A stretch of 64,000 bases of DNA from Planktothrix sp. PCC 11201. Its GTDB lineage: Bacteria; Cyanobacteriota; Cyanobacteriia; Cyanobacteriales; Microcoleaceae. The stretch is from assembly GCF_900009135.1 (NCBI RefSeq), contig NZ_LT797710.1, positions 61,857 to 125,856 on the forward strand, read 5' to 3'. Made by a program: the position numbers and the translations under genes. The notes beneath the pieces were generated by a model. It was not told where the DNA came from. It saw only the letters and a list, made by a program, of their open reading frames with translations, and searched no databases. Below, one piece after another: positions 1 to 64,000 of this stretch (position 1 is the stretch's first letter; every line of letters starts with the position of its first letter).

Positions 1-2348
1 TGCCGATACATTAGGCTCATTTGCCGTAGAATAGCGGGAATTTCCCAAGGCATCGGTAAAAGACGCCCTAAACGTTGTTTTCGTTCTGCCATTCGTTTTT
101 GAATGGCTGCGGTATAACGAGAAACTTGTTTGACCTTTGCGGTGCTTTTTTCTAATAGTCCATAGCGAGAAATTTGGAGCGTTTGAGGACAGTTATAAAT
201 CAGAATTTCCCCATTTTCTAAATGGGCTTCTAATCGAATTTCCCAAGTTCCCGGGGGTAAATCAATTAAGGCTTCAAATCCACTTTCGGCGCTTCCTATC
301 CACTTAGGAAAAACCTGTCCCACATCCACACGACGTAACCCATAGGCACAAATCACCCATTGATTACCGTAGATTAATTTTAACTGTGTAATTCGCTGAG
401 TTGGATGGCAACACCAACCGGCAAATAGAATTTGTCCCTGTCTTTGTTCCCACTGTGACGGCACATCAAAGGACGCTCTCAAACTAGAAACTGTTAAGGG
501 ATAACGGGCGAATACCGTCCATTTTCCGTTACTATCTTGGGCTTCTAATTCTACTAAAGAATTGCCTTGGGGAACACGAATTTGCAGATAAAATCCTGAT
601 GATTTTGCTTGGGAATAGGCCGCATGAATCTCCGCCACATCTTGACGTTCAATACCATATTCTCCGGTGAAAATATCCGTTCCTATTCTGGCTCTTACTG
701 CTTTTAGTTCTTGATTTCCCGTATGAAAACACCAACCGGAAATATTCAAAAATTTCTCGGTAAACCCTATTAATTCCCAATTGAGAGGAAAATCTAGCGA
801 GTAGATATATCGACGGCGAAATTGTTTTAACCGTCGTTTAGCCCCGAGCCATTTTCCTCGCAGTTTCCAAAATTTGGAGGACTTCATGGCGATAATTTCT
901 CCCTGGGCTTTACCCAGTTCATCTTCTAAACTGAATATTTTATTTAAGGCTTGTTCAAATTGAGATTCTGCCCCGAATAATTTAAGTTGGGTGCGACCTA
1001 ATTCGTCTTCTAAGGTTAGGAGTTTAGCCAGTCCATCTTGATATTGAATACTGGTAACTTGTAGTTTAAATTCCGTTTTTTCTAGGGCGGTTTCCGATTC
1101 CAGACATCGAGCTAATATTTCTTGATATTTAGCATATAAGGGGATATACTTTTCATGAATATCTTGATATTTACCCTGGGTTTGACCTAATTCTATTTCT
1201 GTGGCAACGAGTTTATTTACTGCTTGTTCAAATTGGGTTTTAAACCCTTCTAATTCCCCTTGAGTTTTGCCGAGTTCTTCTTCGGTAGAGATTAACTTTG
1301 TAATGGCTTCCCCGGCTTTGATTTCTACACCGTTGAGTTTTAACTGAGTTTCACCCAGGAGATTTTCAGTTTTAATTAAACGTTCAACAGCATCTTGAAA
1401 GCGTTCTTGCCATTCTTGAATATCCGTTTGTAAAATATCTCGATCTTTGAGTAAAATATCTAAATCTTTTGCGAGAACAGACTGATTTTTTTCTAATTTT
1501 CTGAGTTTTGCCCAATCTTCAAAAACCCAATCGGCGGATAAAGGCTGATTTAAACTCTCTAATTCCGATGCCGTTAAATTGCTATTTAAGGGGTAAGCAG
1601 TGGCTTCTAAAGTTTGATAGAGTTCAATGGCTTCAGGGAAATAGGCTTTAATAAACAGGGGTTTTGGAGTAGCTAAAATCCGATTTACTAATAGAGACGG
1701 CTCGAATTTATCGGAAAATTCACCCTGTAAATTAAGATTAAATTTATGATTAATTTCTTCAATAAAATCAGATGGTTGATTGCCAATAGTATAAACATTT
1801 GCTAACAAACAATTATCGGGATGTTGATGATAAAAGTCTAAAACTTTGCGATTATAATTGCTCCACATTTGGATGGCAATTTCGGGATGGTCTAGTAAGG
1901 TAGCATCCGTCGCCCGACGATACAAAGAGTCGATGACTTCCCAAGGAGAACGATAGACAAAAATAAATTTAGCTTGGGGTAATAATTGATGCCAAAAGTC
2001 CAAAAATAAAGTAGTTCTAGGATCTTTCCATCCCCAAGCTGAAGACGAATCTTGATTAATTTCAATCAGTTTTTTAGCGGTTTCTATCTCTTGTTCTGTG
2101 AGGGAGATTTCCCCTGAGAATACACACCCCAGTTCATCAATATTATTGCTTTTAAAAATAGATTTGTGAAAGTCTACAAAATCAACATTTTCAAAATGAC
2201 CTTTAATATTACCATAGTCGGCACCGACTAACTGTTTACCAATATTAACCCCTAGATTTTGTAGCAGGGAAGCGGTTAAAGAGGTTCCTGAGCGGTGCAT
2301 TCCGGCAATGATAATAATGGGAGAAGGGGTGTTATTTGTATCCATCAT
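1..2348 (-). CDS. Sulfotransferase-like protein with long coiled coil, 3' end outside window
   Basis: The reading frame is open from an ATG at 2348 (or 2345) to the window edge, about 782 codons, so the C-terminus is missing. The first 25 residues carry a PAPS-binding-type P-loop (IIIIAGMHRSGTSLT), followed by GWKDPRTTLF and FVYRSPWEVIDSLYRR, the pattern of sulfotransferases acting on carbohydrates. Residues about 290-500 are a long coiled coil of repeated LxxTExELGxTQ-like units. After it come regions rich in aromatic residues and beta strands. It lies downstream of and in the same direction as wzt and wzm, so a role in sulfating or assembling an exported polysaccharide is likely by context. 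The substrate cannot be told. A glycosyltransferase domain may follow beyond the edge; that is a guess. Confidence 0.8.
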   Translation of the reverse strand, partial: MMDTNNTPSPIIIIAGMHRSGTSLTASLLQNLGVNIGKQLVGADYGNIKGHFENVDFVDFHKSIFKSNNIDELGCVFSGEISLTEQEIETAKKLIEINQDSSSAWGWKDPRTTLFLDFWHQLLPQAKFIFVYRSPWEVIDSLYRRATDATLLDHPEIAIQMWSNYNRKVLDFYHQHPDNCLLANVYTIGNQPSDFIEEINHKFNLNLQGEFSDKFEPSLLVNRILATPKPLFIKAYFPEAIELYQTLEATAYPLNSNLTASELESLNQPLSADWVFEDWAKLRKLEKNQSVLAKDLDILLKDRDILQTDIQEWQERFQDAVERLIKTENLLGETQLKLNGVEIKAGEAITKLISTEEELGKTQGELEGFKTQFEQAVNKLVATEIELGQTQGKYQDIHEKYIPLYAKYQEILARCLESETALEKTEFKLQVTSIQYQDGLAKLLTLEDELGRTQLKLFGAESQFEQALNKIFSLEDELGKAQGEIIAMKSSKFWKLRGKWLGAKRRLKQFRRRYIYSLDFPLNWELIGFTEKFLNISGWCFHTGNQELKAVRARIGTDIFTGEYGIERQDVAEIHAAYSQAKSSGFYLQIRVPQGNSLVELEAQDSNGKWTVFARYPLTVSSLRASFDVPSQWEQRQGQILFAGWCCHPTQRITQLKLIYGNQWVICAYGLRRVDVGQVFPKWIGSAESGFEALIDLPPGTWEIRLEAHLENGEILIYNCPQTLQISRYGLLEKSTAKVKQVSRYTAAIQKRMAERKQRLGRLLPMPWEIPAILRQMSLMYR

Positions 2349-2396
2349 GTTCTTGGGGTTCTATTTCAGCGTTTTAATCACAATCAACAACAATAT

Positions 2397-3815
2397 TTAA
2401 AGACCTAGTTCCGATGCTGTCTTGACTAAACCGGACTTGATTTTTAAACTGGGTTCAATCAACAAGTCCACTACCCCAGTGCTACAGGAATCTTCATAGG
2501 GTTGAACTCGGAACATCCCAACATCAATACAGCGATCTAAATAAGTAAATTCACCCTCTACAATACCAGAAACCCCCGCATTCAGGAAATACACATCTGG
2601 TGATAGTTGACATTCAAACTTAAATTTGATGGCAATGGTCGTTCCGGGTTCAATCTGTTTAATAGATTGAGATGTGGCTAAAAAGGAGGCTCCCGCTAAT
2701 TCAAATCCACTTACGGTTTTAATTAACATTCCAAAGCGAACATGGGAGGCGAGTTTATCAAATTTCACGGAATAGGTGTAAATATAACTATTTCGAGCGA
2801 CTAAATGATTTACGGTTTCACCCCCTAGGGTAATAATATGGGGTTCTAAAATTTCCGCCCCCCTGGAGGGATATTTAATCGGATGATCAGGAACTAATTT
2901 GGGATCAAAATAATCTTTATAATGTCCATTTTTTGTATTCCAAGAAGGTAGGACGGAGGGAGAGGCTGGGTTTTTAGGATGGGACTGATTTTTTTGGGCA
3001 TCTTCTTCAATTTCCTCCGAAGGTTGGGAGGATTTACGGGTTAAATGTTGAATTTCATCTCGGATCATGATCATTTGATCCGCATCGGCATAGATCATTT
3101 TTTGATATTTAGAAATGATCATTTTAGGAGTATGTTCGAGTAATAATTCTCCCCGATCCATTAATACAGCCGAGTCACAGAGTTGAATAATTGAAGGGGC
3201 TGAATGGGAGACAAATAAAATGGTGCCACCCCGATCTTTGATTTCATGAATTCGACTAAAACATTTGCGTTGAAAGGCTTCATCTCCAACGGATAAGGCT
3301 TCATCAACAATTAAAATATCAGGATCAACACTGGTAGCTACCGCAAATCCTAAACGGACATACATCCCGCTGGAATAGGTTTTGACGGGTTGATCAATAA
3401 AATCTCCAATATCAGCAAAAGCAGCAATACTATCAAATTTGGCTTCAATTTCATGGGTTTTTAATCCCAATAATTGACCATTAAAAAATACATTTTGTCG
3501 CCCGGTAAATTCAGGATTAAACCCACTCCCGAGTTCTAATAGGGCGGAAACTCGACCATTAACTTCCACGTCTCCTTGAGTTGGGGTTAAAGTTCCCACA
3601 ATTATTTGTAATAGGGTACTTTTTCCCGAACCATTGCGACCGACAACCCCCAGGGTTTGGCCTTTCCAAACTTCTAAATTTATATCTTGCAATGCCCAAA
3701 AATTATGCGCCAGACTTTTTCCAGGCACAAAAACCTCCTTCAATCGATCCACCGGATGGCGATAACGTTTGAAGCATTTAGAGACGTGATTAACGGATAT
3801 AGCAATTTCGGTCAT
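2397..3815 (-). CDS. wzt: Polysaccharide ABC transporter ATP-binding subunit (Wzt/TagH type)
   Basis: 472 residues starting at ATG 3815. The N-terminal ABC ATPase has Walker A GRNGSGKST at 59-67, the signature YSSGM at 147-151 in the form typical of O-antigen/teichoic-acid exporters, Walker B DILIVDEAL around 166-174 and the switch His at 204. After a charged linker rich in Ser, Glu and Pro (about 255-300), residues 310-450 form a beta-rich domain like the Wzt C-terminal carbohydrate-recognition domain. It powers export of a finished lipid-linked glycan with the permease encoded 66 bp upstream. Which glycan is bound is unknown. Confidence 0.93.
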   Translation of the reverse strand: MTEIAISVNHVSKCFKRYRHPVDRLKEVFVPGKSLAHNFWALQDINLEVWKGQTLGVVGRNGSGKSTLLQIIVGTLTPTQGDVEVNGRVSALLELGSGFNPEFTGRQNVFFNGQLLGLKTHEIEAKFDSIAAFADIGDFIDQPVKTYSSGMYVRLGFAVATSVDPDILIVDEALSVGDEAFQRKCFSRIHEIKDRGGTILFVSHSAPSIIQLCDSAVLMDRGELLLEHTPKMIISKYQKMIYADADQMIMIRDEIQHLTRKSSQPSEEIEEDAQKNQSHPKNPASPSVLPSWNTKNGHYKDYFDPKLVPDHPIKYPSRGAEILEPHIITLGGETVNHLVARNSYIYTYSVKFDKLASHVRFGMLIKTVSGFELAGASFLATSQSIKQIEPGTTIAIKFKFECQLSPDVYFLNAGVSGIVEGEFTYLDRCIDVGMFRVQPYEDSCSTGVVDLLIEPSLKIKSGLVKTASELGL

Positions 3816-3881
3816 TCGATGTTGATTTCCCGGTTTATCAGTGATCAGTTTGTGTGTGAGTTGTGTGAGGAACTGTCACCG

Positions 3882-4739
3882 CTACAAAACGTCAGCAAAG
3901 GCTGGACGCAACCGTCTATAAACCCATAGGCCCCCATAAAATATAACCAGGGCAATAATTGAGGATATGGCTAATTCTCCCCAATGTCTCATTTCCCCGA
4001 CTAAAACTAAATCTCGATAGCTTTCTGAAAGTCCGGTAATGGGATTGCACCAAACAATCCAAAATTGCCAGGATTCGGGAACTTTGGCAACGGGATATAA
4101 AATTGGTGTCACATAAAACCAAAGGTTTAAAATTACGCCTAAACTCTGGGGAATATCGCGTAGAAATACGGTTAATCCAGCTGTTAAGTAGCCTAACCCG
4201 GCGGTTAATAAAACTTGGGGTATCCAAACTAACGGCAGTAACCAAAGGGTGGGGTGGAGGATTTGAGAAGACAAGGCGGTTAAGCCAATTAAGGCTACTA
4301 AGCCAAAGGAGCTTTCAATAAAGGCGGAAAAAATCGGTACCAGGGGCAATAATCCCAGGGGAAAAACCACCTTTTTGACTAAATTCGGCTGTCCAACGAC
4401 GGAACTGGCGGCTTGAATTAATCCATTTGTGAAGGCAAACCAAGGAATTAAACCCGCAAATAGCCACAGGCCAAAGGCTAATTCGTTATCGGGAAACCCC
4501 TCAAGATTGAGTTTGACCTTGAGAACAATGGAAAAAACATAGGTATAAATCAGCAGTTGGGACAGCTGATTCAACAGAGGCCAGAGGTTGCCAAGAATCG
4601 AACCTTTGTATCGTGCCTCTAAGTCCCTTCGGACTAATGTACTTAGCAGATTCAGTTTGAGGGATAATCGGCTATTGACAAGCGACCATTGACTCCCACG
4701 CCCCGAAGTTCTGACAAAACCCTTGATTGACCGCAGCAA
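3882..4739 (-). CDS. wzm: ABC-2 type polysaccharide export permease (Wzm type)
   Basis: 285 residues with about six hydrophobic segments and the ABC-2 permease pattern VRRDLEARYKGSILGNLWPLL near residue 37. A central FLRDIPQSLGVILNLWFYVTPILYP block is typical of the TagG/Wzm family. It is the membrane channel partner of the Wzt ATPase that follows on the same strand. The only start in frame is a TTG at 4739; in-frame TAG and TGA codons lie just upstream and there is no early ATG. The opposite-strand frames in this region are shadows. Confidence 0.92.
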   Translation of the reverse strand: MLRSIKGFVRTSGRGSQWSLVNSRLSLKLNLLSTLVRRDLEARYKGSILGNLWPLLNQLSQLLIYTYVFSIVLKVKLNLEGFPDNELAFGLWLFAGLIPWFAFTNGLIQAASSVVGQPNLVKKVVFPLGLLPLVPIFSAFIESSFGLVALIGLTALSSQILHPTLWLLPLVWIPQVLLTAGLGYLTAGLTVFLRDIPQSLGVILNLWFYVTPILYPVAKVPESWQFWIVWCNPITGLSESYRDLVLVGEMRHWGELAISSIIALVIFYGGLWVYRRLRPAFADVL

Positions 4740-4927
4740 TTTTTTCGTCCTCGTTCACTACACACACCATGATTTCAAGTTCACCACCTGACACAAAGAG
4801 CCAAGAAGACCTCAACCCTAAAGTCAACAGTGTTATCAGATATCCCGGCCAGAGGATTATTACTCCCAGATCTTGATCTTAATCAATCAGTGTGCCATAC
4901 AAAGTGTCCAGAAAGCTAGTCCAAGAA

Positions 4928-5032
4928 GTAATTACGAATGGGGAATGGGGAATGGGGAATGGGGAATGGGGAATGGGGAATGGGGAATAGAAAGAGTTTA
5001 CCTCCCCTGCTCCCCAGCCTCCCCCGCCTCTC
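4928..5032. repeat. Composite dispersed repeat, copy 1 (GGGGAAT array plus CTCCCC tract)
   Basis: A GTAATTACGAAT segment is followed by seven GGGGAAT heptamers (4939-4988), the junction AGAAAGAGTTTAC (4989-5001) and a C-rich CTCCCCTGC-like tract. The same parts in reverse order and complement occur at 24432-24655, so this is one repeat family found in both orientations. Confidence 0.85.
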
Positions 5033-5035
5033 TAA

Positions 5036-5158
5036 TTAATGAGCGGAACCGTTACCATGGTAATCGTCGCTATTATAGAAGCCGTTTTTGGTTCCGAAGA
5101 ACAGACAGCCCAGGGTAAAGAACACCGTTAATACGGTCAGGATTAATTTAATATCCAT
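5036..5158 (-). CDS. Small single-pass membrane protein, 40 aa
   Basis: A 40-residue ORF runs from ATG 5158 to TAA at 5036. One hydrophobic helix (about residues 4-22, containing LTVLTVFFTLGCLFF) is followed by a polar tail GTKNGFYNSDDYHGNGSAH with a His/Gly/Asp-rich end. A GTGGAG purine stretch lies about 15 nt upstream. The composition, with one transmembrane helix and a short soluble tail, resembles the many small subunits of cyanobacterial thylakoid complexes. I do not recognise the family with certainty and assign no function. The hydrophobic/polar layout and clean start and stop argue for a real gene; a frame on the opposite strand covers the same bases. Confidence 0.7.
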   Translation of the reverse strand: MDIKLILTVLTVFFTLGCLFFGTKNGFYNSDDYHGNGSAH

Positions 5159-5337
5159 TTTTGGTAATCAACTCCACTCAATACGCTTTTGATTGTAGAC
5201 CGTTCTGAGTTGGCAGGTGTATAGCAAATCCGTAGTGAGAGTTTTAATATTCTATCCCGGGGTTTGTTTAAATTCAGAATTTAGGTTTGATCAGTTACAA
5301 TAAAACCCGAGGCTTTCTCATTGATTAATTGAATCTC

Positions 5338-8300
5338 ATGCTGAGAAAAAATTTGTTTTTTAAAGTGATCTTAGTGGGATTGAGTTTAGGATTTATTCTG
5401 GATCTCACCGCTAAGTTCTGGGGAGAGTTTATTTGGTTTGAAGAAGTTAATTATTTGTCGGTTTTTCAAGGACGATTACTGATAGAAGTTGGGTTGGCTC
5501 TACTGGGTTTATTAATAACTGTGGCTTGGTTAATGGGGAATTTAGTGATAGCTCGACGCTATCGATATTTGTCTCAAGATTTACAAAATAAACCTCCCGA
5601 TCATCTTTTTGATTTATCTCATCAGAATTTACCTCGATTTTCCTTGGGATTACCTTCGCTTCTAATGCTGGTGATGGGTTTCTCCCTGTTGCTGGGTTTG
5701 ATTATTATTCATTATAGCCAGATTTTTATTAGTTATTGGCATTGGGATTCGAGTCAACCTCTATTTTCTAAACTTCCGGCTCAGTTTGAACCTCAAATTT
5801 TTGAGCAATGGATTAAAAATTTTAAAGACTACAGTTGGAAAATACCTGTTTTAGTAATTTTAGTAATTTCTATTCTCTGGAATTCTTTAATTGTTTTTAG
5901 TTTTATTGCTTTAATCTTTGGTTTTGGATTTAGCTTATTATTATCAAGTCATTGGGCAAATTTCTTGCAATATTTTTATCCTACTTCTTTTAACCAAGTC
6001 GAACCCTTATTAAATCGAGATATTAGCTTTTATATTTTTAGTCTTCCCATTGCCCACCTGTTAGAATTTTGGGTAATTGGATTGTTTTCAGTTAGTTTTA
6101 TTACTTGTAGTTTAATATATTTACTATCTGGAAATAGTCTCAGTCAAGGACGATTCCCAAGTTTTTCCCAACCCCAGCAACGTCACCTGCACGGACTAGC
6201 GGGGCTTTTAATGTTTAGTTGTGCGATGCGGTATTGGTTAGCTCGTTATGAACTTTTATACTCCACCCAGGGGGTTGTATTTGGGGCAGATTTTACCGAT
6301 ATCAATGTATTAAAACCTGGTTATTTATTGTTATCTATAATTGCTCTATTTCTTTCTGTTTTTCTAATCTGGCAATCTCTTTTTTCGGTCAAAAAAGTCA
6401 GACCATATATTGATATTTTTTTAAGAAAAATAGGGGTACTATCTCTAATTAAAAACCGAAATTCACGCCGAGATAAATTATTCGCAGATAGCTATTCCCT
6501 TAGAGTAATATTTACTTGGTATTTAGGGCTGAGTCTTCTAGTGGTAAGTATTATTCCCAATTTGGTTCAACAGTTTATTGTTCAACCCAACGAATTAGAG
6601 CGAGAATTACCTTATATTAAACACAGTATTAAGTATACTCGCCAAGGCTTTAATTTAGATAAAATCAATGTTGAAACTTTTGATCCCAATGCTAAATTAA
6701 GTTATACCGATATTCAAAATAATAATTTAACCATCGATAATATTCGTCTTTGGGATAAACGACCGTTATTACAAACAAATCGTCAATTACAACAAATTCG
6801 TCTTTATTATGAATTTTCCGATGCTGATTATGATCGATATTCCATTTTACCCGATAAATTTTTAGGAAAGTTTAATACGGGTTTACAAAAACAACAGGTA
6901 CTGATCGCCCCTCGGGAATTAAATTATGAATTAGTGCCGGAAAAAGCCAAGACTTGGGTTAATGAGCATTTGGTTTATACTCATGGTTATGGTTTTACCC
7001 TTTCTCCAGTCAATCGGGTGGCTGAGGGCGGTCTCCCTGAATTTTTTGTTAAAAATATTGGCGCTGATCCCCAATTAGATCCCGATACCACCTTAGAAGT
7101 TTCTCCTCGAATTAAAAATATTATTCCGATTGGTAAACCTCGACTTTATTACGGTTTATTGACTAATACTCAAATCATGACTTCTACTCAGGTCAAAGAA
7201 CTGGATTTTCCCTTGGGCAATGAGAATGTTTATAATATCTATGATGGTGAGGGTGGCATTATCATTGGCACCGGATGGAAACGGTTTTTATTTGCCTATT
7301 ATTTAAAAAATTGGCAAATGCTATTTACCGATAACTTCACCCCCGAAACTAAGTTATTATTTCGGCGTAATATCTTAGAAAGGGTAAAGGCGATCGCTCC
7401 TTTTCTCCATTATGATAGTAACCCCTATCTTGTGGTTGCTGACTCTAATTTCCCATCCGTAGATCATAATTATTTATATTGGATGATTGATGCTTATACC
7501 ACCAGTAATATGTACCCCTATTCCGATCCCGAAGGGGCGGGATTTAACTATATTAGAAATTCGGTTAAAGTAATTGTTGATGCTTATAACGGTAAGGTGA
7601 AGTTCTATTCATTAGAGGAAGATAAAGATCCCATCATATCCACACTAAAACAGGTTTTTCCTGATTTGTTTAATTCTATTGAAGAAATGCCTATTACCCT
7701 GCGTCAACATATTCGCTATCCCCTTGATTTATTTAGTGTTCAATCTCAACATTTACTCACTTATCACATGAGTGATCCGATTGTTTTTTATAATCGGGAA
7801 GACCTCTGGCGGGTTCCAGTAGAAATTTATGCGAGTAAACAACAACCCATGGAACCCTATTATTTAATCATGCGATTACCGACGGAAAAAACCGAGGAAT
7901 TTATGCTGCTGCTGCCCTTTACTCCTGCTAGTCGGAATAACTTAGTCGCCTGGTTAGCGGCTCGCTCTGATCTCGAACATTATGGCAGTTTACTATTATA
8001 TCGTTTCCCCAAACAACGCCTGATTTTTGGGCCGGAACAGGTAGAAGCTTTAATTAACCAAGAACCCGAAATTTCTGAGCAGATTTCCCTCTGGAGTCGT
8101 CAAGGTTCCCGGGTAATTCAAGGCAATTTATTAGTAATTCCCATTGAACAATCCCTACTTTATGTTGAACCTTTATATTTAGAGGCAGAGGAAAATAGTT
8201 TACCGACCTTAGTTAGAGTAATTGTTGCTAGTGAAAACCGAGTTGTGATGCGACCAACCTTAGAAGAAGCATTAAGAGACATCTTTCAAGTCCCACCGAT

Positions 8301-8349
8301 TCAACCCTCTGCTCCCCTAAATTTATCCCAACCAAAGCCAGTTAAATAA
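5338..8349 (+). CDS. UPF0182 family large membrane protein
   Basis: About 1003 residues from ATG 5338; a TTG three codons earlier at 5329 is less likely. The first 420 residues hold roughly seven hydrophobic segments, including the start LFFKVILVGLSLGFILD and LLMLVMGFSLLLGLIII. The remaining 580 residues are soluble and presumably periplasmic. They contain conserved-looking stretches of the UPF0182 (COG1615) family such as LYYGLLTNTQIM, GEGGI and NPYLVVADSNFP, followed by YWMIDAYTTSNMYPYS. The family occurs in cyanobacteria and actinobacteria and its function is unknown. The length matches full-size members and the gene looks intact. It stands alone, converging on nadE with a gap of only 7 bp. 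Confidence 0.9.
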   Translation: MLRKNLFFKVILVGLSLGFILDLTAKFWGEFIWFEEVNYLSVFQGRLLIEVGLALLGLLITVAWLMGNLVIARRYRYLSQDLQNKPPDHLFDLSHQNLPRFSLGLPSLLMLVMGFSLLLGLIIIHYSQIFISYWHWDSSQPLFSKLPAQFEPQIFEQWIKNFKDYSWKIPVLVILVISILWNSLIVFSFIALIFGFGFSLLLSSHWANFLQYFYPTSFNQVEPLLNRDISFYIFSLPIAHLLEFWVIGLFSVSFITCSLIYLLSGNSLSQGRFPSFSQPQQRHLHGLAGLLMFSCAMRYWLARYELLYSTQGVVFGADFTDINVLKPGYLLLSIIALFLSVFLIWQSLFSVKKVRPYIDIFLRKIGVLSLIKNRNSRRDKLFADSYSLRVIFTWYLGLSLLVVSIIPNLVQQFIVQPNELERELPYIKHSIKYTRQGFNLDKINVETFDPNAKLSYTDIQNNNLTIDNIRLWDKRPLLQTNRQLQQIRLYYEFSDADYDRYSILPDKFLGKFNTGLQKQQVLIAPRELNYELVPEKAKTWVNEHLVYTHGYGFTLSPVNRVAEGGLPEFFVKNIGADPQLDPDTTLEVSPRIKNIIPIGKPRLYYGLLTNTQIMTSTQVKELDFPLGNENVYNIYDGEGGIIIGTGWKRFLFAYYLKNWQMLFTDNFTPETKLLFRRNILERVKAIAPFLHYDSNPYLVVADSNFPSVDHNYLYWMIDAYTTSNMYPYSDPEGAGFNYIRNSVKVIVDAYNGKVKFYSLEEDKDPIISTLKQVFPDLFNSIEEMPITLRQHIRYPLDLFSVQSQHLLTYHMSDPIVFYNREDLWRVPVEIYASKQQPMEPYYLIMRLPTEKTEEFMLLLPFTPASRNNLVAWLAARSDLEHYGSLLLYRFPKQRLIFGPEQVEALINQEPEISEQISLWSRQGSRVIQGNLLVIPIEQSLLYVEPLYLEAEENSLPTLVRVIVASENRVVMRPTLEEALRDIFQVPPIQPSAPLNLSQPKPVK

Positions 8350-8356
8350 AGAGGGA

Positions 8357-10051
8357 TTACCAATAAATCCCTTTAGCAATGGGCATTCTCCATCCAGTTC
8401 CAAAAGCGCGATCGCTAATTTTTAATCCCGGGGCTGCTTGACGACGTTTAAATTCTGCTATCATCACTAATTTAATCACTTTCTGAACCACCAATTCTTG
8501 ATGTCCTGCTTCCACAATTTCAGCTAAGGATTGATGTTTTTCAATTAAACGATATAAAATATCATCTAAAATTTCATAAGGGGGTAAAGAATCTTGATCG
8601 ACTTGTCCGGGTTTAAGTTCTGCGCTGGGTGGCTTTGTTAATATATGATCAGGAATGATTTCTTTGCCATGATATTGATTAAACCAAGAACACAAGGAAT
8701 AAACCCTGGTTTTAGGCACATCGGCAATTACCGCTAATCCCCCATTCATATCCCCATATAAGGTACAATATCCTACCGCCATTTCTGATTTATTCCCTGT
8801 AGTTAATAGCAAATGTCCGAATTTATTAGAAACCGCCATTAATAGTGTGCCTCGGATGCGAGATTGCAGGTTTTCTTCTGCTAACCCAAAGGAGGTTCCT
8901 GCAAAGATCGGATCTAGGGTTTGATCAAAGGTTTTCATTAAATCCTCAATGGGTAAAGTTTGGGTTTGTATTCCTAAATTATTGGCTAATTCTAAGGCAT
9001 CTTGAATCGAATGATCGGAACTATATGGAGAGGGCATTAACACCCCTAAAACCTTTTCTTTGCCTAATGCTTCCGTTGCGATCGCAGCGACTAAAGCCGA
9101 ATCAATTCCGCCACTTAAACCTAAAATAACTTGAGAAAATCCACACTTATGCACATAATCTTTTACGCCTAAAACCAACGCTAACCAAATTTCTTGATCC
9201 TGACTTTCAATTAAGTTTATTTGCTGGTTTTGGTCAGAAACAGCAATTAAATCTTGTGTATTTGGGTCAAATTCTATAATTTCAAAATCCGTATCAAAAG
9301 GTTTTAAACTTAATATTTTATCACCATTTTTATTAAATGCAAAACTACAGCCATCAAAAATTAAATCATCATTTCCCCCCACTTGATTCGCATACAAAAT
9401 GGGAATATTATACCGTTTTGCACTATGACTAATTAAAGATTGTCTGAACTTCTGTTTCCCCACTTGATAGGGAGAAGCCGATAAATTAACGACTAAATCT
9501 ATATTTTTTTCTACTAATTCTGCTAAAGGATTACAAGCATAATTACGCTTACCCCAAAATGATTCATCATTCCATAAATCCTCACAAATTGTTACCCCAA
9601 TTTTAATCCTTTCTCCAGAATTTTCTAAAATAAAAAAATCACTTTCTAACCCCGGTTCAAAATATCGATCTTCATCAAAAACATCATAGGTCGGTAATAA
9701 TCGCTTCTGAAAATACTGTTTAATTTCACCCTGTTCTAATAAGGCTGCACTGTTATAAATCGGGTTTCCCCCATTTTTTTGATAGTCTAAATTGGGTTCA
9801 ACTGTTCCTACTAATACCGCAATTCCTGGCGGTAAATCTCTTGCTAATTGCTCTAACTTTTCCGTTGCTGCTTGAATAAAACTGGGACGAATTAATAAAT
9901 CTCTGGGAGGATATCCTGTTAAGGATAATTCTGTTGTTAATAACAAATCACATCCGGCGGCCAAGGCTTTTTCTGCTGCTTCTAATATCCGTTGGGCGTT
10001 TCCCGTTAAGTCTCCAACGGTGGGGTTAAGTTGAGCGATCGCAATTTTCAT
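8357..10051 (-). CDS. nadE: Glutamine-dependent NAD+ synthetase
   Basis: Fusion of an N-terminal nitrilase-type glutaminase and a C-terminal ATP-dependent NAD synthase, making NAD+ from nicotinate adenine dinucleotide, ATP and glutamine. Numbered from the Met of MKIAIAQLNP at 10051, the glutaminase triad is Glu41 (TELSLTGYP), Lys117 (KRLLP) and Cys156 (TICEDLW). The synthase P-loop is SGGIDS at 313-318. An in-frame ATG at 10066 would add five residues, but the MKIA start fits family N-termini. The 564-residue length is usual. A nadA gene occurs at 43502, so both an early and the last step of NAD synthesis are in the window, unlinked. Confidence 0.95.
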   Translation of the reverse strand: MKIAIAQLNPTVGDLTGNAQRILEAAEKALAAGCDLLLTTELSLTGYPPRDLLIRPSFIQAATEKLEQLARDLPPGIAVLVGTVEPNLDYQKNGGNPIYNSAALLEQGEIKQYFQKRLLPTYDVFDEDRYFEPGLESDFFILENSGERIKIGVTICEDLWNDESFWGKRNYACNPLAELVEKNIDLVVNLSASPYQVGKQKFRQSLISHSAKRYNIPILYANQVGGNDDLIFDGCSFAFNKNGDKILSLKPFDTDFEIIEFDPNTQDLIAVSDQNQQINLIESQDQEIWLALVLGVKDYVHKCGFSQVILGLSGGIDSALVAAIATEALGKEKVLGVLMPSPYSSDHSIQDALELANNLGIQTQTLPIEDLMKTFDQTLDPIFAGTSFGLAEENLQSRIRGTLLMAVSNKFGHLLLTTGNKSEMAVGYCTLYGDMNGGLAVIADVPKTRVYSLCSWFNQYHGKEIIPDHILTKPPSAELKPGQVDQDSLPPYEILDDILYRLIEKHQSLAEIVEAGHQELVVQKVIKLVMIAEFKRRQAAPGLKISDRAFGTGWRMPIAKGIYW

Positions 10052-10167
10052 GCTTGAGTATGACATCAATTAAACTGACTTAAATTATTGCAAACCCACC
10101 CTAAAAAATCAGAAAAAGACAACCTCTGCACCGCCCCCATAGTCGATCAAAATTATGATATTAAAAT

Positions 10168-10932
10168 CTATAAGTATTCTTCTTGAGCCGGAGTGGGTAA
10201 CTTTTGTAAATCGGGGATTTCCACCAGTTCTTTCTCCTGTTCCTTCACACTAATTGGAACCCTCAAAGGTTGACGCTGCTCTAACCAACAACTGGCTAAA
10301 GGTAAGGTTTGATCCAAATCTTCCAAAGGTCGAGGAATGACCATTACAGCGTTTAACTCCCCAATCCGTTCGGCTTCAAACATTCCCGCCTCTATCGCCA
10401 TCGCCACATCGGACACAGGGCCCCGAATAATCACCGTACACAACCCCGCCCCAATCCGTTCATAAGACATCAGGCTCACATCCGCCGCCTTCAACATGGC
10501 ATCCGCCGCTCCCACCATCGCCGGAAATCCCCTAGTTTCAAGTAACCCCACCGCCTGATTACTTAAACGATGACCCGCCCCATTGGTTAGATTGGATAAC
10601 CGCGAACTAATCGGAAGCACCAGTTCTAAATTTGGAAAGGGTCGAGGAATTACTAAGCTAGAAATAAATTGACCAAACTGTTTAGCCGTTTGCTCCCCTG
10701 TTTCCACAGCCAAACGCACCTCAGAAATTTTTCCCCGCACAATTGCCGTGCAGTGTCCCCCCCCAATTTTTTCATAGCCCACTAAATGAACCCCGGCGGA
10801 CTTCAACATCATATCCGCCGTTCCCACAATCGCCGGGAAGCTCTGGGTGGAAACTAAACCCAAAGCCATATCTCTAAAATCGGTCTGGTTTGACCGTTCA
10901 GAATGGCCGGAATTCCGTCTGTTTGCGTCCAT
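10168..10932 (-). CDS. ccmO: Carboxysome shell protein CcmO (tandem BMC domains)
   Basis: 254 residues with two bacterial microcompartment domains in tandem: MALGLVSTQSFPAIVGTAD at about 22 and AVGLLETRGFPAMVGAAD at about 126. Each has a pore-region motif (GYEKIGGGHCTAIVRG and SYERIGAGLCTVIIRG). Tandem BMC proteins form pseudohexameric trimers in the shell facets. It is the last gene of the ccm operon, 6 bp after ccmN. The C-terminal 35 residues are a polar extension rich in Glu and Pro. Tandem BMC architecture and operon position together make CcmO the best call. Confidence 0.94.
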   Translation of the reverse strand: MDANRRNSGHSERSNQTDFRDMALGLVSTQSFPAIVGTADMMLKSAGVHLVGYEKIGGGHCTAIVRGKISEVRLAVETGEQTAKQFGQFISSLVIPRPFPNLELVLPISSRLSNLTNGAGHRLSNQAVGLLETRGFPAMVGAADAMLKAADVSLMSYERIGAGLCTVIIRGPVSDVAMAIEAGMFEAERIGELNAVMVIPRPLEDLDQTLPLASCWLEQRQPLRVPISVKEQEKELVEIPDLQKLPTPAQEEYL

Positions 10933-10938
10933 TTTTAA

Positions 10939-11664
10939 TTATTCCGATAGATGGGAATTATTGAAGGCTTTGCGATGGGGAAGCAAGGTATCTAATAACT
11001 GACTCAGATGTTCTTTTCCATAGATTACCGGAGGAAGGGGCCCAGATGACAGTTCCGAGGATACTGGAGACTGGGGAACCAGAGCCGTTTCCTCCGATTT
11101 TTCTGGGTTAGAGGGGACAACCGTTTCCGGTTCAGCCGGAGTGGGCGGAATATCGGACGGTTGAGCCGGGATTTCCTCCAATACCGGGGTAATCTCTGGT
11201 TCAGAGGTAGGGGATACCCAGTCTAAAACTGGAGCAGGCTCCTCAAACCAGGGAGACATGATCGCGGGTTCTGGAGTCAATTCCGGTGGCGGAGATACCT
11301 GTTGGGGTTCTAATACACGAGAGTGATCCCCAATTAGAGATCTCGCGGCAACAACTTGTTGAGGTGCAATAGAACTCTGCAAGATCGTTGTTTCTGAACC
11401 AATACAGGCGTTTTCCCCCAGGGTTCCTGCCCCTAGAATCAACACCCCCGAACCCAAGACCACACCTGTCTCTATCTCTAGGATACCTTGGTAAACCTGA
11501 ATAATCACCCCCCGCCCGATACAAACTCCCGCAGCGATCCGAAGCTGACCATCGGCTGCCGCTTGTAGGATCACCCCGGGTGCTAGGGTAGCCCCGGGAT
11601 CAATTGTGACATCGCCACTCACATAAACATCTAGGTTTAGGAGTTGCGGTGGCGATATTTTCAT
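10939..11664 (-). CDS. ccmN: Carboxysome assembly protein CcmN
   Basis: The N-terminal half is a left-handed beta-helix of hexapeptide repeats (GDVTIDPGATLAPGVILQ, IGRGVIIQ, VVLGSGVLILG). A long Pro/Glu/Ser-rich linker follows, then a C-terminal amphipathic helix with IYGKEHLSQLLDTLLPHR, the known CcmN encapsulation peptide that binds the CcmK shell. CcmN bridges CcmM cores to the shell. I choose ATG 11664 (MKISPPQLLN, 241 aa). A longer frame from a TTG at 11736 would add 24 unrelated basic residues encoded by the right end of the inserted IsrB element. No Shine-Dalgarno sequence precedes ATG 11664 now; the likely native one lies on the far side of the insertion. Confidence 0.92.
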   Translation of the reverse strand: MKISPPQLLNLDVYVSGDVTIDPGATLAPGVILQAAADGQLRIAAGVCIGRGVIIQVYQGILEIETGVVLGSGVLILGAGTLGENACIGSETTILQSSIAPQQVVAARSLIGDHSRVLEPQQVSPPPELTPEPAIMSPWFEEPAPVLDWVSPTSEPEITPVLEEIPAQPSDIPPTPAEPETVVPSNPEKSEETALVPQSPVSSELSSGPLPPVIYGKEHLSQLLDTLLPHRKAFNNSHLSE

Positions 11665-11685
11665 CGAAAAACTGGGTTTGAAACC

Positions 11686-11711
11686 CCGTCCTTTAGCGAA
11701 GTGAAGGACGG
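11686..11711 (-). repeat. Right-end hairpin of the IsrB element
   Basis: An 8-bp perfect stem, CCGTCCTT with AAGGACGG, closes a short loop 20-45 bp from the ccmN start. Subterminal imperfect hairpins are the recognition structures of IS200/IS605-type single-strand transposases, so this is probably the right-end hairpin. It could also act as a weak terminator; no T-run follows on the gene strand. Confidence 0.65.
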
Positions 11712-11725
11712 CTTTACACAATCTT

Positions 11726-12820
11726 CTAAGTAACAATCAACCCGTTGGAACGGCGAATTAACTGTACTTTACTAGAAGCAATCTGCCCTAACCGTTTCCA
11801 ATTAGCATCGCTGACAGATACTTGTCTTTCGGTGTCTCCTGACACATAACCAACACCCTTGGGACATTTCACTAAGTCCCCCTTGCGAAATCCATGACGA
11901 GTTGTAGAACCTCCATACTTACGACGCACTCCGCCTTTTGCCGGGAGCATTAAGTGAAGTTGACGACGAGAAAAAGGCGGTCGGCGAATCACTCGGAATT
12001 GGGTAGTGGTAATCACAACATCACCAAACCAATTAGCACCATCAGTTTTGGCTGTATGATATGGGCGATACTCAACAAAAGCTGTTGCTGCAATCGCTAC
12101 ACCATCAACTGCATGAGTGTTGAACTTAGCCTTAGATTTGTCTACTTTGTTCTTGGTTAGCCCTAAGTATTTACGAGTTGATGCGGTTTGATAACCTTCA
12201 ATCTTAACTACAGGTGCTAACTTTTCTAGTTGGCTTAACATCCATTTTTGTCCAACCATAACAGGTGAAAAACCTTTACCAGATTTCGCTTGTTTACGTC
12301 CACTGGTTAAGTCAACATCGGCTTTGATATACTCGTATCTAATTTCTGCAACTGGGTAAATTTTGCATAATTCGGAAACTATTCTCAATTCTAATTGGCG
12401 ATTAGCGCGAATTGAGGGAGCAAGTTTACCTTGGCGACGATTATTAAAGCGTTTTTGGCGATGGTTGCGTTTTGAGAACTCAACCTTCCGGTTGATTCTT
12501 CTTCCTCTACGACTTCGGCGCATTAATCGTCTTATATCCATGCGCTCACGGACTGTCTGAAAAGGTAAAATTAGATGAGCCGTATAAAGTGTAAATTTAG
12601 CTGACTGAACACCAATCCCAGAGAATTTCTTGCCAGGATCAATCCCAATCACAATATTTTGGGTTGTGTACCCACTGGGCTCAACTGTTAGTTGAACATA
12701 AAATTGCCCACCATCTGACCAGTGCTTAACTGCTTTTCCCGACTCAATCCACTTCCTCGCTCTTGCTGGTGTGGTTGGCATCAACGGCTTGTTGTTTTGA
12801 TCAATTACTGGGATTCGCAT
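11726..12820 (-). CDS. isrB: IsrB: RNA-guided RuvC nickase homologue (HNH-less IscB relative)
   Basis: 364 residues from ATG 12820 (a TTG at 12835 would add five). Order of domains: N-terminal PLMP segment (MRIPVIDQNNKPLMPTTPARARK), RuvC-I IGIDPGKKFSGIGV with Asp61, arginine-rich bridge helix around 97-112 (RRLMRRSRRGRRINRK), RuvC-II with Glu163 in RYEYIKAD, and RuvC-III THAVDGVAIA with His236 and Asp239. RuvC-II and RuvC-III are joined by only about 60 residues with no HNH domain, which separates IsrB from IscB. The C-terminal domain (KGDLVKCPKGVGYVSGDTE, ANWKRLGQ, KVQLIRRSNGLI) matches the family's target-adjacent-motif region. All RuvC acidic residues are present, so nicking activity is likely. 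The ORF looks intact. Confidence 0.92.
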   Translation of the reverse strand: MRIPVIDQNNKPLMPTTPARARKWIESGKAVKHWSDGGQFYVQLTVEPSGYTTQNIVIGIDPGKKFSGIGVQSAKFTLYTAHLILPFQTVRERMDIRRLMRRSRRGRRINRKVEFSKRNHRQKRFNNRRQGKLAPSIRANRQLELRIVSELCKIYPVAEIRYEYIKADVDLTSGRKQAKSGKGFSPVMVGQKWMLSQLEKLAPVVKIEGYQTASTRKYLGLTKNKVDKSKAKFNTHAVDGVAIAATAFVEYRPYHTAKTDGANWFGDVVITTTQFRVIRRPPFSRRQLHLMLPAKGGVRRKYGGSTTRHGFRKGDLVKCPKGVGYVSGDTERQVSVSDANWKRLGQIASSKVQLIRRSNGLIVT

Positions 12821-12849
12821 TTTGGTATAACCCAATTTCTTGTTTTAGT

Positions 12850-13041
12850 CTCTTTGCTCAACTCAATTAAGATGTCTTGGCTTTACCCAACACCTGAACC
12901 AATCAGGTTTAGATTTTGTCCGAACTAGAGAAGTATTCGGAAGTCTGTACCCAATTGAGTCTCAATCAGCTATTCACTTCTTGCGTTGCCTAAATTGGTT
13001 TAAGCAATCCCCGCACTTTTAGGGCGGGGTTAGTGAACTTT
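12850..13041 (-). ncRNA. Omega RNA (HEARO-like) guide RNA of IsrB
   Basis: Immediately upstream of isrB on the same strand. Paired arms visible (plus-strand positions): TTCACT/AGTGAA 12973-12978 with 13032-13037, closing a domain that contains CCCCGC/GCGGGG (13009-13014 with 13024-13029) and a 9-bp stem with one wobble pair (12986-12994 with 12999-13007). Further hairpins are 12954-12966, TCCGAA/TTCGGA (12919-12924 with 12936-12941) and ACCTGA/TCAGGT (12892-12897 with 12903-12908). IscB/IsrB omega RNAs lie in this position, with the guide at their 5' end drawn from the flanking host DNA. That puts the guide at about 13042-13060, in the ccmM-ccmN spacer. The 3' boundary is uncertain. Confidence 0.8.
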
Positions 13042-13077
13042 ACTCGAACCTCTAGCGTTGCAACAGGAAACTTGATG

Positions 13078-15018
13078 TTAGGGACGTTGGATAATTTCCT
13101 CCAGTACCCGACGCTTGGCTTTGGAGTCAATCCCGATTAATCGGACATATTCCCCACGATGTTCGTTCAAGCAACCGTCTAAAGCGGCCATCACTTCGGA
13201 GATATTGTTAGATTGAATCGGAGCACAACTGTTCCAAGATCCGGTACGGAAGCGACGAGCATCCGCGTGTTCTGTGCCAATTTTGTAGCCTTTGGCTAAC
13301 AGACCCCGAACGTGATCCGCAACGCCATTATCCAGTTTGCCACTGCTGACGGTTGCTGTACTGGGACGACTGGCGGAAGCCGGAGCCGAAACCGTTGGCG
13401 CTACTTTGCCATCGGGACGCTGAATAATTTCTTCCAGGACACGGCGTTTGTTTTTGGGATCAATTCCAATTAAACGCACATATTCCCCCTGATGCTCACT
13501 GGCGATCGCATCTAATTTAGAAAGAATGTCTGCTACTCCTGAGCCGGAGAGACTAGGGCCACTGCGCCAAGATCCGGTACGGAAGCGACGAACATCGGCG
13601 TGTTCTGTGCCAATTTTGTAGCCTTTGGCCAACAGATCGCCAATTTGTCCCCCGAGACTAGAACTGGCAACACTGGCCGAACCCGCAGGAGCCGCCACCG
13701 AAGCACTGACCTTAGCCGTGCCAGCTTTAGGAGCTACTGCACCATCGGGACGTTGAATAATTTCTTCTAGGACACGGCGTTTGTTTTTGGGGTCAATCCC
13801 AATTAAACGCACATATTCCCCCTGATGCTCACTGGCGATCGCATCTAATTTAGAAAGAATGTCTGCTGCTCCTGAGCCAGAGATGCTGGGGCCACTGCGC
13901 CAAGATCCGGTACGGAAGCGACGGGTATCTGCATATTCCGTCCCAATTTTGTAGCCTTTGGCTAACAGATCGCCAATTTGTCCCCCGAGATCGGAACTGG
14001 CAACACTGGCCGAACCCCCAGGAGCCGCCACGGAAACACTACCTTTTCCATTACTGGATTTTGGAGCTACGGCGCCGTCGGGACGTTGAATAATTTCTTC
14101 TAGGACACGACGTTTGTTTTTGGAGTCAATGCCCAACAGACGGACATATTCTCCGCCATGATCTCTGAGGCAAGCTTCTAAGGCTGCCACGACTTCCCCT
14201 GTGGTTTTGGCCGTGATCGGAGCGCCACTGCGCCAAGATCCGGTGCGGAAGCGACGGGTATCGGCGTGTTCGGTGCCAATTTTGTAACCCTTGGCTAACA
14301 GATCCCCGATTTGCTGTACGATTTCAGCCGCTAAATTGGAACTTCCGGTATAGGCATAGGAGCGATCGCGACCACTGCCATTACCGACTCCCCCCGATTC
14401 ATTACGAATCGGGTTAATACAAGAGGAGTTTTCAGAACACTGATAACCCGCTTTTAGGGATTGGTTGACCCCGATGACGTGGGTAGCAAAGCTCAGATCC
14501 GCATCTGTGACATTAGGTAAGCGATCGGCCTGTTGTTGGTTAGTGATAATCGAACCGGAGGGAACATATTTTCCCGGGGGAATTTCCACGTCTTCGATTA
14601 AAACGTGCATCATGATAATGCAACCATTCCCGACTCTGGAATTGAACACCGTAGAGCGGAATCCGATAAAACAATTATCTCCCACATAGGCTGGGCCATG
14701 GATTAAAGCCATGTGGGTAATAGAGGAATTCTTACCTATCCATACGGAGTAGGACTGACCATCGTCCCCTTTAACGCGACCTTCTTCTAAGCCGTGAATG
14801 ACTACCCCATCTTGGATATTGCTATTTTCCCCGATGGCGAAGGGTGCTCCTTCATCGGCTCGAATAGAAGTACCCGGGGCGACTAATACATGAGCACCAA
14901 TCCGAACGTCACCAATAATATTAGAAAAAGAATGTACATAAGCCGTTGGGTCGATTTTCGGCTCTGCCAAGTTCTTCGACCAAGGGGTTGGAGGAGCCGC
15001 TAGGCCACGAACTGCCAT
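13078..15018 (-). CDS. ccmM: Carboxysome assembly protein CcmM (gamma-CA domain plus four SSUL repeats)
   Basis: 646 residues. Residues 1-200 form a gamma-carbonic-anhydrase-type left-handed beta-helix ([14 protein letters not shown] start, [38 protein letters not shown]). Four Rubisco-small-subunit-like (SSUL) modules follow, each with [19 protein letters not shown] and [25 protein letters not shown], joined by Ala/Ser/Pro-rich linkers. CcmM crosslinks Rubisco through the SSUL modules and recruits CcmN and CcaA. Modules 2 and 3 are almost identical at the DNA level, suggesting recent duplication or gene conversion. A shorter form (M35) is made by internal initiation in some species, but I see no in-frame ATG, GTG or TTG between the gamma-CA domain and module 1. 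Confidence 0.96.
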
Positions 15019-15271
15019 ATTTTAATTTCTCCTAACCGAATAGTTGTTTGTTAGTTTGTTTTCAGTTGTTCGTTATTGCACTGGAGCAAAAGGGATGATT
15101 AAGAAGTTGATCCCGTTAAACATTAAGAAGTTCTGAAGTTTTTAATTTCGGGTGCGGAATTTCAACTTTTTTTCAAAATTTGATTTATCCTATAAATAAC
15201 ACCTTTCCTAACTTTTTCCCTCTTAAAAATTTAAAGTCTTTCGCTTCTCAATAACTCCCACTTTTTTCCTG

Positions 15272-15574
15272 TTAATAATGATCTTTTTTGCTGTAAATCG
15301 TTCGATTTTCCACATTAATGGTGTCGATGATTGCAACAACCGCCGCATCACTGGGTCGTTTTTCACTCCCTTCAACATGGCGAGCCGCACTGCCTCGACT
15401 CACGAGTACCCATTCACCGATTCCGGCTCCCACCACATCAATCGCCACCTCATACTCGTTGGAGAGATCCTCTCCATGTTCATCAACAAATCGTAAAAGT
15501 AGAAACTTGGAACCCCTTAAACTAGGTTCTTTCTGATTGCCCACAACCGTGCCAATCACTTTGGCAATTTGCAT
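15272..15574 (-). CDS. ccmL: Carboxysome vertex protein CcmL
   Basis: 100 residues of the EutN/CcmL family, with the start MQIAKVIGTVVGNQKEPSL, a central VAIDVVGAGIGEWVLVSRGSAAR and a C-terminal AAVVAIIDTINVENRTIY. CcmL pentamers cap the twelve vertices of the icosahedral shell. It sits third in the ccm operon, 89 bp after ccmK1. The 253-bp gap to ccmM is the longest undisturbed spacer in the operon and AT-rich enough to hold a secondary promoter, but no clear box can be assigned. Confidence 0.96.
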   Translation of the reverse strand: MQIAKVIGTVVGNQKEPSLRGSKFLLLRFVDEHGEDLSNEYEVAIDVVGAGIGEWVLVSRGSAARHVEGSEKRPSDAAVVAIIDTINVENRTIYSKKDHY

Positions 15575-15663
15575 AATGAGTCTGAGGAAGAATAAATGGG
15601 AATTTGGAGCGATTCATCACAGGATTTAGGGTCAATTTACCGATTTTTAAAATCCTCTGGACA

Positions 15664-16005
15664 TTAGGGACGGTTTAAAGGACGAATCCCACTGAGGCTT
15701 TCGCGGAATTGTTCCACTGCTTCGGTATAGCGGATGGGTAAAACATATTCTAAGTTTTCGTGGGGACGAGCGATAATATGAGTGGATAACACTTCTCCAC
15801 CCTTAACTCGTTTAATCGATTCTACCCCGGCGGATACGGATGCTTGCACTTCGGAGACATCCCCGCGCACAATCACGGTGACCCGGGCGCTGCCAATTTT
15901 TTCGTAACCCACTAAGGTGACACGGGCGGCTTTTACCATTGAGTCCGCCGCTTCCACAACGGCAGGAAAGCCTAAGGTCTCGATCATGCCAACTGCAATC
16001 GCCAT
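15664..16005 (-). CDS. ccmK1: Carboxysome shell hexamer protein CcmK1
   Basis: 113-residue single BMC-domain protein ([21 protein letters not shown], pore-lining [38 protein letters not shown]). It is nearly identical to the next upstream gene over 100 residues but carries a longer C-terminal tail ending SGIRPLNRP, the usual difference between CcmK1 and CcmK2. Hexamers tile the shell facets. The pore segment reads GSARV here and GSGRV in CcmK2, a small pore-region difference. Confidence 0.94.
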
Positions 16006-16166
16006 TAAATTTGACTCCTAAAATCAATCAAAACAGTCAGGGAATAATACAGAATTTCTCCATAAAATGGGAATAATTCTGATTTCAATTGAAATTGACC
16101 TGGGGTTGTGAAATTACTTTTTAGAACTTCTACGCGAGTCAATTCAACGTTGGATTTTTTGAGTCC

Positions 16167-16478
16167 CTAGTAAGAACGGAACTGCTCGACTGCATCGGTA
16201 TAGCGAATCGGCAGAACATATTCTAGGTTCTCATGGGGACGAGCAATAATGTGGGTGGAAGTCACCTGACCGCCATTCACTCGTTTGATGGATTCGACTC
16301 CGGCTGCTACGGAGGCTTGCACTTCGGAGACATCCCCACGCACAATCACGGTGACTCGGCCACTGCCAATTTTCTCATATCCCACCAAGGTAACCCGGGC
16401 GGCCTTTACCATGGCGTCTGCTGCTTCTACAACAGCAGGAAAGCCTAAAGTTTCAATCATTCCCACAGCAATTGACAT
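16167..16478 (-). CDS. ccmK2: Carboxysome shell hexamer protein CcmK2
   Basis: 103 residues, a single BMC domain with the pore motif [16 protein letters not shown] and the conserved [17 protein letters not shown] ending. It is first in the operon, so its upstream region carries the operon's main promoter, shared as a divergent control region with ndhF4. The spacer to ccmK1 is 161 bp. High similarity to ccmK1 points to tandem duplication. Confidence 0.95.
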
Positions 16479-17037
16479 GGTTTAACTCCTAATTGGTGAA
16501 CAAAACAAACTACACTGTATTTTTAAGCAATAAGCGACTTTCCAACAGATTTAACCGTCAGATTTCGGGCTACACTCAGATGTTGCAGTTCCCCTTTAAG
16601 TCTAATTTTAGGGCTTATTGATCCCTAGATTTGGCAATAGTTATATTTTCCTATTGCTTACTTTCCGACCCTTGAGGATGGAAACCGAGATCAGCAGATT
16701 ACCTACAATTTCAATTTACAGAAATAGTAACGAACCTCCCTCTCTAAGAATAGGAGAAGGGTGACACTCTTGACAATATTAATCTGGATTATATTTTCTC
16801 ATTTTTAATATTATTTTTGTTGATAATGAATTTTGATTAAGTTTTGTTAAGTTTTTAAGAATTATAGCCGTGCCAATAAAACCATAGCTCTAATTAAAAG
16901 ATTTTTTACCCTTATAGCTCTACAAGCTAGTATAATAGCCCGCCAATTCCGGCTACAAGTCAACCCAAAGACCTATGAATCCAAAATCTTGGTATAGTAA
17001 GCTGAGAATTCCTAAGAATTTTCTAATTTTAAGTTAA
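16479..17037. promoter_or_regulatory. Divergent control region ccmK2 / ndhF4
   Basis: 559 bp without a gene between the carboxysome operon and ndhF4. Its middle (16795-16865) is very AT-rich and contains TTA-N8-TAA at 16837-16850, the general half-site form reported for the LysR-type carbon regulators CmpR/CcmR (TTA-N7/8-TAA). A TATAAT at 16931-16936 lies about 100 bp before ndhF4 and could be its -10 box; a good -35 is not visible. The motif is short and expected by chance in such AT-rich DNA, so the operator is only a suggestion. Confidence 0.4.
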
Positions 17038-18909
17038 ATGACAGATTTTCTCCTCCACACCAGTTGGTGGATACCTTTTTATGGCTTAATTGGGGCAATC
17101 TTGACCTTGCCTTGGTCAATGGGATTGGTGCGACGCACCGGGCCCAGACCCGCCGCCTACTTTAATTTGTTAATGACGGTTTTAGCCCTTGTCCATGGTT
17201 CGGTGATTTTCCGCACTACCTGGGATGAACCCATTCAGCAAATCCTTTTCCATTGGGTACACACCAACAATTTAGACCTGTCCTTTGCCTTGGAAATCTC
17301 CCCGGTGAGTTTGGGGGCCATGGAATTAATTACGGGTTTGAGTTTAATTGCTCAATGCTACGCCCTGGGATACATGGAAAAGGACTGGGCTCTGGCTCGG
17401 TTTTTTGGCCTGATGGGCTTCTTTGAGGCGGCCATTAGTGGGTTAGCCTTGAGTGATTCCTTGTTACTGAGTTATATCCTCCTAGAATTATTAACCCTCT
17501 CTACCTATCTACTGGTGGGCTTCTGGTATGCCCAACCCCTGGTGGTGACGGCGGCTCGGGATGCGTTTTTAACCAAACGGGTCGGAGATGTCTTGTTGTT
17601 AATGGGGGTGGTGTACCTCTCCACCCTGGCCGGAAGTTTGAGCTTTTCCGATTTGGAAGGATGGGCAGAAACCGCCACCTTAATGCCCCTCCAGGCGACC
17701 TTACTGGGTTTGGCCTTAATTTCTGGCCCGATTGGAAAATGTGCTCAATTTCCCTTAAATCTCTGGTTAGATGAGGCGATGGAAGGCCCTAACCCAGCCT
17801 CGATTATGCGAAATTCGGTGGTGGTGGCCAGTGGAGCCTATGTCTTAATTAAACTCCAACCGGTTTTGGCCCTATCCCCGATTGCTTCCACAACCTTAGT
17901 GGTTTTAGGGACAATTACCGCCATTGGTGCTTCTCTGGTTTCTATTGCTCAAATTGATCTCAAACGGGCTTTATCCCATTCCACCAGTGCCTATTTAGGG
18001 TTGGTGTTTATTGCGGTAGGAGAAAGTCATGTTGATATTGCCCTACTATTGCTGTTCACCCATGCGATCGCCAAAGCCTTAATTTTCATGAGTGCGGGTT
18101 CGGTAATTCTAACCACCAATACTCAAGATTTAACCGAGATGGGGGGGTTATGGTCAAAAATGCCCGCCACAACCATCGCTTTTATTGTGGGTGCAGGGGG
18201 TTTAGTGGCGTTAATGCCCTTGGGAACCTTTTGGACGATGCGCCGTTGGGTCGATGGATTTTGGACAATTCCTCTGTGGTTAATTTTGGTCTTGCTGCTG
18301 GTTAATTGTTTAACGGCTTTAAGTTTAACCCGGGTTTTCGGATTGGTTTTTGCCGGAAAACCCCAACAAAAAACCCGGCGAGCACCAGAAGTTCCATGGC
18401 CGATGGCTTTACCGATGGTTGCCATGATTATTTTGACTTTATTAGTGCCAATAATGTTACAACAATGGCAATTATTGCTCAGTTGGACTGCGCCTTTGGT
18501 GGAAGTTCCCGCTACTGGGTTGGCTGAGATTTTGCGTCAAGCTACGGTGCCTTTACTGGTGATTTCGGGTTTAGTTGGAGTGGCAATTGGAGGCGGGATT
18601 TATTTATTTGGAATGGGTTCTAAGCCTTACAAATTACCCTGGAAAGGATTGCAAGATTTATTCGCTTACGATTTTTATATTGATCGAATTTACGATCTAA
18701 CGGTGGTTTTGTTTGTGAATCGAATTTCTGCTTTTAGTGCTTGGATTGATCGCTATATTATCGATGGCATTGTTAATGTTTTTGGTTTAGCCACTTTATT
18801 TAGTGGAGAAGGCTTAAAATACAGTATTTCTGGACAATCTCAATTTTATCTCCTAACTATTGCTTTAGGAGTAGGAGTATTGCTGGGATTAATGTTGTGG
18901 CAATTCTAA
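17038..18909 (+). CDS. ndhF4: NDH-1 CO2-uptake subunit NdhF4
   Basis: 623 residues, mostly membrane helices, of the NuoL/NdhF antiporter-like family. Family features include the LLLSYILLELLTLSTYLLVGF block, the conserved ISGPIGKCAQFPLNLWLDEAMEGPNPASIMRNSVVVASGAYV and LKRALSHSTSAYLGL. The following ndhD and cup genes identify it as the F subunit of an NDH-1MS complex that hydrates CO2 to bicarbonate at the thylakoid. F4 rather than F3 is inferred from the absence of cupS downstream and from the place beside the ccm operon, as in Nostoc. Start ATG 17038. Confidence 0.9.
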   Translation: MTDFLLHTSWWIPFYGLIGAILTLPWSMGLVRRTGPRPAAYFNLLMTVLALVHGSVIFRTTWDEPIQQILFHWVHTNNLDLSFALEISPVSLGAMELITGLSLIAQCYALGYMEKDWALARFFGLMGFFEAAISGLALSDSLLLSYILLELLTLSTYLLVGFWYAQPLVVTAARDAFLTKRVGDVLLLMGVVYLSTLAGSLSFSDLEGWAETATLMPLQATLLGLALISGPIGKCAQFPLNLWLDEAMEGPNPASIMRNSVVVASGAYVLIKLQPVLALSPIASTTLVVLGTITAIGASLVSIAQIDLKRALSHSTSAYLGLVFIAVGESHVDIALLLLFTHAIAKALIFMSAGSVILTTNTQDLTEMGGLWSKMPATTIAFIVGAGGLVALMPLGTFWTMRRWVDGFWTIPLWLILVLLLVNCLTALSLTRVFGLVFAGKPQQKTRRAPEVPWPMALPMVAMIILTLLVPIMLQQWQLLLSWTAPLVEVPATGLAEILRQATVPLLVISGLVGVAIGGGIYLFGMGSKPYKLPWKGLQDLFAYDFYIDRIYDLTVVLFVNRISAFSAWIDRYIIDGIVNVFGLATLFSGEGLKYSISGQSQFYLLTIALGVGVLLGLMLWQF

Positions 18910-18916
18910 CTGTAGT

Positions 18917-18939
18917 AAGCCCTTTAGGGCTTTATTTTC
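18917..18939 (+). repeat. Short hairpin in the ndhF4-ndhD4 spacer
   Basis: AAGCCCTTTAGGGCTTT followed by ATTTT, preceded by GTAGT. A near copy with the same GTAGTAAGCCC lead is at 54462-54482 after lpxC. It is a dispersed mini-palindrome that could also act as an attenuating terminator between the two ndh genes. Confidence 0.55.
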
Positions 18940-18984
18940 TTAATCTACGGAAATTAACTATCAACTATCAACACCAATTTATTT

Positions 18985-20487
18985 ATGCTTAGTGTATTAA
19001 TTTGGCTTCCTTTATTTGGTGCGGCTATTATTGCCTTTTGGCCGAATTTATCGGGTAAAACGGCTCGTCAATTGTCCTTGGTCATCACGGTTGGATTATT
19101 TTTATGGTCATTGGTTTTAGCAGGATTATTTGATCCGGGGAATCCTTCCTTACAATTTAAAGAATTTATTCCTTGGATTAAACCCTTGGGGTTAAATTAT
19201 ACTTTAGGGGTTGATGGTTTATCCTTACCTTTAGTGATTTTAAATGGGTTATTAATTACCATTGCGATCGCTATTACGGATTTATTTATCAGTCGTCATC
19301 AACTCTATTACGCCTCAATCTTATTGATTTCGGCAGGAATTTCAGGAACATTTTTATCCCAAAATTTATTATTGTTTCTGCTATTTTATGAAGTTGAACT
19401 CATCCCTTTATATCTGTTAATTGCGATTTGGGGAGGTAAACGCAAAGGCTATGCAGCCACTAAATTTCTCCTGTATACAGCCGTTTCGGGATTTCTCATT
19501 TTAGCTTCTTTTTTAGGCATTGTTTGGCTGACCCATACCCTAGATTTTGATTTAGATACTATTAGTGCTACGGCGTTAGGAGTCTCATCTTTACCCCTAA
19601 ACACCCAACTGATTTTATTAGGCGGTCTGTTAATTGGATTTGGGATTAAAATTCCCCTGTTTCCCTTCCATACCTGGCTACCGGATGCCCACGTTGAAGC
19701 CTCAACCCCCGTTTCTGTGCTGTTGGCCGGGGTATTATTAAAGTTAGGAACCTATGGGTTATTACGGTTTGGAGTCGGCCTATTTCCTGATGCTTGGTCA
19801 GTAATTGCTCCCTGGGTGGCCAGTTGGGCTGTAGTTAGTGTTTTATATGGAGCTTTTTGTGCCATTTCTCAGAAAGATATGAAGAAAATGGTCGCCTATA
19901 GTTCTATTGCTCACATGGGCTATATTTTATTAGCCTTTGCTGCTGCTAACTCCACCAGTTTATTAGGGGCTGTGATGCAAATGGTGAGTCATGGTTTAAT
20001 CTCGGGATTAATGTTTTTAACCGTTGGCGTTGTATACCGAAAAGCGGGGAGTCGAGATTTAGATATTATTCAAGGGTTACTTAACCCAGAACGCGGTTTA
20101 CCCCTAATTGGAACTATTATGATTATGGCGGTAATGGCGAGTGCGGGTATACCTGGTTTAGTGGGATTTGTGGCAGAATTTATCATCTTTCGGGGCAGTA
20201 TGGAAGTCTTCCCCGTACAAACTTTATTGTGCATGATTGGAACCGGATTAACTTCTGTTTATTTCCTGATTATGATTAATAAAGCTTTCTTTGGTCGCCT
20301 TTCGGAATATGTGGTGAATTTGCCTTCTGTACAATGGAGCGATCGGATTCCGGCAATAATTTTAGCCTTAATTATTGTGATTTTAGGAATTCAGCCTAAC
20401 TTACTGGTGAGATTAAGTGATGCTTCTACAACGGCTTTAGCCCATACTCAACCCTTATTTGCTCACCATCTCGCAGAAAAAGTTTAA
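18985..20487 (+). CDS. ndhD4: NDH-1 CO2-uptake subunit NdhD4
   Basis: 500 residues, polytopic, of the NuoM/NdhD family. Markers include LLLFLLFYEVELIPLYLLIAIWGG with the conserved membrane Glu, KIPLFPFHTWLPDAHVEASTPVSVLLAGVLLKLGTYGLLR and KDMKKMVAYSSIAHMGYILL. It is the second gene of the CO2-uptake set, 75 bp after ndhF4. It supplies a proton-channel-like subunit of the specialised NDH-1 complex. Assignment to D4 rests on the neighbours. Confidence 0.91.
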   Translation: MLSVLIWLPLFGAAIIAFWPNLSGKTARQLSLVITVGLFLWSLVLAGLFDPGNPSLQFKEFIPWIKPLGLNYTLGVDGLSLPLVILNGLLITIAIAITDLFISRHQLYYASILLISAGISGTFLSQNLLLFLLFYEVELIPLYLLIAIWGGKRKGYAATKFLLYTAVSGFLILASFLGIVWLTHTLDFDLDTISATALGVSSLPLNTQLILLGGLLIGFGIKIPLFPFHTWLPDAHVEASTPVSVLLAGVLLKLGTYGLLRFGVGLFPDAWSVIAPWVASWAVVSVLYGAFCAISQKDMKKMVAYSSIAHMGYILLAFAAANSTSLLGAVMQMVSHGLISGLMFLTVGVVYRKAGSRDLDIIQGLLNPERGLPLIGTIMIMAVMASAGIPGLVGFVAEFIIFRGSMEVFPVQTLLCMIGTGLTSVYFLIMINKAFFGRLSEYVVNLPSVQWSDRIPAIILALIIVILGIQPNLLVRLSDASTTALAHTQPLFAHHLAEKV

Positions 20488-20493
20488 TTTTTT

Positions 20494-20541
20494 GATAGAG
20501 TGGGTTTAAATAATTGAGCAGAAAATCAAACCCACTTTATC
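20494..20541 (+). terminator. Long stem-loop between ndhD4 and cupB
   Basis: Arms of about 14 bp, GATAGAGTGGGTTT and AAACCCACTTTATC, pair with one mismatch around a 20-nt loop, 6 bp after the ndhD4 stop. There is no long T-run, so it may be an RNA-stabilising or attenuating structure rather than a full stop; cupB follows 40 bp later. Confidence 0.5.
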
Positions 20542-20581
20542 ACTTTTCCAAAGATAAATTTTAATTAAACCTTTAAACAAA

Positions 20582-21751
20582 ATGAAACTTACGGATTTTA
20601 CCCCCATGTCTAAACATCCTTTATCTGAATATATTCATCGCCTGGAGTCCGGTGAAGCTCTGTTGCCGAATTATCCCGAAAATTTGGTGGAAGTTGTGGG
20701 TATCTTGAAAAGTTATGGTGTTGTTCTGGATGCCTATTCTAATAATTTAATTTATATTGCAGATGAACAGTTTTTAGAATTATTCCCCTTTTTCAAGTAT
20801 TTTAATGGAGAAGTCAATATCAAAAAATTATTTCAATATTTGTGGCATGATCGGATTAATTTTGAATATGCCGAATATTGTATGAAAACCATGTTTTGGC
20901 ATGGGGGCGGTAAATTAGATGAATATTTAGATTCTTCTGAATTTCTCAAGTTAGCAGAAACTGCGATTCAAGCTAAAACTAAGGGAAATTTGATGATTCA
21001 AACTCTCCATCGTTTTTTCCCGGAATTTCTACCCGAACAAATCCGACAACTGGCTTATTATAGTGGATTAGGTCAATTTTGGCGGGTGATGAGTGATATG
21101 TTTATTTCCCTTTCTGATCGTTATGATCAAGGAGAAATTAAATCTATTCCTGAAGTAGTCAATCATATTTTATTAGCCCTAGTAGAAGCTGCTAATAAAC
21201 CCATTACTTATAGCGTCAAAATCAATAATCAAGTTTATGATATCCTGCCAAAATCTGCCGGATTAACTTTTTTAATGGATACCGCAGTTCCCTATGTTGA
21301 AGCTGTGTTCTTTAGGGGAACTCCTTTTCCTGGAACGGTTTCTTATAATGCTCAAGCCCATCAAATTCCCACAGAGCAAAAAGACTTTGCCTATGGTGCA
21401 TTATACGCCGATCCTTTACCGATTGGTGGGTCGGGTATTCCCCCAACTCAATTAATGCAGGATATGCGTCATTTTCTTCCTGATTATTTACATAATATCT
21501 ATCAAAATAGTTGTCGCGGAGAAGATGATTTACGGGTGCAAATTTGTCAGAGTTTTCAAAAGTCAATGTTCTGTGTCACCACGGCGGCAATTGTGGGATT
21601 AGCCCCCCATTCTATTAATACTAATGATCCTGAACAAAAACAAGCTAATCGGATCTATTTTGAGAATTGGATGGATCGATTTTTAAACTCCCGTTTAGGG
21701 GAAGTTAATCAACCTACATTCAGGGAATGTAAGCTATTTCCTGAACGTTAA
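20582..21751 (+). CDS. cupB: CO2 hydration protein CupB (ChpX)
   Basis: 389 residues of the CupA/CupB (ChpY/ChpX) family, the peripheral subunit that gives NDH-1MS complexes vectorial CO2 hydration. The family is recognisable from HPLSEYIHRLESGEALLPNYPENLVEVVGILKSYG at the start, the conserved Tyr/Trp/His-rich middle (LWHDRINFEYAEYCM, MFWHGGGKLDEYL) and AVFFRGTPFPGTVSYNAQ. Putative zinc-binding His and Cys residues are scattered and I cannot assign ligands from sequence alone. As the last gene after ndhF4-ndhD4 with no cupS downstream, the constitutive CupB type is favoured. CupA is the alternative. Confidence 0.88.
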   Translation: MKLTDFTPMSKHPLSEYIHRLESGEALLPNYPENLVEVVGILKSYGVVLDAYSNNLIYIADEQFLELFPFFKYFNGEVNIKKLFQYLWHDRINFEYAEYCMKTMFWHGGGKLDEYLDSSEFLKLAETAIQAKTKGNLMIQTLHRFFPEFLPEQIRQLAYYSGLGQFWRVMSDMFISLSDRYDQGEIKSIPEVVNHILLALVEAANKPITYSVKINNQVYDILPKSAGLTFLMDTAVPYVEAVFFRGTPFPGTVSYNAQAHQIPTEQKDFAYGALYADPLPIGGSGIPPTQLMQDMRHFLPDYLHNIYQNSCRGEDDLRVQICQSFQKSMFCVTTAAIVGLAPHSINTNDPEQKQANRIYFENWMDRFLNSRLGEVNQPTFRECKLFPER

Positions 21752-21766
21752 AAGACACTTTAAACT

Positions 21767-21805
21767 AGAAACCAGGTTTATTTGAGAAATCCGGTTTTTG
21801 AGAAG
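21767..21805. repeat. Dispersed AGAAACC-GGTTT palindromic repeat, copy 1
   Basis: AGAAACCAGGTTTATTTGAG followed by AAATCCGGTTTTTGAGA. A related AGAAACCGGGTTTCT is at 27999-28013, and an AAATATCCGGTTTTTTT fragment lies near 40420. These look like copies of one intergenic palindromic family. Confidence 0.55.
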
Positions 21806-21916
21806 TTGTGATCGCGCCAAAAACGAGCGGAAAACAGATAATCCCTCTTTTATCACTATAGTAAGGGCAAAAAGATAGTAATAGTAAAAAGAAGAATCTG
21901 TCGAGGGAAGCTCATC

Positions 21917-22501
21917 CTAAACGCGGCCAAATCGTTCAATCGGCCAAAAACGAAATACGGCGCGACCAATAATATTTTCCTTGGGAAGAAAACCCCAAAC
22001 ATGGGAATCATTACTATCATTGCGATTATCTCCCATAACAAAATAGGAATTCTCAGGAACTTTTACTGGGGGTAATTGATAATGAGGTTCCTCAGCAATA
22101 TAACGCTCAAATTGGGGCTGATTGTCAATATAAACCCGACCATTTTTAACTTCAATGGTTTGACCTGGCTGACCAATAATTCGCTTAATAAAGGCTTGAT
22201 CTGCCGCATAGCCAATCTCTTGTAATTGGGGAGGAGGAGCAAAAACAATAATATCGCCAAATTGGGGAGAATCTAAATAATAGGATACCTTTTCTATGAC
22301 TAAGCGATCGTTTATTTCTAAAGTCGGGAACATGGAATCTGAGGGAATAAATCGAGGTTCAGCAACAAAAGTTCTAATTAATAATGATAATCCCAGGGCG
22401 ATCGCTAAAATTACAATATTCTCTCGGATTTGATCCCAAATACTTTTTTTAGGGATTGCAGGTTGGGGCTTTTGAGTTACTTGTTTTTCTTCGGATTTCA
22501 T
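21917..22501 (-). CDS. lepB: Signal peptidase I
   Basis: 194 residues with one N-terminal membrane anchor (about 28-44, ENIVILAIALGLSLLIRTF). Motif PSDSMFPTL holds nucleophile Ser56, FIKRIIGQPGQTIEV holds general-base Lys106, and GDNRNDSNDSHVWGFLP is the conserved box E. It removes signal peptides from secreted and lumenal proteins. The size is typical for single-anchor cyanobacterial LepB. Start ATG 22501. Confidence 0.95.
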   Translation of the reverse strand: MKSEEKQVTQKPQPAIPKKSIWDQIRENIVILAIALGLSLLIRTFVAEPRFIPSDSMFPTLEINDRLVIEKVSYYLDSPQFGDIIVFAPPPQLQEIGYAADQAFIKRIIGQPGQTIEVKNGRVYIDNQPQFERYIAEEPHYQLPPVKVPENSYFVMGDNRNDSNDSHVWGFLPKENIIGRAVFRFWPIERFGRV

Positions 22502-22615
22502 TGTTTTTTTCCCTAATATTATTATCTATAAAAATAAATTGAGAATTAAGAATCGCAATTAAGCTATGATTCTTAATTCTCAATCATTAACCCTGGAAAT
22601 TGAAGGGATAAATTG

Positions 22616-23509
22616 TTAATTCTCATGGGAGGATTTGTGATGAAAACGAATTCCCAAAAAGACATCATAGAGGAAACCCCAAAAGTCTTTCTTTCCTTCT
22701 AATATTCCCAAGGTTTGGGGAGAACCTTTTTCATCTAACAGAGGCTTCATAAATTCATAGGTTGGCTTGTAATAATACCAAGGAATAGATGGCCATAAAT
22801 GATGAATCAGATGGTAATTTTGCCCCAAAATTAACAGATTTAAAACCGAACCCGGATACACCCTAGCATTTTTCCAGCGACCCCGTTCTTGAAACGGACG
22901 ATGGGGTAAATAATCAAAGAATAAACCCAAAGCTATGCCCACAACCAAAGCCGGACAAAACCAGAAATTCAGAATATAGCCGAGGAATTCATAATGAATA
23001 GAGATCGCAACAATAGTCACTACAAATAAGCGACTCAAAAACCATTCCAAAAGCTCATATTTTTTCCAAAGTCGGCGCTTGAAAAAAAACACTTCATGGT
23101 AGAAAAAACGTGCCGCAATCAACCACAAGGGGCCACCTGTGGAAACAAAATGATCCGGATCATTGTCTGGATCATTAACATGGCAATGATGTTGGATATG
23201 CACCCGCGTAAATACGGGAAAAGCGAACCCTAACATCAAAGCACTACCGTGTCCTAATACCGAATTCAGAATGCGGTTTTTGTGGGCAGAATTATGGGAT
23301 GCGTCATGGATCACTGTCCCCGAAAGGTGCAGCGCCAAAACATTAATCAAAAAACAACACCAATCCGGCCAACCCCAAAGCCAGTATCCCAATGTGGAAC
23401 AGATCACCATTACTACCGCACCGAAAAACATCAGTAGCGTGGTGTTAAAACCACCCTCTGCGGTGAGGTATTCCTTGGGGACTGTCAGTGGCTTACTTGC
23501 CTCCGACAT
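22616..23509 (-). CDS. crtR: Beta-carotene hydroxylase, CrtR type
   Basis: About 297 residues from ATG 23509 (MSEASKPL); a GTG at 23536 would add nine. AAGGAG lies 11-16 nt before the ATG. It is a membrane fatty-acid-desaturase-like di-iron enzyme with His boxes HDASHNSAH, HIQHHCHVND and HLIHHLWP. The stretch LHLSGTVIHDASHN and the long VFTRVHIQHH...NDPDNDPDHFVSTGGPLWLIAARFFYHE pattern match cyanobacterial CrtR, which hydroxylates beta-carotene and deoxymyxoxanthophyll to zeaxanthin and myxol derivatives. It stands alone, downstream of and facing the same way as lepB. Confidence 0.92.
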   Translation of the reverse strand: MSEASKPLTVPKEYLTAEGGFNTTLLMFFGAVVMVICSTLGYWLWGWPDWCCFLINVLALHLSGTVIHDASHNSAHKNRILNSVLGHGSALMLGFAFPVFTRVHIQHHCHVNDPDNDPDHFVSTGGPLWLIAARFFYHEVFFFKRRLWKKYELLEWFLSRLFVVTIVAISIHYEFLGYILNFWFCPALVVGIALGLFFDYLPHRPFQERGRWKNARVYPGSVLNLLILGQNYHLIHHLWPSIPWYYYKPTYEFMKPLLDEKGSPQTLGILEGKKDFWGFLYDVFLGIRFHHKSSHEN

Positions 23510-23645
23510 TACAGTTTGCACTCCTTGAAGTTTCACACCTGAGTATTTTATGAGAAAAGTAACAAAGTGTAAAGATTTATAAAATCACTAAACCCGAACG
23601 TAATTGCCTAAAATACCACGATTTTACCCCTAGGAGAAAATATTT

Positions 23646-24431
23646 ATGTCTAGCTCACTGTCGCGTACATCCTTAGTCGGACTGTTTAGTTTATCCATGA
23701 CCCTATCAATCCTGGGTTCCGCCACCGGGGCCAACGCTCAACCTCGGTGGCCATCTTTACCCAGTCTGACCGACCTGCTGCAACTCCCCCGCAACACAAC
23801 CCAACCCCCCCAAACCTTTCCGACTCCGGCCACTAATCCCACCCAATCCCCAGCCCCCCAACCCACCGATCAAGGCCCCCTAAATCCTCAAGTGGAAGTG
23901 GAAACCGGGGACACAGCAATTGCTCGGTTTCGATGTGAGGTGATTGGCGGTCAATATACGGTGATGTATTATCCCGTCAGCCAACCCAATCAAGGCTATG
24001 CTTGGGCAGTTCCTAGTAATATGGGGGGCGGATGGACACCGGAACGCCGTTGTGGAGAGATTAGTCGCCGTTTAGAATCCTATCGTCCCGATGGATTAGC
24101 AGAAATCAGTACAGCGATGGAGAACGGTTACAATACCCTCTGCGCCACCACCGAAGATGTTCCCCAATGTCGGATTGTCTTAACCGTACCCCCTGGGGAA
24201 GATCCTTTATTAGTCCGCGATCGCATTTTCCAAAACCTCGTAATTGCCGACAGTGGCCAAAGCACCCAAGGTGTTCTAACCCTGATAGATGAAAAAAGTA
24301 CCGGGGACATCATTCGAGGGGCTTTAGGACGTCCGAGAACCCGTTCTACTGGTATTCCCCTCCGTCAATTCCTCGACCCCACCGATGGCGGCACCGGAGC
24401 ACGCTTAAACCCCCGTTATTTTCCTCAATAG
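23646..24431 (+). CDS. COP23-domain secreted protein
   Basis: 261 residues. The N-terminal signal peptide (hydrophobic 8-28) probably ends after GANA near residue 32. A Pro/Thr/Gln-rich spacer (about 50-85) leads into a COP23-type domain: [44 protein letters not shown] and [13 protein letters not shown], with several Cys that could form disulphides outside the cytoplasm. COP23 was named from a circadian oscillating polypeptide of Cyanothece; the molecular role is unknown. The C-terminus is Gly/Arg-rich with the conserved-looking FLDPTDGG. The gene is followed directly by a G-rich repeat array. Confidence 0.82.
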
Positions 24432-24655
24432 GGAACAGGGAGCAGGGGGAGCAGGGGGAGCAGGGGGAGCAGGCAGGGGGAGTAGGGGAAGCAGGGGGAG
24501 CAGGGGGAGCAGGGGAAGCAGGGGGAGCAGGGGAAGCAGGGGAAGCAGGGGGAGCAGGGGGAGCAGGGGAAGTAGGGGGAGCAGGGGGAGTAAACTCTTT
24601 CTATTACCTATTACCCATTACCCATTCCCCATTAGTAATTCGTAATTCGTAATTC
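24432..24655. repeat. Composite dispersed repeat, copy 2 (GGGGGAGCAG array)
   Basis: It begins right after the COP23 stop codon with about 160 bp of GGGGGAGCAG and GGGGAAGCAG units. The junction GTAAACTCTTTCTATT follows, then TTACCCATTACCCATTCCCC and three TAATTCG/GTAATTC units. This is the reverse complement order of the repeat at 4928-5032, with a longer G-rich arm. No gene or clear promoter is seen up to pyk at 24761 apart from the palindrome at 24700. Confidence 0.85.
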
Positions 24656-24699
24656 CTGATCCTGATGTGTCCCTGACGTGGTTAAATTCTGTTTATGAT

Positions 24700-24733
24700 C
24701 TGTAGAGAGACGCGCCATGGCTCGTCTCTACAG
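24700..24733. repeat. CCATGG-centred palindrome, copy 1
   Basis: CTGTAGAGAGACGCGCCATGG and its near-perfect inverse ending CGTCTCTACAG. Related copies are at 30308-30349 and 61544-61583. It could form a stable hairpin in the pyk leader. Confidence 0.8.
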
Positions 24734-24760
24734 ACAATTCCCTAGATCTTTAATTGAGTC

Positions 24761-26542
24761 ATGCAACCGCAAAATCTACTGCATCGAACCAAAATAGTCG
24801 CTACAATCGGCCCTGCTACCCAGAAGCCTGAAGTTCTCCGCGCATTGATTTTAGCGGGTGCAACGACTCTGCGCTTGAATTTTTCCCATAATACCCATGA
24901 GGATCATCAACGCAGTATTCGGATGATTCGACAAACCGCCTTTGAACTGAATCAACCTGTGGGGATTTTACAAGATCTCCAAGGCCCAAAAATCAGATTA
25001 GGGAAATTTGAGACGGGTTCGATTGTCCTGAACCGGGATGATCAGTTTATTCTCACCAGTGAAGATGTGGTGGGAACTCAAGAAATTTCCTCTGTCACCT
25101 ACAAACCCTTAGCCGATGAAGTCCCTGATGGGGCGGTGATTCTCCTCGATGATGGCAAGGTGGAAATGGTCGTGGAGAAAGTCGAACAGGCCAAAGGACG
25201 CTTATGTTGTCGTGTGGTTGTGGGCGGGACTCTTTCTAACAGTAAAGGGGTGAATTTTCCTGGGGTTTATCTGTCCATTAAAGCCATGACGGAAAAAGAC
25301 CGCCGGGATTTAATGTTTGGTTTAGATCAAGGGGTGGACTGGGTAGCTTTAAGTTTCGTGAGAAATCCCCAGGATGTTTTAGAAATTAAAGAATTAATTG
25401 CGAGTGCGGGTAAGGATGTTCCCGTGATTGCCAAAATTGAAAAACATGAAGCCATTGAACAAATGGAAGAAATTTTGGCGTTGTGTAATGGGGTGATGGT
25501 GGCCCGAGGTGATTTAGGGGTGGAACTCCCTGCCGAAGATGTGCCAATTTTACAAAAACGGTTAATTATCACCGCCAACCGGATGGGAATTCCGGTGATT
25601 ACTGCGACTCAGATGCTAGATAGCATGGTGAATAATCCCCGACCCACCCGGGCGGAAATTTCCGACGTAGCTAATGCGATTTTAGATGGTACCGATGCGG
25701 TGATGCTTTCCAATGAAACCGCCGTGGGTAACTATCCGGTGGAAGCGGTGGCGACCATGGCCCGGATTGCGGTGCGGATTGAACAGGAGGGTGTGACCCG
25801 TAATATTTCCAAGGTTGAAGATACCGGACGTTCAATTCCTAACGCCATTAGTCAGGCGGTGGCACAAATTTCTCACCAGTTGAACGCGGCGGCGATCATG
25901 ACCTTAACCAAAACCGGGTCTACGGCCCGCAATGTCTCGAAATTCCGACCCCAAACCCCGATTTTAGCCATTACTCCCCACGTTGAGGTGGCGCGACAGT
26001 TAAGTTTAGTTTGGGGGGTGAAGCCTTTATTAGTTTTAGATTTACCTTCGGCTGACCAAACCTTTCAAGCGGCGGTGAATGTGGCGAGGGAAAAAAATCT
26101 GCTGGCCGATGGGGATTTGGTTGTGACCACGGCGGGAACTTTACAAGGGGTGGCCGGATCTACGGATTTGATTAAGGTGGAAGTGGTGACGGCTGCTTTG
26201 GGTAAGGGAACGGCCGTTGGTCAAGGCTGTGTTACCGGACGGGCGCGGGTGGCCCGCAGTGCTGGAGAGTTAGCTGATTTTAATGCCGGGGAAATTTTGG
26301 TCACGGTTCAAACCAGTGCCGATTTTGTCGATGTGATGCGGAAGGCGGGGGGTGTGGTCACGGAAGTTGATAGTTTGACCAGTCACGCGGCGGTGATTGC
26401 TTTACGTTTGGGGGTGCCTGTGATTGTTGGGGTGAAGAATGCCACTCGCTTGATTCGAGATGGGGTGATTCTGACCTTAGATATGGAACGCGGGATTGTC
26501 TATTCGGGCTCTAGCAGTGGTTCGGGAAGTGAAAATCTCTAA
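24761..26542 (+). CDS. pyk: Pyruvate kinase with C-terminal PEP-utilising-type domain
   Basis: 593 residues. The catalytic part has RTKIVATIGPATQKPEVL at the N-terminus, LNFSHNTHEDH, the substrate-binding VIAKIEKHEAIEQMEEIL, MVARGDLGVELP and the MLSNETAVGNYPVEAV box. An allosteric C domain and an extra domain of about 100 residues follow (CVTGRARVARSAGELADFNAGEILV, GGVVTEVDSLTSHAAVIALRLGVPVIVG). That last domain resembles the phosphohistidine domain of PEP-utilising enzymes, as in many cyanobacterial and Bacillus type pyruvate kinases; the TSHAA carries the equivalent His. The enzyme makes pyruvate and ATP from PEP and ADP. Confidence 0.95.
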   Translation: MQPQNLLHRTKIVATIGPATQKPEVLRALILAGATTLRLNFSHNTHEDHQRSIRMIRQTAFELNQPVGILQDLQGPKIRLGKFETGSIVLNRDDQFILTSEDVVGTQEISSVTYKPLADEVPDGAVILLDDGKVEMVVEKVEQAKGRLCCRVVVGGTLSNSKGVNFPGVYLSIKAMTEKDRRDLMFGLDQGVDWVALSFVRNPQDVLEIKELIASAGKDVPVIAKIEKHEAIEQMEEILALCNGVMVARGDLGVELPAEDVPILQKRLIITANRMGIPVITATQMLDSMVNNPRPTRAEISDVANAILDGTDAVMLSNETAVGNYPVEAVATMARIAVRIEQEGVTRNISKVEDTGRSIPNAISQAVAQISHQLNAAAIMTLTKTGSTARNVSKFRPQTPILAITPHVEVARQLSLVWGVKPLLVLDLPSADQTFQAAVNVAREKNLLADGDLVVTTAGTLQGVAGSTDLIKVEVVTAALGKGTAVGQGCVTGRARVARSAGELADFNAGEILVTVQTSADFVDVMRKAGGVVTEVDSLTSHAAVIALRLGVPVIVGVKNATRLIRDGVILTLDMERGIVYSGSSSGSGSENL

Positions 26543-26597
26543 AGCTATTTTCCTTCTCTATTGGATTGATTAACATTAGATTTTTTCCTGAAAAATT

Positions 26598-26639
26598 AGC
26601 GATCGCCGGATGATAAAATCATTCGTTGATCGCTTTTTC
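26598..26639. terminator. Terminator hairpin between pyk and ndhH
   Basis: AGCGATC...GATCGCT outer arms enclose an inner ATGAT/ATCAT stem and are followed by TTTTTCT on the plus strand. The hairpin stands between convergent pyk and ndhH and includes a HIP1 octamer. Confidence 0.7.
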
Positions 26640-26675
26640 TTTAGCTCTTTTTGACCCGAGGTTGAAAAATTATCC

Positions 26676-27860
26676 CTAACGGTCAACCGAACCCATAATA
26701 ATATCGATACTCCCGAGAATTGCCACGAGGTCAGCGATTTTTTCCCCTCGAACTAATTCCGAGAGAATGGGTAAATTGCAGAAATCCGCCGCCCGAATTT
26801 TGAACCGCCAGGGAAAGACATTATCATCCCCAATAATATAAATACCGAGTTCTCCCTTCCCGCTTTCAATTCGGACATAATGTTCCCCTTTGGGAATTTT
26901 GAAGCTCGGGGCGATTTTCTTGCCAATAAATTGATAATCAAAACCATTCCATTCGGATTTCGGCCCGCCCATCATCCGTTGGGCTTCTAAATTTTCGTAG
27001 GGGCCGCCCGGAAGGGCTTCGAGGGCTTGATACAGGATTTTTAGGGATTCTCGCATTTCCCGAATCCGCACAAAATAACGGGCCAAACAGTCTCCGGCCG
27101 TTTCCCACTGCACATCCCAGTCCAATTCGTCGTAACATTCATAGTGGTCAACTTTGCGTAAATCCCACTTCACCCCAGAGGCGCGTAACATCGGGCCAGA
27201 TAATCCCCAGTTAATCGCCTGTTCCCGGGTAATGGTTCCTAAACCCTCAATCCGACGTCGGAAAATCGGGTTATTGCTGATTAAGCGTTCGTACTCGTCA
27301 ATTTTCGGCCCGAAATAATCGCAAAAATCTCGACATTTCTGCACCCAACCGTAGGGTAAATCGGCGGCTACGCCCCCAATCCGAAAATAGTTATTATTGA
27401 CCATCCGGTATCCGGTGGCGGCTTCCCAGAGATCATAAATCAGTTCCCGCTCTCGGAAAATATAGAAGAAGGGAGTTTGGGCGCCGACGTCGGCCAGGAA
27501 TGGGCCAAGCCATAATAGGTGATTAGCAATGCGGTTTAGTTCGAGCATAATCACCCGAATATATTGCGCCCGTTTGGGGACGGTGACTCCGGCCAATCTT
27601 TCCGGGCCATTCACCGTCACTGCTTCGTTGAACATTCCAGCGGCGTAGTCCCAACGGCTAACGTAGGGGACATACATGACAACGCTACGACTTTCGGCGA
27701 TTTTTTCCATACCGCGATGCAAATACCCAATCACGGGTTCACAGTCCACCACATCTTCCCCATCCAGGGTGACAATTAACCGTAAGACCCCGTGCATGGA
27801 GGGATGGTGTGGCCCCATGTTCAAGACCATCGGTTCTGTGCGGGTTTCAATTCTACTCAT
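26676..27860 (-). CDS. ndhH: NAD(P)H-quinone oxidoreductase subunit H
   Basis: 394 residues from ATG 27860 ([28 protein letters not shown]). A frame starting 19 codons upstream would add unrelated polar residues. NuoD/49-kDa family markers are [48 protein letters not shown] and the C-terminal [13 protein letters not shown]. It is a peripheral-arm subunit at the quinone site of the thylakoid NDH-1 complex, so it also belongs to the NDH-1MS complex built with NdhF4/NdhD4/CupB. It is a single gene here. Confidence 0.96.
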
Positions 27861-27998
27861 ACTTTTATCGGTGTTCCCTAACGCGGATTTATGGATTTCT
27901 TGGGATTTTTGTTTCAATTGCTTAATATTATAGGAATACTTGGATAGTCTGAGATCGAAGTTTTAGCAAAAAATACTGGCAAGGGTCTGTACTTCCCC

Positions 27999-28013
27999 AG
28001 AAACCGGGTTTCT
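27999..28013. repeat. Dispersed AGAAACC-GGTTT palindromic repeat, copy 2
   Basis: AGAAACCGGGTTTCT is a near-perfect 15-bp palindrome in the ndhH upstream region, related to the repeat at 21767. Confidence 0.5.
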
Positions 28014-28146
28014 TAACTTCTGTGCGAAAGTCCTCAACCCGTTACTAATCTGATGTATTGGAAAAATGAACACTCGTTTTAGTTGTCTGTCCGATGTATG
28101 ATTAGGTTGTTAGTGATCGCAATTTCCCTTGTTCGGTGTTAATTGT

Positions 28147-28626
28147 ATGTCAAATAATGATCAAGTAACTCAATACACTGCTGGTGCGCTTAAAAGTCAA
28201 TACAAGACTTTTAAACAAGCAAAATTAGCATTGAATATCAAAGCTCAAAGCTGGCAGGCTTTAGTAGATAAGCTAAATGCTCCTAGTTATGAACAAATCA
28301 AAGAACAATTATTAAAATTAGAGCAAGAGAACCAATTTCTTCAAAAGGAAAACGAGATTTTAAAAAACTCTATTTCCAAAACAAAAGATTTTGATGAAGT
28401 TGGTTTTTGGCTTTTAGATAAAAATTTTAATCGATCAAATTTCTCAGATTTTGAAATTTCAGAAGAACAAACAAAAATAGAATCAAAAGCTAATCTTTTT
28501 TATAAAAAACTAGCTCAAAAATATCATCCTGATAAAGGAGGTACTGAAATGCAAATGTCTAATTTAAACCGTCTTTATGAACAAATGATGGCACTGGTTG
28601 CAATGAACAATGGATTAGGGAGATAA
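28147..28626 (+). CDS. Coiled-coil protein with C-terminal J-domain-like segment
   Basis: 159 residues from ATG 28147. Residues 6-45 form a basic helical region (YTAGALKSQYKTFKQAKLALNIKAQSWQALVDKLN). Residues 50-77 are a leucine/glutamate coiled coil (QIKEQLLKLEQENQFLQKENEIL). Residues 115-150 look like a J-domain: FYKKLAQKYHPDKGGTEM with the diagnostic HPD tripeptide, then a helix NLNRLYEQMMALV. J-domains stimulate Hsp70 ATPase. Unlike DnaJ there is no Gly/Phe or zinc domain. Only 3 bp separate it from the next gene, so the two are surely co-translated. I do not recognise a named family. Lysine-rich, AT-rich codon use suggests acquired DNA. Confidence 0.8.
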   Translation: MSNNDQVTQYTAGALKSQYKTFKQAKLALNIKAQSWQALVDKLNAPSYEQIKEQLLKLEQENQFLQKENEILKNSISKTKDFDEVGFWLLDKNFNRSNFSDFEISEEQTKIESKANLFYKKLAQKYHPDKGGTEMQMSNLNRLYEQMMALVAMNNGLGR

Positions 28627-28629
28627 GTT

Positions 28630-29334
28630 ATGAAAAAGATTGAAATTAGTGATAAAGGAAAAATTACTTTAGAAACCACTTTAACCCAGGGACAAATTTC
28701 TAAATTTAATGGTTTGATTCAGAAAATGATTATTGAGGATGGTGCTGCCTATATACCTATTGATGAACTACATGGCGTTTTATTAACTAATAGTCGAGAT
28801 CGAGCTAAAGTAATTATTAATAATTATAGAGATACTGTTAAAGCATACTTAGTTACTGATCCAATTCGCTTTCAAAAATATGGAGTAATAGCAGCAATAA
28901 GACCAGTCGGACTTTACAATCTGCTGGAAACCCTCGCAGAGGCTAATCCTAAACGAGCAAGCGATTATCGCGGTAGTCTGGCATTATTAGCATACATAGT
29001 AGCTAAACATCCTCAATTGGCTCTCTCATCAAGTATTGAAGCGAAATATAAGGAAGCTGTCCAAAATTCTGTAGTTGCCAAATTAAAAAGAACTCATAAT
29101 ATTTGTCAGCTATCTACAGAAACTTTTACTAATGATGATGAGAAGCACGTACATCATATTGAAGGACAGTCTGAAGATCCATCATTAGCCAATGATGAAA
29201 AAAACTTAATTGTAATTAAAGGAAGGATACACATAGACTACCATAACTGGATAAATATGCAACAATTAGCGACCAATAGGTACACTTTAAAACAGTATGC
29301 AGTTAAAAATAATTACTCTCTGGCAGCCATATAG
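28630..29334 (+). CDS. Putative HNH-endonuclease-like protein
   Basis: 234 residues. The C-terminal part has an HNH-type pattern: HVHHIEGQSEDP (His173, His175, His176), Asn192 in KNLIVIKG, and His201/His205 in RIHIDYHNW. This spacing fits a beta-beta-alpha metal nuclease. The N-terminal 150 residues (IEDGAAYIPIDELHGVLLTNSRDRAKVIINNYRD..., ASDYRGSLALLAYIVAKHP) match no family I recognise. It pairs with the J-domain gene directly upstream as an isolated two-gene unit between ndhH and rsmH. A role in mobile DNA or defence is possible but not shown. Zinc-binding Cys pairs seen in many HNH proteins are absent. Confidence 0.72.
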   Translation: MKKIEISDKGKITLETTLTQGQISKFNGLIQKMIIEDGAAYIPIDELHGVLLTNSRDRAKVIINNYRDTVKAYLVTDPIRFQKYGVIAAIRPVGLYNLLETLAEANPKRASDYRGSLALLAYIVAKHPQLALSSSIEAKYKEAVQNSVVAKLKRTHNICQLSTETFTNDDEKHVHHIEGQSEDPSLANDEKNLIVIKGRIHIDYHNWINMQQLATNRYTLKQYAVKNNYSLAAI

Positions 29335-29394
29335 AGTAACAAAATAAGATTGCTTTATTCATTAATAAATAACCATTCTATAGGAATAATTACA

Positions 29395-30306
29395 TTGTCT
29401 GAAATCGAAGTAGTGGAAGAAAATACTCAAAACTCCTTTGTCCATATTCCCGTATTGAGTCGGGAATTAATTGCGGGGTTAGAAATTCGTGCGGGGGGAG
29501 AATATCTCGATGCAACCGTTGGCGGTGGTGGACATAGTTTGTTATTATTGCAAGCCGGGGAGAATATCCAGTTAACAGCAATTGATCAAGATAAAGACGC
29601 GATCGCTGCTGCTCGGGTTAAATTTGAACAAGCAGATCTTTCTCTATTGGAAAGAGTGCAGTTTTGGCAAGGAAACTTTGCTGAATATCAGCCCAAATCT
29701 AAACAATTTGATGGAATTATAGCGGATTTAGGGGTAAGTTCCTATCAGTTTGATCAGCCAGAAAGAGGGTTTAGTTTTCGCCATACCGCCCCTTTAGATA
29801 TGCGAATGAATCAACAACAATCTTTGACGGCGGCGGAGATTATTAACCATTGGGATGAGAAGCAATTAGCGGATATTTTTTATCAGTATGGGGAAGAAAG
29901 ATTATCCAGACGCATTGCCAAAGGAATTGTAGAAAAACGGCCGTTTCAAACCACAACGGATTTAGCCTATGCGATCGGCGGTTGTGTTCCAGCGAGTTAT
30001 CGTCATGGACGAATTCATCCGGCTACCCGTGTCTTTCAAGCATTAAGAATTGCGGTGAATCAAGAGTTAACTCGTTTAGAAAAATTTATAGATCAAGCGC
30101 AATATTGGTTAAAACCTGGAGGTAGAATTGGGGTGATTAGTTTTCATAGTTTAGAAGATAGAATCGTTAAACATCGGTTAAAAGAGTCTCCTATTTTGCA
30201 GGTATTAACTAAAAAACCAATTCAACCCCAACCCGATGAACTGAATAATAATAACCGTTCTCGTTCAGCTAAATTAAGATTAGCTGAACGAAAGATAATA
30301 GAATAA
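29395..30306 (+). CDS. rsmH: 16S rRNA (cytosine1402-N4)-methyltransferase RsmH
   Basis: About 303 residues from a TTG at 29395 ([12 protein letters not shown]). There is no ATG; an earlier TTG at 29350 is in frame and a GTG occurs a few codons later, so the start is uncertain. Markers are [13 protein letters not shown], the SAM-binding [45 protein letters not shown] and the C-terminal [18 protein letters not shown] and [17 protein letters not shown]. It methylates C1402 in the ribosomal decoding centre. The gene is followed by a CCATGG-centred palindrome. Confidence 0.94.
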
Positions 30307-30307
30307 C

Positions 30308-30349
30308 GTAGAGACGCACCAAGACAGACGCGCCATGGCACGTCTCTAC
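30308..30349. repeat. CCATGG-centred palindrome, copy 2
   Basis: GTAGAGACGCACC...GACGCGCCATGGCACGTC and a closing TCTCTAC. Right after the rsmH stop; same family as 24700-24733. Confidence 0.8.
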
Positions 30350-30480
30350 AGCCAGAAATCACGTTCAGTGGATTATGAATTGGGGAAGACTCCGCCCCTA
30401 TCATTGTTGTGATTTTGGGTAATTTATGCAACTCGCTATAGTTGCTATAATAGCAAAATTGAGTTAATAGTATATCTCCG

Positions 30481-31302
30481 ATGCTGATGAACATTCTCAA
30501 AAAATATTCTGTATTCATTCTGTTGGTGATTGCGATTTTGATCGCTCCCGTTTGGACAATGCTAACCTCTGCCCAAACTTCTAATACTCTGAAAACTCAA
30601 GTCATCGAATATCGCCAAGGAGATGCGGTTTTAGAAGGATATTTAGCCTATGATTCTTCAAAAACAGGCAAACGTCCAGGGGTGTTGGTTGTGCATGAAT
30701 GGAAGGGGTTAGATGACTATGCAAAAAAACGCACAGAACAACTGGCTAGTATGGGTTATGTTGCCTTTGCTGCGGATATTTATGGCAAAGGAATTCGACC
30801 CCAAACCGCAGAGGAAGCTAAAACCCAAGCGACCCTTTACCGCAATAACCGGGCGTTATTAAGGGAAAGGGTAAATGCTGCTTTAGCAGAACTTCGTAAA
30901 CAACCTCAAACTGATCCTGAAAAGTTGGCTGCGATTGGCTATTGTTTCGGAGGAACAACAGTGTTAGAATTGGCAAGAAGTGGTGCAGATGTGGATGGGG
31001 TGGTGAGTTTTCATGGCGGTTTAGATAGTCCTAATCCCCAGGATGGGAAACGAATTAAAAGCAAAGTTTTGGTCTTACATGGGGCGGATGATCCGTTAGT
31101 TTCCCAAGAGGATATTCAGGCATTTGAGAAGGAATTGCGAGAGGGAAATGTCGATTGGCAAATGGTGAATTATGGTAGAACAGTTCATAGTTTTACTAAT
31201 CCGAAATCGGGGGATGATCCCTCTAAAGGAATCGCCTATAATCCCGATTCTGATCGTCGTTCTTTTGAAGCGATGAAACTATTTTTTGAGGAAATTTTTT
31301 AA
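30481..31302 (+). CDS. Dienelactone hydrolase family protein
   Basis: 273 residues with an N-terminal hydrophobic segment (about 8-30, SVFILLVIAILIAPVWTML) that may be a signal peptide or anchor. The alpha/beta hydrolase core has GVLVVHEWKGLDDY, the nucleophile elbow GYCFGG (Cys, as in dienelactone hydrolases), KVLVLHGADDPLV with the catalytic Asp, and VNYGRTVHSFTNP with the catalytic His. The triad Cys-Asp-His is complete. The substrate is unknown; in this family it need not be dienelactone. An alternative ATG lies two codons downstream. Confidence 0.88.
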   Translation: MLMNILKKYSVFILLVIAILIAPVWTMLTSAQTSNTLKTQVIEYRQGDAVLEGYLAYDSSKTGKRPGVLVVHEWKGLDDYAKKRTEQLASMGYVAFAADIYGKGIRPQTAEEAKTQATLYRNNRALLRERVNAALAELRKQPQTDPEKLAAIGYCFGGTTVLELARSGADVDGVVSFHGGLDSPNPQDGKRIKSKVLVLHGADDPLVSQEDIQAFEKELREGNVDWQMVNYGRTVHSFTNPKSGDDPSKGIAYNPDSDRRSFEAMKLFFEEIF

Positions 31303-31312
31303 AGGTTAAAGG

Positions 31313-31345
31313 TGCGATCGCTTTTTTAAACAAGAGGCGATCGCA
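31313..31345. terminator. Bidirectional HIP1 hairpin terminator
   Basis: TGCGATCGC and GCGATCGCA, two HIP1 octamers in inverted arrangement, enclose CTTTTTTAAACAAGAG between the convergent hydrolase and DUF1345 genes. Positioned to stop transcription from both sides. Confidence 0.55.
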
Positions 31346-31366
31346 TTTATTTTCTATAGATTTCTA

Positions 31367-32035
31367 TTAAATTAAACCTGCAATAATATTAATACTCATC
31401 GCCACAATTACGGTATTAAAGAAAAAAGAAAGAATGCTATGAAATAGCGATAAACGCCTTAATGATCGCGAGGTAATTTGTACATCTGAAACTTGACTGG
31501 TCATGCCAATTACAAAAGAAAAATATAAAAAATCCCAGTAGTCTGGCTCTATATCTTCGGGAAAATCCAGTCCTCCTGCTGGAGAATTACTGAGAGTTTT
31601 ATGGTCTTGATAATATTCATGGGCATAGTGAATCGCAAAAATTGTATGAACTAGCAACCATGACCCAATAATTGTGATCACTGCCAAAATTATATGGGGA
31701 ATAATTATATGAATATTCTGATCTTTTGTTTCTTTTAATATAAAAGTAATTGCTAATATACTAGCACAGGCAGCAGCCGTAATTAAGCTCAAAATTACTA
31801 ATCTTCCTTCATCCTGACTTTGAGCATTGCGGCGCATTGTTTTGGGGATTGCTTGCACCATTAATAGCCAAGTTGAGATTAAAAAACAGAGCATTCCCGT
31901 ATTCCATACCGAGAGAATCCGAGTGGATAAACTAAACCAAGATGGCAGAAAAAATGATGATATTAAAGAGAATAAAGCCGATAAAATCAGGCGATAGCGA
32001 ACTCTCCATTGGTGAGGAATTTGAGGTTTGAGCAT
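31367..32035 (-). CDS. DUF1345 family membrane protein
   Basis: 222 residues from ATG 32035; a TTG at 32050 is also in frame. Four to five hydrophobic segments. The C-terminal block DYWDFLYFSFVIGMTSQVSDVQITSRSLRRLSLFHSILSFFFNTVIVAMSINI is the hallmark of DUF1345. HTIFAIHYAHEYYQD lies in the middle. The function of the family is unknown. It lies 21 bp after the GGDEF-EAL gene on the same strand, so the two may be co-transcribed. Confidence 0.88.
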   Translation of the reverse strand: MLKPQIPHQWRVRYRLILSALFSLISSFFLPSWFSLSTRILSVWNTGMLCFLISTWLLMVQAIPKTMRRNAQSQDEGRLVILSLITAAACASILAITFILKETKDQNIHIIIPHIILAVITIIGSWLLVHTIFAIHYAHEYYQDHKTLSNSPAGGLDFPEDIEPDYWDFLYFSFVIGMTSQVSDVQITSRSLRRLSLFHSILSFFFNTVIVAMSINIIAGLI

Positions 32036-32056
32036 TAGTTTATATCCCAAATTTTA

Positions 32057-34207
32057 TTAATTAAAGTTAATTGGGACGGGGTGGGAAATTCCGTAACCCT
32101 GAGCATAATCAACTCCTATCTCCCGCAATTTTTCTAAGATCATTTCGTCCTCGACAAACTCAGCCACCGTTTCCAAATTCATGGCATGGGCAATATGATT
32201 AAAACTTTCAACGATCGCTTGAGAAATCAAATTATGATTAATATTCTTGACAAAAATACCATCTATTTTTAGATAATCAACGGGTAAATTCATCAAATAA
32301 GCAAAGGAGCTTAACCCACTGCCAAAATCATCTAAAGCAAAACTACAGCCAATCTCTTTGAGCGCGCCTATGAAATATCGGGCTTGGTCAAAGTTAGCGA
32401 TCGCTTCGGTTTCAGTAATTTCAAAACAAATGGTCTGTGGGGGAATTTGGAAGCGAGGAAATTGTTCGATTAAAAACCTCATAAACTGATGATTACAAAT
32501 ACTAGCACCAGAAAGATTAATCGTATATAAGCCTTTAGTCAGAATTTCTTGCCTAGATAAATTTTGATAATTCGAGAAAAAAGTTTCAATTACCCAGCAA
32601 TCGATCTCGGTGATCAAGCCATAACGTTCGGCGGCGGGAATAAACTCATTAGGCGAGACTAATTCGTCATTATCACCTAACATTCTGACCAAAATCTCAT
32701 AATGCTCTACTAAAGGTTTAGAAGTAATAGAGATAATCTTTTGATAGTAGAGACAAAAACGATTGGTTTCCAGGGCTCGACTGATTTTGGCAATTAACTG
32801 TCTCTCCCCCCGCTGTTTAATGAGTTCGCGATCATCTTGACGGTAAATATGAACACAGTTGCGCCCGTTCGCTTTAGCAGCATAACAAGCCGCATCAGCT
32901 GCTCCTAAAACCTCCATCAAATCTCGGCTAGTTTGGTCAATGGCAACCACTCCAATACTGACCCCGAGGATAAAAGTTTTGCCACTCCACATAAACCGAA
33001 ACTGACGCACTAGGTCTTTGAGATTTTCTGCAATATCAAAAGATTGAGCGAGGGGACATTGATTGAGCAAAAGACCAAATTCATCACCCCCCAGGCGAGC
33101 CAATATATCATTAGCGCGAACCCCCTGTTGTAAAAGTTCCGTAATTTGACGCAGTAACTCATCCCCAGCAATATGACCGACGGTATCGTTAACAACTTTA
33201 AACTGATCTAAATCTAAATAACAGAGAACGTGCTGCTGATTGCTATTTTTAGTAGAAGCGATCGCATCTATGAGGTACTGCTCAAATCCTCGACGGTTAA
33301 TTAACCCTGTCAGGGCATCATGACTGGCTTCCCAGGAGAGTTGACGGGTGAGATGACGCCATTGGGTCATATCATGAAAGACAATGACTGCGCCGATAAC
33401 TTCACCTTGACGATCGCGAATTGGGGCTGCTGAGTCCTCAATCGCATACTCCGTCCCATCCCGGGCAATCAGAATTGTATGGTTATTAGCTGAACCTACT
33501 ATTTTCCCTTCTAACAGTGCTTGGCTGACCGGATTATCTGCGGGTTTTCGGGTAACTTCATTAATAATTACCAAAACCTCAGATAAAGAAAGTCCTTGGG
33601 CCTGCTCTGCTTTCCAGCCCGTGAGTTTTTCAGCAACTGAATTAATATATCTAATATTCCCTTGGGCATCAGTGGTAATCACCCCATCACCAATAGATTG
33701 TAAGGTCACCTGAGCTAATTCTTTTTCAGCAAAGAGGATATCTTTGAGGCGTTGATGTTCTTCTATCTCTTTGAGCAGGCGCAAATTCTGTTCTTGCAGT
33801 CTTTTTTGGAGTCGTTGGATAGTGAGGTGAGTTTCGACCCGGGCTAATACTTCTTCGACTTGAAACGGCTTAGAAATATAATCTACCCCGCCCGCCGCCA
33901 GTCCTTGAACTTTATTTAATGTTTCATTCAGTGCACTTAAAAAAATCACGGGAATATTTGCGGTGCGCTCATCGGATTTTAATTGTCTGCACACTTCATA
34001 GCCATCGATATCGGGTAATTTAATATCAAGTAAGATTAATTCCGTCGATGGAGATTGGGCGGCTCTGAGTGCCATGGCCCCCGTCGTGGCACTGCGAACC
34101 TTATAGCCTTCTTCACTCAAGGTATCCCTGAGCAAACGGAGGTTATCGGGTAAATCGTCAACGATTAAAATATCCCCTTGATGACTGATAATTGGATCGC
34201 TTATCAT
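32057..34207 (-). CDS. Response regulator with PAS, GGDEF and EAL domains
   Basis: 716 residues. REC domain at 10-130 (ILIVDDLPDNLRLLRDTL, phospho-acceptor Asp in ELILLDIKLPD, Lys in ISKPF). A coiled linker and a PAS/PAC domain at about 165-290 follow, then a diguanylate cyclase domain with intact GGDEF (ARLGGDEFG) and a phosphodiesterase domain with YEILVRM in place of EAL plus the conserved DDFGSGLSSFAYL. The catalytic Glu of the EAL position is kept, so both activities are possible. It should tune cyclic di-GMP under control of a sensor kinase; the divergent hybrid kinase at 34360 is the obvious candidate. Confidence 0.93.
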   Translation of the reverse strand: MISDPIISHQGDILIVDDLPDNLRLLRDTLSEEGYKVRSATTGAMALRAAQSPSTELILLDIKLPDIDGYEVCRQLKSDERTANIPVIFLSALNETLNKVQGLAAGGVDYISKPFQVEEVLARVETHLTIQRLQKRLQEQNLRLLKEIEEHQRLKDILFAEKELAQVTLQSIGDGVITTDAQGNIRYINSVAEKLTGWKAEQAQGLSLSEVLVIINEVTRKPADNPVSQALLEGKIVGSANNHTILIARDGTEYAIEDSAAPIRDRQGEVIGAVIVFHDMTQWRHLTRQLSWEASHDALTGLINRRGFEQYLIDAIASTKNSNQQHVLCYLDLDQFKVVNDTVGHIAGDELLRQITELLQQGVRANDILARLGGDEFGLLLNQCPLAQSFDIAENLKDLVRQFRFMWSGKTFILGVSIGVVAIDQTSRDLMEVLGAADAACYAAKANGRNCVHIYRQDDRELIKQRGERQLIAKISRALETNRFCLYYQKIISITSKPLVEHYEILVRMLGDNDELVSPNEFIPAAERYGLITEIDCWVIETFFSNYQNLSRQEILTKGLYTINLSGASICNHQFMRFLIEQFPRFQIPPQTICFEITETEAIANFDQARYFIGALKEIGCSFALDDFGSGLSSFAYLMNLPVDYLKIDGIFVKNINHNLISQAIVESFNHIAHAMNLETVAEFVEDEMILEKLREIGVDYAQGYGISHPVPINFN

Positions 34208-34359
34208 GCTATATCTTTAATTTGATAAAATTTAAGTATAATATAGCAATATTTTACTGAATAGGGAAAAAATATTAATGGGTTTTTATTAGATACTCAT
34301 ATTTTATTTTCTGGGGATTTCAGATAGTTGGAATTTCCTAAATATCAAGTAAATCGGTT

Positions 34360-37300
34360 ATGAAAAATCGGACTTCCCAAATCGCCGGGCTACTGGTTAT
34401 TTCCATCTCTGTAATTGTACTCCTAGGTTGGCAATTTAACCTATCCCTGCTCAAAAGTGGTTTTCCCTCGATGACCTCAACCATGAAAGTAAACACAGCA
34501 CTGTGCTTTCTGTCTGCTGGAGTATCTTTAATATTGTTGTCGCGCCCACGACCCACCCAACTATATTATCGAATCTCTCAAGGTTTAGCCGGAGCGATCA
34601 TTTTCATCGGTTTACTAACCCTGAGCGGATATTTATTCGGTTCGGATTTGAAGACAAATCATGGATATATTGTATCCTCAGAAACCCATGATTCAGGACG
34701 CATGAGAATCAATACGGCGTTCAATTTTGTCCTGATGGGAGTAGCCCTATTCCTACTCGGGCGAAACCGTCCCTGGAATATTGGGTTGGCTCAGATTTGT
34801 AGTAGTGTTGCGGCTTTAATTTCTCTGTTAGCGTTATTAGGACACCTATTCCATGTCGATGTTCTTGAACGATTTTTCCTCCTAAGCACGGGTCAAGCAA
34901 TCAACTCAATCCTAGCCTTTTTCCTTCTCCATATCGGAATTTTGTGGCTCCGACCGCAGGAGGGATTCATGCAGGTCTTAACCAGTCCCCTAGTGGGTGG
35001 TGTCATACTTCGACTGTTACTCCCTTGGGCAATTGTTTTTCCCATATCCCTAAACTTGTTAACATTTCAAGGACAAAAATTAGGCTGGTATAACGCCGAA
35101 TTTGGCTATAGTTTACGGTCAATCATTCTAGTTTTGACCTTCTCAATTCTGCTCTGGGTCACGGCTCGATTTTTGAACCAAATTGATCACCAACGCCAAC
35201 AAGCCGAGGTACAACTCAAAAAAATTAACCAAACCTTAGAAAGTCTTGTAACCGAACGCACAGAATCTTTAGAAAAATCCCAGGCTCGTTTTGCCGGAAT
35301 TTTAGAAATTGCCAATGATGCGATTATTTCAGTGGATAGCACTCAACATATTACCCTGTTTAATCAAGGGGCGGAAAAGATTTTTGGTTACAAACTAGAG
35401 GAGGTTTTGGGGCAACCTTTGAGTTTATTACTCCCAGAACAGTTTAGAAATGCCCATCATCAGCATATCCAAAAATTTGCCCAGTCTTCGGGAAAAGCCA
35501 GAAGAATGGGAGAACGAGGTGAAATTTGGGGTCGTCGTCGAAATGGGACGCAGTTTTTGGCTGAAGCCTCAATTTCTCGGTTAGAAATCGGAGACGAAAC
35601 ATTATTTACGGTTATTTTGCGGGATATTAGCGATCGCAAACAGATTGAGACGGCTTTACGCAATAGTGAAGAACAGTTTCGCCATGCGTTTCAAGATGCC
35701 TCAATTGGGATGGGAATTCTTTCGATGGATGGGCATTGGCTGAAAGTCAATCCTGCTTTGTGTCAAATTGTTGGCTACTCTCCAGAGGAATTGCTAACAC
35801 TAACATTTGAAGATATTACCTATCCTGAAGACTTGGAAGTAGATCTGAACAATAGACATCAGCTATTAGCAGGAACCCTGTCAACTTACCAACGAGAAAA
35901 ACGTTATATCCATAAGCAAGGACATATTGTTTGGATTCTGCTGAATGGATCGGTCGTCCAAGATCAGCAGGGAAATCCACTGCACATTATTGCTCAAATC
36001 CAAGATATCACGGCCAGAAAAGAAGCTCAAAAGACCCTAGAACTGCAAAGCATTATTATGAATAATATGGCGGGGGGAGTCTGTTTAGTTAAAGTCCCAG
36101 ATTTGATAATTGTCTACACTAATCCCAAGTTTGATGCGATGTTTGGCTATGCAGAGGGCGAACTTTCCGGTCAACCCGTGGGTGTAATTAATTATGTCGA
36201 TACCCGGGTGACGCCCGATGCCACCGTTGAAGATATCGCCACCCAACTTGAACGGGACGGGGAAGCCAAATATGAGGTCTACAATCGGAAAAAAGATGGC
36301 ACACTCTTTTGGTGCCGAGTTCACACCTCTAGGTTTGAGCATCCTGAATACGGAACTGTATATGTTGCTGTTCAGCAGAATATCACAGAGCTAAGACTGG
36401 CGGAACAAGCCCTGCAAGCCACCACTAATCGCCTTAACTTTCTGCTCAACTACAGCCCCGTTGTGATTTTTAGCAGTAGACCCGATGGTGACTATGGTGC
36501 AACATTTGTTAGCGAAAATATCAAGGATTTATTGGGCTACGAACCCAAAGCGTTTTTAGAAGATTCTGAATTTTGGATGAATCATCTACATCCAGATGAC
36601 GCAGATCAAGTGTTTAATGGACTGGCAAATCTATTCGACGATGGTTTTCATTTTCAAGAATTCCGTCTTCTGCACGCAGATGGGAATTATCGTTGGGTAC
36701 TCGAACAAGTCAAACTCATTCGAGATCAGGTAGGTAGACCTGTGGAAATTTTGGGATATTTAATTGATATTAGCGATCGCAAACAATTTGAATTAGAACT
36801 TCAGCAGGCAAAAGAAGCAGCAGAAGCAGCTAACCAAGCTAAGAGTATCTTTCTTGCCAATATGAGTCATGAACTCCGCACCCCCCTCAACTCAATTTTA
36901 GGATTCACGCAATTAATGAGCTATGAAAGCGCTTTGCCTCCTTCCGTCCAAGAACGCTTACAAATTGTTAATCGGAGTGGTAAACATTTGTTGGATTTGA
37001 TTAATGATATTTTAGATTTATCCAAAATTGAAAGCGGACGGATGACCCTCAATCTTTCTGACTTTGACTTAACAAATTTACTAACTTCCATTCAAGATCT
37101 GTTTCAAGTTAAAGTTCAATCTAAAGAATTACAGCTAATTGTTGAGCGAGATCCCGATCTTCCCAAATTTGTGCATACCGATGAGAAAAAACTCTATCAA
37201 GTCTTAGTCAATCTCCTCGGTAATGCGATTAAGTTTACTAAGCAAGGAAGTATCACCCTGCGGGTAAGAGTAGGACAAAAAGAAACAAACTTCTGTCGTA

Positions 37301-38238
37301 TAAGCTTTGCCATTGATGATACGGGGGTGGGAATTGCGCCCACAGAAATTGAGAGTTTATTTCAGGTTTTTGTACAAGCCGAAGCCGGAAATAATTTGAG
37401 TCAAGGTACGGGTCTGGGTTTAGCCATTAGTCAAAAACTAATCCAACTTATGGGCGGTCAAATTCGGGTTAAAAGCACTTTAAACCGAGGGAGCACTTTT
37501 TTCTTTGAGATTGGTGTACAGTTACCTCAAGCCAAGTCCTTACCCTCAGAATCAATTATTGATCAAAGAGTAATTAGTTTAGCTCCCGGACAACCAACTT
37601 ACCGCATTCTTGTCGTCGAAGATTTAGAAGAAAATCGTCACTTGTTAGTCGATATCCTGACCTCAGTTGGTTTTCAGGTGAGGGAAGCAACCCAGGGCTT
37701 GGAGGCACTTTCGCTGTGGGAAAATTGGTTGCCACACTTGATTTTTATGGATCTGCGAATGCCGATCATAGATGGATATACTGCTACAAAACGCATTAGA
37801 GAAAACCCTAAGAGCCAAGAAACTGTTATTATTGCTTTAACTGCTAGTGTTTTTGAAGAAGATCGAGAGAAAGTTATTCTGACTGGCTGTAACGATTTTA
37901 TCAGCAAGCCATTTCAGCAGAGAGAAATTTTTGACAAACTCGCTAAATATTTGGGAGTGCAATATATTTACGAAGCCGAAGAACAAGCCCCCAAAAAACA
38001 ATTGGTTGAAACGCTTTCTGTAGAAGATATATCTATGATGTCTCCTCAGTGGTTAGAACAAATGTATCAAGCCGCATACTATCTCGATACTGAAGTAATG
38101 AACGAATTAATCTTACAAATTCCCGAATCTAAAGCCAGTTTATCCCAAGCACTAACTGATTACATCAATAACTTTAATTCTGACCGAATTATGGAGTTAA
38201 TTCAACCGTTGCTAGGGGAAGTAATAGGGAATAGCTAA
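34360..38238 (+). CDS. Hybrid sensor histidine kinase with membrane sensor, four PAS domains and receiver
   Basis: 1292 residues. An N-terminal membrane region (about 1-275) has seven or more hydrophobic segments. A short coiled coil (about 275-305) and four PAS/PAC units (about 305-430, 435-560, 565-690, 690-815) follow. The HisKA domain has phospho-His837 in MSHELRTPLNSILGF. The HATPase has NLLGNAIKFT, DDTGVGIAP and GTGLGLAIS. The receiver at about 1080-1200 has phospho-Asp1131 in MDLRMP. A helical tail from Met1227 (MSPQWLEQMYQAAYYLDTE) is also present in the shortened kinase at 48287. It is divergent from the c-di-GMP regulator 150 bp away, suggesting a signalling pair. Confidence 0.93.
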   Translation: MKNRTSQIAGLLVISISVIVLLGWQFNLSLLKSGFPSMTSTMKVNTALCFLSAGVSLILLSRPRPTQLYYRISQGLAGAIIFIGLLTLSGYLFGSDLKTNHGYIVSSETHDSGRMRINTAFNFVLMGVALFLLGRNRPWNIGLAQICSSVAALISLLALLGHLFHVDVLERFFLLSTGQAINSILAFFLLHIGILWLRPQEGFMQVLTSPLVGGVILRLLLPWAIVFPISLNLLTFQGQKLGWYNAEFGYSLRSIILVLTFSILLWVTARFLNQIDHQRQQAEVQLKKINQTLESLVTERTESLEKSQARFAGILEIANDAIISVDSTQHITLFNQGAEKIFGYKLEEVLGQPLSLLLPEQFRNAHHQHIQKFAQSSGKARRMGERGEIWGRRRNGTQFLAEASISRLEIGDETLFTVILRDISDRKQIETALRNSEEQFRHAFQDASIGMGILSMDGHWLKVNPALCQIVGYSPEELLTLTFEDITYPEDLEVDLNNRHQLLAGTLSTYQREKRYIHKQGHIVWILLNGSVVQDQQGNPLHIIAQIQDITARKEAQKTLELQSIIMNNMAGGVCLVKVPDLIIVYTNPKFDAMFGYAEGELSGQPVGVINYVDTRVTPDATVEDIATQLERDGEAKYEVYNRKKDGTLFWCRVHTSRFEHPEYGTVYVAVQQNITELRLAEQALQATTNRLNFLLNYSPVVIFSSRPDGDYGATFVSENIKDLLGYEPKAFLEDSEFWMNHLHPDDADQVFNGLANLFDDGFHFQEFRLLHADGNYRWVLEQVKLIRDQVGRPVEILGYLIDISDRKQFELELQQAKEAAEAANQAKSIFLANMSHELRTPLNSILGFTQLMSYESALPPSVQERLQIVNRSGKHLLDLINDILDLSKIESGRMTLNLSDFDLTNLLTSIQDLFQVKVQSKELQLIVERDPDLPKFVHTDEKKLYQVLVNLLGNAIKFTKQGSITLRVRVGQKETNFCRISFAIDDTGVGIAPTEIESLFQVFVQAEAGNNLSQGTGLGLAISQKLIQLMGGQIRVKSTLNRGSTFFFEIGVQLPQAKSLPSESIIDQRVISLAPGQPTYRILVVEDLEENRHLLVDILTSVGFQVREATQGLEALSLWENWLPHLIFMDLRMPIIDGYTATKRIRENPKSQETVIIALTASVFEEDREKVILTGCNDFISKPFQQREIFDKLAKYLGVQYIYEAEEQAPKKQLVETLSVEDISMMSPQWLEQMYQAAYYLDTEVMNELILQIPESKASLSQALTDYINNFNSDRIMELIQPLLGEVIGNS

Positions 38239-38270
38239 TTTATTTTGTTAATTTTATAATCAAATCTGTA

Positions 38271-38440
38271 TTAAATCAATAATAAAAACTGGTCAACTGT
38301 AATAATACTAATTGCTCGAAAAGGATTTAATACCAACAAATCCTTATCTCCTGTAATTATATAATCAGCGTTACCACTAACAGCCAATTCTAAATATTTA
38401 TTATCTTTGGGATCTCGGCATTCTTCTATTGATTTAAAAT
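38271..38440 (-). pseudogene. C-terminal fragment of a PIN-domain toxin
   Basis: Reading on the minus strand from about 38440 to TAA 38271 gives IEECRDPKDNKYLELAVSGN, then ADYIITGDKDLLVLNPF and IITVDQFLLLI. This is the C-terminal half of a PIN nuclease (COG1569 type) with the conserved DPKDN and TGDKDLL motifs. The N-terminal half, with the first catalytic Asp, is missing and there is no start codon, so it is a remnant. It touches the 3' end of the antitoxin gene in a different frame. Confidence 0.8.
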
Positions 38441-38668
38441 CTCCTCTAATATTTCAGGAGTTAAACCTCTAGCTATGGCTTTTCTACTAATATCATCCAT
38501 TAATTGCCCTAGGGTATCAACTTTTTCTGTTTGAATGGAGTTGATTTTTAGTTTCATTAATGTGGAAAATTTTAATTCAATTTGTTGCTTTTCTATGTCA
38601 CTTGCTTCCCGATAGGCTTGAGCAATTTCTTCTGGTACTTTAATCGTAATTTCTTGTAATTTATTCAT
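38426..38668 (-). CDS. Antitoxin-like protein of a decayed PIN toxin locus
   Basis: 80 residues: MNKLQEITIKVPEEIAQAYREAS, a helical middle ending MKLKINSIQTEKVDTLGQLMDDISRKA, and ARGLTPEILEEILNQ. Small cyanobacterial proteins of this shape commonly precede PIN toxins and act as antitoxins. The ORF is complete, but the toxin beside it is truncated, so any antitoxin role is now orphaned. Start ATG 38668. Confidence 0.75.
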   Translation of the reverse strand: MNKLQEITIKVPEEIAQAYREASDIEKQQIELKFSTLMKLKINSIQTEKVDTLGQLMDDISRKAIARGLTPEILEEILNQ

Positions 38669-38882
38669 AATTTGTTAAACCTCATCTTGCCTCTGATATT
38701 TATCGGATTTCCTCTGTTTTCGACCTTCTAAAATGTTAACATGAATTTATAGAAAATATTGACAGGGGTTAAAACCCCCTGAATTGCTTTTCATCTGGTG
38801 GTCTAAAGCCACTGAATTTTCAATCTCTGAGATATCTTCTATAATTAAAAGATTGTTCAGTATTCATTATTTCCCACTCGCC

Positions 38883-40133
38883 GTGACTACCACTCCCTTA
38901 CCTCCCAATCCCCAACGCCCCGCCACACAACGCCCAGACCTGCTCGGACGCTTCGGACAATTTGGAGGCAAATATGTCCCAGAAACCCTAATGCCTGCCT
39001 TAGCTGAACTGGAAACAGCCTATAACCATTATCGTCAAGATCCCGAATTCCAAGCCGAACTACAAAGTCTGCTGAAAGACTATGTGGGAAGACCTAGCCC
39101 CCTATATTTCGCCGAACGCCTGACCCAATATTATGCTAGACCCGACGGCAGCGGCCCACAAATTTATCTGAAACGGGAAGACCTCAACCACACCGGAGCC
39201 CATAAAATTAATAACGCCCTCGCCCAAGCCCTATTAGCCAAAAAAATGGGCAAACAGCGCATTATTGCGGAAACCGGGGCGGGTCAACATGGGGTAGCCA
39301 CGGCGACGGTTTGCGCCCGCTATGGCCTAGACTGCGTGATTTATATGGGCATTCACGACATGGAGCGTCAAGCCCTGAATGTGTTTAGAATGCGGCTATT
39401 AGGGGCGGAAGTGCGCCCGGTGGAAGCGGGTACCGGAACCTTAAAAGATGCCACTTCTGAAGCCATCCGCGACTGGGTAACTAACGTTGAGACCACCCAT
39501 TATATTCTGGGCTCCGTTGCCGGGCCACACCCCTACCCCATGATTGTTCGGGATTTCCATAATGTGATTGGGGTAGAAACCCGCGCCCAATGTTGGGAGA
39601 AATGGGGGGGTTTACCCGATATTTTGTTAGCCTGTGTTGGAGGTGGTTCTAACGCCATGGGGCTGTTTAATGAGTTTGTCCATGAAACCTCTGTGCGTCT
39701 GATCGGGGTCGAAGCTGCCGGGTCAGGGGTGGAAACGGGAAAACACGCCGCTACCCTCACCCATGGCCGGGTGGGAGTGTTACACGGAGCGATGAGTTAT
39801 CTATTACAGGATGATGATGGCCAAATCATGGAGGCCCATTCGATTAGTGCCGGGTTAGATTATCCCGGGGTGGGGCCAGAACATAGTTATTTAAAAGATT
39901 TGGGTCGGGCGGAATATTACAGTGTGACCGACCAGCAAGCGTTGGATGCGTTTCAACGGTTATCCCGTTTAGAAGGGATTATTCCCGCCTTGGAAACAGC
40001 CCATGCGATCGCCTATTTAGAAACCCTTTGTCCGCAATTGGAAGGCAGTCCTCGGATTATTTTAAATTGTTCAGGACGGGGGGATAAGGATGTTCAAACG
40101 GTACAAAAATTCCTGAATCATTCTAATAGTTAG
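38883..40133 (+). CDS. trpB: Tryptophan synthase beta chain
   Basis: 416 residues from a GTG at 38883 ([13 protein letters not shown]). The frame is open 33 codons further upstream, but those residues ([12 protein letters not shown]...) have no family likeness. TrpB markers are [19 protein letters not shown], the PLP lysine in [49 protein letters not shown] and [10 protein letters not shown]. It condenses indole with serine. trpA is not adjacent, which is usual in cyanobacteria. Confidence 0.95.
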
Positions 40134-40614
40134 CTGAAGTAAATTATTCACCGCTTAACATTTTTTGGGTGGGTGGTAATATGTCACCTACCCCTAGGGT
40201 TAATATCTTTGATCGCCCAATCAATATTAGTTTTTCTAATTTATCTAGGGGTATAATTTTATTTTTTAAAAGATTGTCAAGGAGTCATGACATTTTATTG
40301 AAAATTACTCTCAAATAGTTGACGAAATCATCGGGGTTCTGGTACACTATAAAATATACCTGCCAAGGGGTTGTTGTGTTTAAGAGCAAAAATAGCGTCT
40401 AAAACCCTGATTATTTCGTGAAATATCCGGTTTTTTTGCCCCAATTGCCAGCCTATCTTGCACGAATTTTAGGCAAAAAACTGGAAGTCCTAGAAAGGTA
40501 TCTTGACAAATGGTATGTTTTGTGCATCAAGCAGAAAAAGCGATCGCCATCTCCCAAAAACCTGTTTTTCCCCATCGCAACGATACTTTGTCAACCATAT
40601 TAAAAAAGCGAACA
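40134..40614. other. Intergenic region trpB to CAP lipoprotein gene
   Basis: 480 bp without a supported gene. An imperfect hairpin GGGTGGGTG...CACCTACCC (about 40167-40193) follows trpB and may end its transcript. A fragment of the AAATCCGGTTT repeat lies near 40420. A 61-codon frame at 40418 has no recognisable features and is not called. Confidence 0.5.
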
Positions 40615-41130
40615 ATGTTTAAGTTACCTGTAATGGGAATAGTCTTATTATTGGGAGGGTGTACATTTTTATCGAAAACTAACTTAATTTCTCCATCCTT
40701 ACCGGAGGTAAAACCCATTTTAGCTTCAACTCCTTCTAATCTTGAAAAATTAGAGTTATCGGTTTATCAGCAAGTCAATGAATATCGCAAATCTAAGAAT
40801 TTACCCCTGTTAAAACTTGACCCTAATATTAGTGAACAGTCTCGAATTCATAGCTATGCAATGGCTAATGGGAAAGTAGCTTTTGGTCATGGGGGTGCAG
40901 AAGCTCGGTTTCAAAAAATTAGTCAGTTTGTTCCTTGGCGAGAAATTGCGGAGAATGTGGCTTTTAATTCTGGTTATGTTGACCCAGGAAAAGAAGCTGT
41001 TAAAGGGTGGATAGAAAGTCCGGGTCATCAACGGAATATGGTGGGAAATTTTGACTTAACTGGAGTGGGTATTGTTAAAAATGCGAAGGGAGAGTATTAT
41101 TTTACTCAAATTTTCGTGAGAAAAAAATAG
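40615..41130 (+). CDS. CAP/SCP-domain lipoprotein
   Basis: 171 residues from ATG 40615. The N-terminus MFKLPVMGIVLLLGGCTF is a lipoprotein signal with lipobox LGGC (Cys16). The body is a CAP (SCP/PR-1) domain: VNEYRKSKNLPLLKLDPNISEQSRIHS, AFGHGGAEARF, EIAENVAFNSG, GWIESPGHQRNMVGNFDLTGVG and YYFTQIFV. The conserved His, Glu, Glu, His positions of the CAP cavity are present. Extracytoplasmic; function in bacteria is unclear. A longer frame from 40510 lacks family likeness and would hide the lipobox. Confidence 0.9.
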   Translation: MFKLPVMGIVLLLGGCTFLSKTNLISPSLPEVKPILASTPSNLEKLELSVYQQVNEYRKSKNLPLLKLDPNISEQSRIHSYAMANGKVAFGHGGAEARFQKISQFVPWREIAENVAFNSGYVDPGKEAVKGWIESPGHQRNMVGNFDLTGVGIVKNAKGEYYFTQIFVRKK

Positions 41131-41282
41131 GGTCAATAGGAGTTCTTGCTATTATTCTGAGAAGGGTTAAGTCTAATTTAACCACAAAGACACGAAGACA
41201 CAAAGAGGTTTAAAACCTTAACCCGCTCATTGCTATATTTGCCAAACTACGATAAAATCAATTAAAATTATTTTTAAATAAT

Positions 41283-41909
41283 ATGTCTAATTTTCAAGTT
41301 TGTGATGGGGATATTTCGGAAGCGTTATTATCCGAATATCTGACCGCAGATGCTTTAGCGGTAGATACGGAGACAATGGGTTTATTACCTTGGCGTGATC
41401 GCCTTTGCTTAATTCAAATTTGTGACCCTAAAGGTCAAGTGAGTGCGATTAGAATTGCTAAAGGTCAAAAAGAAGCCCCTAATTTAAAAAAACTCTTTGA
41501 AGCTCCTAATATTCTGAAGGTATTCCATTTTGCTCGATTTGATATTGCTACAATTCGTTATCATTTAGAGATTGAAGTTAATCCGATTTTCTGTACTAAA
41601 ATTGCGAGTAAATTGGTTAGAACTTACACGGGAAAACACGGACTCAAAGAGTTAGTCCAGGAATTAGAAAACGTCGAACTCGATAAAACCTCCCAAAGTT
41701 CCGACTGGGGAAATGCAATTAACTTATCAGAAAATCAATTAAATTATGCCGCCAATGATGTTCGCTATTTACTGAATGTACAGAAAAAGCTGGTTTCCAT
41801 GTTGGAGCGAGAAGACCGTTTAGAACTCGCACAACAATGTTTTTCCTGTTTACCTGTGCTTGTGACTTTGGATTTATTACAATTTAATGGTATTTTTGAA
41901 CATCATTAA
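41283..41909 (+). CDS. rnd: Ribonuclease D-like 3'-5' exonuclease
   Basis: 208 residues, only the DEDD exonuclease domain without HRDC domains. Motif I is ALAVDTETMGLLPWRDRLCLIQI (Asp, Glu), motif II is LKVFHFARFDIATI and motif III is ENQLNYAANDVRYLL (Tyr, Asp). All four acidic residues are visible. It probably trims tRNA or other structured RNA. Short RNase D forms of this kind are common in cyanobacteria. The symbol is by domain, not by proven orthology. Confidence 0.88.
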   Translation: MSNFQVCDGDISEALLSEYLTADALAVDTETMGLLPWRDRLCLIQICDPKGQVSAIRIAKGQKEAPNLKKLFEAPNILKVFHFARFDIATIRYHLEIEVNPIFCTKIASKLVRTYTGKHGLKELVQELENVELDKTSQSSDWGNAINLSENQLNYAANDVRYLLNVQKKLVSMLEREDRLELAQQCFSCLPVLVTLDLLQFNGIFEHH

Positions 41910-41931
41910 ATTTTAACGCCTAATTCTGGTT

Positions 41932-42280
41932 GGGATATTCTCAAAAAAAAATTCCCCCAACCGAAGTTGAAGGAAACCATCAGGGTGCATCTACTTTTGT
42001 TTATTCTGTTAGGATTGTTTCTGATCGGGATATTCTCAAAAAAAAATTCCCCCAACCGAAGTTGAAGGAAACCATCAGGGTGCATCTATTTTTGTTTATT
42101 CTGTTAGGATTGTTTCTGATCGGGATATTCTCAAAAAAAAATTCCCCCAACCGAAGTTGAAGGAAACCATCAGGGTGCATCTACTCTTACTTATTCCTTT
42201 AGGATTATTTCTGATCAGGATATTCTCAAAAAAAAATTCCCCCAATCTAAGTTGAAGGAAAATTATCGGGGTACATCTAT
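41932..42280. repeat. 95-bp tandem repeat, three full copies plus a decayed fourth
   Basis: Units start at 41932, 42027, 42122 and 42217, each beginning (G/A)GGATATTCTC with an A9-10 run and CCCCCAACCGAAGTTGAAGG. Units 1 and 2 are nearly identical; 3 and 4 diverge progressively (CAATCTAAG, AATTATCGGGG). Because 95 is not a multiple of three, the frame shifts between units. One unit would read KKKFPQPKLKETIRVHLFLF plus ILLGLFLIG, a membrane-helix-like peptide, so the unit may descend from a gene start. No ORF here is called. Confidence 0.9.
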
Positions 42281-42347
42281 AGCAGAAATGACCGAAACCC
42301 CTGATATGGCTTTGCTGCTATAGTTACGGTTGCTATCTTCTTCAGAA

Positions 42348-42432
42348 CGGAGAGGGGGGGATTCGAACCCCCGGAACCTTTCGGTTCACCTGATTTCAAG
42401 TCAGGCGCATTCGACCACTCTGCCACCTCTCC
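42348..42432 (-). tRNA. trnS: tRNA-Ser (UGA)
   Basis: On the minus strand the acceptor arm GGAGAGG pairs with CCTCTCC. The D-arm, the anticodon stem CCTGA/TCAGG with loop CTTGAAA (anticodon TGA), the long class II variable arm GAACCGAAAGGTTC and the T-arm GGGGGTTCGAATCCCCC are all present. No CCA is encoded. The long variable arm confirms serine. Confidence 0.97.
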
Positions 42433-42457
42433 AGTTGCTCATTGTTGAGCCAAACAA

Positions 42458-43372
42458 TTATAGCATAAATGATGATTGTGCCAAGCGCTGAGACAATAAT
42501 TCTGTTTCAACGACCTGGAAGTCCTCACCTACCCAAACTAACGACACTTCCGATACTTGATTTTGGTCTAAACTGACCAGCGAAAAATTCCGTTGCTTCC
42601 CTTGGGGGGTTTTTCTAATCCGACTCACACAGGCGGCATTCAGATAGACCGTCCCTTCTGGACTGGTTACTAACCGTTGACGCTGACGGGTTTTCGTATG
42701 GCGAAGGTGATGGTGCATATGACCAAAAGCGACTAAGGGAATGGTTTTACCCAGGGTGCGAGCATGGGCGATCGCTTCGGCCAAATCGGGATCACCATAA
42801 TCTCCCCCGATGGGGTTCCAATCCTTCCCGCAGGGAGCCTCTGCTGCCTCTCCTAACCCCGTGGGGCCGTTGTGACTTAAAAACAGAATCCGATCATAGG
42901 TCGCCGTTTCCACCGCCTGAATCATGCGTTGTGCGGATGCTGCAAAACCATCTACACCAAATCGCTCCTTGTAGAAATCGTGATATTTCCATTCTGGGCC
43001 CCCCCAACTGAAGGGACGGCCTCCGACCACGGTTAATTGCAAATCGGGAAAATCCCGTTTTCCGTAGCCTACATGATCCTCCCCAATCAGATCCAGTTGT
43101 TCTTGGACACGATCTTCTATTGTCCGATTATAGGGGCATTTTTGGCGTCCCCAGTCGGTGGCGGTGTACCAAGCGTCATGGTTGCCAAAAGCGACGGCTT
43201 TGGGGGTATCCACGGCGGCGATGGTTTTGACAACATCCACCGCCTCATTGCCAAAATCCCCCACAAATAGAACTAAATCAACCGCTAAAGACTTCAATGC
43301 TAGGGTGTCGGCCTGTTCCCATTGATCATGAACGTCTCCAACAACGGCAATTTTTAGGGGTTTGATATTCAC
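42458..43372 (-). CDS. Metallophosphoesterase, TIGR04168 family
   Basis: About 304 residues from a GTG at 43372 (MNIKPLKIAVVGDVHDQW). The frame is open 27 codons further upstream but the extra residues are unlike the family. Calcineurin-type motifs are GDVHDQ, FVGDFGNE, FGNHDAWY, LSHNGPTG and FGHMHHHLRH. These supply the Asp, His and Asn ligands for a two-metal centre. The family is found in cyanobacteria and plants; its substrate is not known. The gene follows tRNA-Ser in order but is upstream of it in transcription. Confidence 0.87.
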   Translation of the reverse strand: MNIKPLKIAVVGDVHDQWEQADTLALKSLAVDLVLFVGDFGNEAVDVVKTIAAVDTPKAVAFGNHDAWYTATDWGRQKCPYNRTIEDRVQEQLDLIGEDHVGYGKRDFPDLQLTVVGGRPFSWGGPEWKYHDFYKERFGVDGFAASAQRMIQAVETATYDRILFLSHNGPTGLGEAAEAPCGKDWNPIGGDYGDPDLAEAIAHARTLGKTIPLVAFGHMHHHLRHTKTRQRQRLVTSPEGTVYLNAACVSRIRKTPQGKQRNFSLVSLDQNQVSEVSLVWVGEDFQVVETELLSQRLAQSSFML

Positions 43373-43501
43373 AAGGATGATAGTTTCAAAGCTTCCTAAC
43401 CTAGAATAAGCAATTTTGGGGCAACGGTGAATCCCCATTTTTGGTGAATCCAACTATAATTAAACTACCCTGAACAATATTGAGAGTTCCGATAAGGTTC
43501 T

Positions 43502-44497
43502 ATGTTTACATCCACCCTTCCCGCGACAAACCGTTCCACTGTTGCCGATTTACCCGAGGATTTGTTTGCCGCCATTCAAGAGCTTAAGCAAAAATTAAAT
43601 GCGGTGATTTTGGCGCATTACTATCAAGATCCTGATATTCAAGATATTGCTGATTATATTGGAGATTCCCTGGGACTAGCGCGACAAGCGGCTCAGACCG
43701 ATGCCGATGTGATTGTTTTTGCTGGGGTTCACTTTATGGCGGAAACGGCTAAAATTTTGAATCCTGATAAGTTGGTATTGTTACCGGACTTGGATGCGGG
43801 GTGTTCTTTGGCTGAAAGTTGTCCGGCCGATGCTTTTGCTCAATTTAAAGCCAAATATCCCGATCATATTGTGGTGTCTTATATTAATTGTACCGCCGAA
43901 ATTAAGGCGATGAGTGATATTATTTGCACCAGTTCTAATGCGGTGGAGCTTGTCCGGCAAATTCCTGAAAATCAGCCGATTATTTTTGCGCCCGATCGCA
44001 ATTTAGGCCGATATGTGATGGCAGAAACGGGACGGGAAATGGTATTATGGGAGGGGGCTTGTATGGTGCATGAAAACTTCTCCCAGAAGAAGTTAGTGCA
44101 GCTAAAAATTGCACATCCCCAAGCGGAAATTATTGCCCATCCTGAATGCGAACTTCCGATTTTAGATCAGGCGGATTATATTGGTTCCACCACGGCATTA
44201 TTAAACTATGTCAAAAACAGTCCTAAGTTAAGTTTTATTGTGGCAACCGAGCCCGGAATTATTCATCAAATGGAGAAGGAAACCCAGGGAAAATCCTTTA
44301 TTCCTGCCCCACCCCTCAGTAGTTGTGCCTGTAATGAATGCCCGCATATGAGGTTAAATACCTTAGAAAAACTATATTTAGCGATGAAAAATTGTTCTCC
44401 CGAAATTACCCTTTCTGAAGAAATCCGAATTGCCGCTTTACGTCCGATTCAACGAATGTTAGAAATGAGTCAAAATATTAATGTTCCCAAGGGATAG
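43502..44497 (+). CDS. nadA: Quinolinate synthase
   Basis: 331 residues. It condenses iminoaspartate with dihydroxyacetone phosphate to give quinolinate in NAD synthesis, using a [4Fe-4S] cluster. Visible motifs are [56 protein letters not shown] (cluster Cys), ACMVHENFS and the C-terminal [20 protein letters not shown] with the last cluster Cys. Start ATG 43502; divergent from the phosphoesterase gene. Confidence 0.96.
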
Positions 44498-44546
44498 GAA
44501 GGAGTCAGAAAAATCACAATTTTTGTCAAAATTGTAATATTCTATG

Positions 44547-44612
44547 GTAGGAGTTCGTTCTCTAAACCCGATTCGAGGTCTAGTTTAGAGAGTGAACTCC
44601 TACATTTTTTTT
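44547..44612. terminator. Strong rho-independent terminator after nadA
   Basis: A GTAGGAGTTC-TTCTCTAAAC arm pairs with GTTTAGAGAG-GAACTCCTAC around a short loop, followed by T8 at 44605-44612. The stem of about 20 bp is unusually long and perfect for a simple terminator, so it may be a small palindromic repeat serving as one. Confidence 0.8.
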
Positions 44613-44688
44613 CACGAATCACTTATGATTGCTATATAAAACCTAGATCAAAAATCTCCTTGCTGAATATTAAACGGATCAATAACTC

Positions 44689-45321
44689 ATGAATAAACAT
44701 TTAATTATTTTCACCCGCTACCCCGAACCCGGAAAAACAAAAACTAGGTTAATTCCGGTTGTGGGAGAAATTGGAGCCGCAAATTTGCATCGTCAAATGA
44801 CGGAAAAAACCTTAAATACAGCCCGACAATTACAAAAAATAGAGTCTCTGTCTATTGAAGTTAGATTTACTGGAGGCAATTTAGATGTGATGCAAAATTG
44901 GTTAGGAGCAGATTTAATTTATGATGCTCAAAGTTTTGGGGATTTGGGAAATCGGATGGGAAAAGCCTTTCAAATGGCATTTTATGAGAAAAAAAACCAG
45001 ATTCTCATGATTGGAACCGATTGCCCAGAACTAACTGTTGATATTTTATCTGAGGGATTTAAACTATTGCAAGATCATGATATTGTGATCGGCCCAGCCA
45101 AGGATGGGGGATATTATTTAATTGGTTTAAAACGTTATATTCCTGAATTATTTAAAGATATTGCTTGGGGAACAGCAACGGTTTGTGAGACGACCCTCAA
45201 GATTTGTGAAACCTTGAATTTATCCGTCGGTAAATTACCTGTATTATTAGATATTGATCGTCCTGAAGATTTAGTTTTTACTGAATTTAGCAATGAACAA
45301 TTAGGGTATTATGGCCTGTGA
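44689..45321 (+). CDS. DUF2064 / TIGR04282 glycosyltransferase-like protein
   Basis: 210 residues: HLIIFTRYPEPGKTKTRLIPVVGEIGAANLHRQM at the start, LIYDAQSFGDLGNRMGKAFQMAF, MIGTDCPELTVDIL with the DxD-like TDCPE, and VIGPAKDGGYYLIGLKR. This is the nucleotide-diphospho-sugar transferase-like family grouped under TIGR04282, some members of which are linked to arsenosugar synthesis. No arsenic genes are nearby, so the actual substrate is open. Confidence 0.87.
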   Translation: MNKHLIIFTRYPEPGKTKTRLIPVVGEIGAANLHRQMTEKTLNTARQLQKIESLSIEVRFTGGNLDVMQNWLGADLIYDAQSFGDLGNRMGKAFQMAFYEKKNQILMIGTDCPELTVDILSEGFKLLQDHDIVIGPAKDGGYYLIGLKRYIPELFKDIAWGTATVCETTLKICETLNLSVGKLPVLLDIDRPEDLVFTEFSNEQLGYYGL

Positions 45322-45450
45322 TGGCTATTTCCTAGAGATTGAGATTCCAGACTGACTCCCCAAAACCTAAGTAATCTGGGATGATGGAGGGAGTATTATG
45401 CGGCTATGTCATTCTAAATTAATACTGGGACTATTCGTGAGGCTAATGAT

Positions 45451-46278
45451 ATGGAGGTTGATGAATTATTAAAACGCTATGCAGAAGGAGAGCGCCTGTT
45501 TCGAGCCGTTAGCCTCGTAGGAGCAGATTTAAGGGGTGTTGACCTCCGGGAAGCCACAATAGCCCGAGCTAACTTGGAAAATACCTCCTTCGTGGGAGCC
45601 AACTTAGTCGGGGCAAATTTTCGAGAAACCAAGTTTACGGGTGTTGACTTCACCGATGCGGATTTAAGCGATGTTAACTTAATTGGGAGCTATTTAGGCG
45701 ATACCAAGTTCAACCGAACCAACTTATGCGGTTCGAGTTTGCGCGGGTCTTCTTCTAAAAATGTTAGCTTCACTCAAGCTAATCTCACCGAAGCTAACCT
45801 GACAGAATCGAATTTTGCGGGGGCGAATTTTGCGGGGGCGAATTTAACCCATGCTACCTTAGTCCGAACTAATTTGATGAAAGCTAATCTCACTGGAGCG
45901 ATTTTAGAAAGCGCCAACCTAACCAACGTGATTCTGCGAGAAAGCATCTTAGAAGGAGCAAACTTAACGAATGCGACTCTGAGTGGAGGAATGATGATTG
46001 GGGCTAATTTCCATGAAGCCGATTTAACCCGAGTCACCATGATTGGGGCTGATTTAAGTGAAGCTAACCTGAGTGAAGCCAACCTGCGGGGGGCGAATGT
46101 AACTTGGACAACTTTACGCGGGGCTAATATGAGCCGAGCTAGACTTTACCGCACCAAATTATCCTGGTCGAATTTAAGTAGTGTCAATCTGATTGAAGCT
46201 ATTATGATTGATACTAAATTAGACCAAGCGAATTTGAGAGATGCGGATACCCGGGGAGCAATTTTACCGAATAAATAA
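45451..46278 (+). CDS. Pentapeptide-repeat protein 1
   Basis: 275 residues. After an N-cap MEVDELLKRYAEGERLFRAVSLVGADL the protein is almost wholly A(D/N)LxX pentapeptides (GANFAGANLTHATL, SEANLSEANLRGANVTW), which fold into a right-handed quadrilateral beta-helix. No signal peptide is present, so it is likely cytoplasmic. The function of most cyanobacterial members is unknown. It shares its N-cap with the next gene, 12 bp downstream, so the two form an operon born from duplication. Opposite-strand frames here are artefacts of the repeats. Confidence 0.9.
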   Translation: MEVDELLKRYAEGERLFRAVSLVGADLRGVDLREATIARANLENTSFVGANLVGANFRETKFTGVDFTDADLSDVNLIGSYLGDTKFNRTNLCGSSLRGSSSKNVSFTQANLTEANLTESNFAGANFAGANLTHATLVRTNLMKANLTGAILESANLTNVILRESILEGANLTNATLSGGMMIGANFHEADLTRVTMIGADLSEANLSEANLRGANVTWTTLRGANMSRARLYRTKLSWSNLSSVNLIEAIMIDTKLDQANLRDADTRGAILPNK

Positions 46279-46290
46279 TGGATAGGTTCT

Positions 46291-47301
46291 GTGCCAATAC
46301 AATCGACTATTGATTCTCAAGAACTGTTGCGTCGTTATTTAGCTGGAGAACGAGATTTTAACCATGTTAACTTGATTGGTGCCCATCTATGTCAAGTCAA
46401 TTTGGTTGGGGCTAATTTAACTGGAGCATCTTTAGCCAGGGCAGATTTAACAAGAGCTATACTCCATGAAGTTAACTTGACCAATGCCTTTTTGTACGGG
46501 AGTAATTTAAGTTTTGTCAAGTTGGGTCGAGGACAATTAAAAAATGCTGATTTGACCAAAGCCAACTTGGAAGGAGCGTTTTTAGTCAAGTCTGAGATGA
46601 GTGGCGTTAAACTCAGTGGTGCGATTTTACGCGGGGTTAACTTGCGAGCGGCTAATTTATCCGGGGTGAATTTATGTGGGGCAAATTTGGTGGGTGTAAA
46701 TTTACGCGGGGCTAATTTAAGTCAAGCTAATTTAAACTGGGCAAATTTGACTCGTGCGAGACTCACAGGGGCAATTTTTAAAGACACCCAAATGACCGGA
46801 ATTAATCTGAGTTATTCCCATTTATTAGAACTAAATCTTCAGGGATTGGATTTAAGTGGAGTCAATTTTACCCAAGCATTAATGACCCGAACTAATCTAC
46901 AAGATTGTGATTTAACTGCCGCTAATTTGAGCCAGACTCAGTTAAAACAAGCGGATTTAAGTCGGGCTAAATTACAAGATGCGAATTTAGTTGAAGCTAA
47001 TCTAATCAGTAGTAATTTGACTAATGCAATGTTAATCCGGGCGGATTTATCCGGGGCTATTCTAACCCATGCGGCGCTAATGGAAACGAATTTGAATTTA
47101 GCTATCTTGAAAAAAGCCGATTTGCGCGGTGCTAACCTGCGAAATGCCTATCTCTGGAAAGCGGATTTATCTGGAGCTAATTTAGCAGGTGCCAATCTCT
47201 ATGGAGCCAGTTTACGCGGTGCTAACTTAGAAGGAGTTGATTTGACAAATGTTAATTTAACCGGGGCTACCCTTTCGGATGGGACAGTTAATCCAGGTTA
47301 A
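46291..47301 (+). CDS. Pentapeptide-repeat protein 2
   Basis: 336 residues from a GTG at 46291. The N-cap SQELLRRYLAGERDFNHVNLIGAHL parallels that of the preceding gene. About 55 pentapeptides follow with Leu at the central position (SQANLNWANLTRARL, SRAKLQDANLVEANL), ending LTGATLSDGTVNPG, a usual exit from the coil. Repeat-rich, intact and in an operon with pentapeptide protein 1. Confidence 0.9.
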   Translation: MPIQSTIDSQELLRRYLAGERDFNHVNLIGAHLCQVNLVGANLTGASLARADLTRAILHEVNLTNAFLYGSNLSFVKLGRGQLKNADLTKANLEGAFLVKSEMSGVKLSGAILRGVNLRAANLSGVNLCGANLVGVNLRGANLSQANLNWANLTRARLTGAIFKDTQMTGINLSYSHLLELNLQGLDLSGVNFTQALMTRTNLQDCDLTAANLSQTQLKQADLSRAKLQDANLVEANLISSNLTNAMLIRADLSGAILTHAALMETNLNLAILKKADLRGANLRNAYLWKADLSGANLAGANLYGASLRGANLEGVDLTNVNLTGATLSDGTVNPG

Positions 47302-47463
47302 GATGGCTATTTCCAGTCAGAGGTTCTGCATCCTCTTAAATCCTAGTTTTTAAAGGTCTTGAATCGCCAAATTTTAACATTTTATAGTAAATAAAACAAC
47401 CCTTTTTTTTATTGCCAATTCAAGGCAAAATATAAGTATAGAGTTTTTTGTGAATTAGCCACT

Positions 47464-48081
47464 ATGATGCTTAAAGCTAGAGATATTATGACCGCCGAGG
47501 TGGTCACCATCAAGGGTTCCGCCACCGTTGCCGATGCCGTTGAACAAATGAATGATCTGTGTTTACGCGCCTTGATTGTTGAACGGCGTCATCCACAGGA
47601 TGCCTATGGGATTGTCACTGAAACCGATATTGTTTACAAAGTCACTGCCTACGGGAAAGATCCTAAAAAAATCCGGGTTTATGAAATTATGACTAAACCT
47701 TGTATTTCTGTGAATCCTGACCTGGGTGTGGAATATGTAGCGCGGCTCTTTGCTCAAACCGGAATTCGTCGCGCTCCTGTAATTCAGGATGAGCTCCTGG
47801 GAATTGTTTCGGTTACGGATATTCTGGCTAAGGGAGACTTTGTAGAAAATCCTAAAGGTATTTTATTAGAAGAACGGATTCAAGAGTCAATTGATGAAGC
47901 CCGGGCGATTTGTGCAGAAAAAGGAGCAACCTCAAAAGAATGCGCCGCGGCTTGGGATATTGTAGAGGAATTAGAAGCCGAAGCATCTCACCAAAAAGCC
48001 GAACGTTTAGAGAAAACTGCCTTTGATTTATACTGTGAAGAAAATCCCGATGCGGCAGAAGCTCGGTTGTATGACACCTAA
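47464..48081 (+). CDS. CBS-domain pair protein
   Basis: 205 residues. Two CBS motifs cover about 1-125: LKARDIMTAEVVTIKGSATVADAVEQM and IRVYEIMTKPCISVNPDLGVEYVARLFAQTGIRRAPVI, with DELLGIVSVTDIL. A helical C-terminal region (ERIQESIDEARAICAEKGATSKECAAAWDIVEELEAEASH) follows, the CP12-like part seen in cyanobacterial CBS-CP12 proteins. It has only a single C-terminal-type Cys pair region (AICAEKGATSKECAAAWD), matching the C-terminal CP12 cysteine motif. It may sense adenylates and affect Calvin-cycle enzymes; that role is inference. Confidence 0.85.
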   Translation: MMLKARDIMTAEVVTIKGSATVADAVEQMNDLCLRALIVERRHPQDAYGIVTETDIVYKVTAYGKDPKKIRVYEIMTKPCISVNPDLGVEYVARLFAQTGIRRAPVIQDELLGIVSVTDILAKGDFVENPKGILLEERIQESIDEARAICAEKGATSKECAAAWDIVEELEAEASHQKAERLEKTAFDLYCEENPDAAEARLYDT

Positions 48082-48286
48082 TCATTGATTAACTTTAATG
48101 ATGGGGATTATCCCTGCGGTGTTCGGTGTTTGACTAATGCTCAGGACGCAGCCTGTTCGCTTTTAAGTTGCCCATCAATAGTTACATTTTCCCCCTCTAA
48201 CCTAGTAGTAGTATAGAGGGGGTGTGTTTTCGGTAGGAATTTGGGATTAATTCTGGGGAAAAAGCCACAGTAACAAGGGAAAAGAG

Positions 48287-50521
48287 ATGAAGGATTACCT
48301 CTTAAATAAAATATTAGCTAAACTCCCTTTAAGGATTATTTTTATAATTCCCTTTGTCTTGCAAATTTCTGGTATTGTGGGATTAGTGGGATATTTGTCC
48401 TATCAATCTGGACAGAAAACAGTTGAAGATTTAGGCACCCAATTAATGGATGAAGTCGGCGATCGCGTTAAAAAAAATTTACAACTCTATTTACAAACTC
48501 CTCATCAAATTAATCAAGTTAACTTAATCCAAATTGAACTCAATTTATTGAATTTACAAAATTTATATCCCTGGGAAAAATATTTGTGGCGACAAATTCA
48601 AATCCACCCCGACATGGCTTATATTGCCATCACAACCGATAAAAACAAACAACGAAGCGGAGAGAAATTATTAGGTGGAAGTCTTCATATTAACCTGGTG
48701 GGGGATGATGTGGGGATGAACTTTTATAGTTTCAATGTGAATGAAAAGGGCGATCGTACCACGGGAAAGTTGATTATCAAAAATTATGATCTGCGTCAAC
48801 ATCCCAGTTATCAAAAAGCAGTCCGAGCAGGAAAATCATCTTGGAGTGATGTATTTGTTTCTTTGTTGGAACCGACCTTATTAATTAGTGCCTTAGAACC
48901 TATTTATAATCCTAACAAACAGGTGGTCGGGGTGTTGCTCTCTACTTTACGCCTCGATCAGATTGGTCACTTTTTAAGTACCTTAAAAATTGGCAAATCA
49001 GGACAAACTTTTATTATTGAAAAAACCGGTAAATTGTTAGCCACTTCCACGGGAGAAATTCCCTTTCGCTCGGTTAAGGGTGAAAAAAAATTATTTCTAG
49101 CCACCGAAAGTAAAAATCCTATCACCCGGGCAACAGCCCAGTATTTAAACAGGCAATTTTCTCAATTAAAATCACTTCCTAAAAACCCCAAAATTAAGTT
49201 AAAAATCCAACAAGAAAACTATTTTTTAAGTTTGGTTCCTTTTCGGGATTCTAAGGGGTTGGAATGGCTGATTGTTATTGTTGTTCCAGAAAATGATTTT
49301 TTAGGACAAATTAAAGCCAATAATCAAACCACTTTTTTACTGGGTTTGTGTGCATTTTTTGTCGCTTTATTGATGAGTTTATTGACGGCTCGATGGGTGA
49401 TCAAACCCATTCTAAAACTCAATCAAGCCTCTAAAAATATTGCTCGAGGAGAATGGAATCAGACAACGGAAGTTAACCGTTATGATGAACTGGGAGAATT
49501 AGAAACATCTTTTAATTTTATGGCAAATAAGTTAAAAGAATCTTTTTCGATTCTGCAAGAAAATGAACATCGTTTGAACCAATTTTTAGATGCTGTTCCC
49601 ATTGGGATTACCGTACATGAACCCACGGGAAAAATTTATTATATGAACCGAAAATGTCTGGAAATATTGCAAATAAAAGCTATTTTAAATGCAGAAAAAG
49701 AAGATTTAAGTCGAACTTACAGAATTTATAAACAGGGGACAAATCAATTTTATCCTACAGAGGAGTTACCGATTATTAGAGCCTTAGCTGGAGAAACCAT
49801 TTATTTAGATGATTTGCAAATTTATCAGCCAGAAAAAATTATTCTGCTTGAAATTTGGGCTACTCCGATTTATAATCATCAAGGTGAAATTATTTATGCG
49901 ATCGCAGCCTTTCAAGATATTAGTCAGCGCAAACAAACCGAACAAACTTTAGCAGACTATAATCATACCCTAGAAACCCAGGTTAAACAACGCACCACCG
50001 AACTCGCAGAAGCCAAAGATAAAGCCGAAGTCGCCAACCGTGCTAAGGGTATTTTTCTTGCGAATATGAGTCATGAACTGCGAACGCCCTTGAATATAAT
50101 TTTAGGTTTTACCCAAATCATGAATAGTTCTCAGACCCTATCTGCTAAGGATCGAGAAAATATTAAAAGTATTAATAATAGTGGAGAAGATTTATTGAAA
50201 TTAATTAATAACATTTTATCTTTTACAAAAACCGAAGTAGAAACCATAAACCCTAATTTTGATCAGGAAATTTATGTAGATACTCAAACAAACCTAAAAA
50301 CTTTTAACCTAACGGTGGAAAGCTTTTCGGGAATGTCCTTAGAATGGATAGAACAATTATATCAAGCTATTTCCTCCTTAGACGAACCTTTGATTTTTGG
50401 TTTAATTGAGAAAATTCCACCAGAAAAACAGGAGTTATCGGAAGAATTAAAATATTGGGTGGATCATTTTAGGTTCGATTTGATTTTTAATGTCCTGGAA
50501 AATATGATCCAAAAATCTTAA
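48287..50521 (+). CDS. Sensor protein with Cache, HAMP, PAS and HisKA but no ATPase domain
   Basis: 744 residues. Membrane helix 1 (about 17-37), an extracytoplasmic dCache-like sensor (about 40-345), membrane helix 2 (FLLGLCAFFVALLMSLLTARW), HAMP, a PAS domain (about 430-555), a coiled coil and HisKA with His596 in MSHELRTPLNIILGF. The ATP-binding domain expected next is absent. After 87 residues the protein ends in a helical tail from Met683 (MSLEWIEQLYQAISSLDEP) like that of the hybrid kinase at 34360. It cannot autophosphorylate by itself; it might act as a decoy, be phosphorylated in trans or be decayed. Confidence 0.88.
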   Translation: MKDYLLNKILAKLPLRIIFIIPFVLQISGIVGLVGYLSYQSGQKTVEDLGTQLMDEVGDRVKKNLQLYLQTPHQINQVNLIQIELNLLNLQNLYPWEKYLWRQIQIHPDMAYIAITTDKNKQRSGEKLLGGSLHINLVGDDVGMNFYSFNVNEKGDRTTGKLIIKNYDLRQHPSYQKAVRAGKSSWSDVFVSLLEPTLLISALEPIYNPNKQVVGVLLSTLRLDQIGHFLSTLKIGKSGQTFIIEKTGKLLATSTGEIPFRSVKGEKKLFLATESKNPITRATAQYLNRQFSQLKSLPKNPKIKLKIQQENYFLSLVPFRDSKGLEWLIVIVVPENDFLGQIKANNQTTFLLGLCAFFVALLMSLLTARWVIKPILKLNQASKNIARGEWNQTTEVNRYDELGELETSFNFMANKLKESFSILQENEHRLNQFLDAVPIGITVHEPTGKIYYMNRKCLEILQIKAILNAEKEDLSRTYRIYKQGTNQFYPTEELPIIRALAGETIYLDDLQIYQPEKIILLEIWATPIYNHQGEIIYAIAAFQDISQRKQTEQTLADYNHTLETQVKQRTTELAEAKDKAEVANRAKGIFLANMSHELRTPLNIILGFTQIMNSSQTLSAKDRENIKSINNSGEDLLKLINNILSFTKTEVETINPNFDQEIYVDTQTNLKTFNLTVESFSGMSLEWIEQLYQAISSLDEPLIFGLIEKIPPEKQELSEELKYWVDHFRFDLIFNVLENMIQKS

Positions 50522-51379
50522 TTAACCATGAATCCAACCATTGAGAGTAAATCGACCATCAGCAAACTGTTGAGAGGGACAATACACGGGTAAAACTTCA
50601 TGTTTACAGCGACTATCAAAAAATATAATACTATTATTTCGAGGTTGAATCTGAGTAAATTTTTCATGAATGATAGCTTCTTCTCCTTGAACTTTAGTTT
50701 GATATAACCTCAAATCTCCACCATAAAAACCTTGAGGTTCTTGATGAAAATAGTACACATAGGTTAATTTACGATTAGCTGCTTTTCCCCCATCTACATC
50801 TTGATGAATTTTATAATATCCTCCATGTAAGTGAGCCGTAATTTGGATTTCTAAATGCGCCACTAAAAACATTTGTATTTTTAATTGTTCCATCACCTGC
50901 GGTCTGGCGGTAAGAATTTTATGGGTAATTAATTCATGAAATTCTGCAAAGTGTTCAGGAAGTAAAATATAGGATTGACGATATTCTGATTCCTGATTAA
51001 TCACTTCTGAGGAAAAGAAATGAGTTTGATTAGCGAGCGTCAGGTTTAAAAGTTTTTGATAATCTTCCTCTGAAAAAAAATTATCAATTTGTACATAATC
51101 AGGATTTATAATAATTGCTTCTGCTTCGGTACTATGGGATGAATTATCGCAAGATGGGAGAAGATCGGATAAATTTGAATTAAAATCTTTCTGTTGTGAT
51201 AATCTGCCTATTTCTAATACTTTTAATGCGGCATTTAGCCTTTGCTCATAGGGAATTTCTGGTTGATTAATACTAGACTTCACTATTTCTAAGGCTTGAT
51301 TTAAAATTTGATCAAACCTGATATTGTAGTCTTGATTTTTTTCCATATTAGATAACAGTGGAGATGATTTTTTTTGCAT
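50522..51379 (-). CDS. 2OG-Fe(II) oxygenase (prolyl 4-hydroxylase-like)
   Basis: 285 residues. The C-terminal half has the iron-binding HxD...H set: GGYYKIHQDVDGG (His, Asp) and CKHEVLPV (His), with a following Arg in ADGRFTLNGWI to bind 2-oxoglutarate, and the YVYYFHQEPQGFYGGDLRLY strand pair typical of P4H-like enzymes. The N-terminal 100 residues are helical and unrelated. The substrate is unknown; free 2OG-oxygenases of this type may modify proteins. It converges with the sensor gene with no spacer. Confidence 0.87.
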   Translation of the reverse strand: MQKKSSPLLSNMEKNQDYNIRFDQILNQALEIVKSSINQPEIPYEQRLNAALKVLEIGRLSQQKDFNSNLSDLLPSCDNSSHSTEAEAIIINPDYVQIDNFFSEEDYQKLLNLTLANQTHFFSSEVINQESEYRQSYILLPEHFAEFHELITHKILTARPQVMEQLKIQMFLVAHLEIQITAHLHGGYYKIHQDVDGGKAANRKLTYVYYFHQEPQGFYGGDLRLYQTKVQGEEAIIHEKFTQIQPRNNSIIFFDSRCKHEVLPVYCPSQQFADGRFTLNGWIHG

Positions 51380-51462
51380 AAATCAAAGTTTTTATAAAAT
51401 CAATTCCTTGATTATACTCAGTTTTGATCCCCCCAAGGCAGAAATTTATAAAAAACCATGTA

Positions 51463-52233
51463 TTAGGTTGAAGACTTCAAAGAACAACAAAAAGTTTGGA
51501 GGTCATTATACATTTGACGGAATAAGGGGCATTTTTTTTTAACTTTATTCGGATCAATTTCTAATAAAAGAATAGGGGTATAATATCCTTTAGAAAAACG
51601 GGGTTTGTGCCGATCAGTTTCATCTTGAATACTTGATTGGATTAGTGCTTCTGATAGTTTATCTTGACAGCAATCTCTTTGAGAGTCGTACTCACTAAAT
51701 GATTCTGGATTATCAAAAGAAATATTTGCTTGCGTACTTAACCACCAACGCATCCGTTGCTGTCTTCCTCTAAAATCAGGATGTTTAGCGATTGAATTAT
51801 CCCAATCTGCAATAATCCACGCTTCGAGTTCAGGCGCGGCAAACCCTATCAATATTGGAATCCCATCACAATTTGGTATTTTTGATAAAGAGTCTGATAT
51901 TTTTTTTCTTTGTGTTTCTGGATTACGACAATCTAAATCATCAAAAACAAAAATCAGGTCACATTGATTTCTTTTTTCTTTTAAAGCAATTGGTAATTCC
52001 TCTTGAATTTGCTCAATTAAACTCTTACCTGTTCTTCCATAACTCATGGACTTATTAGGTCTAGGGCCAGATTTTCGACGAAATGGCGTTTTTCTTTTAA
52101 ATGTGCACCCCGGAAAAGTGTTTGTTAAAAAATTGATTAACCCTCCTATTTTTCCCTCTCCTGCTCCGTCCTTTTTCCTCAATCCGACTTCAGATTCACC
52201 CCCTCCAGCAAAAACCCATACTACCACGGCCAA
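51463..52233 (-). CDS. DUF4276 TOPRIM-like protein, partner of the AAA ATPase
   Basis: 256 residues; the start is TTG 52233 or GTG 52227, both inside the ATPase gene's last codons (13-nt overlap at most). N-terminal VVWVFAGGGESEVGL provides a TOPRIM-like Glu near residue 13. FVFDDLDC (Asp98, Asp99, Asp101) gives the DxD. APELEAWIIADW at 133-144 is the DUF4276 signature. Basic residues are plentiful (FKRKTPFRRKSG). TOPRIM proteins paired with ABC/AAA ATPases act in OLD, Gabija and PARIS defence systems. Nuclease activity here is inference from motifs. Confidence 0.78.
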   Translation of the reverse strand: MAVVVWVFAGGGESEVGLRKKDGAGEGKIGGLINFLTNTFPGCTFKRKTPFRRKSGPRPNKSMSYGRTGKSLIEQIQEELPIALKEKRNQCDLIFVFDDLDCRNPETQRKKISDSLSKIPNCDGIPILIGFAAPELEAWIIADWDNSIAKHPDFRGRQQRMRWWLSTQANISFDNPESFSEYDSQRDCCQDKLSEALIQSSIQDETDRHKPRFSKGYYTPILLLEIDPNKVKKKCPLFRQMYNDLQTFCCSLKSST

Positions 52234-53540
52234 CCTCCCAGACTCGGATCGCCAACACGATATAAATCACCTAATTCCCACCCTTCTGTTAATTTTGGCT
52301 CTAACATTTCCCTAGAAATGGATTTAATTGAAAAATGGGTTTGATCAGTGGAATCAAAATAAGAAACATTCTCTAAACAATCGGTAAAATGATCCAAAAG
52401 ATCAGGACTATGGGTCGTAATAATCACCTGAGTTTTTTGAGCCGCTTGTTTAATCCACTCAGCTAAAATTGGCATCCAGGCAACGTGCAATCCTAATTCT
52501 GGTTCATCAATTACTAACAAAGAAGGTAGGACTGGAGAATGTAATATTGTTGCCCAACACAACATCCTCACTGTACCATCGGACATTTCATTGAGATAAA
52601 AGGGTTCATTCGTGTCTTTAAAATGCCATTCTACAGTTAAAGATAAACGACCAGAACGGATTGGTCTAATTCGACGAGTTTTGGGTAGAATGGATTTCAT
52701 TGCTAAATTAAGACTTTCCTCAAAATCAATATTTTGATTATATAAGTTATCCAAAACTAAAGCTAAGTTATCGCCTGATTGAGATAAGTAAATATCACTT
52801 TGTCCTAGCTTTGGCTCGGCGGTTCTAATTTGGTTTAAATCCATGTTATTAGCATTATAAAAATGCCACTTTGAAACCAAGTCAATTAATTCTCTCCTGA
52901 TTCTATAAATCGGTGTATTTTCAGGAGGATATTGACTATTTTCTAAAATTTTAGTAATTGATGATAGGCCCAAAGAATTTGTAGGAATATTGTCTAAACT
53001 TTCAAAATGAGTTGGGTAGTATTGACCGGGTTGATCGTAAACAGATACAACTCCTTTACCTAATCCTCTATTATGTAATTTATAATAATAAAAAGGATCG
53101 GAGTCGGCTGGATCATGTAAATCTTCCCCCCCATATAAATATTCTTCTGAAACTGTCGCCCTAGTTTCTCCCCTATCAGTATAGAGTTGTAAGTCAAAAA
53201 CTACACTGTCTCTTTCAGGATTATTCGTCTGGGAAATTTGGGAAAAACAATAATAAAGATTAACTTTTGCTGGACTACTCACACTACTATCTAAAATTCT
53301 AGTGCCACCAATTTTGGAAATGGCATCTTCAAAACCACTCACTCCTCGATTTTCTTCGGGAATATTAATTAAGCAATTTTTTAAGAATTTAAGACAACTA
53401 ATAAAATTACTTTTTCCCGAACCATTTGACCCGATAAATATATTCAGATTACTCAGATAAAATGGTTGCTCAGAACATAAATTTTTGTAGTTTTTGGTTG
53501 CCAAAAAATGCAATAAGGGTTGATTCATAAATTTTGACAA
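52221..53540 (-). CDS. AAA/ABC-type ATPase (AAA_21-like), putative defence sensor
   Basis: 439 residues. Walker A is FIGSNGSGKSNF (37-46), a signature-like LNEMSDGTVR is at 316-325, Walker B is LLVIDEPELGLH (341-352), and the switch His377 is in ITTHSPDLL. The insert between the halves (about 60-300) has no zinc hook or long coiled coil. This is the single-chain ABC-ATPase form found in OLD-like and PARIS-like systems. It overlaps the TOPRIM-like DUF4276 gene, so the pair is co-translated. It is not a transporter, since there are no membrane segments or permease. Start ATG 53540 or 53528. Confidence 0.85.
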   Translation of the reverse strand: MSKFMNQPLLHFLATKNYKNLCSEQPFYLSNLNIFIGSNGSGKSNFISCLKFLKNCLINIPEENRGVSGFEDAISKIGGTRILDSSVSSPAKVNLYYCFSQISQTNNPERDSVVFDLQLYTDRGETRATVSEEYLYGGEDLHDPADSDPFYYYKLHNRGLGKGVVSVYDQPGQYYPTHFESLDNIPTNSLGLSSITKILENSQYPPENTPIYRIRRELIDLVSKWHFYNANNMDLNQIRTAEPKLGQSDIYLSQSGDNLALVLDNLYNQNIDFEESLNLAMKSILPKTRRIRPIRSGRLSLTVEWHFKDTNEPFYLNEMSDGTVRMLCWATILHSPVLPSLLVIDEPELGLHVAWMPILAEWIKQAAQKTQVIITTHSPDLLDHFTDCLENVSYFDSTDQTHFSIKSISREMLEPKLTEGWELGDLYRVGDPSLGGWPW

Positions 53541-53628
53541 TAATCACCAGATTTTTCATGGTATCACAAAATAAAAAAATATGCAATACTTAAACACACA
53601 AACCCTGAAAATAGAGGAGAATTAAACA

Positions 53629-54465
53629 TTGAGCATCAAGAGCGAATATACCTTAAAAGCTGGGTTTAGTTGTTCCGGTGTGGGATTACATACGGGTGTG
53701 AACACAACTGTTAGGGTTTTACCTGCAAATATGGGGGAAGGACGCTATTTTGTGCGGGTTGATTTACCAGAAACTCCTAAAATTCCTGCTATATTAGAAT
53801 CAGTATTATCCACAACTTTATCCACAGAATTAGGCAATTCAATCGCAACAGTTAGAACCGTTGAACATTTGTTAGCAGCCCTAACCGGAATGGGAATTGA
53901 TCACGCCCGGATAGAAATTGATGGCCCGGAAGTTCCCCTATTAGATGGTTCGGCTCAAAATTGGGTAGAGGCGATCGCCACCGTTGGACGTCAACCTCTC
54001 GATAGTCCTCCCCAGGATGTCCCTCATTTTCAAATTACCCAACCCCTATCCGTCCAACAGGGGGATGGGTTTGTCGCCGCTTTTCCCGCATCCGAAACCC
54101 GATTTACCTATGGGATTGATTTTTCGGTTCCAGCGATTGGCAATCAATGGTATAGTTACACGGCTAATCCTGAAATCTTTGCGCGGGAAATTGCTCCGGC
54201 TCGGACTTTCACCCTAGAAGAACAGGTAGAACAGTTACGCCAAGCGGGACTGATTAAAGGAGGTAGTCTGGATAATGCGATTGTCTGCGGAAAATCAGGA
54301 TGGTTAAATCCACCTTTGAGATATGCAAATGAACCCGTGCGTCATAAAATTTTAGACTTAGTAGGGGATTTGAGTTTATTGGGTTTTCTGCCCCAAGCTC
54401 ATTACTTAGCATACAAAGCCGGACACCATCTCCATGTTCAACTGGTTCAGGAAATATCAAAGTAG
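53629..54465 (+). CDS. lpxC: UDP-3-O-acyl-N-acetylglucosamine deacetylase
   Basis: 278 residues from a TTG at 53629, well supported by AGAGGAGA about 9 nt upstream. Zinc-binding motifs are [34 protein letters not shown] and [16 protein letters not shown], with the final catalytic His in YKAGHHLH. It commits UDP-acyl-GlcNAc to lipid A synthesis. First of the lpxC-fabZ-lpxA set. Its stop codon lies inside a small dispersed hairpin. Confidence 0.95.
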
Positions 54466-54482
54466 TAAGCCCGACCGGGCTT
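54462..54482 (+). repeat. Mini-palindrome overlapping the lpxC stop
   Basis: GTAGTAAGCCCGACCGGGCTT; the TAG stop of lpxC is part of it. It shares the GTAGTAAGCCC lead with 18912-18934 and probably belongs to a family of small hairpins. Confidence 0.55.
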
Positions 54483-54528
54483 CCCTCCCCTCTTACTGAT
54501 CACGCCCTAACCCCTATTACGACGGTTG

Positions 54529-55029
54529 ATGATGTCTACCACTAACGCTAACTTAAATTCATCGGATATGGACGACGCCCCCGTGTTGAATCCTGAAACA
54601 GTATTGATGATTGAGGAGATTCAAAATTTATTACCCCATCGCTATCCCTTTGCCTTGGTGGATCGAATTATTGAATATATCCCGGGGAAAAAGGCCGTGG
54701 GCTTAAAAAATGTCACCATCAATGAACCCCATTTTCAAGGTCACTTCCCGGGGCGTCCCATTATGCCCGGAGTTTTGATTGTGGAAGCCATGGCCCAAGT
54801 GGGTGGAGTGGTTTTAACTCAACTTCCTGATTTGAAAGGAAGCTTGTTTTTATTTGCCGGAATTGATAAAGTCCGATTTCGTCGTCCCGTAGTTCCAGGG
54901 GATCAATTGATCATGACTACGGAATTATTAGTCGTGAAACAACGCCGTTTTGGTAAAATGCAAGCTCGCGCCGAAGTCGATGGTAAACTGGCCTGTGAAG
55001 GAGAACTAATGTTCTCCCTTGTGGACTGA
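54529..55029 (+). CDS. fabZ: 3-hydroxyacyl-[acyl-carrier-protein] dehydratase FabZ
   Basis: 166 residues from ATG 54529 (a TTG one codon before is also in frame, and a second ATG follows). Hot-dog fold with the catalytic His in [14 protein letters not shown] and the catalytic Glu in [22 protein letters not shown]. It dehydrates beta-hydroxyacyl-ACP in fatty acid synthesis. Between lpxC and lpxA, as in many genomes, since both routes draw on hydroxyacyl-ACP. Confidence 0.96.
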
Positions 55030-55069
55030 ATTCTTATACCTTATTAGGTTTTAACCCATTTTAATTTCT

Positions 55070-55885
55070 ATGACGACCTTAATTCACCCCACTGCTGTGA
55101 TTCATCCTGGTGCAGAACTCCATCCGACGGTTCAAGTTGGCGCTTATGCTGTGATTGGGGAATATGTTAAGGTCGGTGCGGATACGGTAATTGATTCCCA
55201 TGTGGTGATTCATGGCCGCACGGAAATTGGCGATCGCAATCAAATTTTTCCCGGGGCGGTGATTGGTTCCGAACCTCAAGATCTCAAATATGATGGTTCT
55301 TTGAGTTTAGTTAAAATTGGCAATGATAATCTGATTCGGGAATATGTCACGATTAATCGCGCTACAAATGCCGGGGACGCGACGATTATTGGGAATCAAA
55401 ATCTATTGATGGCCTATGTTCATGTTGCCCATAATTGTGTGATTGAAGATCAGGTGGTAATCGCCAATTCCGTCGCCTTAGCAGGTCATGTTTATATTGA
55501 ATCAAAAGCTCGATTGAGTGGGGTTTTAGGGGTGCATCAATTTGTGCATATTGGGCAATTGGCTATGATTGGCGGAATGACCCGAATTGATCGAGATGTG
55601 CCTCCGTTTGTGTTAGTTGAGGGGAATCCTTCTCGGGTGCGATCGCTGAATTTAGTCGGGTTAAAACGAGCCGGATTTAGTTCCGAGGATTTTTCTTTAT
55701 TAAAGAAAGCCTTTCGCTTACTATATCGTTCTGAATATTCTTTTACCCAAGGGTTAGAACAGTTAGATTTATTACCAGATCATGTGGCGATTCAACATTT
55801 ACGCCAGTTTATTAAGCGGTCTCAAACCGATCCCGGACGTCGGGGAATGACTCCCGGGGGAAAACGCAAAACCACTGAAGATTAA
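55070..55885 (+). CDS. lpxA: UDP-N-acetylglucosamine O-acyltransferase
   Basis: 271 residues. Left-handed beta-helix of hexapeptide repeats (IHPTAVIHPGAELHPTVQVGAYAVIG), the conserved IGSEPQDLKYDG, the catalytic His in MAYVHVAHNCVIED, GMTRIDRDVPPFVLVEGNPSRVRSLN and a helical C-terminus. First step of lipid A synthesis. lpxB does not follow; a DUF29 gene does, 22 bp later. Confidence 0.96.
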   Translation: MTTLIHPTAVIHPGAELHPTVQVGAYAVIGEYVKVGADTVIDSHVVIHGRTEIGDRNQIFPGAVIGSEPQDLKYDGSLSLVKIGNDNLIREYVTINRATNAGDATIIGNQNLLMAYVHVAHNCVIEDQVVIANSVALAGHVYIESKARLSGVLGVHQFVHIGQLAMIGGMTRIDRDVPPFVLVEGNPSRVRSLNLVGLKRAGFSSEDFSLLKKAFRLLYRSEYSFTQGLEQLDLLPDHVAIQHLRQFIKRSQTDPGRRGMTPGGKRKTTED

Positions 55886-55907
55886 TCAATGAGGAGGTGA
55901 GTCATTG

Positions 55908-56351
55908 ATGATGATAGATTTAAAATCTCTCTATGAATTAGATGATGCTGAATGGTTAGAAGAAACTGTTAAATTAATTAAAAATCACCAATTTGAACAG
56001 CTAGATGTAGAAAACTTAATTGAGGAATTAGAGGATTTGGGGAGAGAAAAGAAAAACGCGGTAGCGAGTCTTTTAGAACAGATTATCCGTCATTTATTGT
56101 TACTGCAATATTGGACAAGTGAAGCTGAATATAATGCTGTTCACCAGAAAGAAGAAATGTATACCTTTAGAGTTCAGTTGAGACGAAAAATTACCACAAA
56201 TCTCCGTAATTATTTAGAATTGGAATTGGATTCTATCTATCAGGATGCGTTAGGATTTGTCAAGATTAAAACTCAAAATTCCGTCAACTTTCCCCCAGAA
56301 TGTCCTTATATCCTTGAGCAATTACTAGATATTGATTGGTTTCCGGTTTAG
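55908..56351 (+). CDS. DUF29 family protein
   Basis: About 147 residues from ATG 55908, with GAGGAGGTGAG just upstream as a strong ribosome-binding site. Typical DUF29 pattern: LYELDDAEWLEETVKLIKNHQFEQLDVENLIEELEDLGREKKNAVASLLEQIIRHLLLLQYW. All-helical. The family is very common in cyanobacteria and its function is unknown. The end overlaps the NACHT-like gene on the other strand by 4 bp. Confidence 0.9.
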   Translation: MMIDLKSLYELDDAEWLEETVKLIKNHQFEQLDVENLIEELEDLGREKKNAVASLLEQIIRHLLLLQYWTSEAEYNAVHQKEEMYTFRVQLRRKITTNLRNYLELELDSIYQDALGFVKIKTQNSVNFPPECPYILEQLLDIDWFPV

Positions 56352-57742
56352 ATTTTATGAGAAAAATGATCTTGCAATAAACGATTAATAAAACGATAAC
56401 GATCGCCTGTTTTCTGTAATAATAATTTATCCGTAGCATCATTCAAAAACCGTTGATAATTCCAGGGAATATTGCCATCTTTCCAAAGAATCCATCGGAT
56501 TACAAACTGTTCTATTTTTTGCTTTAAACTCGATTTTTCTAATCCAATTGCCCATAACAATCCCAACCCTATCCCAATAATTAATAGCAAATTTATTTTA
56601 CTAATAATTCCGGTGATCATAATCCCGATCACGATGACCCAAATTAAACCTAAAATCAACTTTAATGTCAATTTATAACGTGGTTTTTGTTCATTCTCAT
56701 CTAACCAATGAATCGGTATTTTTTTAACTGAAAATTCTGTGACTTCATCGGTTGTTAGTCGAGTTGCTAACCATCCTAACCATCGTCTAAAACTTTCGGA
56801 TTTAGGAGCTTTTCCCGGGAGATATTGCGATTTATGAATATCCTGATTTAGTTGACGACGAATATAGGCATTAAATAAATAATCCCGTTGTTCCTCAAAG
56901 GAATTAAGATGTTTCCAAGACATGATCAAAATTTCTTCATAAGCTAAAGTCATCATCGTTAAATATAACGGTGTTTTTGCTAAATTTAATAAGGGTTTAT
57001 CAGTTTCAATATTATGCCAAAGTTCTCGACTACGAGAATTAATTAGATAATCTTGAATTTGGGGAATTGTTAAGGGACGTAAGAAAATAGCCCCATTCAA
57101 ATCCAAGCGTTCTGAAAGTTTTTGATAACTTATAACATTAGCACAGATCACCAAATGTAAAGGAGAAACATCCCCATTCAACAGTTGATTAATTTGTTGA
57201 ATATATTGAACTTGTTTATTGAAAGAAACTTGATCTAATCCATCTATTAAAGGTAAAATTTGCAGCTGTTGTATCCAATTTTGACCCACAGCAATAGAAA
57301 TTCCATACTTAATATGCAGTTGTTCTACAATCCAATCTATAATCAATTGATCGGGATTCTTCCAAGTTGATAAATCCAGTAAAACCGGCATAGGTTCTTC
57401 AACATCATTTTGAGCGCGACTAACTAATACTTTAGTTAATCCGATCAAGGTTGTGGTTTTTCCCGAACCGGTCGCGCCTAAAATTAATAATCTGCCATTT
57501 AAACGATCAAAAACCTGAATAATTCCCGTATCATTCGTTAAACGAACACTCGGATGATGACTCACTTTTAACTCCACATCCCAGGTTCGTCGCATTTTTA
57601 AGGGTGGCGTTTCTTGAGCTAAATAAGTTAATACCGCTCGATGTAACGATTGTAAGCGATACTGTCTCACTTCATTTTGGACTTGAAGCAGCAATTTTTG
57701 ACGATTGTCTAATTGAATCTGGGAAGTAGTCAATTGTGGCAT
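56348..57742 (-). CDS. Small membrane-associated NACHT-like NTPase
   Basis: 464 residues from ATG 57742 (MPQLTTSQIQ); the frame extends 23 codons upstream to a TTG. An N-terminal helical region (about 70 residues) precedes a NACHT-type NTPase with Walker A LILGATGSGKTTTL, a sensor-like PVLLDLSTWKN and Walker B ILPLIDGLDQV, then winged-helix-like residues (LRPLTIPQIQDYL, LAKTPLYLTMMTLAYEE). Two hydrophobic helices near the C-terminus (LILGLIWVIVIGIMITGII, LLLIIGIGLGLLWAIGL) suggest membrane attachment. There is no repeat sensor or effector domain. Bacterial NACHT proteins often act in phage defence, but this compact form common in cyanobacteria is uncharacterised. Confidence 0.8.
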   Translation of the reverse strand: MPQLTTSQIQLDNRQKLLLQVQNEVRQYRLQSLHRAVLTYLAQETPPLKMRRTWDVELKVSHHPSVRLTNDTGIIQVFDRLNGRLLILGATGSGKTTTLIGLTKVLVSRAQNDVEEPMPVLLDLSTWKNPDQLIIDWIVEQLHIKYGISIAVGQNWIQQLQILPLIDGLDQVSFNKQVQYIQQINQLLNGDVSPLHLVICANVISYQKLSERLDLNGAIFLRPLTIPQIQDYLINSRSRELWHNIETDKPLLNLAKTPLYLTMMTLAYEEILIMSWKHLNSFEEQRDYLFNAYIRRQLNQDIHKSQYLPGKAPKSESFRRWLGWLATRLTTDEVTEFSVKKIPIHWLDENEQKPRYKLTLKLILGLIWVIVIGIMITGIISKINLLLIIGIGLGLLWAIGLEKSSLKQKIEQFVIRWILWKDGNIPWNYQRFLNDATDKLLLQKTGDRYRFINRLLQDHFSHKI

Positions 57743-57926
57743 TGAAAATTTAGGATTTGTGAAAAACCGTAACCTACCCGTTTCCGTGAAAATACCACCA
57801 GTATATAGCAATGCTAAATCTTCTGCGAAAAAAACCGTAGGAATTTTGTCTTCAAACCCCTACAATAAAACAGTCTAAAGCTGTGTAAGTAGTCTGGACG
57901 GATATTTGATCATTCGAGTTAAACAG

Positions 57927-58979
57927 ATGGAAATGGATATTTCACAACCGCCAATTTTAAAAACTCCAGAACCTCAATATGGAGATTTGATTTTTGATTC
58001 CCACACCTTAGCTGTTTCAATTGTTGTACCTATTTACAATGAAGTAGAAAGTTTACCGCGATTGATCGAAGCGATTGATACAAATATGGCCTATCTGGGT
58101 TTAACTTATGAATTGATCTGTGTCGATGATGGGTCAAGCGATGGGTCAACAGAACTCCTGAAACAGCAAGCCGCCATTAATCCTCATCTCAAAGCCATTG
58201 TTCTCCGGCGCAATTATGGTCAGACCGCAGCCATGGCGGCGGGGTTTAAGTATTCCCAGGGTCAGGTAATTATTACCCTGGATGGCGATTTACAAAACGA
58301 TCCCCAGGATATTTCTCTCCTGCTAAGGGAATTGGGTAAAGGGTATGATGTCGTCAGTGGTTGGCGGAAAAATCGACAAGATGCCAAACTGAGCCGTTTA
58401 CTTCCTTCCCGAATTGCGAACTGGCTGATTAGCAAAATGACCGGGGTGCAGTTACATGACTATGGCTGTTCTCTCAAAGCCTACCGGACTGAGTTAATCG
58501 CCGATATGAACCTCTATGGAGAATTACACCGATTTTTACCCGCTTTAGCATTTATTGAAGGGGCAAAAATTACTGAAATTCCTGTTAACCACCATGCTCG
58601 TCGTTTTGGTCAGAGTAAGTATGGTTTAGATCGTACCTTCCGAGTCGTGATGGATCTGTTAACCATTTCTTTTATCAAAAAATTCCTAACTCGACCCATG
58701 CACGTTTTTGGTCTGTTAGGAATATTAGCTTTTGCGATTGGAATTGTTGTGGGTGCTTATTTGAGTTTTATTCGCCTGGTCTTGGGCCAAGAGATTGCCG
58801 CTCGTCCCTTACTTACCCTAGCGGTGCTCATGACCCTAACCGGAATTCAACTTTTTTGCTTTGGTCTGTTGGCAGAACTCTCAATGCGAACCTATCACGA
58901 ATCCCAAGATCGACCGATCTATAGAGTTCGGGAAGTGATCGAATCTCATGGTAACAGCAATAACTCAAAAACCAATTAA
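57927..58979 (+). CDS. Family 2 glycosyltransferase, GtrB/DPM1-like
   Basis: 350 residues from ATG 57927 (TTG 57906 is an alternative). Catalytic domain: VSIVVPIYNEVESLPRLIEAI, ELICVDDGSSDGS, RRNYGQTAAMAAGFKYSQGQVIITLDGDLQNDP with the DxD-like DGD, and YGCSLKAYR. Two C-terminal membrane helices (VFGLLGILAFAIGIVVGAYLSF, LLTLAVLMTLTGIQLFCFGLLAE). Such enzymes load a sugar on undecaprenyl or dolichyl phosphate at the cytoplasmic face. The sugar cannot be predicted. Confidence 0.92.
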   Translation: MEMDISQPPILKTPEPQYGDLIFDSHTLAVSIVVPIYNEVESLPRLIEAIDTNMAYLGLTYELICVDDGSSDGSTELLKQQAAINPHLKAIVLRRNYGQTAAMAAGFKYSQGQVIITLDGDLQNDPQDISLLLRELGKGYDVVSGWRKNRQDAKLSRLLPSRIANWLISKMTGVQLHDYGCSLKAYRTELIADMNLYGELHRFLPALAFIEGAKITEIPVNHHARRFGQSKYGLDRTFRVVMDLLTISFIKKFLTRPMHVFGLLGILAFAIGIVVGAYLSFIRLVLGQEIAARPLLTLAVLMTLTGIQLFCFGLLAELSMRTYHESQDRPIYRVREVIESHGNSNNSKTN

Positions 58980-59380
58980 TCTTCTAAACTGGGAATGGCA
59001 CTGTTGACGGGAAAGACTTTACACATCATATATTCGGGATGAAAAGTTGCGGACGGGTGACAAACTAACGAGGAGGACGGAGTTTCCACGGGATTGTTTT
59101 GAGGTTGAATACACACAGCCACCTGTCCAACTCCAATCATTAAGGTTTGGACTTGTTCAACAATTTGATCAAGATCCACCAGTAATGTTTCCGCTACAAA
59201 TAGGGAAGGGGTAACAATAAAAAAGGTTTTGACTCCGGTGGGACTAGGAGCAAAACCAAAGCTACATTCAGAAAGTTGGGACTGGTTTAAGGGAGGGAGA
59301 GCATCATGAAAACGTTTAATTAACGCCTGATGCAAAGACTGACTTAGCGCACGATCGTCAGATATCGGTTGGGGTAACAT
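58976..59380 (-). CDS. Hypothetical protein, 134 aa
   Basis: 134 residues from ATG 59380. No family recognised. The sequence is a compact mixed alpha/beta protein with no signal peptide or membrane segment: a helical start (ALSQSLHQALIKRFHDALP), FGFAPSPTGVKTFFIVTPSLFVAETLLVDLDQIVEQVQTLMIGVGQVAVCIQP in the middle, and two Cys near the end (LVCHPS, MMCKVF). It converges with the glycosyltransferase gene, overlapping by 4 bp. Length and codon use look like a real gene. Confidence 0.75.
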   Translation of the reverse strand: MLPQPISDDRALSQSLHQALIKRFHDALPPLNQSQLSECSFGFAPSPTGVKTFFIVTPSLFVAETLLVDLDQIVEQVQTLMIGVGQVAVCIQPQNNPVETPSSSLVCHPSATFHPEYMMCKVFPVNSAIPSLED

Positions 59381-59410
59381 GATTCGTCCTTACCAAAAAA
59401 TTCGGTATAA

Positions 59411-59473
59411 AGCTCCGTCCCTTCGACAATCCTTTCGACAAGCTCAAGACAGGCTGTTTGAGGACGGCTTTTT
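59411..59473. repeat. Hairpin containing a CCTTTCGACAAGCTC repeat
   Basis: CCGTCC (59415-59420) pairs with GGACGG (59462-59467), followed by CTTTTTA. The loop contains the common bacterial repeat CCTTTCGACAAGCTCAAGAC. Likely a repeat that also serves as a terminator on the plus strand. The rest of 59381-59609 shows nothing else. Confidence 0.5.
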
Positions 59474-59609
59474 ATGATTTACCTATTATTTACTCTACCC
59501 CCCAGTTTAACATTAACTAATTTCCCATTGGTTTAAATTTTTAATCAGAGTCATAAGCAAACCCTGGGGTCATCTCAGAACTTCCCTCTATAACCAGCAA
59601 ACCTAACCA

Positions 59610-59807
59610 TTAATTTTGTATTCTTTCCACCGGGGTATTGATCGTTTTAGCTTTTTTAAAAGTTAATAATCCTAACCCAGCCAAAAATAAAGCCAAAATT
59701 GCCATCACCACAATAAAGATTTTTTTGGTTTTCATCGTTGCTGCTTCATATTGCAACAACATTTCCTGTTTGATTTTTTTCTCTTGTTCCGAAGGTTCTG
59801 GATTCAT
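59610..59807 (-). CDS. Small single-pass membrane protein, 65 aa
   Basis: 65 residues: a charged N-terminus MNPEPSEQEKKIKQEMLLQYEAATMKTKK, one membrane helix IFIVVMAILALFLAGLGLLTF and a short basic/polar tail KKAKTINTPVERIQN. No family recognised. The layout is plausible for a small inner-membrane protein and an opposite-strand frame at 59638 is its shadow. It lies 65 bp after leuA's stop on the other side, same strand order as leuA reversed, so no operon can be inferred. Confidence 0.6.
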   Translation of the reverse strand: MNPEPSEQEKKIKQEMLLQYEAATMKTKKIFIVVMAILALFLAGLGLLTFKKAKTINTPVERIQN

Positions 59808-59872
59808 GAAATTTAGGATTATAGGTTGAAAGTTGACGGGTGAATATACACCGCCAACTTCCTTCTATCTAA

Positions 59873-61492
59873 TTAACTTACCGAACTTTGGACAACTTCT
59901 TGAGACTGGGGCACACTCTGGGTCTGTATGAAAACAGACAAACGATTCAGGGCATTCAAATAGGCCTGAGCCGAGGCTACAATAATATCGGTATTAGCCG
60001 CATGACCAGAAAACACCCGGTCTTGATAACGTAACCGAATCGTTACTTCTCCGATCGCATCAATTCCCGCCGTCACCGACTGCACAGAAAACTCAATTAA
60101 CTCATTTGGTACATTGGTGACTCGGTTAATCGCCTGATAGACCGCATCCACCGGGCCAGTCCCAATGGCTGCATCGGTTAATTCCTGACCATCGGGGGTA
60201 CGGACTGTGACCGTGGCTGTGGGACGGGCTTGATTGCCACAGGATACCTGGACAAATTCCAAATGGAATAATTCCGGGGTTTGTTGAATTTCATCCTTAA
60301 CAATGGCTTCCAAATCCCAATCGGTGATTTCTTTTTTCTTATCCGCCAATTCCTTAAACCGGATAAACGCCTTATTCACCTCCGGGTCGGTCAACTCAAA
60401 TCCCAACTCCCGCATCCGAGATTGAAAGGCATGGCGGCCGGAATGTTTGCCCAAAACAATCAGGTTATCATTCAACCCAATCGATTGAGCATCCATGATT
60501 TCATAGGTGCGCTTATGTTTTAATATCCCATCTTGATGAATTCCCGACTCATGGGCAAAGGCATTCGCCCCGACAATGGCCTTATTCGGTTGGACTAACA
60601 TCCCGGTTAAGTTAGACACCAAGCGAGAGGTTTTATAAATTTGGCGGGTGTCAATATTGGTCAAGGAGGCTTCTGATTCTGGATCTCGACCCAAAAAAGG
60701 ATTAAAATACTGCCGACGGACGTGCAAGGCCATTACCAGTTCTTCTAAGGCAGCATTTCCGGCCCGTTCTCCGATGCCATTAATTGTACATTCCAACTGC
60801 CGCGCCCCATTTTTCACGGCTTCTAAGAAGTTAGCCACGGCTAAACCCAAATCATTATGACCATGGACGGAAATAATCGCTTGGTCGATATTGGGGACAT
60901 TTTCTTTAATCCCCTTAATGATCGCCCCAAATTCCGCCGGGGTGGTATAACCGACGGTATCTGGGATATTAACCGTGGTGGCTCCGGCTGCGATCGCTCG
61001 CTCCAAAACTTGATACAAAAATTCCGGGTCAGACCGTCCCGCATCTTCGGGGGAAAACTCAATATCATCCACAAAGGATTTGGCATAGGCGACCATTTCC
61101 GAGGTAATATCCAAGACCTCAGAGCGGGTTTTTTTCAATTTATATTGCAAATGGATATCGCTGGTGGCAATAAAGGTATGAATTCGACGATGGAAAGCCG
61201 GAGAAACCGCCTTCGCCGCCGCCTCAATATCCCCTTTCACCGATCGGGCTAAACTACAAATAACCGGGCCATCTTCTGTGCCTACTGCTTCGGCAATTCG
61301 AGAAACTGCATCAAAATCCCCATGACTAGCGATCGCAAATCCCGCCTCGATCACATCCACCCCTAAACGGGCCAATTGTCGAGCAATCACCAACTTTTCA
61401 TCCACATTCAGGGTAGCCCCCGGACACTGTTCGCCATCGCGCAAAGTCGTATCAAAAATAATAATTCGGTCGGGGTTAGGTTGAAATTTCAT
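59873..61492 (-). CDS. leuA: 2-isopropylmalate synthase
   Basis: 539 residues. First committed step of leucine synthesis, joining acetyl-CoA and 2-oxoisovalerate. N-terminal TIM barrel: [25 protein letters not shown] with the metal-binding [25 protein letters not shown] with HxH, and a [23 protein letters not shown] segment. The C-terminal allosteric domain begins near 400 ([17 protein letters not shown]). Full length. A palindrome of the CCATGG family lies in its upstream region. Confidence 0.96.
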
Positions 61493-61543
61493 AAAAGAAA
61501 ATCTCCTTGTAAGATTACTCGTACAGGCCTGCTGCTGGTACTA

Positions 61544-61583
61544 TCTCTACACTGGTACAGACGCGCCATGGCACGTCTCTACA
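61544..61583. repeat. CCATGG-centred palindrome, copy 3
   Basis: TCTCTACACTGGTACAGACG followed by CGCCATGGCACGTCTCTAC; the same core as 24700 and 30308, between leuA and the labA-like gene. Confidence 0.75.
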
Positions 61584-61594
61584 CTGATAACTGA

Positions 61595-62116
61595 TTAATA
61601 GTCCGTTTTTTCAATCTGTTCTCGAATATCGTTAAGATCGATATAGCGATCGGTGGCATTACGCAGTTCTCTGGCGATCATTCCTTCTGTAGAAACAACG
61701 GTAATATGAGTATTTTTAGATCGTAACAGTTCAATCGCTCGTTCAAAGTCCCCATCTCCACTAAATAGAACCACCCGATCATATTGTTCTACCGTATTAA
61801 ACATATCTACAACAATTTCAATATCTAAATTAGCTTTTTGGGAATACCGACCGGAACTATCATCGTAGTATTCTTTGAGAATTTTAGTGCGAACTGTATA
61901 ACCTAGACTAATCAGAGCATCTCGGAATCCTCTTTGATCTTGGGGGTCTTTGAGTCCTGTATACCAAAAGGCATTGACCAGGGTGATATCCACTTGTTCT
62001 GTTTTGAAATAGGTCAAAACCCTACGGGGATCAAAAAACCAACCATTTTTTTGTTGAGCATAGAACATATTGTTACCGTCCACAAAAATAGAAAGACGGT
62101 TTTTTACGTTAGGCAT
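61595..62116 (-). CDS. LabA-like NYN-domain protein
   Basis: 173 residues of the NYN (DUF88) PIN-like nuclease family: RLSIFVDGNNMFYAQQ with the first Asp, LVNAFWYTGLKDPQ, KANLDIEIVVDMF and RVVLFSGDGDFERAIELL with the SGDGDF acidic motif. In Synechococcus, LabA is needed for negative feedback on the clock-controlled KaiC output; here orthology is likely but unproven. A ribonuclease activity is inferred from the acidic residues. Start ATG 62116. Confidence 0.85.
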   Translation of the reverse strand: MPNVKNRLSIFVDGNNMFYAQQKNGWFFDPRRVLTYFKTEQVDITLVNAFWYTGLKDPQDQRGFRDALISLGYTVRTKILKEYYDDSSGRYSQKANLDIEIVVDMFNTVEQYDRVVLFSGDGDFERAIELLRSKNTHITVVSTEGMIARELRNATDRYIDLNDIREQIEKTDY

Positions 62117-62494
62117 AGAAAATTAAGACCTAATATTTGTAGAAATGAATTTAATCTAAATATTCTATCTTAACATCCATAATCAAATAAAGTATATGCC
62201 TCAACAAAGGCTGTTGTCTTGCCATAAATATTTTATTCGATAGATGTAAAGATATAATTTGATCCTACTGCATTAATTTGGCAGTCAACACTAATATATC
62301 TTGGTTATTCATATAATTTTATGTTTATAAAATATCATATATGATTATCTTTAATTATATGTTTAACGAAAATTTACAATACTCTTAGGAGTTCTGGGAA
62401 AAGCTATGGAAAACAATAAAAGTCCAAATCCCTGATGGAGCCACTCATCCGACATTTTCCCAAACCACAGACCTGGGGCTGATGACCGACTCAG
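62117..62494. other. Intergenic region rre1 to labA-like gene
   Basis: 378 bp, AT-rich in its first half, with no supported gene, tRNA or clear hairpin. It must hold the labA-like promoter, but no confident boxes are visible. Confidence 0.5.
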
Positions 62495-63142
62495 CTAGAA
62501 TTTTTTGCTTTCTAGCGCCCATCGGGCTAGTTCTGTCCGATTATGAAGACCTGTTTTTCCCAACATATTACTGACATGGCTTTCAATTGTGCGCTGACTG
62601 ACTTTCATAATCCGAGCAATATCACGGTTAGCTAAACCTTGAGTGACTAAGCGAACAACCCTTAATTCCGTCGGGGTGAGTTGTACATTTCGACGCACTC
62701 GCAGTTTAGGGCCACTATTATCCAGATTAGAACTTGGGCTGCTGGTTAAACGAGCGGCTTGGCGCAGGGAGGACTCCACTTGAGCCACTAATTCTTCCGG
62801 TTCAAAGGGTTTGACAATGTAGACATCTGCTCCGGTATTTAAGCCTTTAACCTTATCCTGACTTTGACCTTTAGCCGATAAAAACAGAACAGGAATCCAT
62901 CCAGTGCGGGGGTCTTCTCGAATTTTTTTCACCAGACTATAACCATCCATTTCTGGCATCATAATATCGCAGATCATTAGATCAGGAAGTTCATCTTCGA
63001 GAATCTCCAGTGCAATCACACCGTTTTCTGCCGTGACCACATCATATCCCCTAAACTCCAAATAGTCCCTGACCAATAAAATCAGGTTAGGGTCATCATC
63101 CACAAGCATGAGTCGTTTTTGATCTCCGTTCCTATCCTTCAT
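62495..63142 (-). CDS. rre1: NarL-type response regulator, Rre1/Ycf29-like
   Basis: 215 residues. Receiver domain: MLVDDDPNLILLVRDYLEFRGYDVVTAENG, phospho-Asp in DLMICDIMMPEMDG, Thr/Ser position LFLSAKG and Lys in IVKPFEPEE. The C-terminal LuxR HTH is LTPTELRVVRLVTQGLANRDIARIMKVSQRTIESHVSNMLGKTGLHNRTELARWAL. This matches the Rre1/Ycf29 regulator of cyanobacteria and red-lineage plastids, a stress regulator partnered with Hik2/Hik34 in Synechocystis. A long inverted repeat lies 60-110 bp upstream. No kinase is adjacent. Confidence 0.88.
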   Translation of the reverse strand: MKDRNGDQKRLMLVDDDPNLILLVRDYLEFRGYDVVTAENGVIALEILEDELPDLMICDIMMPEMDGYSLVKKIREDPRTGWIPVLFLSAKGQSQDKVKGLNTGADVYIVKPFEPEELVAQVESSLRQAARLTSSPSSNLDNSGPKLRVRRNVQLTPTELRVVRLVTQGLANRDIARIMKVSQRTIESHVSNMLGKTGLHNRTELARWALESKKF

Positions 63143-63202
63143 TTAAAACCTGTTCCAAGGTCGAATCCGACAACAACATTAAGGTCAATTTTTGATATCT
63201 GG

Positions 63203-63254
63203 TTTGGTGATATCTGTTTAGAGGTTTATTTCCGATCAAGAGATATCACCCAAA
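63203..63254. promoter_or_regulatory. Inverted repeat upstream of rre1
   Basis: TTTGGTGATATCT and AGATATCACCCAAA form arms that match over 13 bp with one extra base, separated by about 25 bp. A third GATATC lies just before. The position suggests an operator or a leader hairpin for rre1; there is no T-run as in a terminator. Confidence 0.5.
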
Positions 63255-63406
63255 TATAGATATATTCGCAAGTATAATAGATTACTCAACAATTTATCCA
63301 AGATCGATTATACCTGAAATACAACCTGCTTAAGTTAAAAATACTGACGAAAAAAACATTTAAAGTTTTAACAGATCGGTTTTCTAATCCCTTACCCAAA
63401 TGGGGA

Positions 63407-63844
63407 TTAGGAAAAGTCATGGGCTAGAGGATGGGTTAAAAACACATACTCTTGCACTACTTGAGAACCTAAAATATGTTCTTGAAGAATCCGTTCAATT
63501 ACCTCCGGTGTTGCGGAATGATACCAAACCCCATCGGGATAAACGACTAAAATAGGGCCATGAGTACAAACACGCAGACAATTTGTTTTGGTTCTAAAGG
63601 TGCAACTGGGTTTACCCTCTGTCACTTGATCCAGTTTTAACTCAGTTAATCGTTTTTTTAAATAGTCCCACGCCTCTAAACTTTGCTCTTTGGAGCAACA
63701 GAGGGGTTTAGTCTGATCCGCACAAATAAAAATATGACGCTCAATTTTATCTAATCCCAAGGTCTGCACCTTCTTAGCTAGATCGACCTTGATTAAATCA
63801 GACTCAGGGGCAGTAATACTCACAGATTCCAACGAAGATGACAT
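63407..63844 (-). CDS. Thioredoxin-fold [2Fe-2S] ferredoxin-like protein
   Basis: 145 residues from ATG 63844; a TTG at 63865 is in frame. Central HIFICADQTKPLCCSKEQSLEAWDYLKKRL and CTFRTKTNCLRVCTHGPILVVYPDGVWYHSATPEVIERILQEHI match the thioredoxin-like 2Fe-2S ferredoxin family. The cluster ligands would be Cys at FICADQ/KPLCCSK and NCLRVC. A redox or iron-sulphur carrier role is likely; its partner is unknown. The first 40 residues are a polar extension. Confidence 0.88.
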   Translation of the reverse strand: MSSSLESVSITAPESDLIKVDLAKKVQTLGLDKIERHIFICADQTKPLCCSKEQSLEAWDYLKKRLTELKLDQVTEGKPSCTFRTKTNCLRVCTHGPILVVYPDGVWYHSATPEVIERILQEHILGSQVVQEYVFLTHPLAHDFS

Positions 63845-63944
63845 AAAATTACGCAGTTTGATCAAAAAAACCCTACAAATCCATCCTAACAGTTGTTGAT
63901 TGTAGATTGTTGATTACCAGCGACTGAGAACCCACTACTTACTC

Positions 63945-64000
63945 CCTACCCCCCTGCCTCCCCTGCCTCCCCTGCCTCCCCTGCTCCCCCTGCCTCCCCT
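63945..64000. repeat. C-rich CTCCCCTGC repeat, cut by window end
   Basis: CCCCCTGCCTCCCCTGCC-type units run off the right edge, preceded by ACTTACTCCCTA. This resembles the C-rich arm of the composite repeat at 4928 and 24432. Confidence 0.75.

Follow-up and report, generated by a model that had tools for sequence, protein, structure and literature searches.

An IsrB element at the start codon of ccmN in the carboxysome operon of Planktothrix sp. PCC 11201

The carboxysome operon of Planktothrix sp. PCC 11201 carries a mobile insertion between ccmM and ccmN that, as judged from sequence comparison, is an element of the IsrB class. It lies within the 64,000 nucleotides of contig NZ_LT797710.1 that were analyzed here as one stretch (referred to below as the window). 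The class itself, its RNA and its target motif were already known, while the copy at ccmN is new. On the reading that we consider probable, the element encodes a predicted RNA-guided nickase that uses the ccmN leader as its guide and nicks copies of the site that lack the element, with the result that the element is copied into them. Across the cyanobacteria, elements of the same type are found at the start codons of genes far more often than the distribution of their target motif predicts.

The element and its site between ccmM and ccmN

An element spanning 11665 to 13041 and located between ccmM and ccmN had been proposed in an initial annotation of the window. Its location and right end were confirmed, but the left end had to be moved to 13037, since comparison with empty sites in relatives identified 13038-13041 as host DNA (Table 1). 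The CcmM and CcmN reading frames are both intact, and both proteins exceed their NCBIfam cut-offs. The first base past the right end is the A of the ATG of ccmN, a gene that is needed for growth in air. Several traits of the IS200/IS605 type are present, including a fixed tetranucleotide beside the insertion, the lack of a target duplication and a subterminal hairpin. The element has no TnpA of its own, isrB being the only gene inside it, and its status within the IS200/IS605 type is thus non-autonomous at best. The shared orientation of element and operon had been viewed as unusual. The two are indeed co-oriented, but this needs no special reason because the element is oriented by its ATGA, which at a start codon always lies on the strand of the gene.

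Table 1. Features of the IsrB element and its surroundings (window coordinates).
Feature	Position	Strand	Basis
Whole IsrB element, 1,373 bp, without target duplication	11665..13037	-	Empty ccmM-ccmN junctions of relatives
isrB ORF, 364 aa, stop included	11726..12820	-	ORF listing, profile and structure matches, alignment
omega-RNA (HEARO-type) scaffold	12842..13037	-	Rfam RF02033, 37.7 bits (below gathering score); covariation
Host sequence, would-be 20-nt guide (ccmN leader)	13038..13057	-	Position outside left end; guide role by analogy with DtIsrB
Right-end hairpins, then T-rich tail	11674..11711	-	Read from sequence
ATGA, target-adjacent motif and first four bases of ccmN	11661..11664	-	Sequence and empty-site comparison
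ccmN, 241 aa, intact, first base adjoins element	10939..11664	-	NF053793, 149.8 bits (cut-off 100)
ccmM, 646 aa, intact	13078..15018	-	NF053794, 877.6 bits (cut-off 550)

The ccmM-ccmN junction could be read in eight of the nine other genomes of the genus, the exception being G006, which is 73% complete. An empty site in relatives had been named as a mark of mobility, and the site was found to be empty in six of the nine (G003, G004, G005, G007, G008 and G009), in agreement with a mobile insertion. Related copies elsewhere, the second such mark, were also detected in the genus, though the genome itself contains no second copy of the element's own type, only an IscB. Among the loci examined, the 20 nt of left flank next to the ATGA are identical to those of the window (20/20) in the empty sites of G003 and G005; in G004, G007, G008 and G009 the flank has diverged.

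In the two remaining readable genomes, G001 and G002 (L051, L052), the very same base is occupied by a HEARO element that has no ORF, is 361 and 360 bp long and scores 130.6 and 118 bits, respectively. The best local alignment between this element and the IsrB element covers 26 columns, and the last 20 bases of the two look alike. Both HEARO elements share the window's 20-nt left flank, such that the RNAs of the two kinds of element would have one guide. The occurrence of two kinds of element at one base was considered as proof of targeting and rejected because only a limited number of start-codon ATGA sites exists; it is only suggestive. HEARO matches are distributed unevenly in the genus, with 41 copies in G004, 32 in G008, 17 in G007 and 0 to 8 in each of the other seven genomes. 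At G000:C19:877711-879158 (L002, L085, L093), an IscB-like ORF of 428 aa is accompanied by its own HEARO RNA, and beside it a second HEARO element in the opposite orientation precedes a 404-codon ORF. The accessible parts of a paper on Planktothrix IS elements (PMC9366434) and of one on the Microcystis ccm cluster (PMC2442094) contain nothing on the ccmM-ccmN site.

Other features of the region and the window are listed here for completeness. A terminator-like match located just before ccmN (11686-11674) is weak, and the 4 matches in the region are not above the 1.9 +/- 1.5 observed in shuffled sequences. The ccmN frame is open upstream across the right end of the element to a TTG at 11736 (window 11665-11736, minus strand), and a start at this codon by read-through could lengthen CcmN by 24 residues. 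Elsewhere in the window, positions 41945-41996 (minus strand) match the Rfam family NsiR1 (nitrogen stress-induced RNA) with 39.9 bits, the gathering score being 39.

The IsrB protein and its RNA

The intact 364-aa protein has the features originally attributed to it, namely a PLMP segment (at residues 12-15) and the catalytic residues Asp61, Glu163, His236 and Asp239, and the absence of an HNH domain was upheld by Pfam and NCBIfam, which give no HNH family match. Together with a split RuvC domain, a bridge helix and a length close to the roughly 350 aa of the class, these are the features of an IsrB protein. The single Pfam match is to RRXRR (PF14239, E 1.5e-50), and the NCBIfam IscB model NF040563 reaches 110.3 bits against a cut-off of 175, over the first half of the model only. 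The best match among solved structures is DtIsrB (PDB 8dmb; E 1.1e-42, residues 2-361), compared with an E of 1.2e-14 for the best IscB. When the predicted structure (AlphaFold2, mean pLDDT 77.6) was used for a Foldseek search, 8dmb was again the best match (E 8.0e-28, 31% identity). A better score to TnpB or to an HNH-bearing IscB was to have overturned the IsrB call. Because IsrB scores best by both sequence and fold and the IscB model stays below its cut-off, these two identities were rejected and the call stands.

In an alignment of 29 sequences (the window protein and 28 relatives that are 55-93% identical to it), all four catalytic residues are invariant. The residues reading the target motif in DtIsrB are Arg323 and Gln326 (PMC9581776). 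Their counterparts in the window protein are Arg343, which is invariant, and Gln346, which is conserved to at least 90%, with the numbering carried over by hand from the alignment. DtIsrB (PMC9581776) resembles the window IsrB in its HNH-less RuvC, PLMP segment, bridge helix, motif-reading Arg and Gln, upstream RNA and NTGA-type motif, ATGA being among the motifs it accepts. It differs in that the RNA scaffold in the window is shorter (a 196-nt Rfam match versus 262 nt) and in that nicking is here a prediction. By this analogy, the product of isrB is predicted to be an RNA-guided nickase.

An upstream structured RNA and a right-end hairpin had also been noted, and both were recovered. The match to the HEARO family (RF02033) runs from 13037 to 12842 and spans the whole Rfam model with 37.7 bits and an E of 8.2e-6 for 1.6 kb; this is below the gathering score of 83 bits, and the RNA is missing from a gathering-level Rfam scan of the window. 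In a common fold of 22 left ends, however, 35 of the 48 predicted pairs display at least one compensatory change, and the RNA sequence taken singly folds 3.1 standard deviations below its own shuffles. The structured omega-RNA that IsrB elements have upstream is therefore present here. HEARO elements, including the ORF-less one of G001 and G002, have in common with the IsrB element the RNA architecture, the start at the left end and the T-rich right end before ATGA; they are set apart from it by the sub-gathering score of the window RNA. Insertion beside ATGA or GTGA was reportedly noted when the HEARO RNA was first described.

The target motif and the excess at start codons

Comparison with empty sites identified ATGA as the target-adjacent motif, which is of the NTGA type characteristic of IsrB. 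A right-end pattern blind to the bases that follow it matched 29 of the 89 loci that remain without duplicates. ATGA follows directly in 27 of these 29 and lies two bases further on in L006 and L117, as compared with 1 of 19 matches to the same pattern elsewhere in 400 kb of the genome. Eight copies of the element's own type with a located right end were found in the genus, each upstream of a gene or ORF: ccmN, a thioredoxin-like gene, gshB, a type II/IV secretion ATPase gene, dapB, fabF, a 425-codon ORF and a 68-codon ORF. The gshB and dapB sites are empty, with the same start, in all nine other genomes of the genus. The fabF site could be read in seven of the nine, and the ATG that was hit corresponds to the fourth codon in six of them and to the first in one. 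An IsrB element in Microseira wollei (L047, 2080-5901) is interrupted by about 2.5 kb of other DNA.

It had been suggested that the insertion could link expression of the mobile element to carbon status. This idea found no support here; sister copies precede dapB, gshB, fabF and other unrelated genes. The same copies speak against a domesticated regulator, that is, a complex that binds or nicks the ccmN leader and thereby controls the carboxysome operon. Such a role would suit the predicted guide, which is the ccmN leader, and the location of isrB in the operon. Nevertheless, in the genome itself the element splits the target, six of nine relatives have an empty site and the catalytic residues are kept, making this explanation very improbable.

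For the analysis of gene starts, a site was scored as start-like when the joined empty site contained an ORF that begins at the ATG and is at least 80 codons long, with an in-frame stop no more than 37 codons upstream of that ATG. The genes in this count are ORF calls rather than annotation, and sites of related strains were merged only where the flank was identical. From 97 loci with an isrB match, 8 duplicates and 16 loci whose right end lacked a clear ATGA were omitted by reading (L118 with GTGA; L132, L133, L135, L137 and L166 with TTGA; L030, L031, L033, L035, L036, L041, L046, L125, L136 and L154). Of the 73 loci kept, 31 are of the element's own type; addition of L229 and L238 brings the own-type loci to 33, with a usable left flank in 28. 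For six loci whose first ATGA falls within the hairpin, the second was chosen manually. L021 was scored as inside an ORF, though the Pfam match starts at residue 7 of that ORF, and the genus fragments L232 and L233, with their right ends unlocated, were left unscored.

Across the cyanobacteria, 19 of the 28 own-type sites with both flanks known are start-like, 3 lie inside an ORF and 6 are intergenic. Background ATGA sequences in 400 kb of the genome are divided very differently: 185 of 3,430 are start-like, 2,749 lie inside ORFs and 496 are intergenic, such that the start-like share is 5% of all ATGA and 27% of ATGA outside ORF interiors. The own-type excess has a p-value of 8.4e-18 relative to all ATGA. 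Relative to start-like and intergenic ATGA only, the value is 9.2e-7 when the 3 inside sites are omitted, 9.9e-7 to 4.6e-6 with four other threshold sets and 1.4e-5 when the inside sites are kept as misses. A background drawn from the flanks of related loci (128 start-like, 1,602 inside and 478 intergenic of 2,208) yields 3.2e-7. Of the five own-type loci that have no usable left flank, four carry an ORF of 80 codons or more. Among HEARO elements that end in a similar tail, 10 of 16 are start-like (p 0.0003 to 0.015 over five threshold sets); for this set, 70 of 115 matches were fetched, the right end was located in 17 of the 70 and one duplicate was removed. Other IsrB subfamilies, scored by ORF length alone, are less biased (B 5/10, C 11/20, D 2/8, E 3/4). 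The base after ATGA in the 33 own-type sites (A 17, C 11, G 4, T 1) fits ordinary second codons, and no extended motif around ATGA is evident in these sites from inspection of the left flanks by eye and from the next-base counts. The open-access literature searched, which leaves most subscription papers out of reach, contains no statement of a start-codon rule; a mention of "start codon" in the accessible text of PMC13180657 is unrelated.

The excess might arise if the right end had evolved to supply the downstream gene with a ribosome-binding site. A Shine-Dalgarno core is indeed located 4-11 nt before ATGA in 13 of 20 right ends of subfamily C and 6 of 8 of subfamily D, with background frequencies of 209/3,237 for ordinary and 39/184 for start-like ATGA. 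Loci of these subfamilies with a core of this kind include L119, L121, L128, L151, L156 and L160. However, the core is found in 0/31 own-type right ends, yet the own type has the strongest start excess, and subfamily D has a long ORF in only 2 of 8 cases. Supply of a ribosome-binding site was thus rejected as the driver for the own type, and we find it hard to credit as an account of the excess.

Another explanation is that the element is a passive passenger that was moved once by a TnpA, with IsrB idle and the start excess reflecting nothing more than tolerance. The lack of a close TnpA in the genome, the single own-type copy and the decay of several relatives in the genus are all in line with this possibility. 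On the other hand, the ORF, the catalytic and motif-reading residues and the RNA pairing have been kept, and the excess seen over intergenic ATGA would not be expected from tolerance alone. A passive passenger therefore appears unlikely to us. With respect to the start-codon position, we favor insertion at any ATGA followed by survival, because an IsrB-like gene of Microcystis, together with 207 bp of upstream and 59 bp of downstream sequence, jumped in the laboratory into an internal ATGA of a phage gene, which it broke (PMC11237433). Insertion itself is thus not confined to starts. This Microcystis orf2067 element, which entered phage Mic1, is similar to the window element in having an IsrB-like ORF, flanks of about 0.2 kb on the upstream and about 60 bp on the downstream side, and a location at ATGA, but differs in having landed inside a gene rather than at its start. 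Survival of harmless insertions alone leaves the excess over intergenic ATGA unexplained. Transcription of the element on the coding strand at a start codon could account for it.

A proposed life cycle

Cyanobacteria are polyploid. In the cycle that we propose, an IS200/IS605-type TnpA acting in trans would insert the element just before the ATG, leaving both neighboring genes whole and the element, in the same orientation, within a transcribed region. The isrB gene would be transcribed from the ccm operon promoter, and the 20 nt outside the left end, corresponding to the ccmN leader, would serve as the guide. The non-target strand of an element-free copy may then be nicked 8-11 nt upstream of ATGA, the distance given for DtIsrB (PMC9581776). 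With the occupied copy as the template for repair, the element would spread to other chromosome copies and strains, and copying of the element into empty alleles is likely, as far as the sequences of these alleles indicate.

The genome contains six matches to Y1 transposases, but none is a close TnpA; the best of them shares 29% identity with a TnpA of G001. The gene for this G001 protein (L143, G001:C1:3411148-3411546) runs at its 3' end into a right end that is flanked by ATAA and is 92% identical over 26 bases to the right end of the IsrB element, making it a possible mobilizing partner. HEARO effectors are reportedly seldom linked to TnpA (PMC9755519). A plasmid-based gene drive by TnpB of IS200/IS605 elements has been described (PMC11870625). 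As proposed here, the guide in these elements records the insertion site and element-free copies are attacked; TnpB, however, is an endonuclease of another family, whereas in the present case the nickase is predicted and we infer the homing.

More tentatively, and with rather less than even confidence, cyanobacterial IsrB elements may be viewed as start-codon parasites in which the ATGA also serves as the beginning of a gene. The copy would park in the leader and use the promoter of the gene, and with the leader as its guide it would drive itself into every empty copy of that leader. The genes concerned would often function in core metabolism, and only exact excision would be harmless.

With its exact insertion, empty alleles and matching guide, the ccmN copy offers a natural candidate case of nickase homing. 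Should larger annotated sets bear out the start-codon rule, it would explain how such elements live inside important operons without breaking them and how they are transcribed without a promoter of their own.
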